The notes under the pieces: model-generated
The model's input: the letters and a program-made list of their open reading frames with translations, nothing else
Told to the model about the DNA's origin: nothing
The model's database searches: none
Shown: positions 1-64,000 of the stretch, piece by piece
How positions within the stretch are numbered: position 1 is the stretch's first letter
Layout: each line of letters opens with the position of its first letter
Made by a program: the position numbers and the translations under genes
NCBI RefSeq assembly: GCF_017876495.1
Contig: NZ_JAGIOB010000001.1
Coordinates: 2,914,001-2,978,000 of the forward strand
Reading direction: 5' to 3'
Length of the DNA: 64,000 bases
Source: Microlunatus capsulatus
GTDB lineage: Bacteria; Actinomycetota; Actinomycetes; Propionibacteriales; Propionibacteriaceae

Positions 1-365
1 CCGAGGACAGCCCGGCCTTCCTCAACATCGTGCTGGTCGCCGAGACGACGCTGGAGCCGCGCACCCTGCTGGAGCGCGCCCAGGCCGTCGAGGACGCCTA
101 CGGCCGCGACCGCAGCACCGGCCGCTGGAGCCCGCGCACCCTGGACGTCGACCTGATCCTCGTCGGCACCACCGAGGTGGACCAGCCCGACCTGACCCTG
201 CCGCACCCGCTGGCCGGCGACCGCGGCTTCGTCCTCGTGCCGTGGGCCGAGGTCGACCCCAAGGGCACGCTGCCCGGGCGCCAGGGGACCGTCGCCGAGC
301 TGGCCGACGCCGTCGACACCGCGGGCGTCACCCGGCGCGACGACCTGAGCGTCGAGAGCGACTGA
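1..365 (+). CDS. folK: 2-amino-4-hydroxy-6-hydroxymethyldihydropteridine diphosphokinase (5'-truncated)
   Basis: C-terminal 120 or so residues of HPPK, the cytoplasmic folate-pathway enzyme that transfers pyrophosphate from ATP to 6-hydroxymethyl-dihydropterin. The frame is open from base 3. The family signatures are present: FLNIVLVAETT, then RSTGRWSPRTLDVDLILVG, which carries the RWxPRxLDxDL signature, and the HPLAGDRGFVLVPWAEV segment near the end. The start lies outside the window. A DUF3180 membrane gene follows after 6 nt, an arrangement I recall as common next to actinobacterial folK, so the two are probably co-transcribed. Confidence 0.95.
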   Translation, partial: EDSPAFLNIVLVAETTLEPRTLLERAQAVEDAYGRDRSTGRWSPRTLDVDLILVGTTEVDQPDLTLPHPLAGDRGFVLVPWAEVDPKGTLPGRQGTVAELADAVDTAGVTRRDDLSVESD

Positions 366-371
366 CGCCGC

Positions 372-869
372 TTGGCCGAGCAGCCGGGCGGGTCCGTCGC
401 CCTCACGCCCCGTCGCGCCCTCGTGGTCGCCGCCCTCTTCGGCGGGCTGACGGGGTGGATCGTCGTCGTCACCGCGGGGGCGTTCGACGCCCTCCCGCCC
501 CAGGTCCCGTGGTCCGCGCCGATCGGGCTGCTCGTCTTCGCCGCCCTCGTCGGCGCGCTGGCCCGCAGCACCCACCAGCGGATCCAGGTGCGCCGCGAGC
601 GGGTGGAACCGCAGCGGGCCGTCGCCTTCCTGGTGCTGGGCAAGGCGTCGGCGCTGGCCGGTGCCCTGGTGGCGGGCGGCTACCTGGGGTTCGCCCTCAA
701 CTTCCTGGGCGACCTGGACGCCGTGACCCCGCGCGAGCGGGTCGTGCGCTCCGCCGTCGCCGTGGTGGCCGGGCTGGCCCTGATGGTCGGTGGGCTGGCG
801 CTGGAGCGGGCCTGCAAGGTGCCGGGCTCCGACGACGACGAGGACGAGCCGGACCGCGACCGCCGCTGA
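372..869 (+). CDS. DUF3180-family membrane protein
   Basis: 165-residue integral membrane protein of unknown function. Four hydrophobic segments are visible, at roughly residues 15-35, 45-65, 85-105 and 120-140, with an acidic/Arg-rich cytoplasmic tail. It begins with TTG six nt after the folK stop; no other in-frame start is as close. Position right behind folK fits the DUF3180 family, which in actinobacteria is usually the folK neighbour. No catalytic motif is visible and I infer no function beyond membrane residence. Confidence 0.8.
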   Translation: MAEQPGGSVALTPRRALVVAALFGGLTGWIVVVTAGAFDALPPQVPWSAPIGLLVFAALVGALARSTHQRIQVRRERVEPQRAVAFLVLGKASALAGALVAGGYLGFALNFLGDLDAVTPRERVVRSAVAVVAGLALMVGGLALERACKVPGSDDDEDEPDRDRR

Positions 870-914
870 CGGAGTGGCCGCGCGCCGTTGCCGGGCCGGG
901 CGGTGCCGCGCCGT

Positions 915-920
915 TATCGT
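915..920 (+). promoter_or_regulatory. -10 hexamer TATCGT of a leaderless promoter
   Basis: TATCGT lies 6 nt before the GTG at 927, so transcription would begin at or next to the start codon. It supports GTG 927 over the longer in-frame alternative at 888. Confidence 0.6.
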
Positions 921-926
921 GACGCC

Positions 927-1610
927 GTGACCTCCGTGCGCGCCTCCGCCTCCCGCTCCGCCCCGACCGCCGGCCTCCGGCGCGCGTCCGAGGTCGTGCT
1001 CGTCGCGGGGACCGTCATCGCCGTCGCCGCCGCCTTCGGCCCGCTGTGGGCCACCCGGGTCGGCGTCGCGGTCGCGGTGGCGGCCGCCGTGGTGGCCTGC
1101 GTGTGCGCCTGGCGCGAGCTGTTCAACGCCGAGCGCCGGCACGCCCGCACCCTGCTGCAGACCACCCAGCAGCACGGCGCCCAGCTGAGCGAGGAGCGCC
1201 GGCACAACGCGGAGGTCGTCGACACCCTCACCGACCGGGCCCGCGAGACCGTCGCCGTCGTCGACGGGCAGCGGGTCACCATCGCCGGGCTGCGGCACGA
1301 GGTCTTCTCCCTCGAGGGCGACCGGACCTCGCTGCGCACCGCCGTCGCCGACCGTGACCGGACCATCACCTCGCTGCGCACCACGGTGCAGAAGCAGGAG
1401 GTCCGGATCGTCGGGCTGGAGACCCGCGTCTCCGAGCTCGAGGCCGAGCTGGACGAGGACGGCGCCCAGGTGCACCAGATCCCGCAGCGCCCCCAGGACG
1501 AGCTCGACGCCCTCACCGAGCGCGAGGACTCCCTCGTCCTCGACCTGCGCACCCTCGAGACCATCCGCGGCGTCCTCCCCAACTACGAGGCCGACCGCCG
1601 CTTCGCCTGA
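927..1610 (+). CDS. Membrane-anchored coiled-coil protein, unknown function
   Basis: 227 residues. Two adjacent transmembrane segments (about residues 22-38 and 43-62) are followed by a long charged heptad-like region to about residue 205, rich in Glu, Arg and Leu with repeated TxLR and RVxELEAELDE stretches, typical of a parallel coiled coil. The domain order (short cytoplasmic head, hairpin anchor, coiled coil) suggests a scaffold or shape/envelope protein, but I do not recognise a family. The start is GTG 927 because TATCGT lies exactly 6 nt upstream. It converges on the NuoD-like gene. Confidence 0.75.
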   Translation: MTSVRASASRSAPTAGLRRASEVVLVAGTVIAVAAAFGPLWATRVGVAVAVAAAVVACVCAWRELFNAERRHARTLLQTTQQHGAQLSEERRHNAEVVDTLTDRARETVAVVDGQRVTIAGLRHEVFSLEGDRTSLRTAVADRDRTITSLRTTVQKQEVRIVGLETRVSELEAELDEDGAQVHQIPQRPQDELDALTEREDSLVLDLRTLETIRGVLPNYEADRRFA

Positions 1611-1635
1611 GGCACCCGCTCCCTGAGCCTCCGCT

Positions 1636-1654
1636 CCCTGAGCCTGTCGAAGGG
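1636..1654. repeat. Half copy of the CCTGAGCCTGTCGAAGG palindromic element
   Basis: One arm of the inverted repeat seen complete at 47174-47209 and 13568-13604; the partner arm is missing. A partial echo (CCCTGAGCCT) sits at 1621-1630. It lies in the convergent gap between the coiled-coil gene and the NuoD-like gene. Confidence 0.7.
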
Positions 1655-1703
1655 CCCTGACGAGCCCAGACCGCGGTGACCGAGGAGACCACGGGGACCG
1701 CGC

Positions 1704-2861
1704 TCAGCGGTCGATGTCGCCCACGACGTACCCGACGGAGGCGAGCGCGACCTCGAGGTCGGCCACCGGCACGCCGACCAGGACCTGCTCCAGGGCGGCG
1801 GCGTTGCTGAACGACGGCGTCCGCAGGGCGAAGCGCCAGGGCGTCTTCTCCCCGCGCGAGACGACGAAGAACCCCGCCACGCCCAGCGGCGCCTCGAGCG
1901 CGAGGTAGGCCTCGCCCTCGGGCAGCTTGACGATCTTGCCCAGCCGCACCTCGACGGGCCCGCCGACGTCGGCGAGCCGGGCGGCACAGGCCGCGACGAG
2001 CCCGCAGGCGTCGACCACCTCGGCCAGCAGCGCGGCCCAGCGGGCCCGGGCGTCGCCGGCGGTGGACGGCACGGGTCGCAGCCCCGCGGCCAGCTCGGCC
2101 CAGGGGAGCGGTGACGGGGTGCGCCGCAGGTCGAGGTCGACGCCGGCGGCCCGGGCCAGCACCCCGCCGAGGCCGAAGGCGGTGACCGTCGCGGCGTCCA
2201 CGGGCGCGACGCCGGCCCCGACGGCGGGGGATCCGGCGAGCAGGTCCGCCACCTGCTGGGCCGCCGCGCGGACGCGTCCGGTCAGCGCGACCTCGGCGGC
2301 CAGCCAGGCCGGGTCGGCGTCGACGGCGAGGCCGCCGATCCGGGCGACCATCGGGTGCACGCGGTTGCCGGTGAGTGCCCGCGTCTGCTCCCGCAGCGCC
2401 TCGCGCAGCCGCGGCAGCGCGGGGGCGCCGGGCAGCCGGGCGGCGACGGCGGACAGCAGCCCGAGGTGGCTGAGCACCCGGGTGTGCTCGGCCAGCAGGA
2501 CGCGCAGCCAGGAGGCCCGGGCCGGCACCTCCAGGCCCAGCAGCTGCTCGCAGACCAGGGCGACGCCGAGCTCGCCGAAGAAGGGGGCCTGCCAGTCGTG
2601 CCGGTCGGCGAGCATGCCGATCTGGCGGTAGTCGCGGACCTCGAACAGCTTCTCCGCGCCGCGGTGCAGGGCGCCGACGACCACCCGGGCGCTGGTGACC
2701 CGGCCGTCGTCGGTCCACAGGTCCAGCGCGACCAGGCCGGTGCTGCTCGGGTGGTCGGCGCCGAGGTCGAGGACCAGGGTGCCGTCGGGCGCCGGGGCGG
2801 CCGCGTCGGGCAGCACGCCGGCGGCCAGCGAGCCGACGAGGACCCGGAGCGGCGCGTGCAC
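1704..2861 (-). CDS. NuoD paralogue (complex I 49-kDa-like), quinone site altered
   Basis: 385 residues aligning by eye along its length with NuoD/NDUFS2, down to the C-terminal GDIDR (GEVDR in human). Conserved: HP at 37-38, LHRGAEKL at 65-72, DRHD at 86-89 and RVH at 167-169. The arginine of LHRG (R67) corresponds to NDUFS2 Arg85, the residue dimethylated by NDUFAF7. The two quinone-contacting residues are replaced: the His of HPAAHG is Thr41 and the Tyr of DRLDY is Trp90. It starts at GTG 2861, 4 nt after the stop of a MidA-family methyltransferase. No other nuo gene lies nearby. I recall a stand-alone 'nuoD2' near nadB/nadC in Streptomyces. It is probably not a complex I subunit in the ordinary sense; its partner is unknown. 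Confidence 0.85.
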   Translation of the reverse strand: MHAPLRVLVGSLAAGVLPDAAAPAPDGTLVLDLGADHPSSTGLVALDLWTDDGRVTSARVVVGALHRGAEKLFEVRDYRQIGMLADRHDWQAPFFGELGVALVCEQLLGLEVPARASWLRVLLAEHTRVLSHLGLLSAVAARLPGAPALPRLREALREQTRALTGNRVHPMVARIGGLAVDADPAWLAAEVALTGRVRAAAQQVADLLAGSPAVGAGVAPVDAATVTAFGLGGVLARAAGVDLDLRRTPSPLPWAELAAGLRPVPSTAGDARARWAALLAEVVDACGLVAACAARLADVGGPVEVRLGKIVKLPEGEAYLALEAPLGVAGFFVVSRGEKTPWRFALRTPSFSNAAALEQVLVGVPVADLEVALASVGYVVGDIDR

Positions 2862-2865
2862 CCGC

Positions 2866-3834
2866 TCAGGGTGCCACAGCGCCGGCGGCCACCTCCTGCA
2901 GCAGCCAGCGGTGCGCGCCCCACCCGGCGGGGGCGGTCAGCGCCTGCCGACGGCTCCGCGCGGCGAGGGCGGCGAGCGGGTCGGCGGACGGCGGGACCGG
3001 CGGCAGCAGCCGGGGGAGCACCTCCGCCTGGCGTCCTACGAGCACGGTCCGGGCGCCGGCGGCGGTGCCGGCCGCGGCGACCGCGTCGAGCGCGACGTGG
3101 GCGGTGAGGTTGCGGTCGGCCCGGGGCCGCGGCGCGACGGCCCGCCCCGCGCGGAAGGCGGCCACCGAGCCGGCCGGCGGACGGGAGCCCCGCTCGTGGC
3201 CGTAGTCCACGGCCAGCGCGGCGCCACCCGGACCGCCGGCCAGCGCGCGGACCACCGCCGCCCAGGCCGCGTCGCGGGTGCGACCCACCTCGGCCCGCTC
3301 GCCGTCCGGCCACCAGCGGCGCAGCCACGCCTCGTCCGCGGCGGCGGGGACGCCGCGGGGCTCGAGGTCGGCGTCCAGCTCGTGCCAGCCGGTGCCCGTG
3401 CGGCTGACGACGGGGCAGGGCAGGTCGTCCAGCCACTCCACGGCGAGCACGAGGGTCGGCGGCCCGTCGGCCAGCAGGTCGGGCACCGCTCCGTCCGCCC
3501 AGCGGTCCCCGCGGACGTCCCAGCGGTCGCCCACCCAGCCGAGGGCCCCCGCCAGCCCGGGGGGCCGTCCGCGCACGTCGACGCCGACCAGCGCGAGGTC
3601 GGGCCGGACGGCGCCCAGCCCCCGCAGCAGCGCGCCCTCACCGGCCCCCAGCTCCACGACCCGGCCCACCTCCGGGCGGTCGCGGAGCAGGGCGGCGACG
3701 GCGTCGGCGAGCTCGGGACCCAGCGTCGACGCGGTCCGGAAGTGCGCTGAGGGGACCTCGGCGGCCCAGAACCCGCCGGGCTCCGTGGCGGCGCTCACCC
3801 ACGCGTCGAGGAACGACGGCGCATGGGGGACCAT
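2866..3834 (-). CDS. MidA/NDUFAF7-family SAM-dependent methyltransferase
   Basis: 322 residues. Family signatures in order: FRTASTLGPELADAV (the F-TAPE-like N-terminal motif), VVELGAGEGALL (SAM motif I, about residue 58), AVEWLDDLPCPVV (matches the ANEFxDALP motif), ALAVDYGHERGS, and DRNLTAHVALDAV (the DxTAHVDF motif). In mitochondria NDUFAF7 symmetrically dimethylates an arginine of NDUFS2, the NuoD homologue. Here the gene is directly upstream of a NuoD paralogue that keeps that arginine, so the neighbour is the obvious candidate substrate (inference). ATG 3834 overlaps the divergent nadB start region: only 7 bp separate it from ATG 3842. Confidence 0.85.
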   Translation of the reverse strand: MVPHAPSFLDAWVSAATEPGGFWAAEVPSAHFRTASTLGPELADAVAALLRDRPEVGRVVELGAGEGALLRGLGAVRPDLALVGVDVRGRPPGLAGALGWVGDRWDVRGDRWADGAVPDLLADGPPTLVLAVEWLDDLPCPVVSRTGTGWHELDADLEPRGVPAAADEAWLRRWWPDGERAEVGRTRDAAWAAVVRALAGGPGGAALAVDYGHERGSRPPAGSVAAFRAGRAVAPRPRADRNLTAHVALDAVAAAGTAAGARTVLVGRQAEVLPRLLPPVPPSADPLAALAARSRRQALTAPAGWGAHRWLLQEVAAGAVAP

Positions 3835-3841
3835 GGGCGCC

Positions 3842-5581
3842 ATGGTGCCCGACGCTGCTCTCCAGCAGCCCCCGCCCGCCCCCGCGCCGGGCGGGCTCCC
3901 CCCTGCTCCGCTGGCCGCGCTCCCCGGGCTGCCCGTCCTCCCGGGCCGGCTGGCCTCGGAGCCGCCGGGCTGGACGCAGGAGGTCGACGTCGTCGTCGTC
4001 GGCTCCGGCATCGCCGGGCTCACCGCCGCGCTGGAGTGCCGCGGGCTCGGCACCGTGCTGGTGGTCACCAAGGACGTCGTCGCGGCCGGCTCCACGCCGT
4101 GGGCCCAGGGCGGCATCGCGTCGGTCCAGGGCGAGGGCGACACCGTCGAGCAGCACGTCGAGGACACCCTGGTGGCCGGCGCCGGGCTGTGCGACGAGGC
4201 CGCCGTCCGGGTGCTGGTGAGCGAGGGCCCGGCCGAGGTCGCCACCCTGATCGCCCGCGGCGCCGAGTTCGACCGCGACGCCGCCGGTGCCCTGGAGCTG
4301 ACCCGGGAGGGCGGCCACCACCGGCGCCGGATCGCCCACGCGGGCGGTGACGCGACGGGCGCCGAGATCGAGCGCGCGCTCGTCTCGGCCGTCAAGGCCG
4401 ACCCGGGCATCGAGATCGTCGAGCACGCCCTGGTCCTTGACCTCATCCCCGCCGAGACCGGACCGGACGAGCCGGCCGCCGTCGCCGGCGTCACCCTGCA
4501 CGTCATGGGCGAGGGCAGCCGCGGCGGCGTCGGGGCCGTGCACGCCCGGGCGGTCGTGCTGGCCACCGGGGGGATCGGCCAGATCTACGCCGTCACCACC
4601 AACCCGCCGGTGGCCACCGGCGACGGCGTGGCGGCCGCCCTGCGGGCGGGCGCGGTGCTGCGCGACCTCGAGTTCATCCAGTTCCACCCGACGGTGCTCT
4701 TCATGGGCGCCGGGGCCCGCGGCCAGCTGCCGCTCGTCAGCGAGGCCGTCCGCGGCGAGGGCGGGCTGCTGGTCAACGGCGCCGGCGAGCGGTTCATGGT
4801 CGGCCAGCACGACCTCGCCGAGCTGGCCCCGCGCGACGTCGTCGCCAAGGCGATCATGAAGGAGATGGCCCGCGAGGGCTCCGACCACGTCTTCGTCGAC
4901 GGCCGTGCCCTGGGCGAGGAGACCTGGCGGGTGCGCTTCCCGACGATCCTCAACAGCTGCCGCCAGCTGGGGCTGGACCCCGCCGTCGACCTCATCCCGG
5001 TGGCGCCCGCCTGCCACTACTTCTGCGGCGGCGTCCGCACCGACCTCGACGGCGCCACCAGCCTCGGCGGGCTCTACGCCTGCGGCGAGGTCGCCTCGTC
5101 CGGCGTGCACGGCGCCAACCGGCTGGCCTCCAACTCGCTGCTGGAGGGCCTCGTCTTCGCCCGCCGGATCGCCGCCCGGCTGCTGGCCGACCCGCCGCCC
5201 CGGCGCCGCCCCGCCGTCGACGACCGGCCCGCCGGCCTGGTCGACGCCGCGGTGGTGCCCGCGGTCCAGCAGGTGATGAGCCGGCACGCGGGGGGCCTGC
5301 GCGACGCGGCCGGCCTGGTCGCCTGCCTGGACGAGCTCGCCGGGCTGGCCGGCCAGCCGGCCGGCGCTGGCGTGCTCTCCTCCTGGGAGGCGACCAACCT
5401 GGTCACCGTGGCCACCGCCGTGGCCGCCTCGGCCCTGCTGCGCGAGGAGTCGCGCGGCGCCCACTGGCGCGACGACCACGAGGGCCGCCGGCCCGGGTGG
5501 CAGGGCCACCTCGAGGTCCGGGCCGACCCGGCCGCCGGCCTCGTCCACCACTACGTCCCCACCGAGCAGGAGCAGCCGTGA
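3842..5581 (+). CDS. nadB: L-aspartate oxidase
   Basis: FAD enzyme oxidising L-aspartate to iminoaspartate in de novo NAD synthesis. About 579 residues. The dinucleotide-binding motif VVVVGSGIAGLTAAL is at about residue 50; the family stretches STPWAQGGIAS, EFIQFHPTVL, ACHYFCGGVRTDLDG and HGANRLASNSLLEGL follow. A Pro-rich N-terminal extension of about 45 residues precedes the FAD domain; ATG 3833 is an alternative start. The stop overlaps the nadC GTG by 4 nt. nadA is not adjacent, unlike the common nadA-nadB-nadC order; upstream is the MidA/NuoD pair on the other strand. Confidence 0.95.
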   Translation: MVPDAALQQPPPAPAPGGLPPAPLAALPGLPVLPGRLASEPPGWTQEVDVVVVGSGIAGLTAALECRGLGTVLVVTKDVVAAGSTPWAQGGIASVQGEGDTVEQHVEDTLVAGAGLCDEAAVRVLVSEGPAEVATLIARGAEFDRDAAGALELTREGGHHRRRIAHAGGDATGAEIERALVSAVKADPGIEIVEHALVLDLIPAETGPDEPAAVAGVTLHVMGEGSRGGVGAVHARAVVLATGGIGQIYAVTTNPPVATGDGVAAALRAGAVLRDLEFIQFHPTVLFMGAGARGQLPLVSEAVRGEGGLLVNGAGERFMVGQHDLAELAPRDVVAKAIMKEMAREGSDHVFVDGRALGEETWRVRFPTILNSCRQLGLDPAVDLIPVAPACHYFCGGVRTDLDGATSLGGLYACGEVASSGVHGANRLASNSLLEGLVFARRIAARLLADPPPRRRPAVDDRPAGLVDAAVVPAVQQVMSRHAGGLRDAAGLVACLDELAGLAGQPAGAGVLSSWEATNLVTVATAVAASALLREESRGAHWRDDHEGRRPGWQGHLEVRADPAAGLVHHYVPTEQEQP

Positions 5582-6525
5582 CCACAGCACCCGCGCCCGA
5601 CGTCCCCGTCCTGCGCACCCGCGCCGAGGTCCGGGACCGCCTGGTGGCGGCCGGGCTGGACGCCGACGCCGTCGACCTCGTCGTCGCCGAGGCCCTGGAC
5701 GAGGACCTCGGCGGCCGCGGTGTGCTGCCCGCCGGCACCGGGCACGGCGTCGACGTCACCTCGGTCGCGACCATCGCGGCCGACGCCACCGCTCGGGCGG
5801 CGTTCACCGTCCGCCGCCCCGGGACGCTGGCCGGCCTGGACGTCGCCGCGGCCGTGCTGGCCGCGGTGTGCGAGCCGGCCGGTCCGCTGGAGGTCACCGT
5901 GCACGCGGCCGACGGCGACCGGGTGGCCACCGGCGACGTCGTGCTGGGCGTGCACGCGAACGCCCGGGCGCTGCTGACCGCCGAGCGGGTCGCCCTCAAC
6001 CTGCTCACCCTGATGTCGGGGACCGCCACGGCCACCGCCACCTGGGTCGACGCGCTGGCGGGCAGCGGCACCCGGGTGCGGGACTCCCGCAAGACCCTGC
6101 CGGGCCTGCGGATGCTGCAGAAGTACGCCGTCCGGGTGGCGGGCGGGGTCAACCACCGGATGTCGCTGGCCGACGCGGCGCTGGTCAAGGACAACCACGT
6201 CATCGCCGCGGGCGGGGTCGTCGCCGCCTTCGAGGCCGTCCGCGCGGCCTTCCCCGACGTCTGGGTGCAGGTCGAGGTGACCTCGGCCCAGCAGGCCCGC
6301 GACGTCGTCGCGGCCGGCGCGCGCGACGTGCTGCTGGACAACATGACCGTGGAGGAGATGACGGCCGTCGTCGCCGAGCTGCGCGGCCGCGCGGTCTTCG
6401 AGGCCAGCGGCGGGCTGACGCTGGCCAGCGCGGCCGCCGTCGCCACGACCGGCGTGGATTTCGTGGCCGTGGGCGCGATCACACATTCTGCTCCGGTGCT
6501 CGATATCGCCCTGGAGTTTCTCTGA
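5578..6525 (+). CDS. nadC: Nicotinate-nucleotide diphosphorylase (carboxylating)
   Basis: Quinolinate phosphoribosyltransferase, 315 residues, converting quinolinate and PRPP to nicotinate mononucleotide. Signatures: NLLTLMSGTATATATWV, RDSRKTLPGLRMLQKYAV with the catalytic Arg/Lys, GGVNHRMSLADAALVKDNH, and VDFVAVGAITHSAPVLDI at the phosphate-binding end. GTG 5578 overlaps the nadB TGA, so translation is probably coupled. The last 70 nt or so use A/T-ending codons and are visibly poorer in GC than the rest of the gene, merging into the lsr2 promoter region. Confidence 0.97.
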   Translation: MTTAPAPDVPVLRTRAEVRDRLVAAGLDADAVDLVVAEALDEDLGGRGVLPAGTGHGVDVTSVATIAADATARAAFTVRRPGTLAGLDVAAAVLAAVCEPAGPLEVTVHAADGDRVATGDVVLGVHANARALLTAERVALNLLTLMSGTATATATWVDALAGSGTRVRDSRKTLPGLRMLQKYAVRVAGGVNHRMSLADAALVKDNHVIAAGGVVAAFEAVRAAFPDVWVQVEVTSAQQARDVVAAGARDVLLDNMTVEEMTAVVAELRGRAVFEASGGLTLASAAAVATTGVDFVAVGAITHSAPVLDIALEFL

Positions 6526-6547
6526 GTGCTTTTCCGTGCTCCTGCGC

Positions 6548-6553
6548 TAATGT
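6548..6553 (+). promoter_or_regulatory. Putative lsr2 -10 element (TAATGT)
   Basis: TAATGT lies about 40 nt upstream of the lsr2 ATG in a locally AT-richer stretch (about 6455-6600). A good ribosome binding site, GGAGG at 6582-6586, stands 7 nt from the ATG. I see no clear -35. AT-richness at its own promoter would fit Lsr2 autoregulation (inference). Confidence 0.45.
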
Positions 6554-6593
6554 GTTTTCTGCCCGAGGTCGAATGAATAGCGGAGGTACGCAG

Positions 6594-6938
6594 ATGGCGC
6601 AGCGAGTGCAGATCATCCTGGAAGATGATTACGACGGCGGCGAGGCCGACGAGACCGTCTCCTTCGCCCTCGACGGGGCCGAGTACGAGATCGACCTCAG
6701 CAGCGACAACGCGAACAAGCTGCGCGACGAGCTGGCCGTCTGGATCGGCCACGCGCGCAAGACCGGCGGCCGTCGCCGCCGCGTCGGCGGACCCACCGGC
6801 GCCGCACCGAAGGCCGCCGACGGGGCCGGCAGCACCAGCGAGATCCGGGCCTGGGCCCAGGCCAACGGCCACGACGTCAGCAGCCGCGGACGGGTGTCGT
6901 CGGAGGTCCGCGAGGCCTACGAGCGCGCCCACGGCTGA
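6594..6938 (+). CDS. lsr2: Lsr2 nucleoid-associated protein / xenogeneic silencer
   Basis: 114 residues. N-terminal dimerisation domain (MAQRVQIILEDDYDGGEAD, YEIDLS, LRDELAVWIGHAR), a basic Gly/Arg linker (GGRRRRVGG, about residues 58-66), and a C-terminal DNA-binding domain with IRAWAQANGHDVSSRGRVS; the RGR segment enters AT-rich minor grooves in this family. Actinobacterial Lsr2 is the functional counterpart of H-NS, bridging and silencing AT-rich DNA. Own promoter and ribosome binding site; next gene is clpC, the same lsr2-clpC order as in mycobacteria. Confidence 0.97.
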   Translation: MAQRVQIILEDDYDGGEADETVSFALDGAEYEIDLSSDNANKLRDELAVWIGHARKTGGRRRRVGGPTGAAPKAADGAGSTSEIRAWAQANGHDVSSRGRVSSEVREAYERAHG

Positions 6939-6959
6939 TCCGGGGCGCACCATCTTGTG

Positions 6960-6973
6960 CGCTCTGCGCGAAC
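6960..6973 (+). promoter_or_regulatory. Putative ClgR box upstream of clpC
   Basis: CGC-N5-GCGAAC is the reverse complement of the GTTCGC-N5-GCG motif I recall for the actinobacterial Clp activator ClgR. It lies 29 nt upstream of the sigma-R-like -35 and about 210 nt before the clpC ATG, a suitable place for an activator. No binding data are available here. Confidence 0.5.
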
Positions 6974-7002
6974 GCCGCTGAGGTGGGCGGTCCGGCCCAA
7001 CC

Positions 7003-7028
7003 GGAATCCCACAGGCGGGAACGTGGTT
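7003..7028 (+). promoter_or_regulatory. Sigma-R/SigH-type promoter for clpC (GGAAT-N18-GTT)
   Basis: GGAAT at 7003-7007, an exact 18-nt spacer, then GTT at 7026-7028. This matches the sigma-R consensus (GGGAAT-N18-GTT) of the thiol-oxidative stress regulon, in which clpC is a known member in Streptomyces. Predicted leader about 150 nt. Confidence 0.6.
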
Positions 7029-7184
7029 GTAACCCTCGAAGGCCCTGCTCGTCGCCCGCGCGCGACGGTCAGGTGCGAGACTCGGAGCCAGAGCGCAGTC
7101 CGCACGGCCTACTACAGTGAACAGCGACGGTGCCGGCTTCTCCCACGAGGGCGAGGGTCGCACCGCAGGCGAGGAGCAATCATC

Positions 7185-9725
<2,541 letters not shown>

Positions 9726-9741
9726 GCGCTGACGTCCCACG

Positions 9742-9781
9742 ACGGCCAGGTCACCACCCGCGGGTGGGGGCCTGGCCGTTC
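9742..9781. terminator. Nested hairpin, bidirectional terminator between clpC and the hydrolase gene
   Basis: ACGGCCAGG (9742-9750) pairs perfectly with CCTGGCCGT (9771-9779); inside is a perfect 14-bp palindrome, CCACCCGCGGGTGG (9754-9767). There is no long T tract. It sits in the gap between two convergent genes. Confidence 0.7.
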
Positions 9782-9855
9782 GGCTGTCCGGACGCGACCG
9801 GGGTCCGCCCGCCCGCCCACCCGGGTCACGCGGGGGAGCGGTCGTGGGGGAGCGG

Positions 9856-10818
9856 TCAGTCCTCGGCCGCGCGGCGGGCGGCGTCCTCGCCGGCCTCGGC
9901 CGCCATCGTCTTGCCCCGCGCGACCAGCGCGTCGTCGTCGGCGAGGATGCCCCGCAGCTCGGTGAGGCCGCCGGCGGCCGCCCGGACGGTGTCACCCGCC
10001 GAGGGCTCGGGGTGGTCGACGCGACCCGCGGGCTCGGGCGCCCGCACCTCCTCCGGCGGGGTGCGCCGGGCGTGGGCCACGCAGAGCCGCGCGACCTCCT
10101 CCGCGTTCGCGTGCATGACCGAGTGCGCCGCGTCGGGGATCCGCCGGCTGGTGGCGTCCGGCAGCAGGTCCACCACCTCCGCCACCCACGCGGGCGGGCA
10201 CAGGGCGTCGCGCTGGCCGGCGATGACCAGCGCCCGCGCGCTGACCCCGGGCAGCACGTCCTCGATGGGGAAGCGCATCATCGACGGCAGCACGCGGGAG
10301 AACCAGCGCACGCCGCACAGCAGGTAGGCGTAGAGCGCCATGGCCGCCACCCGGGGCGGCTCGTGCAGGCTCGACTGCAGGAAGCGCAGGCCGGCGCGGG
10401 GGACCGTCCGCTCGTGCCGGTTGACGACGGGGCTGATCAGCACGACGTCGCTGAGCCGGCGGCGCGCGGCCAGCGCCGCGACCACCTGGGTGCCCATCGA
10501 GTGCCCGATCACCACCGGGTCGTCCAGCCCGCGCTCCTCGATCACCCGGTCGACGAGCTCGGCGTAGTCCCCGATCGTCATCCGCCGCCCGCCCCGGGGG
10601 TGCGGGACGCCGCCGAAGCCCGGCAGATCCAGGGCGACGACGGGGCCGAACTCGTTGAGGTGGAAGGCCAGCCGCTCGAAGTAGTTCGACGAGACGCCGA
10701 TCCCCGGCACCAGCAGGAAGGCCCGGGTGCCGTCGTGGCCGACGGTGCTGGTGCGCGCCCAGACGCCGTCGTGGTGGACGCGCGCCACCTCCACCTCGGT
10801 CGCGCTGCTGCGGGCCAC
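9856..10818 (-). CDS. Alpha/beta-fold hydrolase
   Basis: 320 residues. Hydrolase fold with LLVPGIGVSSNYFERLAFHL (HG-like oxyanion loop), nucleophile elbow VVIGHSMGT with Ser107, acid region AGQRDALCPP and catalytic His in IPDAAHSVMH. The C-terminal 50 residues are Pro/Glu/Ala-rich and probably disordered. The GTG start has the strong ribosome binding site GAGGAGG. Substrate cannot be inferred; the family includes esterases, lipases and haloalkane-dehalogenase-like enzymes. Confidence 0.85.
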   Translation of the reverse strand: MARSSATEVEVARVHHDGVWARTSTVGHDGTRAFLLVPGIGVSSNYFERLAFHLNEFGPVVALDLPGFGGVPHPRGGRRMTIGDYAELVDRVIEERGLDDPVVIGHSMGTQVVAALAARRRLSDVVLISPVVNRHERTVPRAGLRFLQSSLHEPPRVAAMALYAYLLCGVRWFSRVLPSMMRFPIEDVLPGVSARALVIAGQRDALCPPAWVAEVVDLLPDATSRRIPDAAHSVMHANAEEVARLCVAHARRTPPEEVRAPEPAGRVDHPEPSAGDTVRAAAGGLTELRGILADDDALVARGKTMAAEAGEDAARRAAED

Positions 10819-10904
10819 GGTCCACCTCCTCGGCCGCCCAGTCTGGCCGACCCGCCGCCCGGACCACGCACAGCGGGTCCGACGCGCTGTGGAAGGGTGG
10901 GCCG

Positions 10905-11798
10905 GTGACCGCGGACGCCTCCACCCCAGCGCGCGGCACCTGGACCCTCGAGCGCGTCCCGGCGGTCTGGCTGGTGGTCGGCGGGATCGTCTCGGTCCAG
11001 TTCGGCGCGGCCATCGCCAAGCAGCTGTTCCCGCTGGTCCCGCCGACGGCGATGGTGTGGCTCCGGCTGGTCACCTCGGCCGTCGTCTTCCTGCTGGTGG
11101 TCCGGCCCCGGCTGCGCGGCCACACCCGCGACGACTGGGTCGTCGCCCTGCTGTTCGGCGTCAGCCTGGCCACCATGAACTGGGCGATCTACCAGTCCTT
11201 CGCCCGGATCCCGCTGGGCCTCGCCGTGACCATCGAGTTCCTCGGCCCGCTGGCCGTCGCCGTGGCCGGGTCCCGGCGGCCGCGCGACCTCGTCTGGGTG
11301 GTGCTGGCCGGGCTCGGGGTGGCGCTGCTCGGGTTCTCCCGCACGCGGCTGGACCTCGCCGGGGTGCTCTTCGCGCTGCTGGCCGCCGCCGGCTGGGCCT
11401 GCTACATCCTGCTCAGCGCCCGCACCGGGAAGCGCTGGCCCGGGGTGTCCGGGCTGGTGGTGGCCAGCCTGGTCGGCGCCCTCGCCCTGGCGCCGCCGGC
11501 CGTCCTGGAGGCGGGTGCGGGACTGCTGGAGCCGCGCGTGCTGCTGCTGGGCCTCGCCGTCGGGCTGCTCAGCTCGGTGATCCCGTACTCCCTGGAGCTC
11601 ACCGCGCTCCGCCGGATCACCCCGCGGGTGTTCGGCATCCTCATGAGCCTGGAGCCGGCCGTCGCCGCGCTGGCCGCGATGCTGCTGCTCGCGGAGTTCC
11701 TGGCGCCCGTGCAGTGGGTGGCGATGGCCTGCGTCGTGGTGGCCAGCGTCGGCTCCACGCGGACCTCGCGCGAGCCCCGCGGGCCCGCGACCGTCTGA
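10905..11798 (+). CDS. EamA-family transporter (RhtA-like)
   Basis: 297-residue drug/metabolite-superfamily permease with about ten transmembrane helices in two EamA repeats. Markers: QFGAAIAKQLFPLVPP, WLRLVTSA, NWAIYQSFARIPLGLAVTIEFLGPLAVA, and the second-repeat SSVIPYSLELTALRRITPRVFGILMSLEPAVAAL, which closely resembles RhtA (threonine/homoserine exporter). Amino acid or metabolite export is likely, substrate unknown. It ends 1 bp from the end of convergent mutY. Confidence 0.88.
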   Translation: MTADASTPARGTWTLERVPAVWLVVGGIVSVQFGAAIAKQLFPLVPPTAMVWLRLVTSAVVFLLVVRPRLRGHTRDDWVVALLFGVSLATMNWAIYQSFARIPLGLAVTIEFLGPLAVAVAGSRRPRDLVWVVLAGLGVALLGFSRTRLDLAGVLFALLAAAGWACYILLSARTGKRWPGVSGLVVASLVGALALAPPAVLEAGAGLLEPRVLLLGLAVGLLSSVIPYSLELTALRRITPRVFGILMSLEPAVAALAAMLLLAEFLAPVQWVAMACVVVASVGSTRTSREPRGPATV

Positions 11799-11799
11799 C

Positions 11800-12693
11800 T
11801 CAGCCGGGCAGGGCGACGGTGCCGGGGGCGGGCGCGACCACCAGGCCGTCGGCCACCAGCGAGGCCAGGCAGCGGGTCCGCTGGGTCTCCTCCGGCCAGG
11901 CCTGCGCCAGCTCGTCGAGGGCCACGGGCTCGTCGCTGGAGCGCAGCACGGCCAGCAGCGCGCCCCGGCACTGCCGGTCCGTGCCGTCGTAGCCCTGGCC
12001 CCGGCGCGGCGGGCCGTCCCAGGCCGGGTGGCCGGCCGCCCGCCAGGCGCACAGGTCCTGCACCGGGCAGACGTCGCAGCGCGGGCTGCGGGCCACGCAG
12101 ACGAGGGCGCCCAGCTCCATCACCGCGACGGCCCAGCGGGCGGCGACGGCCGGCTCCGGGGGCACGAAGGCGGCGGCCGCGGCGACCTCGGCCACGGTCT
12201 GGCCGGCCGCCGGGTGCGCGACGCCGCCGTCGACCCGGGCCAGCACCCGGCGGACGTTGGTGTCGAGGACGACCTCGCGCCGGCCGAACGCGAAGCTGGC
12301 GACCGCGGCCGCGGTGTAGGAGCCGACGCCGGGCAGCGCCAGCAGCGCCTCGCGGTCGGCGGGCACCTCGCCGTCGTGCTCCTCGGTGATGGCCACGGCG
12401 GCGCGGTGCAGCCGGAGCGCGCGGCGCGGGTAGCCCAGCCGCCCCCACGCCCGGACCGCCTCGCCCGCCGGCGCGGCCGCCAGCGCCGCCGGCGTCGGCC
12501 AGCGGTCCAGCCACGCCCGCCAGGGCTCGCGGACCCGCTCGACGGGCGTCTGCTGGAGCATGAACTCGCTCACCACCACCGCCCACGGGCTGGTGCCGGG
12601 GCGTCGCCACGGCAGGTCGCGGGCGTGCACGGCGTACCAGGCGAGCACCCGCTCGACGACGGCGGTGCGCCGGTCGGCGGGGTCGTCAGTCAC
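11800..12693 (-). CDS. mutY: A/G-specific adenine glycosylase
   Basis: Base-excision repair enzyme removing A mispaired with 8-oxoG. 297 residues from GTG 12693, chosen because TACGGT stands 7 nt upstream; GTG 12702 is also in frame. Catalytic Glu43 in SEFMLQQTP, HhH LPGVGSYTAAAVASFAFG, catalytic Asp in VVLDTNVRRVLAR, and the Fe-S cluster motif C-x6-C-x2-C-x5-C in CVARSPRCDVCPVQDLC. The C-terminal domain after the cluster is short compared with E. coli MutY (350 aa), as in other actinobacterial forms. Confidence 0.95.
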   Translation of the reverse strand: MTDDPADRRTAVVERVLAWYAVHARDLPWRRPGTSPWAVVVSEFMLQQTPVERVREPWRAWLDRWPTPAALAAAPAGEAVRAWGRLGYPRRALRLHRAAVAITEEHDGEVPADREALLALPGVGSYTAAAVASFAFGRREVVLDTNVRRVLARVDGGVAHPAAGQTVAEVAAAAAFVPPEPAVAARWAVAVMELGALVCVARSPRCDVCPVQDLCAWRAAGHPAWDGPPRRGQGYDGTDRQCRGALLAVLRSSDEPVALDELAQAWPEETQRTRCLASLVADGLVVAPAPGTVALPG

Positions 12694-12700
12694 GGCGGAC

Positions 12701-12706
12701 ACCGTA
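12701..12706 (-). promoter_or_regulatory. -10 hexamer TACGGT of mutY
   Basis: Minus-strand TACGGT, 7 nt before GTG 12693. It supports the shorter start and a leaderless or near-leaderless mRNA. Confidence 0.45.
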
Positions 12707-12763
12707 CCCGCGCCCGCGGAGCCCGGCCCGGCGTGCCTGCCCGGTCGCCGGGTCCCGGCTGCT

Positions 12764-12769
12764 TACCCT
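12764..12769 (+). promoter_or_regulatory. -10 hexamer TACCCT, leaderless promoter
   Basis: TACCCT followed by 6 nt and ATG 12776, fitting leaderless transcription. Confidence 0.6.
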
Positions 12770-12775
12770 CGGGCC

Positions 12776-13522
12776 ATGAGCACCGTGCTGCACCCCGTGG
12801 GGCCGGAGCCCGAGGAGACCTACTGGGCTCGTCGTGTCGCCGTCATCATCGCGCTCGTCGTCGTCGCGGGGCTGGTTGTCGCGCTGGTGGTCAACGCCAC
12901 CCGCTCGGGGTCCGCCGTCTCCGCCGAGCCGGTGCCGCCCGCCGTGACCGCACCGCCCGCCGACAGCCCGTCCCCCTCGCCGTCAGCCAGCACGTCGGCG
13001 TCGGCGTCGCCCTCACCGAGTGCTTCCGCCTCGGCCTCGGCCTCGGCCGAGGCCTCTCCGTCGAGCAAGCCGTCGGCGTCCGCGTCGGCCAAGCCGAAGG
13101 CCACGCCGAGCCCGAAGCCGACCCCGACCGGCCCGGTCGCCTGCCCGGCCGAGGACCTGCGGGCCACGCTCACCGGCAAGCAGCGCCTGAAGCCCGGGCA
13201 GAAGACGACCTTCACGCTCTCGCTCATCAACGGCAGCGCCACCACCTGCGTCGTGTCGGTGACGCCGAAGACCTTCGAGCTGAAGATCTACTCCGGCACC
13301 GACCGGATCTGGAGCAGCGACGACTGCGCCGCCGCCGTGAAGCCCCGCAAGGCGACGGTCAAGGCGGAGGACGCCCTGGAGTGGACGATGGGCTGGGGCG
13401 GCGACCGGTCCCGGGCGGGGTGCAAGAGCCGTCCCGAGGTCCCGCGGCCCGGCACCTACTTCGCCACGGCCCAGCTCGACGGCGCCAAGCCCGTCCAGCT
13501 GCGGATGATCCTCGGCGGCTGA
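12776..13522 (+). CDS. Membrane-anchored secreted protein with Ser/Ala/Pro linker
   Basis: 248 residues. Short cytoplasmic N-terminus, one transmembrane segment (about residues 21-42), a low-complexity Ser/Ala/Pro/Lys linker to about residue 120, then an exported beta-rich domain with four cysteines (VACPAEDL, ATTCVVSV, SSDDCAAA, RAGCKSR) that probably form two disulfides. The outer domain looks Ig-like (NGSATTCVVSVTPKTFELKI, then a Trp-containing DRIWSSDD strand), resembling BsuPI/DUF4232-type folds, but I cannot assign a family. ATG 12776 sits 6 nt after TACCCT. Confidence 0.7.
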   Translation: MSTVLHPVGPEPEETYWARRVAVIIALVVVAGLVVALVVNATRSGSAVSAEPVPPAVTAPPADSPSPSPSASTSASASPSPSASASASASAEASPSSKPSASASAKPKATPSPKPTPTGPVACPAEDLRATLTGKQRLKPGQKTTFTLSLINGSATTCVVSVTPKTFELKIYSGTDRIWSSDDCAAAVKPRKATVKAEDALEWTMGWGGDRSRAGCKSRPEVPRPGTYFATAQLDGAKPVQLRMILGG

Positions 13523-13567
13523 CCCCGCGTCAGCCCGGCCCGAACCAGCAGATCGCCCGGCACCGCG

Positions 13568-13604
13568 CCCTGAGCTCGTCGAAGGGCCTTCGACAGGCTC
13601 AGGC
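13568..13604. repeat. Palindromic element (CCTGAGC...GCTCAGG), imperfect copy
   Basis: Inverted repeat of the same family as 47174-47209, with a small mismatch in the left arm (GAGCTCGTCGAAGG against GAGCCTGTCGAAGG). It lies between two convergent genes and probably forms a bidirectional terminator hairpin. Confidence 0.8.
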
Positions 13605-13622
13605 CGCGATCCCCGGTGCGGC

Positions 13623-14687
13623 TCAGTCGACGCGGTCGTCGTAGGCGGCGTCGGCCAGCCGGAGCAGGCCGTCGCGGATGGTGCGGGCGCGGCTCTCGCC
13701 GACGCCCTCGACCGCCTGCAGCTCGGTGGAGGTGGCCCCGAAGAGGGCCTGCAGCGAGCCGAAGTGCTCGATCAGCCGGGCGCCCAGGCCGACGGGCAGC
13801 CGGTTGATCTGGGCCACCTGCCGGTAGCCGCGGGCCGAGACCCGGGTGTCCAGGTGGTTCTGCCCTCCGAAGCCGAGCGCCCGGGCCACGGCCAGCGGGT
13901 CCAGCAGCTCTGACAGGTCCAGTCCGGCGAGCGAGGCGAAGGAGAAGCCGGCGTCGCCGTCGGGCCGGTAGTCGCGCTCCAGCAGCTCGCGGAGGTCGTC
14001 CAGCCCGGCGCTGAGCTCGTAGAGCTGCAGGGCGAGCAGCCGGCCGTCGGTGCCCAGCTCGACGACGTAGCCGTCCAGCTCGGCGTTGAGCCGGCGCACC
14101 ATCTCCAGCCGCTGGGCGACGAGGGCGACGTCGGAGACCGTCACCTGGTCCTGCACCTCCAGCGAGGACAGCCGCGCCGTCACCTCCGACACCCGGGCGC
14201 GGTAGCGCTCCAGGGTCTGCAGCGCCTGGTTGGCCCGGGACAGGATGGCGTCGGACTGCTCGAAGACGTGCCGGTGGCTGTCGATGAACAGCGAGATGGT
14301 CGACATCGACGCCGAGACCGAGACGACCGGGAGCCCCGACTGGCGCGCGACCCGGTCGGCGGTGCGGTGCCGGGTGCCGGTCTCGACGGTGCTGATGGCG
14401 GCGTCGGGCATCAGCTGGACGCCGGCGCTGACGATCCGGTCGGACTCGAGGTCCAGCACGATGGCGCCGTCCATCTTGGCCAGCTCGCGCAGCGCGGTGG
14501 GGCTGAAGGGGACGTCGAGGGCGAAGCCGCCCGTGGAGACGGCGTCGGTGACGGCGTTGCGGCCCAGGACCACGAGGGCGCCGGTGCGGCCGCGCAGGAT
14601 CCGCTCGAAGCCGTCCCGCAGCGGGGTGCCGGGAGCCATCCGTGCCAGGTGCTCGAAGAGACCGCTCCGCTGGTCCGCGCCCGCCAT
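13623..14687 (-). CDS. disA: DNA-integrity scanning diadenylate cyclase DisA
   Basis: 354 residues. Makes cyclic di-AMP from two ATP. DAC domain with DGA at residues 73-75 and GTRHR at 104-108, the two nucleotide-binding signatures; a helical spine (about 150-290); and a C-terminal HhH DNA-binding domain (SLQALFGATSTELQAVEGVGESRARTI). The start is ATG 14687 behind the ribosome binding site GGAGGTGGGGG; TAGGAT on the minus strand (14717-14722) could be its own -10. Directly downstream of radA; in mycobacteria RadA binds and inhibits DisA, so the pair is functionally linked. Confidence 0.97.
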   Translation of the reverse strand: MAGADQRSGLFEHLARMAPGTPLRDGFERILRGRTGALVVLGRNAVTDAVSTGGFALDVPFSPTALRELAKMDGAIVLDLESDRIVSAGVQLMPDAAISTVETGTRHRTADRVARQSGLPVVSVSASMSTISLFIDSHRHVFEQSDAILSRANQALQTLERYRARVSEVTARLSSLEVQDQVTVSDVALVAQRLEMVRRLNAELDGYVVELGTDGRLLALQLYELSAGLDDLRELLERDYRPDGDAGFSFASLAGLDLSELLDPLAVARALGFGGQNHLDTRVSARGYRQVAQINRLPVGLGARLIEHFGSLQALFGATSTELQAVEGVGESRARTIRDGLLRLADAAYDDRVD

Positions 14688-14733
14688 CTCCCCCACCTCC
14701 GTCGACCTGCGGCACCATCCTAGGGGCGCGGGC

Positions 14734-16152
14734 TCACCCGACGTCCGCGCTGGGGGCGCTCCCGGACCCGCGCCGGGGCAGCAGCCCGACGGCGTCGAGC
14801 GCCTGCTGCAGGGTCGCGGCGGCGTGCACCCGCAGGCCGTGCTGCACTGACGGCATCCGGTCACGGGCCTGGCCCCTCTCGGCCGGGACGACCGCCTCGG
14901 TGAAGCCGAGCCGGGCGGCCTCGGCCAGCCGCCGGTCGGTGCCGGGCACCCGGCGCAGCTCGCCGGCCAGCCCGACCTCGCCCAGGGCCACCACGCCGTG
15001 CGGGATGGTGGTGCCCGTCGCGGCCGAGGCGATGGCCAGGGCCGCCGCCAGGTCGGCCGAGGGGTCCGCGACCTTCGCGCCGCCGACGGTGGAGACGTAG
15101 ACGTCGCGGTCGTACAGCTTCACCCGGCAGCGGCGCTCCAGCACGGCGAGCACCATGGCGATCCGGCCGGTGTCGACCCCGTGCATGGTGCGCCGGGCCT
15201 GGGGCAGCGGGGACGGCGCGACGAGGGCCTGCAGCTCGGCCAGCAGCGGCCGGCGGCCCTCCATCGTCACCGCGACGCAGGTGCCGGGCACGGGCTCGGC
15301 GTGCCGGGAGGTGAACAGCCCGGACGGGTCGGGGACCTCGACGATGCCCTGCTCGCCCATCTCGAAGCAGCCGACCTCGTCGGCCGGGCCGAAGCGGTTC
15401 TTGGTGGCCCGGACCATCCGGAAGCCGGAGTGCCGGTCGCCCTCGAAGGCCAGCACGACGTCGACCAGGTGCTCCAGCAGGCGGGGCCCGGCGATGGCGC
15501 CGTCCTTGGTGACGTGGCCGACGATGATGACGGCCATCCCGCGACGCTTGGCCACCCGGACCAGCGCGCCGGTCACCTCGCGGACCTGCGTCACCCCGCC
15601 GGGGGAGCCGTCGGCCTCGGCGGTGCCGACCGTCTGCACCGAGTCGAGGACCATCAGCGACGGCGCGACCTCCTCGATGTGGCCCAGCACGGTGCCCAGG
15701 TCGGTCTCGGCCGCCAGGTAGAGCTCGTCGGCGAGGGCGTCGGTCCGGCCGGCCCGCAGCCGCACCTGGGCCGCGGACTCCTCGCCGCTGACGTAGAGGG
15801 TGCGCCGGCCGGCCTTGGCCCAGCGGGCCGCGACCTCCAGCAGCAGCGTGGACTTGCCGACGCCCGGCTCGCCCGCCAGCAGCAGGACGGCGCCGGGCAC
15901 GACGCCGGCGCCCAGCACCCGGTCCAGCTCGCCGACGCCGGTGAGCGTGCGGGTGGCCGCGTCGGCGCTCACCTGGCTGATCGGCACGGCCTTGGCCACC
16001 GGCACCGAGGAGCGCACCGAGGCCAGCTTGGGAGCGCCCTGCTCGACGACGCTGCCCCAGGTCAGGCACTCGTTGCAGCGGCCCACCCACTTGGCCGAGG
16101 TCCAGCCGCACTCGGTGCAGGTGAACGCCGGACGCGTCGTCGTCTTCGCCAT
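14734..16152 (-). CDS. radA: DNA repair protein RadA
   Basis: 472 residues, branch-migration ATPase of recombinational repair. N-terminal C4 zinc finger (C12, C15, C26, C29 in CTECGWTSAKWVGRCNEC), RecA-like core with Walker A AGEPGVGKST, the RadA-specific ATKNRFGPADEVG motif, and a Lon-protease-like C-terminal domain (DVYVSTVGGAKV ... ALAIASAATGT). ATG 16152 lies 6 nt behind TACGGT. Followed by disA after a 46-nt gap. Confidence 0.97.
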   Translation of the reverse strand: MAKTTTRPAFTCTECGWTSAKWVGRCNECLTWGSVVEQGAPKLASVRSSVPVAKAVPISQVSADAATRTLTGVGELDRVLGAGVVPGAVLLLAGEPGVGKSTLLLEVAARWAKAGRRTLYVSGEESAAQVRLRAGRTDALADELYLAAETDLGTVLGHIEEVAPSLMVLDSVQTVGTAEADGSPGGVTQVREVTGALVRVAKRRGMAVIIVGHVTKDGAIAGPRLLEHLVDVVLAFEGDRHSGFRMVRATKNRFGPADEVGCFEMGEQGIVEVPDPSGLFTSRHAEPVPGTCVAVTMEGRRPLLAELQALVAPSPLPQARRTMHGVDTGRIAMVLAVLERRCRVKLYDRDVYVSTVGGAKVADPSADLAAALAIASAATGTTIPHGVVALGEVGLAGELRRVPGTDRRLAEAARLGFTEAVVPAERGQARDRMPSVQHGLRVHAAATLQQALDAVGLLPRRGSGSAPSADVG

Positions 16153-16158
16153 GGCTGC

Positions 16159-16164
16159 ACCGTA
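16159..16164 (-). promoter_or_regulatory. -10 hexamer TACGGT of radA, leaderless
   Basis: Minus-strand TACGGT, 6-nt spacer, then ATG 16152. Confidence 0.6.
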
Positions 16165-16222
16165 GGCGGAGCCACCGACAGTTCTGGCCGGGCCGCGCCG
16201 TGACCCGGGTGCGGGCGGTGGG

Positions 16223-17305
16223 TCAGGGCCGGGGGAGCCCTGCCGCGACCTCGAGCACCCGCGCGTTGGCGGCGTCCTCGCCGACGGTGACCCGCACCCC
16301 GTCGCCGGGCTCGCCCGCCGCGTAGGGCCGGACGACGACCCCGCCGGCGGCGAAGGCCTCGCCGTAGGCGGTGGTGAGCGGCCCGGCGGGCAGCCAGACG
16401 AAGTTGCCCTGGGCGTCGGGCACGTCGAAGCCGAGCCCGCGCAGTCCGTCGCGCAGGCCGGTCCGCGCCCCGACGAGCGCCTCGACCCGGGCCTGCAGCG
16501 CCGGCTCGGCCTCCAGGCTGGCCAGCACGGCCGCCTGCGCGGCCACCGAGATGCCGAAGGGCAGCGACACCGCTCGGACGGCGGCGGCCAGCGCCGGCTC
16601 GGCCACGCAGTAGCCCACCCGGAAGCCCGCCAGCCCGTAGGCCTTGGAGAACGTCCGCAGCACGGCGACGCCCGGCCGGTCGCGCAGCACCTCCAGCCCG
16701 CGGACGGCGGCCGGGTCGTCGACGAACTCGACGTAGGCCTCGTCGACCATCACCAGCACGTCCTCGGGGACCGCGTCGAGGAAGCGCAGCAGCGCGTCGT
16801 GCGGGATAGCCGGACCGGTGGGGTTGTTGGGCGTGCAGAGCATGACGACGCGGGTGGCCGGGGTGATGGCCGCGTGCAGGGCGTCGAGGTCGTGCTCCGC
16901 GCCCGGGCCCAGCGGCACCCGGACGGGCGTGGCCCCGGTGATCTGCACCGCGATCGGGTAGGCCTCGAAGCTGCGCCAGGCGAAGACGACCTCGTCGCCG
17001 GGCTCGCAGACGGCGGCCAGCAGGTGGTAGAGGACGGCGACCGAGCCGGTGCCGAAGGCCAGCGACTCCGGGGCGACCCCCAGCCGGGCGCCGACCGCGG
17101 CGGCCATCGCGGTGTTGGCCAGGTCGGGGTAGCGGTTCATGCCCGCCACCGCGGCCTCGGTGGCCGCCAGCACGCCCGGCAGCGGCGGGTAGGGGTTCTC
17201 GTTGCTCGACAGCTTGTAGGCCGGTCCGGTCGAGCCCGCGGGGGCCGGTCGGCCCGGCTTGTAGGCGGGCAGGGCGGCGACGGCGGGACGGATGCGGACC
17301 GGCAT
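16223..17305 (-). CDS. hisC: Histidinol-phosphate / aromatic aminotransferase
   Basis: 360-residue class I PLP aminotransferase. KLSSNENPYPPLPGV near the N-terminus, CTPNNPTGPAIPH, VDEAYVEFV, and the PLP lysine in RTFSKAYGLAGFRVGY. The family contains HisC and, outside his operons, the aromatic-amino-acid aminotransferase Pat. No his genes are nearby, so Pat (phenylpyruvate to phenylalanine type reactions) is at least as likely; the sequence alone does not settle it. ATG 17305 follows CAGGAT by 6 nt, a leaderless-type arrangement. Confidence 0.85.
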   Translation of the reverse strand: MPVRIRPAVAALPAYKPGRPAPAGSTGPAYKLSSNENPYPPLPGVLAATEAAVAGMNRYPDLANTAMAAAVGARLGVAPESLAFGTGSVAVLYHLLAAVCEPGDEVVFAWRSFEAYPIAVQITGATPVRVPLGPGAEHDLDALHAAITPATRVVMLCTPNNPTGPAIPHDALLRFLDAVPEDVLVMVDEAYVEFVDDPAAVRGLEVLRDRPGVAVLRTFSKAYGLAGFRVGYCVAEPALAAAVRAVSLPFGISVAAQAAVLASLEAEPALQARVEALVGARTGLRDGLRGLGFDVPDAQGNFVWLPAGPLTTAYGEAFAAGGVVVRPYAAGEPGDGVRVTVGEDAANARVLEVAAGLPRP

Positions 17306-17400
17306 GACCCCATCCTGACAGCGCGAGCCCGGCAGGCCGGCGTCGTCCCCGGACGCCGGACGGCCGTGCGCGGCGCCCCCTGGGGACCGGCCGCCGGTCC

Positions 17401-17406
17401 TAGGCT
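17401..17406 (+). promoter_or_regulatory. -10 hexamer TAGGCT of the small ORF
   Basis: TAGGCT, 6-nt spacer, then GTG 17413. It is identical in sequence and spacing to the asd promoter at 21928-21933. Confidence 0.6.
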
Positions 17407-17412
17407 GGCCCC

Positions 17413-17478
17413 GTGCCCCTGATCCCGCGCCCCGACGCCCCGACCGCCCGCACCCCGCGCACCGGCGGCTCCTGGTGA
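17413..17478 (+). CDS. Leaderless 21-codon ORF coupled to the downstream membrane gene
   Basis: Starts with GTG 6 nt after TAGGCT and encodes 21 residues (starts MPLIPRPDAP, ends RTGGSW; rich in Pro, Arg, Thr). Its TGA (17476-17478) overlaps the GTG (17475) of the next gene by the coupling sequence GTGA. Placement right at the predicted transcription start and the 4-nt overlap suggest it is translated and controls entry of ribosomes into the downstream gene; it may have no function as a peptide. No Cys or other amino-acid run suggests a sensed metabolite. Confidence 0.5.
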   Translation: MPLIPRPDAPTARTPRTGGSW

Positions 17479-17915
17479 GCGCCGCCCCGGGCCTGGTCGC
17501 GGTGGAGCGCGGCCGGCCGCGCTCGGTCCTCGTCGTGGTGACGGTGCTGGTCGCGCTGGCGGTCGACCTGCTCATCTTCGCGGTCGGCCGGCTGGCCGGC
17601 GGGAGCTACCGTTTCACCGCGGGCGACGCGCCCGCCGAGGTGGACGCCCTGACCGTCGCCGGCTTCACCGTGGTCCCGCTCGCGATCGGGCTCACCCTGG
17701 CCGCGGTGCTGTCCCGGCGGTGGCCGAAGGTGCTCCTGGTGGCGCTGGTGGTCGCCCCGGTGCTGGCGCTGGTCAGCGTCCCGCTGCTGACCCTGCCCGC
17801 CGACTTCGACGGCACCAGCACCGTCGCGCTGGCGCTCTGCCACGTGGCCCTGGCCGTCATCGCCGTCCTGGCCCTGCTGCGGCTCCGCCGGCTGGACCCG
17901 CACCGCCCGGTCTGA
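17475..17915 (+). CDS. Small four-helix membrane protein (DUF6069-like)
   Basis: 146 residues with four transmembrane segments (about 18-38, 60-82, 87-107, 115-135). The pattern TM1 - extracellular loop - PAEVDALTVAGFTVVPLAIGL - RRWPKVLL - FDGTSTVALALCHVALAVIAV resembles the DUF6069 family; function unknown. There is no ribosome binding site in front of GTG 17475, consistent with translation being coupled to the upstream 21-codon ORF. Confidence 0.65.
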   Translation: MSAAPGLVAVERGRPRSVLVVVTVLVALAVDLLIFAVGRLAGGSYRFTAGDAPAEVDALTVAGFTVVPLAIGLTLAAVLSRRWPKVLLVALVVAPVLALVSVPLLTLPADFDGTSTVALALCHVALAVIAVLALLRLRRLDPHRPV

Positions 17916-17944
17916 GCGAGCGCCCCCGCCGTCGCCGGGAGGCG

Positions 17945-18580
17945 CTAGATCCGCACCTCGCCGCGCGGCGTGCTGAACAGGGCTGCCACCAGGCCGGGCT
18001 GGCCGTTCGGCGCGATCCAGTCGATGTCGACGTCGTGCAGGATCGTGTCCGAGCGCCCGCCGAGCCAGTCGTCCACCCGCTCGCGGTCGCCGGCGATCTC
18101 GAGCCGGAGCAGCTCGACCTCGCGACCGCCGTGCGAGGGGTGCACGGCCGGGTCGCTGCGCCAGCGGACGAAGAAGGGCAGCTGCGGGTCGGACTGCAGG
18201 CCCTTGATGCCGAGCTGCTGCCACTCCAGGCGGGTGCCGTCGGCGAGCACGCGGTGGCCCTCGACGGCGGCGCGGCCCAGCCGCTCCTCCACGGGGGCGA
18301 TGTCGTCGACGGAGACGACCCAGCCGAGCCAGCCGCCGCCGTCCTCGGACCGGGCGCGGACGGCCTGGCCGAAGGGGGCCTTGTCGGCGGCGGGGTGGTC
18401 GAGGACCTCGACGACCTCGAGGTACTGGCCGTCGGTCATGGGCAGGATCTTGTTGCGGGTGCCGAACCGCGGGTGGAAGCCGCCCTCGTGGAACGGCGTC
18501 CCCAGCAGGGCGCTGAGCCGCTGCGTCGTCGCGTCGAGGCCTTCGGGCCCGGCGGCGAACGACAGGTGATCGAGATGCAT
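17945..18580 (-). CDS. VOC-superfamily (glyoxalase-like) protein
   Basis: 211 residues. Starts MHLDHLSFAAGPEGL, the usual first strand of a Glyoxalase_3-type VOC protein, with a His at residue 4 and a DGQYLEVVEVLD strand that would carry the second metal ligand Glu. The C-terminal half (ILHDVDIDWIAPNGQPGLVAALFSTPRGEV) repeats the fold. Upstream ATG codons at 18592 and 18589 are in frame; 18580 is chosen because family members begin there. Likely a metal-dependent dioxygenase or isomerase, substrate unknown. Confidence 0.7.
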   Translation of the reverse strand: MHLDHLSFAAGPEGLDATTQRLSALLGTPFHEGGFHPRFGTRNKILPMTDGQYLEVVEVLDHPAADKAPFGQAVRARSEDGGGWLGWVVSVDDIAPVEERLGRAAVEGHRVLADGTRLEWQQLGIKGLQSDPQLPFFVRWRSDPAVHPSHGGREVELLRLEIAGDRERVDDWLGGRSDTILHDVDIDWIAPNGQPGLVAALFSTPRGEVRI

Positions 18581-18610
18581 GGGCCTCATCATGGCCTCAT
18601 CCGCTGACAG

Positions 18611-19399
18611 TCACGCATCCGGCCCGTTCACCCGGCCCGCGCCGGCCGGGTGCCGCAGCAGGTCGCTGCGGCGCTCGTCGAAGTCGTCGCAGCAGGCCAC
18701 CAGCAGGTCGTAGGCGGGCCCGCCCATCAGCGCGAGGAGCTCGTCGCGGCACGAGCGGTAGACCGGTTCGCGGCCGACGTGGGCCTCGGTGTTGGAGGTG
18801 CAGTACCAGTCCAGGTCGTGCCCGCCGGGCCCCCACCCGTCGCGCCCGTACTCCCCGATGGACACCTCGGTGTAGGTGGTGTCGTCGGTCCGGGTGACGG
18901 TGCGGTACTGGCGCCGGATGGGCAGCTGCCAGCAGACGTCCGGCTTGGTCTCGGTGATCGGTCGCCCCTCGTCCAGGGCCAGCTTGTGCAGCGCGCAGCC
19001 AGCCCCGGCGGCCGACCCGGGCCGGTTGAGGAAGATGCAGGCCCCGTCGACGACCCGGGTCTTGCGGCCCGGGACGTCGCCCTCGGCCACCGACTCCTCG
19101 CCCTCCAGCTCGACCCAGCCCTCGGCGCCGGCGCGCGGCTGCAGCTGCCAGACCTCCGGCGTCAGCCGGGCGACGGCGGCGGCCACCCGGGCCTCGTCCT
19201 CGGCGTCGGCGAAGTGCGCGCCGAGGGTGCAGCAGCCGTCGTCGGGCCGGTCGGCGTAGATGCCCCGGCAACCGTCGCCGAAGACGCAGGTCCAGCGCGA
19301 CGTCAGCCAGGTCAGGTCGCAGTGGAACACCTGGTCGGGGTCGGCCGGGTCGGGCAGGTCGACGAAGGCGCGGGGAAAACCGATCAGCACCTCGGGCAC
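18611..19399 (-). CDS. Cys-rich conserved protein, YkgJ/DUF3109-like
   Basis: 262 residues with clustered cysteines: [65 protein letters not shown], and a CC pair near the end. The order C...C...GCC, then CALH, then KPxxCWxLPI resembles the YkgJ/DUF3109 families of putative Zn/Fe-S proteins. Start GTG 19399 lies 7 nt behind TACGCT (minus strand, 19407-19412); GTG 19405 is a less likely alternative. Function unknown; probably a cytoplasmic metal-binding protein. Confidence 0.65.
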
Positions 19400-19495
19400 G
19401 GGCACGAGCGTAGGCGCTGGGCGGCGGTCGGGGACCGGCGCCGACCGGCCGGTGGACGAGCCCGCCGTGCCGCCCCGGCGATCGGTCGCGCGCAC

Positions 19496-19501
19496 TACGC
19501 T
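19496..19501 (+). promoter_or_regulatory. -10 hexamer TACGCT, leaderless promoter
   Basis: TACGCT, 6-nt spacer, GTG 19508. It sets the start of the TIM-barrel gene. Confidence 0.6.
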
Positions 19502-19507
19502 GGGTGC

Positions 19508-20392
19508 GTGCCGAATGACGTCGCGCCCCCCGCGGGCCCCTCCGGGGAGCAGGTGAGGGTGCCGTCGGCGAAGATCGGCCTCTCCACCTCCTCGGTCTAC
19601 CCCGAGACCACCGCCAGCGGCTTCGAGCTGGCGCGCCGGCTCGGCTACGACGGCGTCGAGGTGATGGTGGGCATCGACCCCGTCGCCGCCGACATCGACG
19701 CCGTGGAGAAGCTCCGCGACTACCACGGCATCCCGGTGCTGGCCATCCACGCGCCCTGCCTGCTGATCACCCAGCGGGTGTGGGGCACCGACCCGTGGGC
19801 CAAGCTCGAGCGCTCCGCCGAGGCCGCCCGGCGCCTCGACGCCGACGTCGTCGTCGTGCACCCGCCCTTCCGCTGGCAGCGCGAGTACGCCCGGAACTTC
19901 GTCGACGGCGTCCGCCGGCTCACCGAGAGCACCGGCATCCTCTTCTGCGTCGAGAACATGTACCCCTGGCGCACCCCGGCCGGCGAGCTCAAGGCCTACG
20001 TGCCGGGCTGGGACCCGACCGAGCTGGACTACGCCGACCTCACCCTCGACTTCTCCCACGCCTCCACGGCCGGCCAGCAGTCGCTGGACCTCGCCCGCTC
20101 CTGGGGCGACCGGTTGCGGCACGTGCACCTGACCGACGGCAGCGGCTCGGTCAAGGACGAGCACCTGGTGCCCGGCCGCGGCGACCAGCACGCCGGCGCG
20201 GTGCTGGAGCACCTCGCCGAGCAGAACTTCTCGGGCCACGTCGTCCTGGAGCTCAACTCGCGGAAGAACCCGACGCGGGCCAGCCGCGAGGAGGACCTGG
20301 CCGAGTCGCTGGCCTTCGCCCGGCTGCACCTGGCCGCGCCGGCCCAGCCGTCCTTCGCCACCGACGGCGGCGGGACGACCGAGAGCCTCTAG
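19508..20392 (+). CDS. Sugar phosphate isomerase/epimerase-type TIM-barrel protein
   Basis: 294 residues, AP-endonuclease-2 (xylose isomerase-like) barrel. [79 protein letters not shown] and VVLELNSR form the successive strand ends with the expected His/Glu/Asp metal ligands. Reaction unknown. The GTG start follows TACGCT by 6 nt. Its stop overlaps that of the convergent gene (20389-20392). Confidence 0.85.
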
Positions 20393-21021
20393 CCGGCGGC
20401 AGGCTCGTCGGCCACGACGGCCGCGAGCCGCTCCGGCTCGCGCCAGACCCAGCCGGGCCCGGCGTCCACGGCCACCAGCGCGCCCGCGGGCAGCGCGGCG
20501 GCCAGCCGGTGCGCCGCCAGCCGGTCCAGCGGGTCGTGCCGGCCCCAGGCCACCCGAGCCGGGACGCGCACCCGGGCGGCGTCGGCGCGTGCGTCCTGGG
20601 GTCGGACGAGGTCGAGGGTCCGCAGCAGCGTGCGCTCGTCGGCGTGCAGGCGCTGCAGGACCGGCACCGGCAGCAGGTCGGCCACGCCGCGGTGAACGGA
20701 GCGGACGAGCCGGCGCCCCGAGGGTGCCCGACCCGTCGCCAGCACCAGCCCGGCGACGCGGTCCGGCGCCACCGCGGCCAGCCGGAGACCCAGCAGAGCC
20801 CCTGCTCCCACCCCGCAGACGACGACCGGCGCCGACGCGTCGAGCCCGGCGCGGACGGTGGCCGCGGGTCCGGCCAGCGGGTCGGCGGCGGCGGGGTCGA
20901 CGCCCCACCGGGGGACGGCGACGGGCCCGTGCTCCGCGAGCGCCGTCCGCAGGGCGTCGACGCCGGCCGGCGGCGCCGACGCGCTGGTCAGCAGGAGGAC
21001 GGCGGGTCCGGCCGCCGTCAC
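20389..21021 (-). CDS. Alpha/beta-hydrolase-fold protein lacking the nucleophile
   Basis: 210 residues, short for the fold. The elbow reads [14 protein letters not shown], with Gly in place of the Ser/Cys/Asp nucleophile of GxSxG; the acid turn [10 protein letters not shown] is present; the C-terminal catalytic His region reads [11 protein letters not shown] with no His. It is therefore predicted to be catalytically inactive, or to use another chemistry. GTG 21021 overlaps the CPBP-protease stop by 4 nt, so the two are one operon. Confidence 0.7.
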
Positions 21022-21791
21022 AGCCAGCTCACGTGCGGGGCGACGAGCGCGTAGCCCACGAACGCCACGACGTCGAGCAGGGTGTGCGCGACGACGAGCG
21101 GGCCGACCCGTCGCCAGCGGAGGTAGACCAGCCCCAGCAGCACACCCATCAGCAGGTTGCCGACGAAGCCGCCGAAGCCCTGGTAGAGGTGGTAGGAGCC
21201 GCGGATGCCGGCGCTGACCAGCAGCACCACCCACGGCTGCCAGTGCAGCTGGCGGAACCGGGTGAAGAGGAAGCCGATCATGACGACCTCCTCCAGCGCC
21301 GCGTTCTGGAAGGCCGAGAGCACGAGCACGGGGATCGTCCACCAGGCGCCGGCCAGGGCCGAGGCCTGGACGTCGGTGTTGAGGCCCAGCGCGCGCGCCC
21401 CGAGGTAGAGGCCGAGGCCCGGGATGCCGATGGCCGCGGCCAGGGCGACGCCGGCGGCCAGGTCGAAGCGCGGCCGCCGCAGGTCGAAGCCGATGAGGGC
21501 TCCGGCCGGCCGGTCGGTGAGGTCCAGCAGGTACAGCACTAGCAGCACCGGCACGAAGGCGAAGGTGATGTTCGCCAGCTGGTAGGCGAGGTCGAGCCAG
21601 GGCCGGTCGGGCGTCGTCGAGGCGTTGAGGGTGGACGTCTGCGCCGAGAGCGGCACGTCGCGGGTCAGCCGCTCGACGATCCGGAGCACCGAGTAGACGG
21701 CCGACTGCCCCAGCGAGAGCGCCAGCACGAGCGCCACCTCGAGGCCGATCCGCGTCCGGTCCACCGTCGCCACCGCGGGCTGCGCGCTCAC
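21018..21791 (-). CDS. CPBP-family intramembrane metalloprotease
   Basis: 257 residues, about eight transmembrane helices. The Abi/CAAX-protease signature appears as [15 protein letters not shown] (first metal/catalytic motif EExxxxG-F-xxR), a second motif in [14 protein letters not shown], and HTLLDVVAF as the third, with the conserved His. CPBP proteases cleave membrane or prenylated substrates and include bacteriocin-immunity proteins. GTG 21791 follows CAGGAT by 6 nt. Confidence 0.85.
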
Positions 21792-21927
21792 GGGACCATC
21801 CTGCCCCGCCCAACGGGGCACTCCAGCGGGTCCGGACCGGAGGATGTGTCGTCCAGCGCCTCGGGGGAGGCTTGCAGCAGCAAGATCCGCGGTGTGGAAG
21901 TCGGCGGCCGGGCGGACGGGGAGGTCT

Positions 21928-22983
<1,056 letters not shown>

Positions 22984-22987
22984 GGAC

Positions 22988-23863
22988 GTGACGGCCAGCG
23001 GGGCCGCCGTCGACGACGGGGTCGAGGTGCCCGGTGGCGGGCTGCGGCTCGCCGTCCTGGGCGCGGGCGTGATGGGGGAGACGGTGCTGTCCGGGCTGGT
23101 CCGGGCGGGCTGGTCGCCCGACCGGATCATCGCCACCGACCGCCGCCCCCAGCGCCAGCTGGAGCTGAGCGCGCGCTACGGCATCGCGGTGCTGGAGAAC
23201 CCCGAGGCGGCCGCGGCCGTCGACACCGTCGTCCTCGTCGTCAAGCCCCAGGACATGGGCGACCTGCTGGCCGAGATCGCGCCCGCCCTCCGGCCGGGCA
23301 CCCTCGTCGTCTCGTTGGCCGCGGGCGTGGACACCGCCTCGATCGAGGCCGCGCTGCCGGCCGGCACCCCCGTCGTCCGGGTCATGCCCAACACCCCCGC
23401 CCAGGTCGACGAGGGGATGGCGGCGATCTCGCCCGGCTCGGCCAGCACGGACGAGCACCTGCAGCGCGTCACCGAGATCCTCTCCGCGACCGGCCGCGTC
23501 GTGGCCCTGCCCGAGCGGTACCAGGACGCCGTCACCGCCATCTCGGGCTCGGGGCCCGCGTACCTCTTCTTCGTCGTCGAGGCCATGATCGAGGGCGGCG
23601 TGCACCTGGGCCTGCCGCGCGACACCGCCACCGAGCTGGTCGTGCAGACGATGCTGGGCTCGGCCAAGCTGCTCCGCGAGACCGGTGAGCACCCGACGGT
23701 GCTGCGCGAGCGCGTCACCTCACCCGGCGGCACGACCGCCGCGGCCATCCGCCAGCTGGAGGACCACAAGGTGCGGGCCGCGTTCCTCAGCGCCATCGAG
23801 GCCGCCCGCGACCGCAGCCGCGACCTCGCTCAGGCCGCCCGCCAGCCGGAGGTCCGCCCGTGA
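22988..23863 (+). CDS. proC: Pyrroline-5-carboxylate reductase
   Basis: 291 residues, last step of proline synthesis. RLAVLGAGVMGETVLSGL (NAD(P) site), VVRVMPNTPAQVDEGM, and the signature AISGSGPAYLFFVVEAMIEGG with TSPGGTTAAAIRQLE. A 20-residue N-terminal extension precedes the Rossmann fold; GTG 22988 is the only start that leaves a sensible gap to asd. Its TGA overlaps the GTG of the acuC-like gene by 4 nt. Confidence 0.96.
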   Translation: MTASGAAVDDGVEVPGGGLRLAVLGAGVMGETVLSGLVRAGWSPDRIIATDRRPQRQLELSARYGIAVLENPEAAAAVDTVVLVVKPQDMGDLLAEIAPALRPGTLVVSLAAGVDTASIEAALPAGTPVVRVMPNTPAQVDEGMAAISPGSASTDEHLQRVTEILSATGRVVALPERYQDAVTAISGSGPAYLFFVVEAMIEGGVHLGLPRDTATELVVQTMLGSAKLLRETGEHPTVLRERVTSPGGTTAAAIRQLEDHKVRAAFLSAIEAARDRSRDLAQAARQPEVRP

Positions 23864-25002
23864 GGGGTCGGATGGTGCACAGCGAGGCGCTGGGCCGCTA
23901 CGACTTCGGCAGCGACCACCCCATGGCTCCCGGCCGGGTCCGCAACACCGTCGAGCTCGCCCGCCAGCTGGGCGTCCTGGACCGGCTGGACGTCGTCGAG
24001 CCGCCGCCCGCCGACCTGGAGCTGTTGGCGCGGGTGCACGACCCGGCCTACATCGCCGCCGTGCAGCGGGGGCTGCCCGACCCCGAGTTCGGGCTCGGCA
24101 CCACCGACAACCCGGTCTTCGAGGGCATGCACGAGATCTCCGCGCTGGTGACCTCGGCGACGGTCGAGGCCGCCCGCAGCGTCTGGTCCGGCGAGGCGCT
24201 GCGCGCCACCAACATCAGCGGCGGGCTGCACCACGCCATGCCGCGCTCGACGAGCGGGTTCTGCGTCTACAACGACATCGCCGTGGCGATCCAGTGGCTG
24301 CTGGAGGCCGGCTGCGAGCGCGTGGCCTACGTCGACGTCGACGTGCACCACGGCGACGGCGTGCAGGCGATCTTCTACGACGACCCGCGGGTGATGACCG
24401 TCAGCCTGCACGAGACCCCCGCCTGCCTGTTCCCGGGGACCGGCTTCCCCGACGAGATCGGCGGGCCCGGCGCGGAGGGGACGGCGGTCAACGTCGCGCT
24501 GCCGCCCGGGACCACGGACGCCGGCTGGCTGCGGGCCTTCCACGCCGTCGTGCCCGACGTCCTCGAGGCGTTCCGGCCGACCGTCCTCGTCACCCAGCAC
24601 GGCTGCGACTCCCACGAGCACGACCCGCTGGCCGACCTCGACCTGTCCCTGGACGGGCAGCGCGCCTCCTACCTGGCCCTGGCCGAGCTGGCCGACCGGC
24701 TCTGCGGGGGCCGCTGGGTCTCCACCGGTGGCGGCGGATACGCGCTGCTGCACGTGGTGCCCCGGGCCTGGACCCACCTGCTGGCCATCGTCAGCGGCGA
24801 ACCCGTGCCGCCGGCCACCCCCACCCCGCAGGCCTGGCGCGACGCGATCGGGCCCTGGGCCCCGACGTCGATGTCGGACGGGGCGGACGCCGCGTGGACG
24901 TCGTTCGAGGAGGGCGTGAACCCGGAGAGCCGGGTCGACCAGGCCGTCCTCGCCACCCGCCGGGCGGTCTACCCCGAGCTCGGTCTCGACCCGGGCCTCT
25001 GA
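23860..25002 (+). CDS. acuC: Acetoin utilization protein AcuC (class I/II HDAC-like deacetylase)
   Basis: 380 residues, Zn-dependent arginase/HDAC fold. Active-site landmarks: GGLHHAMP (catalytic His pair), DVDVHHGDGVQAIFY (Zn ligands), TQHGCDSHEHDPL (Zn-Asp/gating region) and TGGGGYAL near the end. In B. subtilis AcuC deacetylates acetyl-CoA synthetase. It is in an operon with proC through a GTGA overlap and precedes the BldC-like gene. The natural substrate here is unknown. Confidence 0.93.
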   Translation: MRGRMVHSEALGRYDFGSDHPMAPGRVRNTVELARQLGVLDRLDVVEPPPADLELLARVHDPAYIAAVQRGLPDPEFGLGTTDNPVFEGMHEISALVTSATVEAARSVWSGEALRATNISGGLHHAMPRSTSGFCVYNDIAVAIQWLLEAGCERVAYVDVDVHHGDGVQAIFYDDPRVMTVSLHETPACLFPGTGFPDEIGGPGAEGTAVNVALPPGTTDAGWLRAFHAVVPDVLEAFRPTVLVTQHGCDSHEHDPLADLDLSLDGQRASYLALAELADRLCGGRWVSTGGGGYALLHVVPRAWTHLLAIVSGEPVPPATPTPQAWRDAIGPWAPTSMSDGADAAWTSFEEGVNPESRVDQAVLATRRAVYPELGLDPGL

Positions 25003-25117
25003 CCCGGGGCCTCGCGGCGGCGAAGTGTCCGTCGGGATCGGGTCGGGGTCAACTTCTTCCGCGGCGTGTCGTCCTGTGAGTCGGAACTCGCACTATCGCT
25101 GGCGTCCCTCCAACCAC

Positions 25118-25123
25118 TAGCCT
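25118..25123 (+). promoter_or_regulatory. Putative -10 (TAGCCT) for the BldC-like gene
   Basis: TAGCCT lies 60 nt before ATG 25183 in the 180-nt gap after acuC; no convincing -35 at standard spacing. The leader would be about 55 nt. Confidence 0.35.
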
Positions 25124-25182
25124 CACTGCAGTACCCGACGCCGAGCGCTGCGCGGAGCGGGCCCGACAGAGATGGGTGAGGC

Positions 25183-25413
25183 ATGACGAACGAGTCCCAG
25201 CCCGGGGGAGTCACCCCGATCGGAGGCGACCTGACCGGGGTGCGCTTCCTCACCGTGGCCGAGGTCGCGGCCCTGATGCGCGTGTCCAAGATGTCGGTCT
25301 ACCGGCTGATCCACAACGGCGACCTCGAGGCCGTCCGCTTCGGCCGCAGCTTCCGGGTCCCGGAGAAGGCGGTCCACGCCTACCTGCGGGACGCCTTCTT
25401 CGAGACCGGCTAG
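25183..25413 (+). CDS. BldC/excisionase-like helix-turn-helix DNA-binding protein
   Basis: 76 residues. Flexible Gly/Pro-rich N-terminus, then a MerR/excisionase-type HTH (FLTVAEVAALMRVSKMSVYRLIHNG) and the wing DLEAVRFGRSFRVPEKAVHAYL, as in BldC of Streptomyces and the Rv0500A-type protein downstream of proC in mycobacteria. BldC proteins bind cooperatively to direct repeats as developmental regulators; no phage integrase is nearby, so an excisionase role is unlikely. A strong hairpin follows 4 nt after the stop. Confidence 0.88.
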   Translation: MTNESQPGGVTPIGGDLTGVRFLTVAEVAALMRVSKMSVYRLIHNGDLEAVRFGRSFRVPEKAVHAYLRDAFFETG

Positions 25414-25417
25414 GAGC

Positions 25418-25459
25418 TGTGGCGAGTTCGGGGTCGTACTCGACCCCGAACTCACCACA
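25418..25459. terminator. Long hairpin 1 (TGTGG...TTCGGGGTCG / CGACCCCGAA...CCACA)
   Basis: 19-nt arms (25418-25436 and 25441-25459) with one mismatch and a 4-nt TACT loop, between the convergent BldC-like and AbiEi genes; the right arm contains the AbiEi stop codon and last codons. Nearly identical to hairpin 2 at 26480-26521. Confidence 0.85.
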
Positions 25460-26405
25460 CCACGCGACGGCACCCCCGGCAGCGGTCGGGGACCCCGGCC
25501 CAACCGCGGGTCGCGAGGACGTGCCCCACCTGCTGGGCCACCTCGCAGCTCAGCTCGGCGACGTCGTGCCAGCCGTAGCGGAGCGTCAGCAGCGAGCGCA
25601 CGGCGAAGTCGTTGTCCCGCCGGAAGTCGCGGAACCGGCCCTCGCCCGTGTGGCCGAGCCTGCCGTCCAGCTCGACGAGCACTCCGTAGTCGTCATAGCC
25701 GACGTCGCTGCGGTGCCTGAGCCCGCCCCGGTAGCGGTTGCGGCGGCCCGTGGGCAGCCCGTGCGCCCGCTCGACGTCACGCAGGTAGCGCAGCTCCAGC
25801 GGTGACTCCAGCCCTTCGGTGACATCGTTCAGCAGCTCGGTGAGGAGCCGGCGCCGCGGGTGGACCCGGCGGTCGGCCAGAGCCCGGAGCAGTTCGTCGG
25901 CGCTGGTGAGCCGCAGCCGCGCGGCGCGGGTGACGACGTCCACCACCTCGCCCTCGCCTCGCACCGCGCACAGGTCCAGGACGGTGTCGGCCGCGGTGAG
26001 GCGCGGCGGCGACCCGACCGAGCGGGGCGAACGGACGTCCGGCCGCTCGCGCCGGAAGGCCCAGGGGCCTCGCACCGTGGGACGGCTCGGGAGCGGGCAG
26101 AGGACGTCGACGACGTCGGGAGGCTGGGGTGAGATCTCCCAGAGGTGCCCCGAGGCCTCGGGTCCGAGCCGCGCCTCGTCACCCGCAGCGAGGACGCCAG
26201 CCCAGGCCCACGCGCGCCAAGGTGGCGCGGCAGCGCTGGTGAGCAGCAGCCCGCGAGCGAGGCGCTGCCACTGCTGCTGGGCGCAGAGCCGCTTGACCAC
26301 CGTCGGGGTGACGCCGTGGCCGACGGCCTGCTCGAGGGTGAGGACGCCGTCCTGCAGGGCGGCGAGCCGCAGGAGGCCGTCGGAGATCCGGGTCCGGGGT
26401 TGCAT
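25452..26405 (-). CDS. AbiEi-antitoxin-like / DUF559 nuclease-fold protein
   Basis: 317 residues. N-terminal HTH-like region (LLRLAALQDGVLTLEQAVGHGVTPTVVKRL, then WQRLARGLLL) resembling AbiEi-type antitoxin domains, and a C-terminal Vsr/DUF559-like PD-(D/E)xK region (SDVGYDDYGVLVELDGRLGH, FRDFRRDNDFAVRSLLTLRYGW). I recall this architecture as a multi-copy accessory family in soil actinobacteria. No AbiEii toxin is adjacent. Ribosome binding site GGAGG is 8 nt from the ATG. The gene is bracketed by two near-identical hairpins, so it may be an inserted cassette. Confidence 0.75.
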   Translation of the reverse strand: MQPRTRISDGLLRLAALQDGVLTLEQAVGHGVTPTVVKRLCAQQQWQRLARGLLLTSAAAPPWRAWAWAGVLAAGDEARLGPEASGHLWEISPQPPDVVDVLCPLPSRPTVRGPWAFRRERPDVRSPRSVGSPPRLTAADTVLDLCAVRGEGEVVDVVTRAARLRLTSADELLRALADRRVHPRRRLLTELLNDVTEGLESPLELRYLRDVERAHGLPTGRRNRYRGGLRHRSDVGYDDYGVLVELDGRLGHTGEGRFRDFRRDNDFAVRSLLTLRYGWHDVAELSCEVAQQVGHVLATRGWAGVPDRCRGCRRVVW

Positions 26406-26479
26406 GACGGCACCCTCCGGACGCGCCCCACCACCAGCACACGGCGAGCGAGCCTTGTGCACGCCCGCAGGCCGGATCC

Positions 26480-26521
26480 TGTGGAGACTTCGGGGTCGAC
26501 TTCGACCCCGAAGTCCCCACA
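26480..26521. terminator. Long hairpin 2, near twin of hairpin 1
   Basis: Arms 26480-26498 and 26503-26521, loop ACTT, 3 nt after the lacZ stop on the minus strand. Compared with hairpin 1 the stem pair GAG/CTC is swapped to GAC/GTC, so pairing is retained. Acts plausibly as the lacZ terminator. Confidence 0.85.
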
Positions 26522-26524
26522 GAC

Positions 26525-29500
26525 TCAGCCGAGGTCCTCGAAGACCAGCGTCAGCTGGTGGGCGCCGGGCCAGAGGGCGTGCTGCGGGAGCACGTCCGGG
26601 CCGCAGGCCCGGCTCCCGACGCCGTGCACGGCGGCGTCGACGAACAGGTGGGTCCGGTCGCTAGCGGGGAGCTCGTGCGGGTGCGGGGCCCGGTCGACCT
26701 GCTGCGGCGTGTGCCGGCTCAGGGTGAAGCCGGGCAGCCGGCCGGCGGTGTCGGTCGCGGTGCGCAGCCGCAGGGCCACGCCGTCGGGCCCGGACAGCTC
26801 GAGGTGCCGCAGGTCCGAGCGGTGCCCGGTCTCCTGGGGCCGCGAGTAGGGCACCGACAGCTCGTCGAGGCCGGCGTCGAAGCGGCCGACGCGGGCCGCG
26901 GTCCGGGTGTCGGGGTAGGACTCGGCCGGACCGGTGCCGAACCAGGCCGCCCGCTCCACCGTCGCGGGCAGGTCGAGGCGGACGCCGACCCGGGGCCACG
27001 TGCAGTCCCAGCCCGTCGAGGGGACGACGTCGACGAAGCAGCCCAGGCCGCCGTCGACCCGCTGCCAGCGGGTCCGGACCTCCACCGACAGCCCGCTGTT
27101 CGCGGTGCCGACCCGCACGGTGCTGACGACCGACGTCTCGTCCGCCCGCAGGTCCAGCAGCCGGTGCACCAGCCGGTCGAGACCGCGGGCGCGCCAGCGC
27201 TGCTCCGACGACGGGCCGGCCTCGCCGGTGCCGTAGGGCGTCTCCTCGGGCGTGGCCATCTCGTAGGAGCCGAAGCTCGCGCCCCGGTCGTTGTCGGTCG
27301 GCGCCCGCCACAGCTCCAGGCGGGGGCCGTCGACGTCGAGGCCGTGCAGCCGGGTGAGCCGGCCGGTCCGCGGGTCGAAGGTCGCCGGGCCCAGCGTCAG
27401 CGGCGCGGCCGACGTCACCAGGGCCGGCAGGGCCGCCGGCCGGGGGAGGACGGGCCGGACGGCGGTGCGCACGGGCCGGGCGGCCTGCACCCGGCCGAGC
27501 ACGTGGCCCGCCGGGGCCCACGGCTGGTCGTCCGCCAGCTCGACGCGGACGTCCCACCAGCCGCCGTCGGCGCCGTCGACCAGCGCGTCAGGCAGGGCCA
27601 CGGAGGCCGACGCCCCGGGCGCCAGCACCGGCACGTCGAGGACGGTCTCCTCGCCGAGCGACCCGTCCTCGGCCGAGACGACGGCGGCGACCACGCGCAG
27701 GTGGGCGGTGTCGGCGGTGTGGTACCGGTTGCGGACGCCCAGCACCGGGCCGGCCAGCGTCAGGACGACCGGCGTGTGCACGGCCGCGAACTCCGCCACC
27801 GAGGGGGTCGGGGTGTCGTCGGGCAGCAGCATGCCGTCCATCACGAAGTTGCCGTCGTGCACGACCTCGCCGAAGTCGCCGCCGTAGCCGTAGAAGGGCG
27901 TCCCGTCGGCGGCGCGGGTGGCCAGGCCGTGGTCGCGCCACTCCCAGACGAAGCCGCCGTGCACCCGCGGGTACCGCTCGGCCAGCGCGTCGTACTCGGC
28001 GATCGCGCCCGGTCCGTTCCCCATCGCGTGCACGTACTCGCACATGAGGAAGGGCTTCGAGCGGACCCGCTCGGCCTCGGCGGGACCGGTGTGCCGGACG
28101 GGGCCGACGCCGCTGCCGATCGCCTCCAGCTCGACCAGCGCCGGGTACATCCGGGAGTAGACGTCGGTGTACTGGCCCGTGTAGTCGCCCTCGTAGTGCA
28201 CGGGGCGGCCGGGGTCGCGCCGGTGCACCCACTGGGCCATGGCGGCCAGGTTGCGCCCGGTGCCGGCCTCGTTGCCCAGCGACCAGATCACGACGCAGGG
28301 GTGGTTCTTGTCCCGCTCGACGGTCCGCTCGATGCGGTCCAGGTAGGCCGCCGTCCAGCGGGGGTCGTCGGACGGGTTGTCCCGCCAGCCCTGGAACTCG
28401 AAGCCGTGCGTCTCCAGGTCGCACTCGTCGATGACCCAGAAGCCGAGCTCGTCGGCCAGGTCCAGCACCCGCGGGTGCGGCGGGTAGTGGCTGGTGCGGA
28501 TCGCGTTCACGTTGGCGCGCTTCATGGTGACCATGTCGGCGCGGGCGTGCTCCTCGTCGAAGACGCGGCCCCGGACCGGGTGGGTCTCGTGCCGGTTGAC
28601 GCCGCGGAAGGTGACGGGCGCCCCGTTGACGAGGAACCGGTCGCCCTCGACGCGCACCTCGCGGAAGCCGACGCGGACCGTCACCGTCTCCCCGGACGAG
28701 GCGACCTCGACGGTGTAGAGGCGGGGCGTCTCGGCGGTCCAGGCCTGCACCTCCCCGACCTCGAACGCCGCCAGCGCGGCCGCGTCGGCGAAGACCTGCT
28801 CGACGCCCAGCTCGGGCACCCGGACCCTCACCGGCCAGGCGGCCGGACCGGCCTGCAGCACGGGGAGCAGCGTGCCGCGGAACCCGGCGCCCTCGGCGTC
28901 GGCCACCAGGCCGGGCTGCAGCCAGACGTCGTCCAGCGCGCCGACCGGGCGGCCCAGCAGCGTGACGCTGCGGAAGATGCCGGGCAGCCACCACTGGTCC
29001 TGGTCCTCGAGGTAGCTCGCCGCCGACCACTGCGAGACGCGGACGAGCAGCTCGTTCTCCCCGGGTCGCAGGGCCGCGGTGACGTCGAACTCGCTGACCA
29101 GCCGGCTGCCCGTGGAGACGCCGACCTCCGTGCCGTTCAGCCACACCTGGTGGACCGACTCGACGCCGTCGAAGCGCAGCAGCACCCGCTCCACGTCCCA
29201 GCCGGGGTGGTCGAAGGCGCGGCGGTGGTCGGCGGTGGGGTTCTCGTCGGGCACGAACGGCGGCTCGACGGGGAAGGGGTACTGGACGTTCGTGTAGATG
29301 GGCCGGCCGCGCCCCGCGTCGACGGGGACGCCGTCGGGACCGAGCACCCAGTGCGACGGCACCGTGACGGTGCCCCAGCCGCCGTCGGCCGCGGGGGGCT
29401 CCGCCAGCCCACGGTGGCTGGGGTGCAGCCGGAACTGCCACTCCCCGTCCAGGCTCAGCGACGGCGCGTCGCTGGGCAGCCAGGCGCGGGGGGTGCTGCG

Positions 29501-29542
29501 CGAACCGGATCCGGGGCTGACGTCCTCGACATGGTGGGCCAC
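26525..29542 (-). CDS. lacZ: Beta-galactosidase, glycoside hydrolase family 2
   Basis: 1005 residues, the five-domain LacZ layout: sugar-binding domain with VPSHWVLGPDGVPVD and GVESVHQVWLNGTEVG, Ig-like domains, TIM barrel with FRGVNRHETHPVRGR, acid/base Glu in WSLGNEAGTG, nucleophile Glu in LMCEYVHAMGNG, and a C-terminal beta-sandwich (bgaL small chain, DNDRGASFGSYEM). Cytoplasmic; no signal peptide. GTG 29542 is preceded by TAGCGT 8 nt upstream. No lac permease or repressor lies next to it, so the physiological substrate may be another beta-galactoside. Confidence 0.95.
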   Translation of the reverse strand: MAHHVEDVSPGSGSRSTPRAWLPSDAPSLSLDGEWQFRLHPSHRGLAEPPAADGGWGTVTVPSHWVLGPDGVPVDAGRGRPIYTNVQYPFPVEPPFVPDENPTADHRRAFDHPGWDVERVLLRFDGVESVHQVWLNGTEVGVSTGSRLVSEFDVTAALRPGENELLVRVSQWSAASYLEDQDQWWLPGIFRSVTLLGRPVGALDDVWLQPGLVADAEGAGFRGTLLPVLQAGPAAWPVRVRVPELGVEQVFADAAALAAFEVGEVQAWTAETPRLYTVEVASSGETVTVRVGFREVRVEGDRFLVNGAPVTFRGVNRHETHPVRGRVFDEEHARADMVTMKRANVNAIRTSHYPPHPRVLDLADELGFWVIDECDLETHGFEFQGWRDNPSDDPRWTAAYLDRIERTVERDKNHPCVVIWSLGNEAGTGRNLAAMAQWVHRRDPGRPVHYEGDYTGQYTDVYSRMYPALVELEAIGSGVGPVRHTGPAEAERVRSKPFLMCEYVHAMGNGPGAIAEYDALAERYPRVHGGFVWEWRDHGLATRAADGTPFYGYGGDFGEVVHDGNFVMDGMLLPDDTPTPSVAEFAAVHTPVVLTLAGPVLGVRNRYHTADTAHLRVVAAVVSAEDGSLGEETVLDVPVLAPGASASVALPDALVDGADGGWWDVRVELADDQPWAPAGHVLGRVQAARPVRTAVRPVLPRPAALPALVTSAAPLTLGPATFDPRTGRLTRLHGLDVDGPRLELWRAPTDNDRGASFGSYEMATPEETPYGTGEAGPSSEQRWRARGLDRLVHRLLDLRADETSVVSTVRVGTANSGLSVEVRTRWQRVDGGLGCFVDVVPSTGWDCTWPRVGVRLDLPATVERAAWFGTGPAESYPDTRTAARVGRFDAGLDELSVPYSRPQETGHRSDLRHLELSGPDGVALRLRTATDTAGRLPGFTLSRHTPQQVDRAPHPHELPASDRTHLFVDAAVHGVGSRACGPDVLPQHALWPGAHQLTLVFEDLG

Positions 29543-29619
29543 GGGCGCCGACGCTACCGCCCGGGGTGCCGCCGGCGCCCGTCCCGGCCGCCGGTTCGCG
29601 CGGGGTCCGCCGCGCCGGG

Positions 29620-29705
29620 TAGCATGCCAGGGTTGTCCGGCGGCAGACCGGACGTGTTCGTAACAGCCCGAGGCCGACGGCGTCTCGGTAGTCGAGAGGT
29701 TGTTC
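29620..29705 (+). promoter_or_regulatory. Promoter -10 and structured 5' leader of bS22
   Basis: A -10 candidate TAGCAT (29620-29625) is followed by about 80 nt of leader with two stems: GTCCGG (29635-29640) with CCGGAC (29648-29653), and CCGAG (29669-29673) with CTCGG (29684-29688). Ribosome binding site GAGAGG precedes ATG 29706. Ribosomal-protein leaders of this kind are often autoregulated; no evidence beyond the folding potential. Confidence 0.4.
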
Positions 29706-29807
29706 ATGGGTTCGGTCATCAAGAAGCGCCGCAAGCGGATGGCGAAGAAGAAGCACCGCAAGCTGCTCAAGCGCACCCGCATCCAGCGCCGCCGCGCCGG
29801 CAAGTAA
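29706..29807 (+). CDS. Small ribosomal subunit protein bS22 (AURKAIP1/COX24-like)
   Basis: 33 residues, extremely basic: starts [20 protein letters not shown] and ends IQRRRAGK. This is the short actinobacterial protein with an AURKAIP1/COX24 domain that was identified as bS22 in mycobacterial 30S ribosomes. Too short for most gene finders. The epimerase gene begins 14 nt downstream, giving the conserved order BldC-like ... bS22 - epimerase - acyltransferase. Confidence 0.93.
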
Positions 29808-29821
29808 GACCCAGCGGAGCG

Positions 29822-30860
29822 ATGGCGCGGGTCGTCCTGGTCACGGGGGTCTCCCGTGGCCTGGCGGCCCGCGTCGCCCGCACCCTCGCCGCCCCCGGTG
29901 ACCTCACCGTGGTGGGCGTCGACGTCACGCCGCCCCGGTACGACCTGGGTGCGGCGACCTTCGTGCGCGCCGACATCCGCAGCCCCGTGATCGCCAAGGT
30001 GGTCAGCGGGCGTGGTGTGGACACCGTCGTGCACATGGCCGTGGTCTCCGCGCCCGCCGCGGCGGGCGGTCGCGCGTCGATGAAGGAGATCAACGTCATC
30101 GGCACGATGCAGCTGCTGGCGGCGTGCCAGCAGGCCGACGGCTTCGCCAAGCTCGTCGTGCAGAGCTCCGGGTCGGTCTACGGCGCCTCGCCGCGCGACC
30201 CCGCCCGGTTCACCGAGGACATGGCGGCGAAGGTGGCGCCGCGCGACGGCTACGGCAAGGACGCGGTCGAGATCGAGGGCTACGTCCGCGGGCTGGCCCG
30301 CCGACGGCCCGACGTCGTGGTCACCACCCTGCGCCTCGGCAGCCTCGTCGGCGCCGGCGCGGACGGCCTGCTCACCCGCTACCTGTCGCTCCCGGTCGTC
30401 CCGCGCGTCGCGGGCTTCGACGCCCGGTTCCAGCTGCTGCACCCCGACGACGCCGTGACCGCCCTCGAGCTGGTCACACGGCGCGACGTCCCCGGCACCT
30501 TCAACGTCGCCGCCGAGGACGTCGTGACCCTGGGCCAGGCCGTCCGCCGGACCGGTCGGCTGGCCGCCCCGGTGCCGCAGCCCGCCGCCCCGCTGGTGGC
30601 GCGGGTCTCGCGCCGCGCCCGGCTGGCCGACATCACGGCCGATCAGGTCGCCGCCCTCACCTACGGCCGCGGCCTCGACGTCACCCGGTTCCGCGCCGCC
30701 ACCGGCTTCACCCCCCGCTACAGCAGCCGCCAGGCGCTCGACGACTTCGCGGCCGCCGGTGCCCCCGGCCCGCTCGACCCCGACCGGCTGGGTGCTGCCC
30801 TGGACCCCGACCGGCTCCGCCGCGGGCTGGACCGCGTCCTGGGCCGCGGGGACACCACCC

Positions 30861-30868
<8 letters not shown>
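29822..30868 (+). CDS. NAD-dependent epimerase/dehydratase (extended SDR)
   Basis: 348 residues. VLVTGVSRGLAARVARTL (a GxxxGxxG variant), QSSGSVYGASPRDP (Ser of the triad), YGKDAVEIE (YxxxK), and HPDDAVTALELV typical of extended SDRs acting on nucleotide sugars. GalE-like by context (Rv0501 galE2 position), but the substrate is not set by sequence. The C-terminal 60 residues with repeated LDPDRL are unusual. It overlaps the following acyltransferase by 8 nt. Confidence 0.85.
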
Positions 30869-31859
<991 letters not shown>

Positions 31860-31869
31860 GGGGCAGGCC

Positions 31870-32193
31870 GTGACCTGGGCGCTGGTGCTGCTGCTCGCCG
31901 CGACGGCCGGCTTCACCGTCGCGGTCGTGCACCGGGCGCCGCGCCGGCCCCCGGATCCGCCGGCGTCCGACCGCTCCGGCCCGCCGGACCTGCGCGGGCT
32001 GCTCGACGCCGGGGCCGCGGTCCTCGCGCTGCTGGCCGTGGTCGTCGCCGGGACCGTGGTCCTCACCGACCGGCCCGACCAGGGGGCGAAGCTCGCCGTG
32101 CTGGGCCTGCTGTCCTACCTCGTCCACGTCGTCGCGGCCGCCGTGCTCACCCGGCCGCGGGCCCGCCGCCGGCCCTGGACCCGGGCCGGCTGA
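31870..32193 (+). CDS. Small membrane protein, unknown function
   Basis: 107 residues with three hydrophobic segments (about 3-20, 47-65, 75-93) separated by a Pro/Arg-rich loop (APRRPPDPPASDRSGPPDL) and ending in a basic tail. GTG start 10 nt after the acyltransferase stop. Not recognised; probably co-expressed with the acyltransferase. Confidence 0.55.
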   Translation: MTWALVLLLAATAGFTVAVVHRAPRRPPDPPASDRSGPPDLRGLLDAGAAVLALLAVVVAGTVVLTDRPDQGAKLAVLGLLSYLVHVVAAAVLTRPRARRRPWTRAG

Positions 32194-32219
32194 CCCCGAC
32201 CCGCCGAGCCCGGGTCAGC
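32189..32219. terminator. Hairpin containing both stop codons of convergent genes
   Basis: GCTGACCC (32189-32196) pairs perfectly with GGGTCAGC (32212-32219). The left arm includes the TGA of the small membrane gene and the right arm the stop of the HAD gene. The 15-nt loop is long for a terminator. Confidence 0.45.
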
Positions 32220-33120
32220 GGCGCAACATCCGCCGCAGCGCCACGCCGACGGCGAAGGCGCCCGTGGCCCCCGCGGCACCCCCGGCGCCCAGCAGCCCGG
32301 CCCGCGCGGCCCGGCGCCCGCGCCGGAAGTCCCGCACCGGCCAGCCCTGCTCCTGCGCGTGCCGGCGCAGCCGCTTGTCCGGGTTGATGACGGCCGGGTG
32401 GCCGACGACGGAGAGCATCGGCAGGTCGTTCACGGAGTCGGAGTAGGCCGAGCACCGGTCCAGGTCCAGCCCCTCGGCCAGGGCCAGCGCGCGGACCGCG
32501 TCGGCCTTCGCGGCCCCGTGCAGCAGCTCACCGCGCAGCCGGCCGGTGTACACGCCGTCGACGTGCTCGGCGGTCGTGCCCAGCGCGCCGTTGAGGCCGA
32601 GGCGGGCGGCGATGATGCCGGCGACCTCGACCGGTGCGGCCGTCACCAGCCAGGCCTGCTGCCCCGCGTCGAGGTGCTGCTGGGCCAGCGCCCGGGTGCC
32701 CGGCCAGATCCGCGGGTGGATGGCGTCCTCGTAGGTCTCCTGCCCGATCTCCTCGAGCTCGGCGACGGTGTGGCCCTCGATGAAGGAGAGCGACGCGGCC
32801 CGCGCGTCCTCGATGTGGGTGGGGTTCTCCCGGCCGACGACGCGGAACCAGACCTGCAGCCAGACGGCCTTGGCGATCACCCGGCTGCCGAAGAACCCGT
32901 GCCGGTACAGGCCCTTGGCCAGGTGGAACATGGACGCGCCCTTGATCATGGTGTTGTCCAGGTCGAAGAACGCGGCGGCCCGCGGGTCGGGCTCGGTGTG
33001 CAGCGGGGCGACCTCGACGGCGGAGGCGCCGACCCCGGGCAGGGGGCGGACGTCGTCCTCGTGGACCTCGGTCCCGTGACCGGTCCCCGACGCCGGGGCC
33101 GAGCCCTCAGCATCGCTCAT
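32215..33120 (-). CDS. HAD-IB family phosphatase (SerB1-like)
   Basis: 301 residues. HAD motif I FFDLDNTMIKG, motif II VTAAPVEVA, motif III/IV SDSVNDLPML. The subfamily IB layout with a helical cap is shared with phosphoserine phosphatase and CicA-like proteins; the ortholog in this position in mycobacteria is called serB1, but the substrate is unproven. An acidic N-terminal tail of about 45 residues and a C-terminal hydrophobic segment (GLLGAGGAAGATGAFAVGVA) suggest membrane association. ATG follows TAGGGT by 6 nt. Confidence 0.85.
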   Translation of the reverse strand: MSDAEGSAPASGTGHGTEVHEDDVRPLPGVGASAVEVAPLHTEPDPRAAAFFDLDNTMIKGASMFHLAKGLYRHGFFGSRVIAKAVWLQVWFRVVGRENPTHIEDARAASLSFIEGHTVAELEEIGQETYEDAIHPRIWPGTRALAQQHLDAGQQAWLVTAAPVEVAGIIAARLGLNGALGTTAEHVDGVYTGRLRGELLHGAAKADAVRALALAEGLDLDRCSAYSDSVNDLPMLSVVGHPAVINPDKRLRRHAQEQGWPVRDFRRGRRAARAGLLGAGGAAGATGAFAVGVALRRMLRR

Positions 33121-33126
33121 CCGTTC

Positions 33127-33132
33127 ACCCTA
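33127..33132 (-). promoter_or_regulatory. -10 hexamer TAGGGT, leaderless promoter of the HAD gene
   Basis: Minus-strand TAGGGT, 6-nt spacer, ATG 33120. Confidence 0.6.
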
Positions 33133-33226
33133 ACGCCCGCCGTGCGGCGCCCGGCCGCGCGGAACGGCGGGAGCGGCCCGGTCGTGCCCGACCCCGTCGC
33201 GGGCGGCGCTGTGCCAGACTCCTGCC

Positions 33227-34750
33227 GTGCAGAGCGCGCAGCCGGGCGTCCCGCTCGTCACCGTGCCGCCGGCCCGGTCCGGAGCCTGGTCCAACGTGGC
33301 CGACCTCGTCGCCGCCCGCGCCGCCGAGCGGCCCGACGCCACCGCGCTCGTGCAGCCCGCACCCCCCGCCGGCCCCGCCCCCCGCCGCACCCTCACCTGG
33401 GCCGCGCTGGACGCCCGCGTCAGCGCCGTCGCCGCCGGGCTCAGCGCGTCCGGCCTGCTCGCCGGCCAGCGCGTCGGCCTGCTCGGCCCGGCCTCGGCGG
33501 ACTGGGTGGTGGGCTACCTGGCCGCGCTGCGGGCCGGGGTGGTCGTCGTCCCGCTCGACCCCGGCGCCCCGCCCGGGCAGACCGCTGCCGCGCTGGCCGG
33601 AACCGGCGCGCGCGTGCTGCTGGCGCCCGACGGCGTCGCGGTCCCGGACGGCGTGACCCGCCTCCCGCTGTCCGAGGACGGCCTGGCCGCGCTGGCCGCC
33701 GACCCGGCCCTGGTCAGCTCCCCGGCCGACGTCGAGAGCCTCGCCGTGCTGCTCGCCACCGCGGGCACCTCCGGCCGGGCCCGCGCCGCGATGCTCACCC
33801 ACCGGGCGCTGCTGGCCCACGTCGAGCACGTCGGCCGGCTCGGCGTGCTGGGGCCCGACGACGTCCTGCTGGCCACGCTGCCGCTGTTCCACGTCTTCGG
33901 CCTGAACGCGGTGCTGGGCGGCTGGCTGGGCTCGGGCGCCCGGCTGGTCCTCGCCGACGGCCCGCGGGAGGGCCTCGCCGCCCTGGTCCGGGCCGAGGGC
34001 GTGACCGACCTGCCGCTCGCCCCCTCGACGCTGGCGCGGCTGCTGGCCGAGCCCGACCTCGACGCCGGCCTGGGCCGGCTGACCACCGTCGTCGCCGGGG
34101 CCGCCCCGCTGGCCGAGGAGCTGGCGGCGGCCTTCGAGGCCCGGACGGGGCTGCGGGTGGAGCGCGGGTACGGGCTCACCGAGGCCGCGCCCGGGGTGAC
34201 CGCGACGTTCGGCGGCACGGGCGGCGGGCCCGGCCACGTCGGCCCGCCGCTGCCCGGGGTCGAGGTGCGGGTCGACGGCGAGCCCGGCGAGCCGGGCGAG
34301 ATCGCCGTCCGCGGCGCCAACCTGTTCTCCGGCTACTGGCCCGACGGCACGGGCGGCCCCGACGCCGACGGCTGGTTCGCCACCGGCGACATCGGCTACC
34401 TCGCCGACGGCGAGCTGGTCCTGGTGGACCGGGCGCGCGAGCTGGTGGTCGTCGACGGCTTCCACGTGTACCCCGCCGAGGTGGAGCACGCCATCATGGA
34501 GCTGCCCGGGGTCGAGGCCGCCGCGGTGGTCGGCCGGCCCGACGCGCGCAGCGGTGAGCAGCTGGTCGCGTTCGTCGAGGGGCGCGGGCTGAGCGCCGAG
34601 CGCGTCGAGGCCCACTGCGGGCAGCGGCTGGCCCGGTTCAAGCGGCCGGTGGCCGTGCACGTCCTGGACGCGCTCCCGCGGGGGGCCACGGGGAAGATCC
34701 GGAAGGGGTTGCTGAGAGAGATGACGCGCACCGAGCAGGACCGGGCATGA
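33227..34750 (+). CDS. AMP-dependent acyl-CoA ligase-like protein
   Basis: 507 residues, ANL superfamily. ADGELVLVDRARELVVVDGFHVYPAEVE (hinge and A8) and the A10 lysine in LPRGATGKIRKGLL are intact; GYGLTEAAPGV (A5) is present. The P-loop A3 reads LLATAGTSGRARAAMLTH instead of the usual TSGTTGxPKG, losing the lysine. It may still adenylate a fatty acid or work as an altered ligase. GTG 33227 follows CAGACT by 6 nt. It overlaps the glutaredoxin gene by 4 nt. Confidence 0.85.
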   Translation: MQSAQPGVPLVTVPPARSGAWSNVADLVAARAAERPDATALVQPAPPAGPAPRRTLTWAALDARVSAVAAGLSASGLLAGQRVGLLGPASADWVVGYLAALRAGVVVVPLDPGAPPGQTAAALAGTGARVLLAPDGVAVPDGVTRLPLSEDGLAALAADPALVSSPADVESLAVLLATAGTSGRARAAMLTHRALLAHVEHVGRLGVLGPDDVLLATLPLFHVFGLNAVLGGWLGSGARLVLADGPREGLAALVRAEGVTDLPLAPSTLARLLAEPDLDAGLGRLTTVVAGAAPLAEELAAAFEARTGLRVERGYGLTEAAPGVTATFGGTGGGPGHVGPPLPGVEVRVDGEPGEPGEIAVRGANLFSGYWPDGTGGPDADGWFATGDIGYLADGELVLVDRARELVVVDGFHVYPAEVEHAIMELPGVEAAAVVGRPDARSGEQLVAFVEGRGLSAERVEAHCGQRLARFKRPVAVHVLDALPRGATGKIRKGLLREMTRTEQDRA

Positions 34751-35013
34751 CGGCCGGCGGGGCGCCGGCCCAGGAGCGGGTGCTGGTGCTGACCCGGCCG
34801 GGCTGCCACCTCTGCGAGCAGGCGGTGGAGGTCGTCTCCCGGGTGTGCGCCGAGACGGGGACGGGCTGGTCCACCCAGGACATCACCACCGACGCCGAGC
34901 TGCTGCGCCGCTACACCGACGAGGTGCCGGTGACCTTCGTGGACGGCACGCAGCACGACTTCTGGGCCGTGGACCCGGCCCGGTTGCGCGCGGCGCTGGC
35001 GGGTAAGGCCTAG
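34747..35013 (+). CDS. Glutaredoxin-like protein (DUF836/NrdH-type)
   Basis: 88 residues with thioredoxin fold: VLVLTRPGCHLCEQAVEVV carries the CxxC (PGCHLC), followed by the cis-Pro loop DEVPVTFVDG. Probably a small cytoplasmic thiol oxidoreductase, in keeping with the rex gene directly downstream. The ATGA overlap with the ligase gene indicates an operon. Confidence 0.88.
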   Translation: MTAGGAPAQERVLVLTRPGCHLCEQAVEVVSRVCAETGTGWSTQDITTDAELLRRYTDEVPVTFVDGTQHDFWAVDPARLRAALAGKA

Positions 35014-35024
35014 CCCGACCGTAT

Positions 35025-35053
35025 TTGTGCGGCCCGGTCGCGGCTCCTAGAGT
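35025..35053 (+). promoter_or_regulatory. Promoter of the rex-hem operon
   Basis: TTGTGC (35025-35030), 17-nt spacer, TAGAGT (35048-35053). It predicts a leader of about 35 nt before GTG 35094 with the ribosome binding site AGGAGAGG at 35086-35093. Confidence 0.55.
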
Positions 35054-35093
35054 TGTGCCGACCAGCGCGTTCGCCCCACAGACCAGGAGAGGT

Positions 35094-35957
35094 GTGTCTT
35101 CCGCCGAGACCTTGCGTGAGGCTCGTGACGACGCACACCCGAACCCCGCGGAGACCGCACCCGACCCGGCCGCCGGCGAGACGGCGCCCCGGGGGATCCC
35201 TGACGCCACCGTGGCCCGGCTGCCGGTCTACCTCCGGGCCCTGGCCCAGCTCTCCGCCGGGGGCACCGTCACCGTCAGCAGCGGCGAGCTGGCCGAGGCG
35301 GCCGGCGTCGGGCCCGCGCAGCTGCGCAAGGACCTCTCCCTGCTGGGCTCCTACGGCACCCGGGGCGTCGGCTACGACGTCGCCCACCTGCGCTTCGAGG
35401 TCGCGCGGGCGCTCGGGGAGGCCGAGGAGTGGCCGGTGGTCATCGTCGGGCTCGGCAACCTCGGCACCGCGCTGGCCAACTACTCGGGGTTCCGCTCCCG
35501 GGGCTTCCGCGTCGTCGGGCTCGTCGACCCCGACCCGGCGCTGGTCGGGCGGCGCATCCACGGGCTGGCCATCACCGACCTCCGCGACCTCGAGGACCTG
35601 CTGGCCCGGACCGGGGCGGTGATCGGGGTGGTGGCGACGCCGTCGGAGGCCGCCCAGGACGTCACCGACCGGCTGGTCCGCCGCGGGGTCACCAGCATCC
35701 TCAACTTCGCGCCGGTCCCGCTGGCCGTGCCGGACGGCGTGCACGTGCGCAAGGTGGACCTCGGCCAGGAGCTGCAGATCCTCGCCTACCACGAGCACCG
35801 CCGGGCCGAGGACGGTGGGACGCGCGCTGGTCCCGCCGCCGGCCCGGGCACCATCGAGCCGGTGGACGCCGGCGACCCGAACCCCGTGCCGGTGCCGGCG
35901 GGCGCTCCCGCCCGCGCCCTGGCGCACTCCGCAGGTCACACCGAGGACGAGGACTGA
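35094..35957 (+). CDS. rex: Redox-sensing transcriptional repressor Rex
   Basis: 287 residues. Acidic/Pro-rich N-terminal extension (about 38 residues), winged-helix domain (PDATVARLPVYLRAL ... GVGPAQLRKDLSLLGSYGTRGVGYDV), Rossmann domain with VVIVGLGNLGTALANYSGF for NADH/NAD+, and the C-terminal swap helix IPSILNFAPVPL-like segment, then a disordered tail of about 50 residues. Rex represses respiratory and heme genes until NADH rises; in Streptomyces it controls the same rex-hemA-hemC-hemD operon. GTG 35094 chosen for the AGGAGAGG site. Confidence 0.96.
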   Translation: MSSAETLREARDDAHPNPAETAPDPAAGETAPRGIPDATVARLPVYLRALAQLSAGGTVTVSSGELAEAAGVGPAQLRKDLSLLGSYGTRGVGYDVAHLRFEVARALGEAEEWPVVIVGLGNLGTALANYSGFRSRGFRVVGLVDPDPALVGRRIHGLAITDLRDLEDLLARTGAVIGVVATPSEAAQDVTDRLVRRGVTSILNFAPVPLAVPDGVHVRKVDLGQELQILAYHEHRRAEDGGTRAGPAAGPGTIEPVDAGDPNPVPVPAGAPARALAHSAGHTEDED

Positions 35958-37234
35958 TGAGCATTCTGGTGGTGAGCGTCTCGCACCGCTCGACGAGCGT
36001 GGGCATGCTGTCGAGGCTGGCGATGGACGCCACCGCGACGGCGGCCCTGGCCGAGCAGCTGGTGGCCTCCGACCACGTCGACGAGGCGGTGGTGCTGTCC
36101 ACCTGCAACCGGACCGAGCTCTACGCGTCGGTCTCGCGCTTCCACGGCGGCCTCGACGACGCCGTCGAGGCGCTGGCCGGGGTGGCCGGCCTCAGCGTCT
36201 CCGAGCTGCGGACCCTGTGCGCGGTGTTCTTCGACGAGGGCGCGGTGGCCCACACCTTCTCGGTGACCGCCGGGCTGGACTCGGTCGTGCTGGGGGAGAG
36301 CCAGATCCTCGGCCAGGTCCGGACGGCGCTCAGCGTCTGCCAGGCCGCCGGCACCGTCGGCACCGTGCTCAACTCGCTGTTCCAGCAGGCGCTGCGGGTG
36401 GGCAAGCGCGTGCAGACCGAGACGGGCATCGGCTCGGCCGGCCGCTCCCTGGTCACCGCCGCCTACGACCTGCTGGCCACCGAGCGCGGCGGGCTCGAGG
36501 GCCGCCGGGTGCTCGTGGTCGGGGCGGGGCAGATGGCCGGCCTGGCCGCCCGGACCGCCGCCGCGGCCGGCGCCCACGTCAGCTGCGCCAACCGGACGCT
36601 GGCCAGGGCCGAGCGGCTCGCCGAGGCCGTCGGCGGCCATGCCGTGCCGCTCGACCAGCTGGACGCCGCCCTCGCCGGCACCGACGTGCTCGTCACCTGC
36701 ACGGGCGCCCGCTCGATGAGCATCAGCGCCGACCAGCTGGCCGGCACCCCGGTCACCGGCGTCGTCGACCTCGCCCTGCCGCCCGACGTCTCCGAGGACG
36801 TGCACACCCTCGGCATCAGCCTGGTCAACCTCGACCGGCTGGTCGCCGGCCGCGACGACGAGTCCGGCTCGGGCGAGGTCGCCGAGGCCCGCGCGCTGGT
36901 CCGCGCCGAGGTCCGCGACTTCCTGGGCCTGCGCCGCGCCGCCCAGGTGGCCCCCACCGTCGTCGCGCTGCGCTCGATGGCCTCGGAGGTGGTGGCGGGG
37001 GAGATGGCCCGGCTCAGCAGCCGGCTGCCCGCGCTCGGCGACCGCGAGCGCGACGAGGTGCAGCGCACCGTCCGCCGGGTCGTCGACAAGCTGCTGCACC
37101 AGCCCACCGTCCGGGTCCAGGAGCTCTCCACCGACCCCGACGCCGTCGACTACGCCGCCGCCCTGCGCGAGCTGTTCGCGCTGGACCCGCAGACCGTGGC
37201 GGCCGTGATGTCGGCCGAGGTCCCGTCCGCGTGA
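35957..37234 (+). CDS. hemA: Glutamyl-tRNA reductase
   Basis: 425 residues. First step of C5-pathway tetrapyrrole synthesis: glutamyl-tRNA(Glu) to glutamate-1-semialdehyde. Catalytic Cys50 in VLSTCNRTELYA, GLDSVVLGESQILGQV, NADPH domain VLVVGAGQMAGLAARTAA, and a C-terminal dimerisation helix. The start ATG overlaps the rex TGA by 1 nt (TGATG), so expression is tied to rex. hemC follows with a 4-nt overlap. Confidence 0.97.
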   Translation: MSILVVSVSHRSTSVGMLSRLAMDATATAALAEQLVASDHVDEAVVLSTCNRTELYASVSRFHGGLDDAVEALAGVAGLSVSELRTLCAVFFDEGAVAHTFSVTAGLDSVVLGESQILGQVRTALSVCQAAGTVGTVLNSLFQQALRVGKRVQTETGIGSAGRSLVTAAYDLLATERGGLEGRRVLVVGAGQMAGLAARTAAAAGAHVSCANRTLARAERLAEAVGGHAVPLDQLDAALAGTDVLVTCTGARSMSISADQLAGTPVTGVVDLALPPDVSEDVHTLGISLVNLDRLVAGRDDESGSGEVAEARALVRAEVRDFLGLRRAAQVAPTVVALRSMASEVVAGEMARLSSRLPALGDRERDEVQRTVRRVVDKLLHQPTVRVQELSTDPDAVDYAAALRELFALDPQTVAAVMSAEVPSA

Positions 37235-38271
37235 GCTCGGCGACCGGCACCCGGGTGCTGCGGATCGGGGCCCGCACGTCGCCGCTGGCCCGGGCCCAGG
37301 TCGAGCTGGTGGCCGGCCTGCTCGCCGCCCGCGGCGTCCCCTCCAGCTTCGTCGGGGTGACCACCCGTGGTGACGTCGACCAGCGGGCGCTGACCGAGAT
37401 CGGCGGCACCGGCGTCTTCGCCGGCGCGGTCCGCGACGCGCTGCGGCACGGCGAGATCGACGTCGCCGTGCACTCCCTCAAGGACCTGCCCACTGCGCCC
37501 GACCCCGACCTCGAGGTCGTCGCCGTGCCCGAGCGCGAGGACACCCGCGACGTGCTGGTCGGCCGCCGGCTGGCCGACCTCGACGACGGCGCCCGGGTGG
37601 GCACCGGTGCACCGCGGCGGGCCGTGCAGCTGGAGGACTGGGCCGCGCGGGAAGGTCGCCGCGTCGTCGTGGTGGCCGTCCGCGGCAACGTCGACACCCG
37701 GCTGGGACTGGTCCGCAGCGGCCAGGTCGACGCCGTCGTGCTGGCCGCGGCCGGGCTGCGCCGGCTCGGATATCTGGAATTCGACGAGGTCGCCGAGAAT
37801 TCCGACACCGTTGTCACAAACGCGGTGGTGAAAGACCTGCCCGCGGAAATCCTGCCGTTGTCGCTCATGCTGCCCGCCCCGGGGCAGGGCGCGCTGGCCC
37901 TGGAGGTGGCGCACGCGCTCGACCCGGAGCTCAAGGAGCACGTCCGCGCGCTCGACCACGCGGTCAGCCACGCGGAGGCGCGCGCCGAGCGGGCGTTCCT
38001 CGCCCGGCTCGAGGCCGGCTGCACGGCCCCGGTGGGTGCGCGCGCGGTTGTCAAGTCCGTCCGTGGTACAAGTCACGATTTGACTCTGAGCGCGGTAATT
38101 GGGAGAACGTTACTGAGCAGCGTGGTGACCGCTCCCGGAAGTGCTCCGGCGCCACTTCGTCTCGAGGCCGAGGGATTCTCAGAAAACCCCGAGGATTTCG
38201 GGATGAGGCACGCCAGCGGGGTACTGGCCACTCTGCAGTCCGACGACCGACCTGCCCCCCGCTCGACCTAA
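37231..38271 (+). CDS. hemC: Hydroxymethylbilane synthase (porphobilinogen deaminase)
   Basis: 346 residues. RIGARTSPLARAQVELV, VHSLKDLPTA, VGTGAPRRAVQL, and the dipyrromethane-cofactor Cys in RLEAGCTAPVGARA. The 3' third has codon use unlike its neighbours: ATT, AAT, AAA, AGA and a rare in-frame TTA (38110-38112, codon 294) appear between about 37770 and 38240. The C-terminus (NPEDFGMRHASG ...) runs about 30 residues past the usual end. Confidence 0.96.
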   Translation: MSSATGTRVLRIGARTSPLARAQVELVAGLLAARGVPSSFVGVTTRGDVDQRALTEIGGTGVFAGAVRDALRHGEIDVAVHSLKDLPTAPDPDLEVVAVPEREDTRDVLVGRRLADLDDGARVGTGAPRRAVQLEDWAAREGRRVVVVAVRGNVDTRLGLVRSGQVDAVVLAAAGLRRLGYLEFDEVAENSDTVVTNAVVKDLPAEILPLSLMLPAPGQGALALEVAHALDPELKEHVRALDHAVSHAEARAERAFLARLEAGCTAPVGARAVVKSVRGTSHDLTLSAVIGRTLLSSVVTAPGSAPAPLRLEAEGFSENPEDFGMRHASGVLATLQSDDRPAPRST

Positions 38272-38328
38272 CTCACTCCCACCGCCCGCCAGCGATGGCG
38301 GCCCTGGACAACAGAACGCGAGACGTCA

Positions 38329-39978
38329 GTGAGCACATCCTCGGTGCAGCACCCCGGCACCACCTCTCCCGCCGCCCCCGCGGCCCGCGGCCGCGTCATC
38401 TTCGTCGGCACCGGCCCGGGCGACCCCGACCTGCTGACCCTGGGCGCCATCGCCGCCCTCGCCGACGCCAGCGCCGTCATCCTCGACACCGACCGGCAGT
38501 CCGAGATCCTGGCGCACCCCGCCGTCAAGGTGGCCGCGGAGGCCGAGGTCTCCATCCTGGGCACCACCGAGGCCGGCCGGCCGCTGTCCCCGTCGGTGCG
38601 GGCCAAGTTCGTGCTCAAGCACGCCTCGGCCGGCTCCCGCGTGGTCCGCCTCGTCACCGGCGACCCGTTCCTGGACAACGCCGTCGCCGACGAGGCCGCG
38701 GCCTGCGTCAAGGGCGGCATCGACTTCGAGGTGGTGCCGGGCGTCTCCAGCCTGACCGCCGTCCCCGAGTACGCGGGCATCGACCTCATCCACTCCGGCG
38801 GCGTGCAGTTCGCCTCCGTCACCGACGGCAAGTTCAGCAAGGCCAACACCTCCCAGTGGGGAGGGGCGGCCACCGTCGTCTGCAGCACCCTGGTCTCGAT
38901 GGTCGGCTCGCTGGTCGACGCGGCCAAGGCCGCCGGCCGCCCGGGCACCGACCACGTCGTCGTCACCCTGCACGGCGGCAGCACCGAGCAGATCACGCTG
39001 CCCAGCACGCTCGACGAGCTCGTGCTGGCCGTCGACTCGATCAAGGCCCCGCCGAACGACCCGCTGCACGTCATCCTCGGCGCGGCCGCCGAGCAGCGCC
39101 GCGAGCTCAGCTGGTACGAGACCAAGCCGCTGTTCGGCTGGAAGGTGCTGGTGCCCCGCACCAAGGACCAGGCCGCCCCGATGGTCGCGCGGCTGCGCAC
39201 CTACGGCGCGCACAGCGAGGAGGTGCCGACCATCTCCGTCGAGCCGCCCCGCAGCCCGCTGCAGATGGACAAGGCCGTCCGCGGCCTCGTCGAGGGCCGC
39301 TACGAGTGGGTCGCCTTCACCTCGGTCAACGCCGTCAAGGCCGTCCGGGAGAAGTTCGAGGAGTACGGCCTCGACGCCCGCGCCTTCTCCGGCCTCAAGG
39401 TCGCCGCCGTCGGCTCGGTCACCGCCGAGGCGCTGCGCGGCTGGGGCATCGAGCCCGACCTGGTCCCCCAGGGCGAGCAGTCCGCCGCCGGCCTGGCCGC
39501 GGAGTTCCCGCCCTTCGACGAGGTGCTGGACCCCATCAACCGGGTGTTCCTGCCCCGCGCCGACATCGCCACCGAGACCCTCACCGCCGGGCTGACCGAG
39601 CTGGGCTGGGAGGTCGAGGACGTGACGGCCTACCGGACCGTCCGCGCCACCCCGCCGCCGGCCCCGGTCCGCGAGGCCATCAAGACCGGCAAGTTCGACG
39701 CGGTCGTCTTCACCTCGTCCTCCACCGTCCGCAACCTCGTCGGCATCGCCGGCAAGCCGCACGCCTCGACCATCATCGCGGTGATCGGGCCGGCCACGGC
39801 GAAGACCTGCGAGGAGCACGGGCTGCGGGTCGACGTCGTCGCCGGCAAGCCGTCGGTGGTCGACCTGGCCGACGCGCTGGCGGCCTTCGCGGCCGAGCGG
39901 CGCGACGCCTTCCTGGCCGAGGGCGAGCCCGTCCTCAAGCCGTCGCAGAGGCGCACGTCACCCCGTCGGCGGGTGTGA
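38329..39978 (+). CDS. hemD: Fused uroporphyrinogen-III synthase with degenerate uroporphyrinogen methyltransferase domain
   Basis: 549 residues in two domains. Residues 1-250 have the SUMT/CobA fold (RVIFVGTGPGDPDLLTLGAI), but the family's GDPxxFGRG is GDPFLDNAVADEA and PLTHR is DLIHSGG, so SAM-dependent methylation of uroporphyrinogen is doubtful. Residues 265-549 are HemD (GWKVLVPRTKDQA, FTSVNAV, VAAVGSVTAEALRGWG, VFTSSSTVRNLV), closing hydroxymethylbilane to uroporphyrinogen III. The fusion is usual in actinobacteria. GTG 38329 is the best start; the 57-nt gap after hemC has no clear terminator. Confidence 0.93.
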   Translation: MSTSSVQHPGTTSPAAPAARGRVIFVGTGPGDPDLLTLGAIAALADASAVILDTDRQSEILAHPAVKVAAEAEVSILGTTEAGRPLSPSVRAKFVLKHASAGSRVVRLVTGDPFLDNAVADEAAACVKGGIDFEVVPGVSSLTAVPEYAGIDLIHSGGVQFASVTDGKFSKANTSQWGGAATVVCSTLVSMVGSLVDAAKAAGRPGTDHVVVTLHGGSTEQITLPSTLDELVLAVDSIKAPPNDPLHVILGAAAEQRRELSWYETKPLFGWKVLVPRTKDQAAPMVARLRTYGAHSEEVPTISVEPPRSPLQMDKAVRGLVEGRYEWVAFTSVNAVKAVREKFEEYGLDARAFSGLKVAAVGSVTAEALRGWGIEPDLVPQGEQSAAGLAAEFPPFDEVLDPINRVFLPRADIATETLTAGLTELGWEVEDVTAYRTVRATPPPAPVREAIKTGKFDAVVFTSSSTVRNLVGIAGKPHASTIIAVIGPATAKTCEEHGLRVDVVAGKPSVVDLADALAAFAAERRDAFLAEGEPVLKPSQRRTSPRRRV

Positions 39979-40010
39979 TCCGGGAGGTCGGGCGGTAGGT
40001 TTGGTGGGCT

Positions 40011-41024
40011 ATGACGACCCCCGACCAGCGCCCGGCCCGCTCCCTGCCGCACCGCCCCCGGCGGCTGCGGACGTCTCCCGTCATGCGGGCGATGGTGGCC
40101 GAGACGACGCTCGAGCCGCGCCGGCTGGTGCTGCCCGCCTTCGTCGCCGAGGGTCTGGCGGAGCCGCGGCCGATCAGCTCGATGCCCGGCGTCGTCCAGC
40201 ACACCCTGGACACGCTGCGCCGGGCCGCGGTCGACGCGGCGCAGGCCGGTCTGGCCGGGGTGATGCTCTTCGGCGTCCCCGAGCACAAGGACGCGCGGGG
40301 GAGCGGGGCGCTCGACCCGGACGGCATCCTCACCCGGGCCATCACCGCCGTCCGCAGCGAGGTCGGTGACGACCTGCTGGTGATGAGCGACGTCTGCCTC
40401 GACGAGTTCACCGACCACGGGCACTGCGGGGTGCTGACCCCCTCGGGCGTCGTCGACAACGACGCCACCGTCGAGATCTTCGCCCAGATGGCCGTCCTGC
40501 ACGCCTGGGCCGGCGCCCACGTCGTCGGGCCCAGCGGTATGATGGATGGCCAGGTCGGCGCCATCCGCGCGGCGCTGGACGCCGACGGGGCGCAGGACAC
40601 GACGATCATGGCCTACGCCGCGAAGTTCACCTCCGCCTTCTACGGCCCGTTCCGGGAGGCGGTGGACTCCTCGCTCACCGGGGACCGCAAGACCTACCAG
40701 CAGGACGGCGCCAACGTCCGCGAGGCGCTGCGCGAGGTCGCCCTCGACGTGGCCGAGGGTGCCGACATCGTCATGGTGAAGCCCGCGCTGGCCTACCTCG
40801 ACGTCATCCGCGCCGTCGCCGAGGTCTCGCCCGTCCCCGTGGCGGCCTACAACATCTCCGGCGAGATGGCGATGGTCGAGGCGGCCGCCGCGAACGGCTG
40901 GATCGCCCGCGAGCCCGCGATCGCCGAGACCCTGACGTCGATCCGCCGTGCCGGCGCCGACGTCGTGCTGACCTACTGGGCCCAGGAGTGGGCCGAGCGC
41001 TACCACCGAGGGACCACCCGATGA
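40011..41024 (+). CDS. hemB: Delta-aminolevulinic acid dehydratase (porphobilinogen synthase)
   Basis: 337 residues. Condenses two ALA to porphobilinogen. Metal-site region [19 protein letters not shown] (Zn-type Cys residues present), [15 protein letters not shown], catalytic lysines in [17 protein letters not shown] and [18 protein letters not shown] at 39996-40001 lies 9 nt before the ATG and may be a local promoter. hemL starts inside its stop (ATGA). Confidence 0.97.
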
Positions 41025-42382
41025 CCGTCACGCCCACGTCGAGCCCGCTGCCCGACACCTCCGTCGACGCGCGGTCGGCCGCCGCGTTCGCCCGCGCCCA
41101 GCAGGTCACCCCCGGCGGGGTGAACTCGCCCGTCCGGGCGTTCCTCTCCGTCGGCGGCACGCCCCGCTTCATCGCGCGGGCCTCGGGGCCCTACCTCTAC
41201 GACGTCGACGGCAACGAGCTCGTCGACCTCATCTGCTCGTGGGGGCCGATGCTGCTGGGGCACGCCCACCCCGAGGTGATCGGCGCGGTGGCCGAGGCGG
41301 CCTCGCACGGCACCTCCTACGGCGCGCCGACGACGGCCGAGGTCGAGCTGGCCGCCGAGATCATCGACCGCACCCCGGTGGAGCAGGTCCGGCTGGTCAA
41401 CTCCGGCACCGAGGCCACCATGTCGGTGCTGCGGCTGGCCCGCGGGATCACCGGCCGGGACAAGGTCGTCAAGTTCGCCGGCTGCTACCACGGCCACGTC
41501 GACGCCCTGCTCGCCGCGGCGGGCTCCGGCGTCGCCACCCTCGCGATCCCGGGCTCGCCCGGCGTCACGGAGGCCACCACCGCCGACACGCTCGTGCTGC
41601 CCTACAACGACCGGGCCGCGGTCCGCGAGGCCTTCGCCGCCTACGGCGACCAGATCGCCTGCCTGTTCACCGAGGCGGCCGCCGGGAACATGGGCGTCGT
41701 CCCCCCGGGCGTCGAGGACGGCGTCGGCTTCAACCGGTTCCTCGCCGACCTCTGCCACGAGCACGGGGCCCTCTTCGTCTCCGACGAGGTGATGACCGGC
41801 TTCCGGGTCAGCCGCTCGGGCCAGTTCGGCCTCGACGGCGTCACGCCCGACCTGATGACCTTCGGCAAGGTGATGGGCGGCGGCTTCCCGGCCGCGGCCT
41901 TCGGCGGCCGGGCCGAGCTCATGCAGAGCCTCGCGCCCGTCGGCGGGGTCTACCAGGCCGGCACGCTCTCGGGGAACCCCGTGGCCAGCACCGCCGGCCT
42001 GACGACGCTGCGGCTGGCCACCGACGCGGTCTACGCCCACGTCGACCGGGCCGCCGCCCGGCTGCAGGCCGAGGTGGCCACCGCCCTCGGCGCCGCCGGC
42101 GTGCCGCACGTCATCCAGGCCGCCGGGAACTTGTTCAGCGTCTTCTTCGTGCCCGAGGGCGTGACCTCCGTCCCCGACTACGCCACCGCGTCGTCCCAGG
42201 ACACCGCCGCCTACGCCGCGTTCTTCCACGCGATGCTCGACTCCGGGGTCTACCTGCCGCCGAGCGCCTACGAGGGCTGGTTCCTCTCCGCCGCGCACGA
42301 CGACCGGGCCCTGGACCGGGTCGTCAGCGCGCTGCCGCGGGCCTCCGCTGCCGCGGCCGCTGCCGCGGGCGGGAGAGGATGA
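41021..42382 (+). CDS. hemL: Glutamate-1-semialdehyde 2,1-aminomutase
   Basis: 453-residue PLP enzyme making 5-aminolevulinate from [70 protein letters not shown], and the PLP lysine in [18 protein letters not shown]. Ala-rich C-terminal tail. It completes the C5-pathway set from ALA synthesis to uroporphyrinogen III within this block (hemA, hemL, hemB, hemC, hemD). Confidence 0.97.
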
Positions 42383-42386
42383 GCCG

Positions 42387-43061
42387 GTGACCCCGACCTC
42401 CCCCGCGTCCCCCGCCGGCACCCGGACCGTCGTCCACCTGGTCCGCCACGGCGAGGTGTTCAACCCCGCCGGGCTGCTCTACGGGCGGCTCCCCGACTAC
42501 CACCTCTCCGACCTGGGCCAGCAGATGGCCGGCCTGGTCGCCGAGGACCTGCGGACCCGCGACATCACCCACCTGCGCTGCTCCCCGCTGGAGCGGGCGC
42601 AGGAGACGATCGAGCCGCTCGCGACCGCCCTCGGGCTGCCGGTGACCACCGACGAGCGGGTCATCGAGGCCGACAACCAGCTGCAGGGCCTCAAGGTGAC
42701 GGGCTCGGCGCTGATCCGCAACCCGAAGAGCTGGTGGCTGTTCCGCAACGCGCTGCGGCCTACCTGGGGCGAGCCGTACCGCGAGATCGTGGCCCGGATG
42801 CGGCTCGCCGTCCGCGACGCCGCCGCCGCGGCCGCCGGCCACGAGGCCGTCATCGTCTCCCACCAGCTGCCCATCTGGATGGCCCGCTGCGACGCGGAGG
42901 GCCGTCGGCTCTTCCACGACCCCCGCCGCCGCGAGTGCCGGCTGGCCAGCGTCACCTCCCTGACCGTCGTCGACGGCCGGGTCAGCGGCGTCAGCTACCG
43001 CGAGCCGGCGGCGTCGCTGTACACCGCCCCGGTGCCGACGAAGTTCGTCGCGGGCTCCTAG
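42387..43061 (+). CDS. Histidine phosphatase family protein
   Basis: 224 residues. VVHLVRHGEVFNP (catalytic RHG), CSPLERAQETIEPL, and the second His in AVIVSHQLPIWM. The same position between hemL and the thioredoxin-like gene is held by a phosphoglycerate-mutase-like protein in mycobacteria. Substrate unknown; the conserved place in a heme/cytochrome c operon argues for a role there. The stop overlaps the next GTG by 1 nt. Confidence 0.9.
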   Translation: MTPTSPASPAGTRTVVHLVRHGEVFNPAGLLYGRLPDYHLSDLGQQMAGLVAEDLRTRDITHLRCSPLERAQETIEPLATALGLPVTTDERVIEADNQLQGLKVTGSALIRNPKSWWLFRNALRPTWGEPYREIVARMRLAVRDAAAAAAGHEAVIVSHQLPIWMARCDAEGRRLFHDPRRRECRLASVTSLTVVDGRVSGVSYREPAASLYTAPVPTKFVAGS

Positions 43062-43675
43062 TGCCGCACCCCTCCCGCCCCGTGCGCCCCACCACCCCGG
43101 CCGCCCTGCTGCGCGCCGTCGTGGTGGGGGTGGCGCTCGTCGTCCTCGCCGGCTGCACGACCACCGGGTCGGACGAGGGCACCCGCAGCGCCGGGCAGGA
43201 GGGCTACGTCGGGGTGCGGGGCAACCTCACCCAGATCGCCCCCGCCGACCGCGTCGAGCTGCCGGTGGTGAGCGGGACGTCGCTGGACGGGAAGCCGCTC
43301 TCGACGGCCGACTTCCGCGGCCAGGTCCTCGTCATCAACGTCTGGGGCTCCTGGTGCGCGCCGTGCCGGGCCGAGGCGCCGGCCCTGAAGGGGGCCAGCG
43401 AGGCGACGAAGGGGCGCGCCCAGTTCCTCGGCATCACCACCCGGGACAACGACCCGGCCCAGGCCCGGGCCTTCGTCCGCGCCTTCGACATCGGCTACCC
43501 GAGCATCTACGACCCCGACGGCAAGGCCCTGCTGCAGTTCTCCGGCACGCTGCCGCCCTCGGCCATCCCGTCGACGCTGATCGTCGACGCGCAGGGCCGG
43601 CTGGCCGCGCGCGTCCTCGGCGAGATCTCCCAGCTGACGCTGGTCACGATGATCGACCAGGTGGCCGCGGAGTGA
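43061..43675 (+). CDS. TlpA/ResA-type lipoprotein thiol-disulfide oxidoreductase
   Basis: 204 residues. Signal peptide with lipobox VVLAGC (Cys about residue 32) anchoring it outside the membrane, then a thioredoxin domain: NVWGSWCAPCRAEAP (CxxC), ITTRDNDPAQARAF, and cis-Pro in LPPSAIPSTLIVD. In system II cytochrome c maturation ResA-like proteins reduce the CXXCH cysteines of apocytochrome. Electrons would come from CcdA, encoded next with a GTGA overlap. Confidence 0.93.
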   Translation: MPHPSRPVRPTTPAALLRAVVVGVALVVLAGCTTTGSDEGTRSAGQEGYVGVRGNLTQIAPADRVELPVVSGTSLDGKPLSTADFRGQVLVINVWGSWCAPCRAEAPALKGASEATKGRAQFLGITTRDNDPAQARAFVRAFDIGYPSIYDPDGKALLQFSGTLPPSAIPSTLIVDAQGRLAARVLGEISQLTLVTMIDQVAAE

Positions 43676-44451
43676 CCCCCCTCGACCTCGTCGCGCTGGA
43701 CCTGGGGAGCTGGGCCGAGGCGGCCGTCGGTGGCTCGATGGCCCTCGCCGTGCCGGTCGCGCTGCTCGCCGGCCTGGTGTCCTTCTTCTCCCCGTGCGTG
43801 GTGCCGCTGCTGCCGGGCTACCTCTCCTACGCCACCGGGCTGGGCGCCGCCGAGGTGCTGGGCGGGACGGCCCGCCGCGGCCGGATGCTGGCCGGCACCT
43901 CGCTGTTCGTGCTGGGCATCGCCGCCGTCTTCGTGGCCACCGGCACCCTGGTCGGCGGCCTGGGGGCGGCCCTGCTGGTGCACGCCGAGGTGATCACCCG
44001 GGTGCTGGGCGTCGTCATCATCGCGCTCGGCCTGGTCTTCGCCGGCGTCATCGGGCTGGGCCGGCGCGAGCTGCGGTTCTCCCGGCTGCCGAACGCCGGC
44101 GTGGCCGCCGCCCCGCTGCTGGGCGTCGTCTTCGCCCTGGGCTGGACGCCCTGCATCGGCCCGACCCTCGGCGTCGTCTACAGCCTGGCCTTCACCGAGG
44201 CGACGGCGCTGCGCGGCGGCCTGCTGGCCTTCGTCTTCGCCCTCGGCCTCGGCGTCCCCTTCGTCGTGGCCGGGCTGGTCTACACGCGGATGGCGCGCGC
44301 CGTCGGCTTCCTCCGTCGCCACCAGCCGACCCTGCTCCGCGTCGGCGGCCTGGCCATGGTCGTCGTCGGACTGCTCCTGGTCACCGGCCTGTGGACCACC
44401 CTGACGGCCGACCTCCGCCAGACCTTCGCCTCCTTCGTCCCGGTGATCTGA
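43672..44451 (+). CDS. ccdA: Cytochrome c biogenesis protein CcdA
   Basis: 259 residues, six or seven transmembrane helices. The two redox cysteines are in FFSPCVVPLLPGYLSYATG and FALGWTPCIGPTLGVVYSLA, the conserved P-C pairs of CcdA/DsbD-beta. Transfers reducing equivalents from cytoplasmic thioredoxin to the TlpA-like lipoprotein. Overlaps both neighbours (GTGA with tlpA, TGATG with resB). Confidence 0.95.
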   Translation: MTPLDLVALDLGSWAEAAVGGSMALAVPVALLAGLVSFFSPCVVPLLPGYLSYATGLGAAEVLGGTARRGRMLAGTSLFVLGIAAVFVATGTLVGGLGAALLVHAEVITRVLGVVIIALGLVFAGVIGLGRRELRFSRLPNAGVAAAPLLGVVFALGWTPCIGPTLGVVYSLAFTEATALRGGLLAFVFALGLGVPFVVAGLVYTRMARAVGFLRRHQPTLLRVGGLAMVVVGLLLVTGLWTTLTADLRQTFASFVPVI

Positions 44452-46151
44452 TGACCGACACCCAGCTCCGCGAGCCCGCGACCGGCTCCGACGCCCCGCC
44501 CCCCGGCGGCTCCGACCTGCCCCCGGACGGCGGTTCCGGCGGGGGTGCCCCGCGGCTCGGCTGGCGCGGCGGGGCCCGGTTCGTCTGGACCCAGCTGACC
44601 TCCATGCGGACCGCCCTCGTGCTGCTGTTCGCGCTGGCCCTGGCGGCCGTCCCCGGCTCGCTGATCCCGCAGCGCGCGGTCTCGCCGGTGCGGGTCTCGG
44701 ACTTCATCCGGGACAACCCGACGCTGGGCCCGCTCTACGACCGGGTCGGGCTGTTCAACGTCTTCACCTCGCCCTGGTTCTCGGCGATCTACCTGCTGCT
44801 GTTCGTCTCGCTCGTGGGCTGCATCGTGCCGCGCGTCGGCGTCTACGCCCGGGCCCTGCGGGCACGGCCGCCGCGGACCCCGCGCAACCTCGGCCGGCTG
44901 CCCGCCTACGCGCGCGCCGCCGTGGACGCCGAGGCCGACCTGCTGGACCGGGCCGCCGCCGAGCTCCGCCGCCGCCGCTACCGGGTGGACGTCCGCGACG
45001 ACGGGACGGTCGCCGCCGAGCGCGGCTACCTCCGCGAGGCCGGCAACCTGCTCTTCCACGTGAGCCTGCTGTTCGTGCTGCTCGGCGTCGCCCTGGCCAG
45101 CCTCTACGGCTTCCGCGGCAGCAGCGTCGTCATCGTCGGGCAGGGGTTCGCCAACAACCTGACCCAGTACGACGACCTGCAGGCCGGCGCCCGCTTCGAC
45201 GAGAACGACCTGCACCCCTTCAGCGTCGTGGTGAAGAGCTTCGACGTGGCCTTCGAGACCGGACCGGTCCAGCGGGGCGCCGCCCGGCTGTTCCGCGCCG
45301 AGGTCGAGGTCACCGACGCCCCGGGCGACGCGCCGCGGGCCGAGACCCTCGAGGTCAACAAGCCGCTCGAGGTCGACGGCACCACGGTGCACCTGATCGG
45401 CCACGGCTACGCGCCGCGGGTGACGATCAAGGACGGCGACGGCAACACCGCGTTCTCCGGCCCGGTGCCCTTCCTGCCCCAGGACGGCCAGTTCACCTCC
45501 GCCGGGGCCATCAAGGCGCCGGACGCCCGCCCCGAGCGGCTCGCCTTCGAGGGCTTCTTCCTCCCGACAGCCGTCACCTCCGGCGGCGCGGCCCCCACCT
45601 CGGGCTTCCCCGACGCGCTGAACCCGGCCCTGTTCCTCAACGGCTGGTACGGCCCGCCGAAGGTGGAGACCGGCGAGCCCGAGAACGTCTACTCCCTCGA
45701 CACCGCCGGGCTGACCGAGATGGTCGACGGCGAGGGCAAGCCGTTCCGGATGGCGCTGCAGGAGGGCCAGACGATCGAGCTGCCCGACGGCCGCGGCACC
45801 ATCACCATGGACGGCTGGGACCGCTGGGTGAAGCTGCAGGTCGGCGACTCGCCCGGGGTGGGCATCTCGCTCGCCGCCATCGCGGCCGCCGTGCTCGGCC
45901 TCTGCCTCTCGCTGTTCGTCCGGCCGCGCCGGGTCTGGGTGCGGCTGGGGGAGCGGTCCGCCGGTGGCCGGCTGCTGGAGGTCGGCGGCCTGGACCGTGC
46001 CGACGCCCGCGGCGGCCTCACCGAGGACGTCGACGAACTGGCGCAGGTCCTGGCCGGCCGCCTGCCCGAGCCGGAGCCGGACCCTCCGGACGCATCCCCG
46101 GGACCCCCGGACGACGAACCCTCTGACGACACACCCCGCAGGAAGCAGTGA
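44451..46151 (+). CDS. resB: Cytochrome c biogenesis protein ResB
   Basis: 566 residues. Disordered Pro/Gly-rich N-terminus (about 40 residues), transmembrane segments near 50-70, 105-125 and 200-220, a large extracytoplasmic domain (about 225-480), a last transmembrane helix near 490-505, and an acidic Pro-rich C-terminal tail. RFVWTQLTSMRTALVLLFALA and LREAGNLLFHVSLLFVLLG are the family hallmarks. Partner of CcsB in the heme-attachment complex. Confidence 0.95.
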   Translation: MTDTQLREPATGSDAPPPGGSDLPPDGGSGGGAPRLGWRGGARFVWTQLTSMRTALVLLFALALAAVPGSLIPQRAVSPVRVSDFIRDNPTLGPLYDRVGLFNVFTSPWFSAIYLLLFVSLVGCIVPRVGVYARALRARPPRTPRNLGRLPAYARAAVDAEADLLDRAAAELRRRRYRVDVRDDGTVAAERGYLREAGNLLFHVSLLFVLLGVALASLYGFRGSSVVIVGQGFANNLTQYDDLQAGARFDENDLHPFSVVVKSFDVAFETGPVQRGAARLFRAEVEVTDAPGDAPRAETLEVNKPLEVDGTTVHLIGHGYAPRVTIKDGDGNTAFSGPVPFLPQDGQFTSAGAIKAPDARPERLAFEGFFLPTAVTSGGAAPTSGFPDALNPALFLNGWYGPPKVETGEPENVYSLDTAGLTEMVDGEGKPFRMALQEGQTIELPDGRGTITMDGWDRWVKLQVGDSPGVGISLAAIAAAVLGLCLSLFVRPRRVWVRLGERSAGGRLLEVGGLDRADARGGLTEDVDELAQVLAGRLPEPEPDPPDASPGPPDDEPSDDTPRRKQ

Positions 46152-46152
46152 G

Positions 46153-47151
46153 ATGAACCCTGAGCAGCTGTCCAGCGCCGCGCTGGTCACGTCCGTCGTG
46201 GTCTACATGCTGGCGATGTTCGCGCACGCCGGCGAGTGGGCGGCCGCGCGCAGCCTGGCCCCGGCCGCCACCGCCCGCGAGCGCCGTCAGCTCGTGGGCG
46301 TCGGCTCCCGCGGCGAGACCGTCTTCGGCGGGGTCGAGGCCCCGGCCGACGGGCCCTCGACCGTCGACGCCGAGGAGGCCGCCGAGGCCGAGGGCAGCCG
46401 GCGCCGGGTCGAGCAGCTGGGCCGGATCGGCGTCACGCTGACCGTCATCGGCTTCCTGCTGAGCCTGGCCGGGGTGCTGGCCCGCGGGGTGGCCGCCGGC
46501 CGCGCGCCGTGGGGCAACATGTTCGAGTTCACGACCACCGCCATGGTGTTCGTCGTCGCGGCCTACCTGCTGATGGTCTGGAAGGCGGGCATCCGCTGGC
46601 TGGGCCTGCCGCTGACGCTGCTGGCGGCCGTGGCCAACGGGCTGGCCGTCACCGTCTTCTACGTGGCCGTCGCCCCGCTGGTGCCGGCCCTGCACTCGGT
46701 CTGGTTCGTCATCCACATCGTCGCCGCGGCCATCGCGGGCGCCGCGTTCAACGTCGGCGGCCTGATGTCGGTCCTCTACCTGGTCAAGAAGCGGGCCGAG
46801 GACCGCGGGACGGTCAAGGGCTACCTGGGCCTGCTGCCCAGCGCCCGCCGGATCGACCTGCTGACCTACCGCTTCCACGCCTTCGCGTTCCCGCTGTGGA
46901 CCTTCACCGTCGCCGCCGGAGCCGTCTGGGCCGAGTACGCCTGGGGCCGCTACTGGGGCTGGGACCCCAAGGAGACCTGGGCGCTCGTCACCTGGGTGAT
47001 CTACGCCTGCTACCTGCACGCCCGCTCGACGGCCGGCTGGCGGGGCAGCAAGGCCGCCGCCATCGCGATCCTCGGTCTAGCGTCCTTCTGGTTCAACTTC
47101 GTCGGCATCAACCTGCTGGTCTCCGGCCTGCACTCCTACGCCGGCGTCTGA
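46153..47151 (+). CDS. ccsB: Cytochrome c biogenesis protein CcsB (CcsA/ResC-type)
   Basis: 332 residues, about eight transmembrane helices. The WWD heme-binding domain is AWGRYWGWDPKETWALVTW; conserved histidines appear in FVIHIVAAA, TYRFHAFAF and CYLHARSTAG. The large loop after TM1 (about residues 40-90) is charged. Last gene of the heme/cytochrome c block; two hairpins follow. Confidence 0.96.
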   Translation: MNPEQLSSAALVTSVVVYMLAMFAHAGEWAAARSLAPAATARERRQLVGVGSRGETVFGGVEAPADGPSTVDAEEAAEAEGSRRRVEQLGRIGVTLTVIGFLLSLAGVLARGVAAGRAPWGNMFEFTTTAMVFVVAAYLLMVWKAGIRWLGLPLTLLAAVANGLAVTVFYVAVAPLVPALHSVWFVIHIVAAAIAGAAFNVGGLMSVLYLVKKRAEDRGTVKGYLGLLPSARRIDLLTYRFHAFAFPLWTFTVAAGAVWAEYAWGRYWGWDPKETWALVTWVIYACYLHARSTAGWRGSKAAAIAILGLASFWFNFVGINLLVSGLHSYAGV

Positions 47152-47173
47152 GGCCCCCTTCCTGCACCCCGCG

Positions 47174-47209
47174 CCCTGAGCCTGTCGAAGGGCCTTCGAC
47201 AGGCTCAGG
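47174..47209. repeat. Perfect palindromic element, 17-bp arms
   Basis: CCTGAGCCTGTCGAAGG (47175-47191) and its exact reverse complement (47193-47209) around a single G. It is the best copy of the element also seen at 13568-13604 and 1636-1654, and lies between convergent ccsB and the rhodanese gene. Confidence 0.9.
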
Positions 47210-47236
47210 CAGCGGGGGTGCTGTCCCTCGAACGGA

Positions 47237-47284
47237 CAAGCCGTGAACCAGCTCGGACGAGACGACGAGCTCGTCCACGGCTTG
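47237..47284. terminator. Nested hairpin downstream of ccsB / rhodanese gene
   Basis: CAAGCCGTG (47237-47245) pairs with CACGGCTTG (47276-47284); inside, GGACGAG (47255-47261) pairs with CTCGTCC (47270-47276). Second hairpin in the same convergent gap as the palindromic element. Confidence 0.6.
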
Positions 47285-47306
47285 CGTGGAGAACAGGACG
47301 GAGCGG

Positions 47307-47708
47307 TCAGAGCAGCTCGCGCCAGGCGGCGTAGCCGCCGATGACGTCGGTGGCCCGGTGGAGGCCCAGGTCCTGCAGGGCGGCGGCGGCCAGGCTGGAG
47401 GTGTAGCCCTCCTGGCAGAGCACGAGGACCTCGAGGTCGTAGGACGCGATCGGCAGGGCGGCGTCGCTCATCGGGTCGAACCGCCACTCCAGGACGTTGC
47501 GCTCGACGACGAGGGCTCCGGGCAGCTCGCCCTCGGCGGCGCGCTGGGCCGCCGGCCGGATGTCCACCACGACCGCACCGGCGCTCCAACGGATCCTGGC
47601 CTGTGCTGGGGTGAGCCTTGCGAGGCGCCCCCGGGCCGATTCCAGCACGTCGTGGATGGTCCTGCGACCGGTGCGGGTCGTGGTGGCTGGCGGGATGAGG
47701 ACGCTCAC
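47307..47708 (-). CDS. Rhodanese-like sulfurtransferase
   Basis: 133 residues, single rhodanese domain. GAVVVDIRPAAQRAAEGELPGA is the CH2A-like start and VLVLCQEGYTSSLAAAAL carries the catalytic Cys in a CQEGYTS loop. Together with the upstream cysteine dioxygenase (4-nt GTGA overlap, same strand) it probably handles sulfane sulfur or sulfite derived from cysteine oxidation. Confidence 0.9.
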   Translation of the reverse strand: MSVLIPPATTTRTGRRTIHDVLESARGRLARLTPAQARIRWSAGAVVVDIRPAAQRAAEGELPGALVVERNVLEWRFDPMSDAALPIASYDLEVLVLCQEGYTSSLAAAALQDLGLHRATDVIGGYAAWRELL

Positions 47709-48223
47709 CAATTCACCCCGGCCAGTTGCGAGCCCGACGAATGTAGCAGCGATCCGTGCCGCGTGTACTCCGTCATCTCGGTCAGCGACGGGGCGTAGAC
47801 GTGGATGCTGACGGCGCCGACGGGGTCGGCGTTGACGACGTGGTGGACGTGCCGGGGGCCGAACGGCCGGACGCCGCCGGTGACCAGCCGGCGGGCGCCC
47901 GGCACGACCACGGCGGGACCGCCGCCCTGGTCCGGGGTGGCGTGCTGCTCGGTGAGCACGCCCTGGACGGTGGCGAAGGCCCCGGCGCTGCCGCCGTGGT
48001 CGTGCCACTCGGTGCCCTGGCCCGGCAGCCAGGTCAGCAGCCAGACCTCGTGGTCGTCGGAGGCGGCGGGCAGCCGGGTGGCGAAGCGGGCGGCGGCGTC
48101 GAAGCGGACCAGCGGCCGCCACAGGGCGGGGGTGTCGGCGATCCGGCGGGCGATCTGCGCGGGCACGGGCCGCCGGGCCCGGGTGGTGGTCGGGGCGTGC
48201 TCAGGACGGGTGGTGGTGGTCAT
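47705..48223 (-). CDS. Cysteine dioxygenase
   Basis: 172 residues, cupin. The iron site is WHDHGGSAGAFATVQG (H-x-H and the first cupin motif) with the third His in GPRHVHHVVN. Oxidises L-cysteine to cysteine sulfinate using O2, lowering free cysteine. ATG 48223 has the ribosome binding site AGGAGA. A Cys-containing leader peptide and a stem precede it, so expression is probably tuned by cysteine supply. Confidence 0.92.
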   Translation of the reverse strand: MTTTTRPEHAPTTTRARRPVPAQIARRIADTPALWRPLVRFDAAARFATRLPAASDDHEVWLLTWLPGQGTEWHDHGGSAGAFATVQGVLTEQHATPDQGGGPAVVVPGARRLVTGGVRPFGPRHVHHVVNADPVGAVSIHVYAPSLTEMTEYTRHGSLLHSSGSQLAGVNW

Positions 48224-48273
48224 ACGGGGTCTCCTGGGATCCGGCGCGCGGGCCGGTGGACGTGCGGACGGGG

Positions 48274-48289
48274 GGAGCGCGGGCGCTCC
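48274..48289 (-). terminator. Attenuator-like stem between leader peptide and cysteine dioxygenase gene
   Basis: GGAGCGC (48274-48280) and GCGCTCC (48283-48289) form a GC-only stem 15 nt after the leader-peptide stop and 50 nt before the cysteine dioxygenase ATG; a C/G-rich run follows on the minus strand. Compatible with an attenuator or with sequestering structure; alternative pairings with the leader ORF were not computed. Confidence 0.4.
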
Positions 48290-48303
48290 GGCGCGGCGGC
48301 GGG

Positions 48304-48390
48304 TCAGCCGAGGCCGGGCGCGGCGGGACAGGCCATGCTGGCCGTCCGCCGCAGGTCGACGTGCAACCGGCCGTGCAGGTGCTGGTTCAC
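48304..48390 (-). CDS. Sulfur-gene leader peptide, 28 residues
   Basis: GTG 48390, with the ribosome binding site GGAGGT 7 nt upstream, encodes 28 residues containing HGRLHVDLRRTASMACPAA. The core H-x-D-L-x-R ... S-x-x-C matches the 'putative leader peptide' family that I recall upstream of sulfur-metabolism genes in Streptomyces, where ribosome stalling at Cys (residue 21 here) is thought to regulate the operon. The frame is open further upstream to ATG 48516, but only the 28-residue form has the family length and a ribosome binding site. Confidence 0.65.
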   Translation of the reverse strand: MNQHLHGRLHVDLRRTASMACPAAPGLG

Positions 48391-48528
48391 CGCGGGTACC
48401 TCCGTCAGGACGCTTGCCGACGCCGAGAGGTCGCCGACCTGGTCGTCACCCGGAGCACCCCGCCGTACCGGAGGGTTGCTGGCCAGCGAGCCGGGGCTCG
48501 TGCAGCTGGCACTCATGACCTGGTCCTC

Positions 48529-48558
48529 AGGCTAGGCCGCGGCGCCCATTCCCGACAA
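48529..48558 (-). promoter_or_regulatory. Promoter of the leader peptide - cysteine dioxygenase - rhodanese operon
   Basis: On the minus strand TTGTCG (48553-48558), 18-nt spacer, TAGCCT (48529-48534). Just upstream and overlapping the -35 is a small inverted repeat GACAA-ACCC-TTGTC (48554-48567) that could be an operator. The 5' leader would be about 130 nt to the leader peptide. Confidence 0.5.
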
Positions 48559-48605
48559 ACCCTTGTCTCACGATGGGGAATGCTGGACCCGGTGACCGGT
48601 CGCGG

Positions 48606-49322
48606 TCAGCCGCGCCGGCGGGACCCCGGCGACATCACCGTCGAGAGGTCGGGCGCGGTGAGGAAGTGCCGGTGCTCGGCCGCGAAGGCGGCGAGGATGC
48701 CCTTCTTGTTCCGCGTCCGGCCGGGGTGCGGGACGTCGTGGAACTTCTCGTTGAACTGGATCGCCGCCTCGGTGGCGCGGTCCTTGAACCCGCGCAGGCT
48801 GCCGGGCTCGACGCCCAGCAGCTCCGCCACCCGGGCCATGTCGCCGGCCGCCTCCCGCAGGGCGCCCCAGATCCGCACCCACGAGGCGTCGGCCAGCAGC
48901 GAGTCGAGCAGCGGCGACCACTGCAGCCGGCGCTGCCACGGCGTCGGCGTCGGGTTCTGCCCGATCCGGAGCGCGGTCAGGTAGTGCATGAGGGTGTGCG
49001 GGTCGTTGCGCGTCTTGTCGAGCAGCGCGGCCGCCCCGAACCAGTGCCGGGCCGCGGCGGCGTACAGCGTGCGGCCGCTCTCGGTGAACTGGCTGTAGGT
49101 GACGATCTGGGTGCCGGGCCGCTCGTGGTGCAGCCGGAGCAGGGCAGTGAGCCCGGTGCTGGTCCGCGAGCTGAGGTTGAAGTCGACGAAGGCGACCTCC
49201 CACTCGTTCCCGGTGCGGAGCAGCTCGTTCAGCTGGTCGACCCCGGGTGCGACGGCGAGACCGCGGCCGAAGGCGCGCTCGAAGTTGGCCCGTTCCCCGG
49301 GCACGTCGTCAACCAGCAGCAC
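48606..49322 (-). CDS. Response regulator with unusual C-terminal output region
   Basis: 238 residues. Receiver domain: Asp5/Asp6 in LLVDDVPGE, phospho-acceptor Asp47 in VAFVDFNL, switch region IVTYSQFTESG, Lys103 in LLDKTRND. The receiver starts abruptly at GTG 49322 with no residues before strand 1. The C-terminal half (about 120-238) has a possible HTH (ARVAELLGVEPGSLRGFKDRA) but not the standard LuxR or winged-helix signature, and ends in a basic segment. It overlaps the sensor kinase gene by 14 nt and is the second gene of the pair. Confidence 0.8.
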   Translation of the reverse strand: MLLVDDVPGERANFERAFGRGLAVAPGVDQLNELLRTGNEWEVAFVDFNLSSRTSTGLTALLRLHHERPGTQIVTYSQFTESGRTLYAAAARHWFGAAALLDKTRNDPHTLMHYLTALRIGQNPTPTPWQRRLQWSPLLDSLLADASWVRIWGALREAAGDMARVAELLGVEPGSLRGFKDRATEAAIQFNEKFHDVPHPGRTRNKKGILAAFAAEHRHFLTAPDLSTVMSPGSRRRG

Positions 49323-50637
49323 CCGGCCCGTCGACGGCGTCGTCGTGGTCGTCGCCCCGCCCCCTCTCGGTCGCGGTGCCCCGGGGCACCCAGCGGGCCG
49401 TGACCGTCTTGGTCCCGGCTCCGTCCTCGCACGACAGCGACCCCTGCAGGCCCGTGAGGCGGGCCTCCAGCCGCTCCGAGCTGGTCCCGGGACTCTTCCA
49501 GACCCCGACCGGCATCGGCGGCGCGTCGTCCCCGACTTCTATCACGAGAAGTCCGGGCCGCTGCGCGAGGTGGACCGTGATCGCCCCGGCCCCGGCGTTC
49601 ACCGCGTTGCCCACGAGGTCGCTGAGGACGATCCGGGCGAGGTCGCGGTCGTCGCGGCCGAGGTGCTCGGCGTCGATGTCCACGCTCACCTCCGCGCCCA
49701 CCGCCCGGGCGAGGGTCAGCACCGGCGCGGCCAGGCTGGCGGGCGTGGTCGAGCTGGTCTCGCCGATCCGGGCCAGCGTCATGGTCTCGCGCAGACGGGC
49801 GTTGGCGCTGACGGCCAGCTCGTAGAGGGTGGGCGCGCTGGAGCGGACGGTGCGCGCCTCCTGCTCCAGCAGCCGCAGGTGGGTGGAGAGAGCGCCGTGG
49901 GTCTCGCTGATCACCAGCTCGCGGCCGGCGTGGGACTCCTCGCGGACCAGCGGGGCCAGGTGGGCCAGCGCCAGGTCGGCGTCGCGGACCCGCAGCGAGA
50001 TGAGCGCCGGGGCCAGGCACACGACGACGGCGGCCAGCCAGATCTCCTCCGGCCAGCGGGCGGGCAGGGCCACCGCGCTGACCAGCCCGGCCGTCAGCGG
50101 GCCCGACACCCAGCGCAGCACCTCGTGCCAGCCGGGCCGGCCGCGCTCGGCGGGGTTGAACCAGGCGTGGTCGGTGAAGATCGCGCAGCTGGTGCTGGCG
50201 AAGTGCCCGACGGCGGCGGCGAGCACGACGAGTCGGAGCGTCGGCGGCAGGTCGGTCGCCACCCAGGCCGCGACGACGACGAGGAGCAGTCCGCCGCCGA
50301 TCTCGGTGTAGGTCTCGACCGCGATGGCGTGCCGGCCGTTCTTGTGGCTCAGGTCGGCGTGCAGGGCCGTCGCCGGCCACCGCCGGGGTAGCGACTCGGC
50401 GCGCTCGTGGTGGGCCTGCACCAGCTGCAGCACCACGCACACGGCGGCCGGCAGCCAGAGCAGGACGGCGAGCACCGACGGCTGGACCTCCAGCACGCCG
50501 ACGCCGACCGCGGCGACGCAGACGGCCCGGTCGGCCGCGGCCCGGAAGTTGTAGGCGCTGGAGCGCCGCAGCATGGTCAGGTAGGCGAGCCGGTCGCGCC
50601 GGCCCTGCCCCCATCGGCCGCCCCAGCCCGTGCTCAC
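49309..50637 (-). CDS. Sensor histidine kinase, membrane bound
   Basis: 442 residues. About five or six transmembrane helices (between 40 and 212) with no large extracytoplasmic domain, then a dimerisation helix with the probable phospho-His247 in [20 protein letters not shown], and a HATPase domain: N-box [13 protein letters not shown] (Asn344), G1 box [12 protein letters not shown] (Asp370), and a serine/glycine region [17 protein letters not shown]. The signal is probably sensed within the membrane. GTG 50637 follows CACCAT by 6 nt; divergent from mtr. Confidence 0.88.
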
Positions 50638-50726
50638 CCGCCCATGGTGCCGCCCGCCCCCCGCCGCGGCAACCGGGCCGGCCGCTCGCGCCGTCGTCGT
50701 CGGGGCCGGGGCGTTGCCCGGGCTGG

Positions 50727-50732
50727 CACGAT
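50727..50732 (+). promoter_or_regulatory. -10 hexamer CACGAT of mtr, leaderless-type
   Basis: CACGAT, 6-nt spacer, GTG 50739. The first base differs from TAnnnT but the spacing is the same as in the other leaderless promoters here. Confidence 0.45.
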
Positions 50733-50738
50733 GGGCGG

Positions 50739-52109
50739 GTGCAGCACTTCGACCTCGTCATCATCGGCTCCGGCTCGGGCAACTCCATCCCCGACGAGCG
50801 GTTCGCCGACCTGGACATCGCCCTCGTCGACAAGGGCGTCTTCGGGGGGACGTGCCTCAACGTCGGCTGCATCCCCACCAAGATGTTCGTGCACCCCGCC
50901 GACCTGGCGGCGAGCCCGGGGCACGCGGCCCGGGTGGGCGTCGACCTCGAGCTGCGGCAGGTCCGCTTCGCCGAGATCCGGGACCGGATCTTCGGCCGGA
51001 TCGACCCGATCTCCGAGGGCGGCCTGACGTGGCGCGCGTCGAACGAGAACGTGACGGTCTTCCAGCAGACGGCGCACTTCCTCGACCCGCACACCCTGCA
51101 GGTGGGGGAGGAGACGATCACCGCCGACCGCTTCGTGCTGGCCGCGGGCAGCCGGCCCGTGATCCCCGACCTGCCGGGCATGGACACCGTCCGGTACCAC
51201 ACCTCCGACACCGTCATGCGGCTGCCGGAGCTGCCGCGCTCGATGGTCGTCATCGGCGGCGGCTACATCGCCGCCGAGCTCGGCCACGTCTTCGCCTCCT
51301 ACGGCACCCGGGTCACCGTGGTCGCCCGCGGGGACCGGATGCTGCGCGGGGAGGACGCCGAGGTCTCCGCCCGCTTCACCGAGCTGCTGGGCCGCCGGCT
51401 GGACGTGCGCACCGGGACCGCCGTCGAGGGCGTGCGGCCGGGCCCCGACGGCGAGGGCGTGACCGTGTCCCTGAGCGGGCCCGACGGCGCCGTCGACCTG
51501 GACGCCGACGTGCTGCTGGTGGCCACCGGCCGGGTGCCGAACGGCGACACCCTGGCCCTCGACGCCGCCGGCGTGGAGCTGGACGAGGACGGCTACGTCG
51601 TCGTCGACGCCCACCAGCGGACCACCGCCGCGCACATCTGGGCGCTGGGCGACGTCTCCTCCCCGGCCCAGCTCAAGCACGTGGCCAACCACGAGGCCCG
51701 GGTGGTCCAGCACAACCTGCTGCACCCCGACGCCCTGGTGGAGAGCGACCACCGCTTCGTCCCGCACGCCGTCTTCTCCGACCCGCAGGTCGCCTCGGTG
51801 GGGCTGACCGAGGAGCAGGCCCGCGACCGGGGCCTCGACTACGTCGCCGTCACCCAGCAGTACGGCGACGTGGCCTTCGGCTGGGCCATGGAGGACACCG
51901 ACCACTTCGTGAAGCTGGTCGCCGACCGCTCCACCGGCCTGCTGGTCGGCGCGCACCTCATCGGGCCCGAGGCCTCGTCGCTGGTCCAGACGCTGATCCA
52001 GGCGATGAGCTTCGGCCAGCACCCGCACGCGGTGGCCCGGGGCCAGTACTGGATCCACCCGGCGATGGCCGAGGTCGTCGAGAACGCGCTGCTGAAGCTG
52101 CCCGCCTGA
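50739..52109 (+). CDS. mtr: Mycothione reductase
   Basis: 456 residues, class I pyridine nucleotide-disulfide oxidoreductase. [20 protein letters not shown] at the FAD end is the Mtr-type opening; redox pair in [20 protein letters not shown] site [20 protein letters not shown]; catalytic His in the C-terminal [19 protein letters not shown]. Reduces mycothiol disulfide with NADPH. mshD, the last step of mycothiol synthesis, is at 63375-64000 in the same window. Confidence 0.95.
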
Positions 52110-52112
52110 GCC

Positions 52113-52568
52113 TCATCGGACGGTGCGCAGCCGGTGCGCCAGCCGGTCCAGCCGGGTGCCGCGCACGGCCGGGTCCTCGGCGCCGGCCAGCCAGCGGTGG
52201 TACTCCTGCTGCTGCTCGGGGCTCAGTCCCGACCAGGCGGTGCGGGCCGCGGCGTCGGCCGTCAGCAGGGCGGTGAGCTCCGCGGGCTCCGGGACGTCCG
52301 GCTCGGGGGCGGTGGCGGGCTCCTCCGCGAGGCTCAGCTCGACCTCGACGACGTCCCCGTCGCGGACCCCCAGGCGGTTGAGCAGGGCGGCCGGCAGCCC
52401 GAGGTAGGTGCGGCCGGCGTGGCTGGCCAGCCGGGTGCGGTGCTCCACCCCGCCGACGACGGCGAGGACGGCGGCCTTCTTGGAGCCGAGGGCGGTGGTC
52501 ACCCCGGCCGGGACGACGACGGCGTGGCCGCCCCGCCCGGCGGCGCCCACCTCAGCGGTGAAGCGCAC
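52113..52568 (-). CDS. DUF1905 / YdeI (OmdA-like) domain protein
   Basis: 151 residues. N-terminal DUF1905-type beta domain (VRFTAEVGAAGRGGHAVVVPAG ... RTYLGLPAALLNRLGVRDGDVVEVEL) and C-terminal YdeI/OmdA helical region (LLTADAAARTAWSGLSPEQQQEYHRWLAGAEDPAVRGTRL). GTG 52568 is chosen because the family begins there; the frame is open up to a CTG that overlaps the bioY stop. Proteins of this type are linked to resistance to antimicrobial peptides, but function is not firmly known. Confidence 0.75.
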   Translation of the reverse strand: MRFTAEVGAAGRGGHAVVVPAGVTTALGSKKAAVLAVVGGVEHRTRLASHAGRTYLGLPAALLNRLGVRDGDVVEVELSLAEEPATAPEPDVPEPAELTALLTADAAARTAWSGLSPEQQQEYHRWLAGAEDPAVRGTRLDRLAHRLRTVR

Positions 52569-52600
52569 GGCCGGGGCCGGGTCGGAGGGGCCGAGGGTGC

Positions 52601-53179
52601 TCAGCGGCGGTCGCCGACCAGCTTCCAGGTGGCGGGCAGCAGGCCCGCGGCCAGGGCGATCTTCAGGGCGTCGCCGATGAGGAACGGCACGACGCCCACC
52701 AGCAGGGCCTTGCCGAGGTCCATCCCGGTGATGAGCACCAGGCCGGGCACGCCCACCGCGTAGACGGCGAGGTTGCCCAGGACCATGAGGCCCACGGTGC
52801 GCAGCACGGTGCGGTCGGCGCCGCGCTCGGCCAGCCGGCCGACCAGGTAGGCGGCGACGACGAAGCCGACGACGTAGCCGAACGAGGCGAAGGCCCAGCC
52901 GCTCTGGTGCTGGGAGAACCACGGGACGCCCGCGACGCCGGCCAGCAGGTAGAGGCCCATCGAGGCCGCGCCGCGGCGGGAGCCGAGCACGGCGCCGACG
53001 AGCAGCACCGAGAAGGTCTGCAGCGAGAGCGGCACGGGAGTGAACGGCAGGGGGACGACGACCTGAGCGCTCAGGCCGACCAAGGCGGCCCCGCCGGCGA
53101 CGAGGGCGACGCTGCGGGCGACCCCTCCGGGGATGACGTCCGCGAGGGTCCGCGGGCTCACGCTCGTGATGCTCGACAT
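52601..53179 (-). CDS. bioY: Biotin transporter BioY
   Basis: 192-residue S-component of an ECF-type biotin importer, six hydrophobic segments. VVVPLPFTPVPLSLQTFSVLLVGAVLG, YLLAGVAGVPWFSQHQSG and the end YAVGVPGLVLITGMDLGKALLVGVVPFLIGDALKIALA are BioY hallmarks. ATG 53179 has the site GGAAGGA. No EcfA/EcfT gene is adjacent, so it uses shared energising components or works alone. Confidence 0.93.
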   Translation of the reverse strand: MSSITSVSPRTLADVIPGGVARSVALVAGGAALVGLSAQVVVPLPFTPVPLSLQTFSVLLVGAVLGSRRGAASMGLYLLAGVAGVPWFSQHQSGWAFASFGYVVGFVVAAYLVGRLAERGADRTVLRTVGLMVLGNLAVYAVGVPGLVLITGMDLGKALLVGVVPFLIGDALKIALAAGLLPATWKLVGDRR

Positions 53180-53296
53180 CTAGGTCGGTCCTTCCATCGG
53201 CCGGCGCGCTCGGGCGGCTCGTCCAGCGCCCGGCACAGGTGTGGCCCAACCTTAGGGCTCCTGCGTCGCGTGCCGCCAACGGGCCGTCGTTGGTGG

Positions 53297-53302
53297 AACA
53301 GT
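53297..53302 (+). promoter_or_regulatory. -10-like AACAGT of the GH3 gene
   Basis: AACAGT, 6-nt spacer, GTG 53309. Weak match, but same spacing as other leaderless starts. Confidence 0.3.
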
Positions 53303-53308
53303 TGCCCC

Positions 53309-54646
53309 GTGAGGTCTGCGATGTCGTCCACCGTGCCCGCCCGCCGCCGCCTGCGGCCCGGGCTCACCGCCCTGGCCCTGGGTCCGCTGCTGCTCGGCCT
53401 CGGCGCGTGCGGCGTCCTCGGCGCCGCGCCGGCCCCGGCCACGAGCACGGGGCCCGCCCCGTCGACGTCGGGCTCCGCCTCGGGACCGGCGAGCGCCCGG
53501 CCGTCGACCCCGGCCAGCCCCTCGGGCCCGGCCTCCCCGTCCGTCTCCGCCTCCGCGTCGTCCTCAGCCACCCCCTCGGCGACGCCGGCCCCGTCGGAGG
53601 ATGCGGCCGGACGCTGCGCGGCCCTGGTGCAGCGGCTGACGCCGGAGGAGCGGGTCGGGCAGCTGCTGATGGTCGCCGTCACCTCCACGGGCGTCACCCC
53701 CGAGCAGGCCGCCGCCGTCGGGAGCACCCACGCCGGCAGCGTCATCCTGCTGGGCAACTCCACGGCCGGGCTGCGCTCGGTCCAGGGCGCGGTCGCCGAC
53801 GTCCGGCAGGCGGCGGTGCGGCCGCAGCGGGTGGGCGTCCTGCTGGCCGCCGACCAGGAGGGCGGGCTGGTCCAGCGGCTCGCCGGCGACGGCTTCTCCG
53901 ACATCCCCTCGGCCGAGCAGCAGGCGAAGCTCTCCGACGACGAGCTCGCGCAGAAGGCCGAGCTGTGGGGCGACCAGCTCGACCGGGCGGGCATCAACGC
54001 CGACCTGGCGCCCGTCGCCGACGTGGTCCCGCCCCGGCTGGCCGCCGTCAACGAGCCGATCGCGAAGCTGCGCCGGGGCTACGGGTCTTCGCCGTCGGCG
54101 GTGGCGCAGAAGGTGGACGCCTTCACCACCGGGATGCGGCAGGCGGGCATCGCCACCGCCGTCAAGCACTTCCCCGGCATCGGCGCGGTCCGCGGCAACA
54201 CCGACACCGCGACCCGGGTGGTCGACACCACGACCACCCGGCGCGACCCGGGGCTCGCCGGCTTCCGGGCCGCCGTGGACGCCGGCACGGACATGGTGAT
54301 GGTCTCCTCGGTGGTCTACACCCGGATCGACCCCCGCCGGCAGGCCGTCTTCTCACCCACCGTCGTCCACGGGATGATCCGCGGCGACCTCGGCTTCACC
54401 GGTGTCGTCATCTCCGACGACCTCGCCGCCGCGGCGGTCCGCGACGAGAGCCCGGCCCGGCGCGCCGTCGGCTTCGTGCGGGCGGGCGGGGACCTGGCGA
54501 TCGTCGGCGACCCGACCGAGGCCGCGACCATGGCCGAGGCGCTGGTGGACCGGGCCGCGGACGACCCCGCCTTCGCCGACCGGGTGGACGAGAGCGCCGC
54601 CCGGGTGCTGGCCCTCAAGGACCGGCGGGGGCTCGCGGACTGCTGA
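53309..54646 (+). CDS. Glycoside hydrolase family 3 lipoprotein (LpqI/NagZ-like)
   Basis: 445 residues from GTG 53309; ATG 53321 is an alternative. Signal peptide with lipobox LGLGAC, Ser/Ala/Pro linker (about residues 50-105), then the GH3 barrel: LTPEERVGQLLMVAV, LLAADQEGGLVQRL, AVKHFPGIGAVRGNTDT, and the nucleophile Asp in GVVISDDLAAAAV. The usual NagZ dyad His (KHFPGHG..DSH) is absent, as in mycobacterial LpqI. Likely removes N-acetylglucosamine from peptidoglycan fragments outside the membrane. Confidence 0.88.
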   Translation: MRSAMSSTVPARRRLRPGLTALALGPLLLGLGACGVLGAAPAPATSTGPAPSTSGSASGPASARPSTPASPSGPASPSVSASASSSATPSATPAPSEDAAGRCAALVQRLTPEERVGQLLMVAVTSTGVTPEQAAAVGSTHAGSVILLGNSTAGLRSVQGAVADVRQAAVRPQRVGVLLAADQEGGLVQRLAGDGFSDIPSAEQQAKLSDDELAQKAELWGDQLDRAGINADLAPVADVVPPRLAAVNEPIAKLRRGYGSSPSAVAQKVDAFTTGMRQAGIATAVKHFPGIGAVRGNTDTATRVVDTTTTRRDPGLAGFRAAVDAGTDMVMVSSVVYTRIDPRRQAVFSPTVVHGMIRGDLGFTGVVISDDLAAAAVRDESPARRAVGFVRAGGDLAIVGDPTEAATMAEALVDRAADDPAFADRVDESAARVLALKDRRGLADC

Positions 54647-54649
54647 CGC

Positions 54650-54673
54650 GCCGCCGGCCGCGCGGCCGTCGGC
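54650..54673. terminator. Near-perfect 24-bp palindrome between convergent genes
   Basis: The sequence equals its reverse complement except for one mismatched pair, and fills the 27-bp gap between the GH3 and DUF2510 genes. Confidence 0.6.
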
Positions 54674-55681
54674 TCAGCTGTCGACCTGCAGCTTCGCGAG
54701 GGCGTCGCGGGCGGGCTGCACGAGCTCCGGCCGGGTGTCCGGGATCGAGGCGTAGTAGAGGCCCGAGGTGGCGCCCGCCGAGACGATGGCGACGAGCAGC
54801 AGCTCGCCCTTGGTCTGCAGGTCGGGGATGTCGAAGCTCAGCTGCGACTCCACGACCCAGGCGTCGTGCCCGTCGATGGTGGCCGCCTCGTTGACCTTGA
54901 CGTCGCTGGTCACCGGGGCGTCGCCGTAGAAGGCGCCGAGGATGCACTTGACGACGACCTGGGAGCCCTGCTCGGGGGAGAAGAAGCCGTCGCCGGCCTG
55001 CAGCTCGGCGACGAGCACCGAGGCCACCCAGCTCTGGCCGGGGTTGTAGTTCGACTCGACGGTGATCTGCTGGACCTTGGTGTCGGTGCCGAAGGGCACC
55101 CGGTCGTCGTACTCGGGCGCCGACCAGGGCGCGCCGAGCCGCGGGAAGGAGACGGGTCCGCCGTGCACCCGGCCGTCGTTGGGGTCCGGGGTCGCCGTCG
55201 GGTTCTCCTCCGGCGTGGGGCAGGCGTTCTGGCTGCCCTGCCCCCCGGGCAGGCCCGAGAAGCCGCCGGTGCCGGTGGCCGCGCGGACGGCGACCACGGC
55301 CAGGACGACGAGCACGACGAGGACGGCCGCCCCGCCCAGCCACCAGCCGACCGCGCCACGACGGCGGGGGGCCTGCTGCTGGTAGGCCGCGTAGGCGGTG
55401 CCGGGCTGCGCACCCGCGCCGTAGCCGGAGCCGGCGGACTGGCCGTAGCCCTGGCCCGCCTGGCCGTAGCCCTGGCCGCCCTGGCCGTAGCCGGCGGACT
55501 GGCCGGGCTGCGCGCCGAGCGGCTGGGCCGACGACGGGGCGGGGGAGCTGACGAGGCCCTGCGCGGGCGGCGGGGCGCTGGGGTTCGGCGAGGTCGCCGC
55601 GGACCACGCCCGGCCGTCCCAGTAGCGGTAGAGGTCCTGACCGCCGCCGGGATCGGGGTACCAGCCTGCCTGTGCGCTCAC
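54674..55681 (-). CDS. DUF2510-domain membrane protein with Gly/Tyr/Gln repeats
   Basis: 335 residues. N-terminal DUF2510 motif (AGWYPDPGGGQDLYRYWDGRAW), then a low-complexity stretch about residues 60-105 with repeats of GYGQGGQ, GYGQAGQ and GYGQSAG, one transmembrane helix (about 112-132), and an extracytoplasmic domain with two cysteines (NACPTPE, VVKCILG). GTG 55681 follows TAGACT by 7 nt. Function unknown; DUF2510 usually marks cytoplasmic tails of actinobacterial membrane proteins. Confidence 0.8.
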   Translation of the reverse strand: MSAQAGWYPDPGGGQDLYRYWDGRAWSAATSPNPSAPPPAQGLVSSPAPSSAQPLGAQPGQSAGYGQGGQGYGQAGQGYGQSAGSGYGAGAQPGTAYAAYQQQAPRRRGAVGWWLGGAAVLVVLVVLAVVAVRAATGTGGFSGLPGGQGSQNACPTPEENPTATPDPNDGRVHGGPVSFPRLGAPWSAPEYDDRVPFGTDTKVQQITVESNYNPGQSWVASVLVAELQAGDGFFSPEQGSQVVVKCILGAFYGDAPVTSDVKVNEAATIDGHDAWVVESQLSFDIPDLQTKGELLLVAIVSAGATSGLYYASIPDTRPELVQPARDALAKLQVDS

Positions 55682-55764
55682 GCCGGCGAGTCTAGGTGGT
55701 GGCCCGGGCCGGTCCCGGGTCGTTCACGCGCTCGTCACCGAACCCACAGGCTGGTCTCAGGGGC

Positions 55765-56544
55765 TCAGCCGAAGCGGCCGGTGATGTAGTCCTCGGTCGC
55801 CTTCTCGTCGGGGTTGGAGAAGATCTTCTCCGTCGAGCCGATCTCCACCAGCCGGCCGGGCTTGCCCTGGGCGGCCAGGTTGAAGAACGCCGTCTGGTCG
55901 CTCACCCGGGCGGCCTGCTGCATGTTGTGGGTGACGATGACCACCGTGTAGTCCTCCTTGAGCTCGCCGATGAGGTCCTCGATGGCGAGCGTGGAGATGG
56001 GGTCGAGCGCCGAGCACGGCTCGTCCATGAGGATGACCTCGGGCTGGACGGCGATGGCGCGGGCGATGCAGAGCCGCTGCTGCTGGCCGCCGGAGAGCCC
56101 GGAGCCCGGCTTGTCGAGGCGGTCCTTGACCTCGTTCCACAGGTTCGCGCCCTGCAGCGAGGTCTCCAGCAGCTCCTTGGACTTGGCGCCCGACATCCGC
56201 TGGTTGTTCAGCCGCACGCCCGCCAGCACGTTGTCCGCGATCGACATCGTGGGGAACGGGTTGGGGCGCTGGAAGACCATGCCGACCTGGCGGCGGACCC
56301 GGACCGGGTCGACGCCGGGGCCGTAGAGGTCGTCCCCGTCGAGCTTGACCGAGCCCTCGACGTAGGCGCCGGGGATGACCTCGTGCATGCGGTTGAGGGT
56401 GCGCAGGAAGGTGGACTTCCCGCAGCCCGACGGGCCGATGAAGGCGGTGACGGTGCGGGGCTCCACGGTCAGCTGGACGTCCTCGACCGCCTTGAAGGAG
56501 CCGTAGTAGACGTTGAGGTCTGAGACCTCGATGCGCTTCGACAT
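55765..56544 (-). CDS. pstB: Phosphate ABC transporter ATP-binding protein
   Basis: 259 residues. Walker [11 protein letters not shown]-loop VFQRPNPFP, signature LSGGQQQRL, Walker [15 protein letters not shown]-loop [10 protein letters not shown]. ATPase of the high-affinity phosphate importer. Last gene of pstS-C-A-B, with a 25-nt gap after pstA. Confidence 0.98.
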
Positions 56545-56569
56545 GTCAGTTCTTCCTGGGTCCGCCGGC

Positions 56570-57637
56570 TCAGCGGCCGGTCTTGGGAGCGAAACGGGCG
56601 GCGATGAGGCGACCGGCGAGGTTGAGCACCATGACGATGATGACCAGCGTCAGGGCCCCGGCCCACGCGCGCTCGACGTAGGCCGACGCGGGGTTGCCCT
56701 GGTCGACGTAGGAGCGGTAGACGAAGACCGGCAGCGTCATCATCGGGCCCTCGAGGGGGTTGTTGTTGAGGCTCTGGGTGAACCCGGCGGCGACCAGCAG
56801 CGGGGCGGTCTCCCCGATCACCCGGGCGATGGCCAGCATGACGCCGGTGACGATCCCGGCCAGCGCGGTCGGCAGCACGATCTTGGTGACCGTCAGCCAC
56901 TTCGGCACCCCGAGGGCGTAGGAGGCCTCGCGCAGCTCGTTGGGGACGATCTTGAGCAGCTCCTCCACCGAGCGGACGACCACGGGGATCATCAGCACGC
57001 TCAGCGCGACGGCGCCGGCCAGGCCCGACTTGGTGCCCGGCCCGAAGATGATCACGAACAGCGCGTAGGCGAAGAGACCGGCGACGATCGAGGGGATGCC
57101 CGTCATCACGTCGACGAAGAAGGTGATGCTGCGGGCCAGCCGGCCGCGGCCGTACTCGACGAGGTAGATGGCCGCGAGCAGGCCGATCGGGACCGAGATG
57201 AGGGTGGCGATGCCCGTCACCCACAGGGTGCCGGTGATCGCGTGCACGGCGCCGCCGCCCTCGCCCACCACGCTGCGCATGGAGTAGGTGAAGAAGGTCC
57301 CGTCGAACCGGTCGGAGCCGCGGCCCACGACGGAGACGACCAGCGAGATCAGCGGCAGCAGGGCCAGGCCGAAGGCGCTGGTCACCAGCGTGGTCGCGAG
57401 CCGGTCCTTGGCCTTGCGGGTGCCCTCGACGGCGACCGAGAGCACCACCGACACGACGATGTAGATGAGCACGGCGACGACGAGCACGCGGATGATGCCC
57501 AGCGAGCCGAAGACGGCGAAGATCGAGAGCGAGATCAGCAGGGAGGCGGCGAGCAGCAGGCCGGTGCTCCAGCGGGGCAGCCGGCCGGCCGTCAGGGTGA
57601 CGGGCGCGGCGGGCCGGGTGGCGACGGAGGTGCTCAT
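56570..57637 (-). CDS. pstA: Phosphate ABC transporter permease
   Basis: 355 residues. N-terminal half with three transmembrane segments and the [19 protein letters not shown] region, binding-protein-dependent permease domain with the EAA loop [23 protein letters not shown] and the PstA-type [18 protein letters not shown]. The ATG overlaps the pstC stop by one nt. Confidence 0.96.
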
Positions 57638-58660
57638 CAGTTGGCTCCCGAGAACTCTTTGCGACGGTTGATGACCGCGCGCGCCACGCTGTTGACGGCG
57701 AGGGTGATGACGAACAGCACGAGGCCCGTCGCGATGAGCTGGTTGGTGCCCAGGCCGTAGGCCTCGGGGAACGACAGCGCGATGTTGGCCGCGATCGTGC
57801 TCGGGTTCGTCGACTGCAGCAGGGCGAAGGAGATGATCGCCGAGGGCGAGAGCACCAGGGCGACGGCCATGGTCTCGCCCAGCGCGCGGCCGAGGCCCAG
57901 CATGCTGGCCGAGATGATGCCGGGCCGGGCGAAAGGCAGGACGGCCATCCGGATCATCTCCCAGCGGGTGGCGCCGAGGGCCAGCGCGGCCTCCTCGTGC
58001 AGCCGCGGGGTCTGCAGGAAGACCTCCCGGGAGAGCGCCGTGACGATCGGCAGGATCATCACCGCGAGCACCAGGGCGGCGGTGAAGATCGTCCGGCCGG
58101 TGCCCGAGGCGGGCCCGGCGAACAGCGGGATGAAGCCGAGGTTCTCGGTGAGCCAGAGGTAGAGCGGCTGGACCAGCGGACCCAGCACGCTGATTGCCCC
58201 ACAGGCCGTAGACGACCGAGGGCACCGCGGCCAGCAGGTCGATGACGTAGCCGAGCCCGGCGGCCAGCCGGCGGGGGGCGAAGTGGGAGATGAACAGGGC
58301 GATGGCGATGGCCACCGGGACGCCCATGACCATCGCGAGGAACGCGGCCCACACGGTGCCGAAGGCCAGCGGCAGCACGTAGCGGTAGGTGTTCCCGAAC
58401 GGCAGGTCGTCGGCCGGGTTCGTGAAGGCCGGGATGCCCTGGGCGACGAGGAAGGCCGCCACCAGGGCCAGGATGATGAGGATCAGGGTGCCGGAGCCGG
58501 TCGAGAGCCCCTCGAAGATCCGGTCACCGGGCCGCTTGACGACCTTCGCCGCGGCGACCTTGGCCTTCGGCGGCGGCTCGGGGGGCGGTGGGCCGGCCCG
58601 GAACGTCGGCGCGCTGCCGACCTGGGTGTCGGCGATCCGCTGGGGTTCGATCTGCGTCAT
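57637..58660 (-). pseudogene. pstC: Phosphate ABC transporter permease, frameshifted as given
   Basis: The 5' part (58660 down to about 58195: MTQIEPQRIADTQ ... IDLLAAVPSVVYGLWG) and the 3' part (about 58194 to 57637: ISVLGPLVQPLYLWLTENLG ... INRRKEFSGAN) are in different frames. They join seamlessly as VVYGLWG-ISVLGPL if one A (T on the plus strand, 58194/58195) is removed. As written, translation would leave the PstC frame and run open into pstA. Both halves are otherwise intact, with EAA-loop HEEAALALGATRWEMIR. It is either a recent mutation or a sequencing error. Confidence 0.85.
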
Positions 58661-58765
58661 GTCCCTGCTCCACGAGAGTGGTGGCTGATGGACCACATCG
58701 AACCACCGGCGACCCCTCCCCGCGCGGGAGCGGTCGCCGGCGGCCCGGTGGCGGTGACTCCTGGG

Positions 58766-59887
58766 TCAGGAGATCTTGGCGGCCGCGGCCTCGACCTCGG
58801 TGGACAGCTCCTCGGAGAGGGGGGCCATCTTGGCGGTCGCGACGGCGTCCTGCTGGCCCTTCGCGGAGGCGACGTAGCTGAGGTAGCCCTTCACCTTGGC
58901 GGCGACGGCCGGGTCCTCGTACTTCTCGCAGGCGATGGCGTAGGAGAGCAGGACGACCGGGTAGACGTCGCCCTCGGCCTTGCGGTCCAGGGTCACGACG
59001 ATGTCGTTGGCGCTGCGGCCCTCGGTGTCGCGCGGCGAGGCGTCGACGACGGCGGCGGCGGCGTCGGCCGTCGGCTCCAGGAACTTGTCGCCCACCTTGA
59101 TCTGGGCCACGCCCAGGTCGCCGGCCTTCGAGGCGTCGGCGTAGCCGATCGTCCCGTTGCCGTTGCTCACGGCGTCGACGACACCGGAGGTCTGCGGGGC
59201 GGCCTCGCCACCGGGGAACGGCCACTCGCCGTCGGCCTCGGCGTCCCACACCGACGGGGCGACCGTGTGCAGGTAGTCGGTGAAGTTCTCGGTGGTGCCC
59301 GAGTCGTCCGCGCGGTGCACGGCGGTGATGTTGGTGCTGGGCAGGGTGGCGCCCTCGTTCAGCGCCTTGATCTTCGCGTCGTCCCAGGTCTTGATGTCGC
59401 CCTTGAAGATGCCGGCGAGGGTCTCGGCGTCGAGCTTGAGGTCGTCCACGCCCTCGAGCTTGTAGATCACGGCGATGGGCGAGACGTAGATCGGCAGGTC
59501 GATCGCGGCCGAGCCGTCGGCGCAGCGCGAGGAGCTGAGCGAGGCGGCCGAGGCCTCCTCGGCGGTCAGCGCGCGGTCGGAGCCGGCGAAGTCGGCGCCA
59601 CCGCCGGCAAAGGCGTCGCGGCCGGCACCCGAGCCGTCGGGCGAGTAGTTCACGGTGACGTCGGGGTTCACGGTCTGGAAGGCCGCGGCCCAGGTCTCCT
59701 GGGCGGTCGCGGCGGACGAGGCGCCGACGCCGCTCAGGGTGCCGGTGAGGCTGGCGGAGCCGCTGCTCGCGCCGCCGGCGGGCGCGGCCTCGCCGCCGCC
59801 GCCCTCGTTGGCCGCGCAGGCCGAGAGGCCGAGCGAGAGGGTGGCGACAGCTGCGCAGGCAGCGACGCTCAGGCGGGAGATCTTCAC
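58766..59887 (-). CDS. pstS: Phosphate ABC transporter substrate-binding protein
   Basis: 373 residues. Lipoprotein signal with LGLSACAAN, Gly/Ser linker, then the PstS fold: LSGVGASSAATAQETWAAAF, NYSPDGSGAGRDAF and FAGSDRALTAEEA (phosphate loop), HRADDSGTTENFTDYL. Binds phosphate outside the membrane. GTG 59887 has the site AAAGGGGA. An 11-bp direct-repeat PHO box lies about 115 nt upstream. Confidence 0.97.
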   Translation of the reverse strand: MKISRLSVAACAAVATLSLGLSACAANEGGGGEAAPAGGASSGSASLTGTLSGVGASSAATAQETWAAAFQTVNPDVTVNYSPDGSGAGRDAFAGGGADFAGSDRALTAEEASAASLSSSRCADGSAAIDLPIYVSPIAVIYKLEGVDDLKLDAETLAGIFKGDIKTWDDAKIKALNEGATLPSTNITAVHRADDSGTTENFTDYLHTVAPSVWDAEADGEWPFPGGEAAPQTSGVVDAVSNGNGTIGYADASKAGDLGVAQIKVGDKFLEPTADAAAAVVDASPRDTEGRSANDIVVTLDRKAEGDVYPVVLLSYAIACEKYEDPAVAAKVKGYLSYVASAKGQQDAVATAKMAPLSEELSTEVEAAAAKIS

Positions 59888-60001
59888 GGGTCCCCTTTCG
59901 GAAGGACGTGGTGGTGCACTGGAGATGAGGTCCGAGGGGCGTCGTCGTGACCCCCGTCGACGGGGAACGTACGCAGCCGAGTTGTCCGGTCGGCCCGCGC
60001 G

Positions 60002-60021
60002 GGGTGAACGCTGGGTGAACG
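60002..60021 (-). promoter_or_regulatory. PHO box (two 11-bp direct repeats)
   Basis: On the minus strand CGTTCACCC occurs twice with an 11-nt period (60013-60021 and 60002-60010). Direct repeats of GTTCACC with 11-nt period are the PhoP binding unit of Streptomyces. Located upstream of pstS in the right orientation. Confidence 0.8.
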
Positions 60022-60105
60022 ATCGGCGCGGGAGCTCCCGCGGCTCTTGACGGCGGCGCGCCGCGCCTCTGTCGGTGGACGCTTCCAGCGCCCGCGGGAC
60101 GGGCC

Positions 60106-61032
60106 TCAGGCCTGGGGGCGGTGCCGCTCCAGGGCGTGCACCTCGCCGTCGCCGGTCAGGTGGGCGACGAGGAACTCCCCGGTCACCAGCGAGGTCGGGG
60201 CGATCTCGAGCGCCTCGAGGATGTGCGGCAGCACGGGGCGGTGGACGCAGATCACCGTGGGGCGGCGGTCGGCCACGGTCTGGTTGCGGATCCGGGTGAC
60301 CAGCCGGCCGACGCCCTTGGCGTCGTGGCTGCCCTCCTCCTCGCTGAGCTGGCCGAAGGTCTCCACGCGCAGCTCGCGGTGGTGGGCGTAGGGCATCAGC
60401 GTGCTCACGCAGCGCGCCGACGTCGAGGTGACCAGCCGCTCGGCGCCGTAGGCGGCGAGCATCGGGATCAGCAGCCGGGCCTGCCGGCGGCCCCGGGAGT
60501 TGATCGGGCGGGCGGAGTCCTTGCGGGACCAGTCCTTGCGGTCCATCGCCTTCGCGTGCCGCACGACGACCAGCGGGGTGGTGACCGGCTGCTCCATCTG
60601 CTGGCGGACCAGGAACCGGTCGTGCTCGAACGTGAGGCGGCTGAGCGCGGCCTTGAGCGGGAGCCAGGAGACGACGTCGACCTCGTGGTCGGGGGCCCGG
60701 GGAGCCGCGGTGACGACGGACCCGGTCCACCAGTCGACGCGCTTGAGGCCGCCGCCGCGGTCGTAGGTGACCTGGTCCAGCGGGGTGCCGAGCCGGACGG
60801 TGACCCCGGTCTCCTCCTCCACCTCGCGGACGGCGCAGGCCGGCAGCGACTCCCCGGCCTCCAGCTTGCCCTTGGGCAGGGACCAGTCGTCGTAGCGCTT
60901 GCGGTGCACGATGACCACCTCGGTGCCCCGCGTCGGGTGCTCGCGGGTGACCACGGCCCCAGCCGCGAGGATCGCCTTCCCCCGGCTCGCGGCGCGGCCG
61001 GTCACCGGGCGCTCCAGCACCTTCACCGGCAC
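60106..61032 (-). CDS. mutT1: Nudix hydrolase fused to a histidine phosphatase domain (MutT1-type)
   Basis: 308 residues. Residues 20-150 are a Nudix domain with the box GKLEAGESLPACAVREVEEETG; residues 150-308 are a phosphoglycerate-mutase-like domain (VVVRHAKAMDRKDW, with RHAKA; TSTSARCVSTLMPY; ICVHRPVLPHIL). This is the mycobacterial MutT1 architecture that hydrolyses 8-oxo-dGTP and diadenosine polyphosphates. It lies downstream of ppk1, separated by a 24-bp tandem repeat. Confidence 0.93.
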   Translation of the reverse strand: MPVKVLERPVTGRAASRGKAILAAGAVVTREHPTRGTEVVIVHRKRYDDWSLPKGKLEAGESLPACAVREVEEETGVTVRLGTPLDQVTYDRGGGLKRVDWWTGSVVTAAPRAPDHEVDVVSWLPLKAALSRLTFEHDRFLVRQQMEQPVTTPLVVVRHAKAMDRKDWSRKDSARPINSRGRRQARLLIPMLAAYGAERLVTSTSARCVSTLMPYAHHRELRVETFGQLSEEEGSHDAKGVGRLVTRIRNQTVADRRPTVICVHRPVLPHILEALEIAPTSLVTGEFLVAHLTGDGEVHALERHRPQA

Positions 61033-61067
61033 GGCGCCACCGCCCGGGCCCCGCAGCCCCCGACCAC

Positions 61068-61154
61068 GCTCACCCCGCTCGCCTCGAACCGCTCACTTCG
61101 CTCGACCTGACCGCGCTCACTTCGCTCGACCCGACCCCGCTCACTTCGCTCGAC
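61068..61154. repeat. 24-bp tandem repeat at the ppk1 3' end
   Basis: GCTCACTTCGCTCGAC recurs at 61091, 61115 and 61139 with a 24-nt period; a decayed copy begins at 61068. The last unit overlaps the ppk1 stop (61141) and final codons. No spacers and no hairpin of note. Confidence 0.8.
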
Positions 61155-63378
61155 GCCTGCTCTTGACGCCGATCAGGTACTCCTGCATGTCCAGCAGCGG
61201 CTCGTGGTCCTCGCCGGCGGTGAACTGGGTCCAGGTCCCGTCGGGCTGCAGCTTCCACGAGGCGGTGCCCTTGGCGAAGGCCAGCTCGAACAGCTCGCCG
61301 ATCTCGGCCACGTGCGCCGGGTTGGTGATGGAGGCCAGCACCTCGACGCGACGGTCGAGGTTGCGGTGCATGAGGTCGGCCGAGCCGATGCCCACCGACG
61401 GCGAGCCGCCGTTGGCGAACCAGAACAGCCGGCTGTGCTCGAGGAAGCGGCCGAGGATGCTGCGGACCCGGATGTTCTCGCTCAGCCCCGGGACGCCGGG
61501 GCGGATGGTGCAGATGCCGCGCACCCAGAGGTCCACCGGCACCCCGGCCTGCGAGGCGCGGTAGAGCGCGTCGGAGACCGCCTCGTCGACGAGGGAGTTG
61601 ACCTTCATCCGGATGCCCGCGGGCCGGCCGGCGCGCTGGTGGTCGATCTCGCTCTCGATCCGGGCCAGCAGGCCGGTCCGGATGCCGTGCGGGGCGACGA
61701 GCATCCGCTTGTAGGACGTCTCCTGGCTCATCCCGGAGAGGTGGTTGAACAGCCGACCGACGTCCTCGGTGATGATCGGGTTGGCCGTCAGCAGGCCCAT
61801 GTCCTCGTAGGTCCGGGCCGTCTTGGGGTTGTAGTTGCCGGTGCCGATGTGCACGTAGCGGCGCAGGCCCTCGGGCTCGTCGCGGACCACCATCGACAGC
61901 TTGCAGTGCGTCTTGAGCCCCACCAGGCCGTAGACGACGTGGCAGCCGTGCCGCTCCAGCCGGCGCGCCCAGGCGATGTTGGCCTGCTCGTCGAAGCGGG
62001 CCTTGATCTCCACCAGGCACAGGACCTGCTTGCCCGCCTCGGCGGCCTCGATGAGGGCGTCGACGATGGGGGAGTCGCCCGAGGTGCGGTAGAGCGTCTG
62101 CTTGATCGCGAGCACCTGCGGGTCGTCGGCCGCCTGCTCGATGAAGCGCTGCACGCTGGTGGCGAAGGAGTCGTAGGGGTGGTGCAGCAGCACGTCGCGC
62201 TGCTTGAGCGCGGCGAACATGTCGGCCGGTTTGGCCGTCTCGACCTCCGACAGGTGCGGGTGGGTCGAGGGCAGGAACGTCGGGTACTTCAGCTCGGCCC
62301 GGTCGATGTCGGCCAGCGCGAACAGCCCTCGCAGGTCCAGGGGCCCGGGGACGAGGAAGACCTCCTTCTCGGCGATGTCCAGCTCGCCGATCAGCAGCTC
62401 CAGCATCTTGGGGTCGATGTCGTCCTCGACCTCCAGCCGGACCGGCGGGCGGCCGACCTTGCGCCGCAGCAGCTCCTTCTCCAGGGCCAGCAGGAGGTTC
62501 TCGGCGTCGTCCTCCTCGACCTCGACGTCCTCGTTGCGGGTCACCCGGAAGGTGTGGTGCTGGACGACCTCCATGCCGCTGAAGAGCTGGTCCAGGTGCT
62601 GGGCGATGACGTCCTCGAGCGCGACGTAGCGGCCCTCGGTCAGCGGCAGGAACCGCGACAGCACGCTGGGCACCTTCACCCGGGCGAACTGGCGGACGCC
62701 GGTCTCGGGGTTGCGGACCAGCACGGCCAGGTTGATCGAGAGCCCGGAGATGTAGGGGAACGGGTGCGAGGGGTCGACGGCCAGCGGGGTGAGCACCGGG
62801 AAGATCCGCTCGGCGAAGAGGACGTCCATCCGGTCGCGCTCGTCGTCGGTGAGCTCGTTCCACTTGAGGATCTCGATGCCGGCCTCGGCCAGCTCGGGGC
62901 GCACCTGCTCCTGGAACACCCGGGCCTGGTCGACGACCAGCTCGCGGGTGCGGTTGAGGATCGCGGTGTGCACGTCGCGCGGCATCATCCCGCTGACGGT
63001 GGGCACCGCCACCCCCGCCGCGATCCGGCGCTTCAGGCCGGCGACCCGGACCATGTAGAACTCGTCGAGGTTGCTGGCGAAGATGGCCAGGAACTTGGCC
63101 CGCTCCAGCACCGGCACCCGGGGGCGGTCCTTGGCCAGGTCCAGCACCCGGTTGTTGAACGCCAGCCAGGACAGCTCGCGGTCGAGGAAGCGGTCCGGTG
63201 GCAGGTGCGGCGCCGGGGCGTCGGGGTCCACCTGGGGGTCGCCGGCCGTCCCCCGGATGCTGGTGAGGGGTGACACGTCGACGGGGTCCATCCGGTCTCC
63301 TGAGGTGCGGGCCCGCGGACGTCCGGGGTCGCGCGGCGGCTTCGCGGCGACGGGGGGTCCAGGTGTCCGGGGGCTCAC
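61141..63378 (-). CDS. ppk1: Polyphosphate kinase 1
   Basis: 745 residues, reversible synthesis of polyphosphate from [54 protein letters not shown], catalytic His regions HHPYDSF and [13 protein letters not shown], and [25 protein letters not shown] 63378 overlaps the upstream mshD stop (GTGA), favouring this start over ATG 63291; the extra N-terminus is Pro/Arg-rich. The last codons derive from the first unit of the 24-bp repeat. Confidence 0.97.
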
Positions 63379-64000
63379 GGTTGGGCGTACATCACATCAC
63401 GGCTGGCCGTGGTGAAGCCACGGCCGGTGTAGAGGCCGACGGCGCCGGCGTGGTCGCCCTCGACGTAGAGCTCGACCTCGGTGTCGCCGGCGGCCCGCAG
63501 GTGCGCCAGCCCGGTGTCCAGCAGCGCGCCCCCCAGCCCGGCGCCGCCGGAGCCCGGGTCGACGCCCAGCACGTACACCTCGCCGAGGGTGCCGGCGTGC
63601 TGCTTGGTCCAGTGGAAGCCGACCAGCACCCCGTCGCGCTCGGCGAGGAAGAAGCCCCGCGGGTCGAACCGGGGCTCGGCCATCCGCTGGGCCAGGTCGT
63701 CGGCGGTCAGCGCGCCCTGCTCGGGGTGGGAGGCGAAGGCGCGGGCGTTGACGCCCAGCCAGGCCTGCTCGTCGCGGCCGGGCTCGAAGGTGCGGACCGC
63801 GACGCCGTCGGGCACCCGCGGGGCGCGCAGGTCGGCGCCCAGCGGGCGGGTCATCACCAGCAGCTCGCGGGCCAGCCGCAGCCCGGCCCGGTCGGCCAGC
63901 GCCTGCGCCGCCGACGTGCCGCCCATCGCCCAGACCTGGAGGCGGCTCGGCGCCAGCGCGAGCAGCGCGCCGAGCAGGGCGCTGCCGACGCCGCGGCGTC
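63375..64000 (-). CDS. mshD: Mycothiol synthase, C-terminal part (continues beyond the window)
   Basis: About 208 residues present. Two GNAT folds: the end of the first ([15 protein letters not shown], acetyl-CoA motif) and a complete second one with [91 protein letters not shown]. MshD acetylates the Cys amine in the last step of mycothiol synthesis. The frame is open to base 64000. Confidence 0.93.

Follow-up and report, generated by a model that had tools for sequence, protein, structure and literature searches.

Analysis of a window of 64,000 nucleotides from Microlunatus capsulatus (the whole stretch of DNA under study; genome G000) pointed to a two-gene unit that probably provides a second complex I, one without NuoEFG (nuo2), with its D subunit and a maturation methyltransferase; Arg67 of the subunit is the putative site of dimethylation. 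Both genes lie on the minus strand. A MidA/NDUFAF7-family SAM-dependent methyltransferase of 322 amino acids (2866..3834, with an ATG at 3834 and a stop ending at 2866) is followed, after a 4-nt spacer between its stop and the next start (2862..2865, minus strand), by a NuoD/NDUFS2-like subunit of 385 amino acids, referred to here as NuoD2 or D2 (1704..2861, with a GTG at 2861 and a stop ending at 1704). An earlier note on this DNA had described a MidA gene ending 4 nt before a NuoD-like gene and had listed the motifs LGAGEG, AVEWLDDLP, DYGH, LTAHV and LHRGAEKL; the arrangement was borne out by the coordinates and Pfam matches of both genes, and every one of the motifs is present in the translations. 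Comparison with the closest relative found (G011) gave dN/dS values of 0.23 for D2 (85% amino acid identity) and 0.30 for MidA (71%), which indicates purifying selection on both genes and argues that they are not chance open reading frames. The gene upstream of the pair, transcribed in the opposite direction, is one we take to be nadB, and those downstream presumably encode FolK, a DUF3180-type protein and a short coiled-coil protein.

The methyltransferase gave the only PF02636 match found by profile search in the M. capsulatus genome. Its match to this Pfam family (formerly DUF185) had an E-value of 2.1e-11 and 44.2 bits, passing the cut-off of 23.3, and a phmmer match to PDB entry 1zkd (DUF185; E 5.6e-7, residues 51-271) contained all of the SAM, acidic and DYGH motifs. 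The test of MidA membership found all three elements in the protein, namely the SAM-binding glycine motif LGAGEG (3634..3651, minus strand), the acidic E(W/F/Y)xD motif, present as EWLD at residues 133-136 (3427..3438, minus strand), and DYGH at residues 210-213 (3196..3207, minus strand). Residues G63, A64, G65 and G67 of the glycine motif were invariant in an 11-row alignment, and the EWLD and DYGH motifs were invariant in both this and a 9-row alignment.

The D2 protein matched Pfam PF00346 (Complex1_49kDa) with an E-value of 4.1e-36 and 124.9 bits, passing the cut-off of 24. It scored well below the cut-off of every listed NCBIfam NuoD model (at best 206.5 bits vs 360), and because it lies under this equivalog cut-off it is described here as NuoD-like and not as an equivalog NuoD. 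The second NuoD of the genome is canonical and is encoded at C1:1725650-1726516, 1.19 Mb from the pair; the PF00346 match at D2 is split. Arg67 of D2 (codon 2661..2663, minus strand) is the equivalent of the dimethylated Arg85 of NDUFS2 in the HRGxE motif. It was invariant in a 10-row alignment and in a 16-row alignment whose loci had been found partly by the HRGxE motif itself, and Arg occupied this position in 17/17 D2 rows from Propionibacteriaceae. The D2 gene of G018, which belongs to the same genus, is identical in every nucleotide to that of Microlunatus flavus (Propionibacteriaceae), and the window's family (f1) is treated here as Propionibacteriaceae on this basis.

Two further positions of D2 correspond to residues with roles in complex I, the quinone-site Tyr, which is a quinone ligand, and the second His of the HPxTHG motif. 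Neither residue is present in D2. In the alignment, Trp90 (codon 2592..2594, minus strand) stands where complex I has the Tyr close to the quinone head group, with RHDW in D2 and RMDY in canonical NuoD, and GADHPSSTG (residues 34-42; 2736..2762, minus strand) is the equivalent of complex I GPQHPxTHG, with the second His lost (HPSSTG). This His is gone in the 17 Propionibacteriaceae D2 rows and present in the NuoD2 rows from the class's other families. The replacement of Tyr by Trp is found alike in D2 and in the NuoD of 11-subunit operons described below; in the literature, Tyr87 of Thermus is mentioned (PMC8042128).

Conserved linkage or co-occurrence of the two families across actinobacteria was the check named in the earlier note, and it holds strongly. 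Among 344 genomes of the window's class, each at least 95% complete, 111 carried D2 and MidA, four D2 only (G361, G432, G482 and G498), six a MidA match only and 223 neither, that is, MidA was found in 111/115 D2-positive genomes vs 6/229 scored as D2-negative (Fisher p 4.7e-77, a value that ignores the kinship of these related genomes). Amongst the genomes scored as MidA-only, G320 carries, next to its MidA, a D2 that narrowly misses the threshold and moves to the group with both, and G494 and G504 gave short partial PF02636 matches with E-values between 1e-7 and 1e-6. In G034, G396 and G518, members of one genus from another family of the order that have no D2, MidA is decayed and its glycine motif is gone, as would be expected of an enzyme without its substrate.

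Two other samples, which overlap in part with the 344 genomes and with each other, gave similar counts. Among 40 relatives, D2 (threshold E < 1e-50) was found in 29 and a MidA match in 28, with both in 27 and neither in 10; D2 stood alone in G020 (fragmented, at a contig end) and in the complete genome G022, and a MidA match, a weak one, stood alone in G034. A phylum sample of 246 genomes included 25 of the window's class, where MidA was present in 12/12 genomes with D2 and 0/13 without. Scanning viral_contigs with D2 returned no relatives. Altogether, comparison of these genomes shows joint inheritance of D2 and MidA.

The pairing is also one of position. Of 110 pairs on the same contig, 108 lie within 10 kb, with 82 on the same strand, 20 convergent and 8 divergent, and the linkage thus survives rearrangement. 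MidA lies inside 72 of the 80 D2 loci listed (of at least 80), and seven of the other eight loci belong to genomes with a MidA match elsewhere, one of those partial; because the HRGAE motif helped to find these loci, they are uninformative on conservation of the arginine. It is extremely improbable that the pair is a by-product of conserved folate-nad-clpC synteny, without functional coupling. Neighbours that we take to be folK, DUF3180, lsr2 and clpC are indeed common to loci within Propionibacteriaceae, but D2 and MidA are lost together across the class, the pairs occur in three orientations, and in two genomes from other classes MidA comes immediately after nuo genes.

In those two genomes (loci L050 and L052), an 11-subunit nuo operon ends with MidA, directly after nuoN. 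The order in L050, with all genes assigned by Pfam, is nuoA-B-C-D-H-I-J-K, three antiporter subunits and then MidA, with no E, F or G; L052 has the same order, with MidA last and no E, F or G, Pfam tests there covering the genes other than C. Each of the two genomes also encodes a Thr-type NuoD separately, in a different nuo region (L077 and L076). These operons resemble the window's system in their Arg-type NuoD, the lack of EFG genes in the operon and the presence of MidA; unlike in the window, D and MidA are part of the operon, and there is a complete membrane arm. Outside the class, 42 genomes are MidA-positive. In 19 of them MidA shares a contig with the NuoD match, at a distance of 48 bp to 20.2 kb (a count that leaves aside a second, weak MidA match that G198 has on its NuoD contig), and 23 gave no NuoD match on the MidA contig, most of the assemblies being in many contigs. 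Two genomes are exceptions to the D2-MidA pairing. G282 has a MidA match at E 1.2e-109 and a single, weaker NuoD match. In its MidA region tblastn gave one match (E 0.03), which is not a convincing D2, and the usual neighbours are all absent. In G128, which has two PF02636 matches, the only NuoD found is Thr-type.

The identity of the complex to which D2 belongs was indicated by a second position that varies with Arg67. Of the two NuoD proteins of M. capsulatus, only D2 carries the arginine; canonical NuoD has Thr there and therefore cannot be a substrate at that site. At the complementary site, NuoB2 has Thr (SGTVTDRLAP) and canonical NuoB has Arg (AGRVSQKMAP). Across the alignments, NuoB partners have Arg in 4/4 cases for Thr-type NuoD and Thr in 28/28 for Arg-type NuoD, M. 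capsulatus NuoB2 included, a pattern that fits a cognate D2-NuoB2 pairing. A comparable exchange is described in PMC8042128, where the NDUFS2 Arg belongs to the second sphere of cluster N2 (3.7 A away in Yarrowia) and Thermus has Thr at this site, compensated by an Arg in Nqo6 at the position that Thr occupies in Yarrowia NDUFS7.

In a tree of 82 NuoD proteins, the 28 D2 rows of the class formed one clade (100/100), with six Thr-type rows apart (100/99). The D2 proteins of the window's family formed one clade on a long branch (100/100), with weak support for its exact placement relative to the others. The tree leaves out L036/G024, where D2 is split over two frames, and rows below 200 bits were left unaligned; one D2 row set also omits G001, where D2 is cut by the contig end. 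The Arg/Thr switch and the tree together reject D2 as a duplicate of canonical NuoD.

These data also bear on the idea that, under some condition, D2 takes the place of canonical NuoD as an alternative D subunit of the 14-subunit NADH-linked complex I, which we consider unlikely. Both proteins are of the same fold family, canonical NuoD, NuoB and NuoH are encoded in the genome, and canonical NuoH could supply a membrane part that the second set is missing. However, the genome encodes a second NuoB that has the matching Thr, canonical NuoB having Arg at this complementary site, and the NuoB2 of the window's family is without the quinone-side loop. Additionally, most of 12 D2-negative genomes of the class keep one canonical NuoB and a NuoH (G047 lay outside the NuoH test), with neither in G244 and G268.

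The earlier note had regarded D2 as a stand-alone NuoD relative of unknown role. This part of it found no support, and D2 as an orphan was rejected, because the genome contains second nuo genes. About 1.2 Mb from the D2-MidA pair, at C1:~1690104-1691562, the second NuoB of M. capsulatus is grouped with NuoC2, a PF00329 gene, and with NuoI2, which is ferredoxin-like and has two clusters. These three genes are divergent from korAB, which encodes a 2-oxoacid:ferredoxin oxidoreductase (an alpha gene matching POR_N at E 2.2e-54, then a beta gene). The same B2-C2-I2/korAB order is common to 6/6 Propionibacteriaceae loci, and korAB lies within the stretch examined in 3/7 nuo2 loci of other families of the class. 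A second NuoB was found in 20/20 D2-positive class genomes tested; among the 12 D2-negative ones, NuoB-family matches numbered one in 8, none in 2, five in G077 and three in G182. From these sequences, D2 is best read as belonging to a second complex I that lacks NuoEFG, as its D subunit.

The extent of this set differs within the class. In other families nuo2 also comprises H, I, J and three antiporter subunits where the stretch reaches (genes were called by Pfam in L064 and by similarity to L064 in L065, L070 and L073), and NuoH2 was found in 12 D2-positive genomes of these families, whole in 11 and as a fragment in G099. Among the D2-positive Propionibacteriaceae, none of the 11 genomes tested had a NuoH2-type gene; M. 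capsulatus has one NuoH, which is canonical, and G013 gave only a remote second NuoH match (E 4.7e-34). The other membrane genes (NuoJ-N2) were absent from the Propionibacteriaceae loci around korAB. Given the absence of NuoH2, the set of the window appears to be a reduced derivative and not a full 11-subunit complex. Two of its subunits are shortened as well. NuoB2 of Propionibacteriaceae is without the quinone-side loop, a segment that in complex I points to the membrane side, and NuoI2 has only a short lead before its first cluster motif, so that its N-terminus is about 40 residues shorter than in L050.

These losses could be those of a decaying system, and the long D2 branch and the decayed MidA of the three D2-less genomes from another family of the order point the same way as the missing NuoH2 and the shortened NuoB2 and NuoI2. 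It is nevertheless very improbable that the nuo2 remnant, D2 and MidA are functionless in Propionibacteriaceae. The dN/dS values, which covered D2, MidA and NuoB2, ranged from 0.11 (NuoB2) to 0.30, all four N2 cysteines of NuoB2 are kept in 6/6 Propionibacteriaceae loci, all eight cluster cysteines of NuoI2 are kept in M. capsulatus, and the arginine of D2 is kept in every family row. The simplest reading is that the module keeps its clusters but would no longer sit on a proton pump, and in Propionibacteriaceae it is probably soluble or peripheral. Its acceptor would not be the usual quinone pocket, given that NuoH2 is gone, NuoB2 has no quinone-side loop, NuoI2 has no N-terminal extension and D2 has lost its second His.

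Complex I of Paracoccus denitrificans is NADH-linked, and its dimethylated arginine is assumed here to be made by its own MidA. This symmetric dimethyl-Arg, at the equivalent site, is a bacterial precedent for the modification proposed in D2, as reported in PMC3750175. The human family member NDUFAF7 dimethylates the HRGxE arginine of NDUFS2 (PMC3829151); according to PMC8042128, it is unconfirmed whether this mark serves assembly, the N2 potential or quinone chemistry. The mitochondrial pair and the one in the window share the PF02636 family and the HRGxE arginine in a NuoD/NDUFS2 homologue (PMC3829151, PMC8042128). They differ in that the genes here form a pair, the candidate substrate is not the NADH-linked NuoD, and its methylation is a prediction.

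The earlier note had also stressed that the NuoD-like protein keeps the target arginine. The residue is present, as noted above, but taken alone it is weak evidence for methylation. The arginine was kept in 30/30 examined Arg-type NuoD from genomes outside the class without a PF02636 match and in six MidA-less D2 proteins of the class (G020, G022, G361, G432, G482 and G498), and it is conserved and unmodified in E. coli NuoCD (PMC3750175); the E. coli control genome gave no PF02636 match. Since MidA-less proteins keep the arginine, it is usable unmodified, and its retention was rejected as proof of methylation. As judged from these distributions, MidA depends on D2 more than D2 on MidA. The same MidA-less proteins and the unmodified E. 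coli residue are what would be expected if MidA belonged to the unit but acted on another substrate or as a non-catalytic assembly chaperone, with Arg67 unmethylated and kept for packing against N2. We regard this as rather unlikely, given the invariance of the EWLD, DYGH and glycine motifs in class MidA and the fact that the human family member is known to act on precisely this Arg in an NDUFS2 homologue (PMC3829151).

For methylation of D2 by its neighbour, the following course is proposed by analogy with NDUFAF7 and NDUFS2. MidA would symmetrically dimethylate Arg67 before or while D2 joins NuoB2, and the residue would then sit next to cluster N2 of NuoB2. Electrons would come from ferredoxin or, through the oxidation of 2-oxoacids, directly from KorAB, and would travel over the two [4Fe-4S] clusters of NuoI2 to N2; the partnership with KorAB and the acceptor of the module are speculative. 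Tentatively, and with somewhat less than even confidence, we propose that NuoB2-C2-D2-I2 may form a KorAB-fed soluble iron-sulfur relay without a membrane arm, which would still need its own arginine methyltransferase to mature N2.

Among the closest described systems is nuo2 of Streptomyces, a second nuo set without NuoEFG whose nuoD2 is encoded apart from the rest (PMC3765725, PMC8388888). The D2 proteins of family f6 are up to 95-98% identical to those of named Streptomyces and fall in the same clade as the window's D2. The descriptions of nuo2 in these two papers, so far as available, mention no methyltransferase and no nuoC2; a PF00329 gene of the nuoC2 type was found in the Streptomyces-like f6 genome G162 (E 1.5e-32). 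Unlike Streptomyces nuo2, the set of the window's family is without NuoH2 and without other membrane genes near korAB. The literature searched contained nothing linking MidA to nuo2 or describing a B2-C2-D2-I2 remnant, no paper on NDUFAF7 in Actinobacteria, and none joining oxoglutarate ferredoxin oxidoreductase, complex I, Streptomyces and nuo. Within that literature, the split Streptomyces nuoD2 was already known, and the tie of MidA to nuo2 and the B2-C2-D2-I2 remnant are new.

These observations suggest that D2 should not be annotated as an NADH dehydrogenase subunit, and they give the split actinobacterial nuoD2 genes a partner enzyme and a likely cognate complex. If the proposed relay is real, the arginine mark would serve the cluster and the B-D interface, and not quinone reduction or proton pumping. 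A methyltransferase that tracks one NuoD and persists without NuoH2 and the quinone-site residues may allow the roles of the mark to be separated in culturable soil bacteria.

Among the genomes compared, G128 and G282 are exceptions to the co-occurrence of MidA, the PF02636 methyltransferase, with D2, the Arg-type NuoD-like subunit of the second, NuoEFG-less complex I (nuo2). Two PF02636 matches were found in G128 (loci L112 and L113), where the NuoD search gave only the Thr-type; G282 (L109) carries a class-type MidA located apart from its usual neighbours, and D2 was looked for in this genome and not found. Additionally, a MidA homologue is kept in three genomes of genus g9 that are without D2 (L033:7571-8329, minus strand; L208:8966-9757, plus strand; and L209:7899-9791, plus strand). 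Neither the SAM glycine motif nor DYGH is present in these three homologues, and their EWLD is changed, which marks them as decayed or repurposed forms of MidA.

The D2 gene of G024 (L036:9973-11295, plus strand) is spread across two frames, reflecting either a frameshift or a sequencing error. HRAAEKL replaces HRGxEKL in the NuoD of five MidA-positive genomes from family f18 (L043, L044, L045, L046 and L048), such that the arginine is retained and the following glycine becomes alanine.

The nuo2 cluster of the Streptomyces-like genome G162 (L065:9257-11053, minus strand) includes a NuoC gene (PF00329, E 1.5e-32), whereas the Streptomyces nuo2 gene lists in the excerpted text of PMC3765725 and PMC8388888, comprising only A2, B2, D2 and H2 to N2, or fewer, do not list one.

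In the window, the palindrome CCATGG (3831-3836) is shared by the start codon of MidA and a possible start of the divergent nadB, read from the sequence as the ATG at 3833 or, alternatively, 3842. If both start assignments are correct, these divergent genes would have no promoter space between them.
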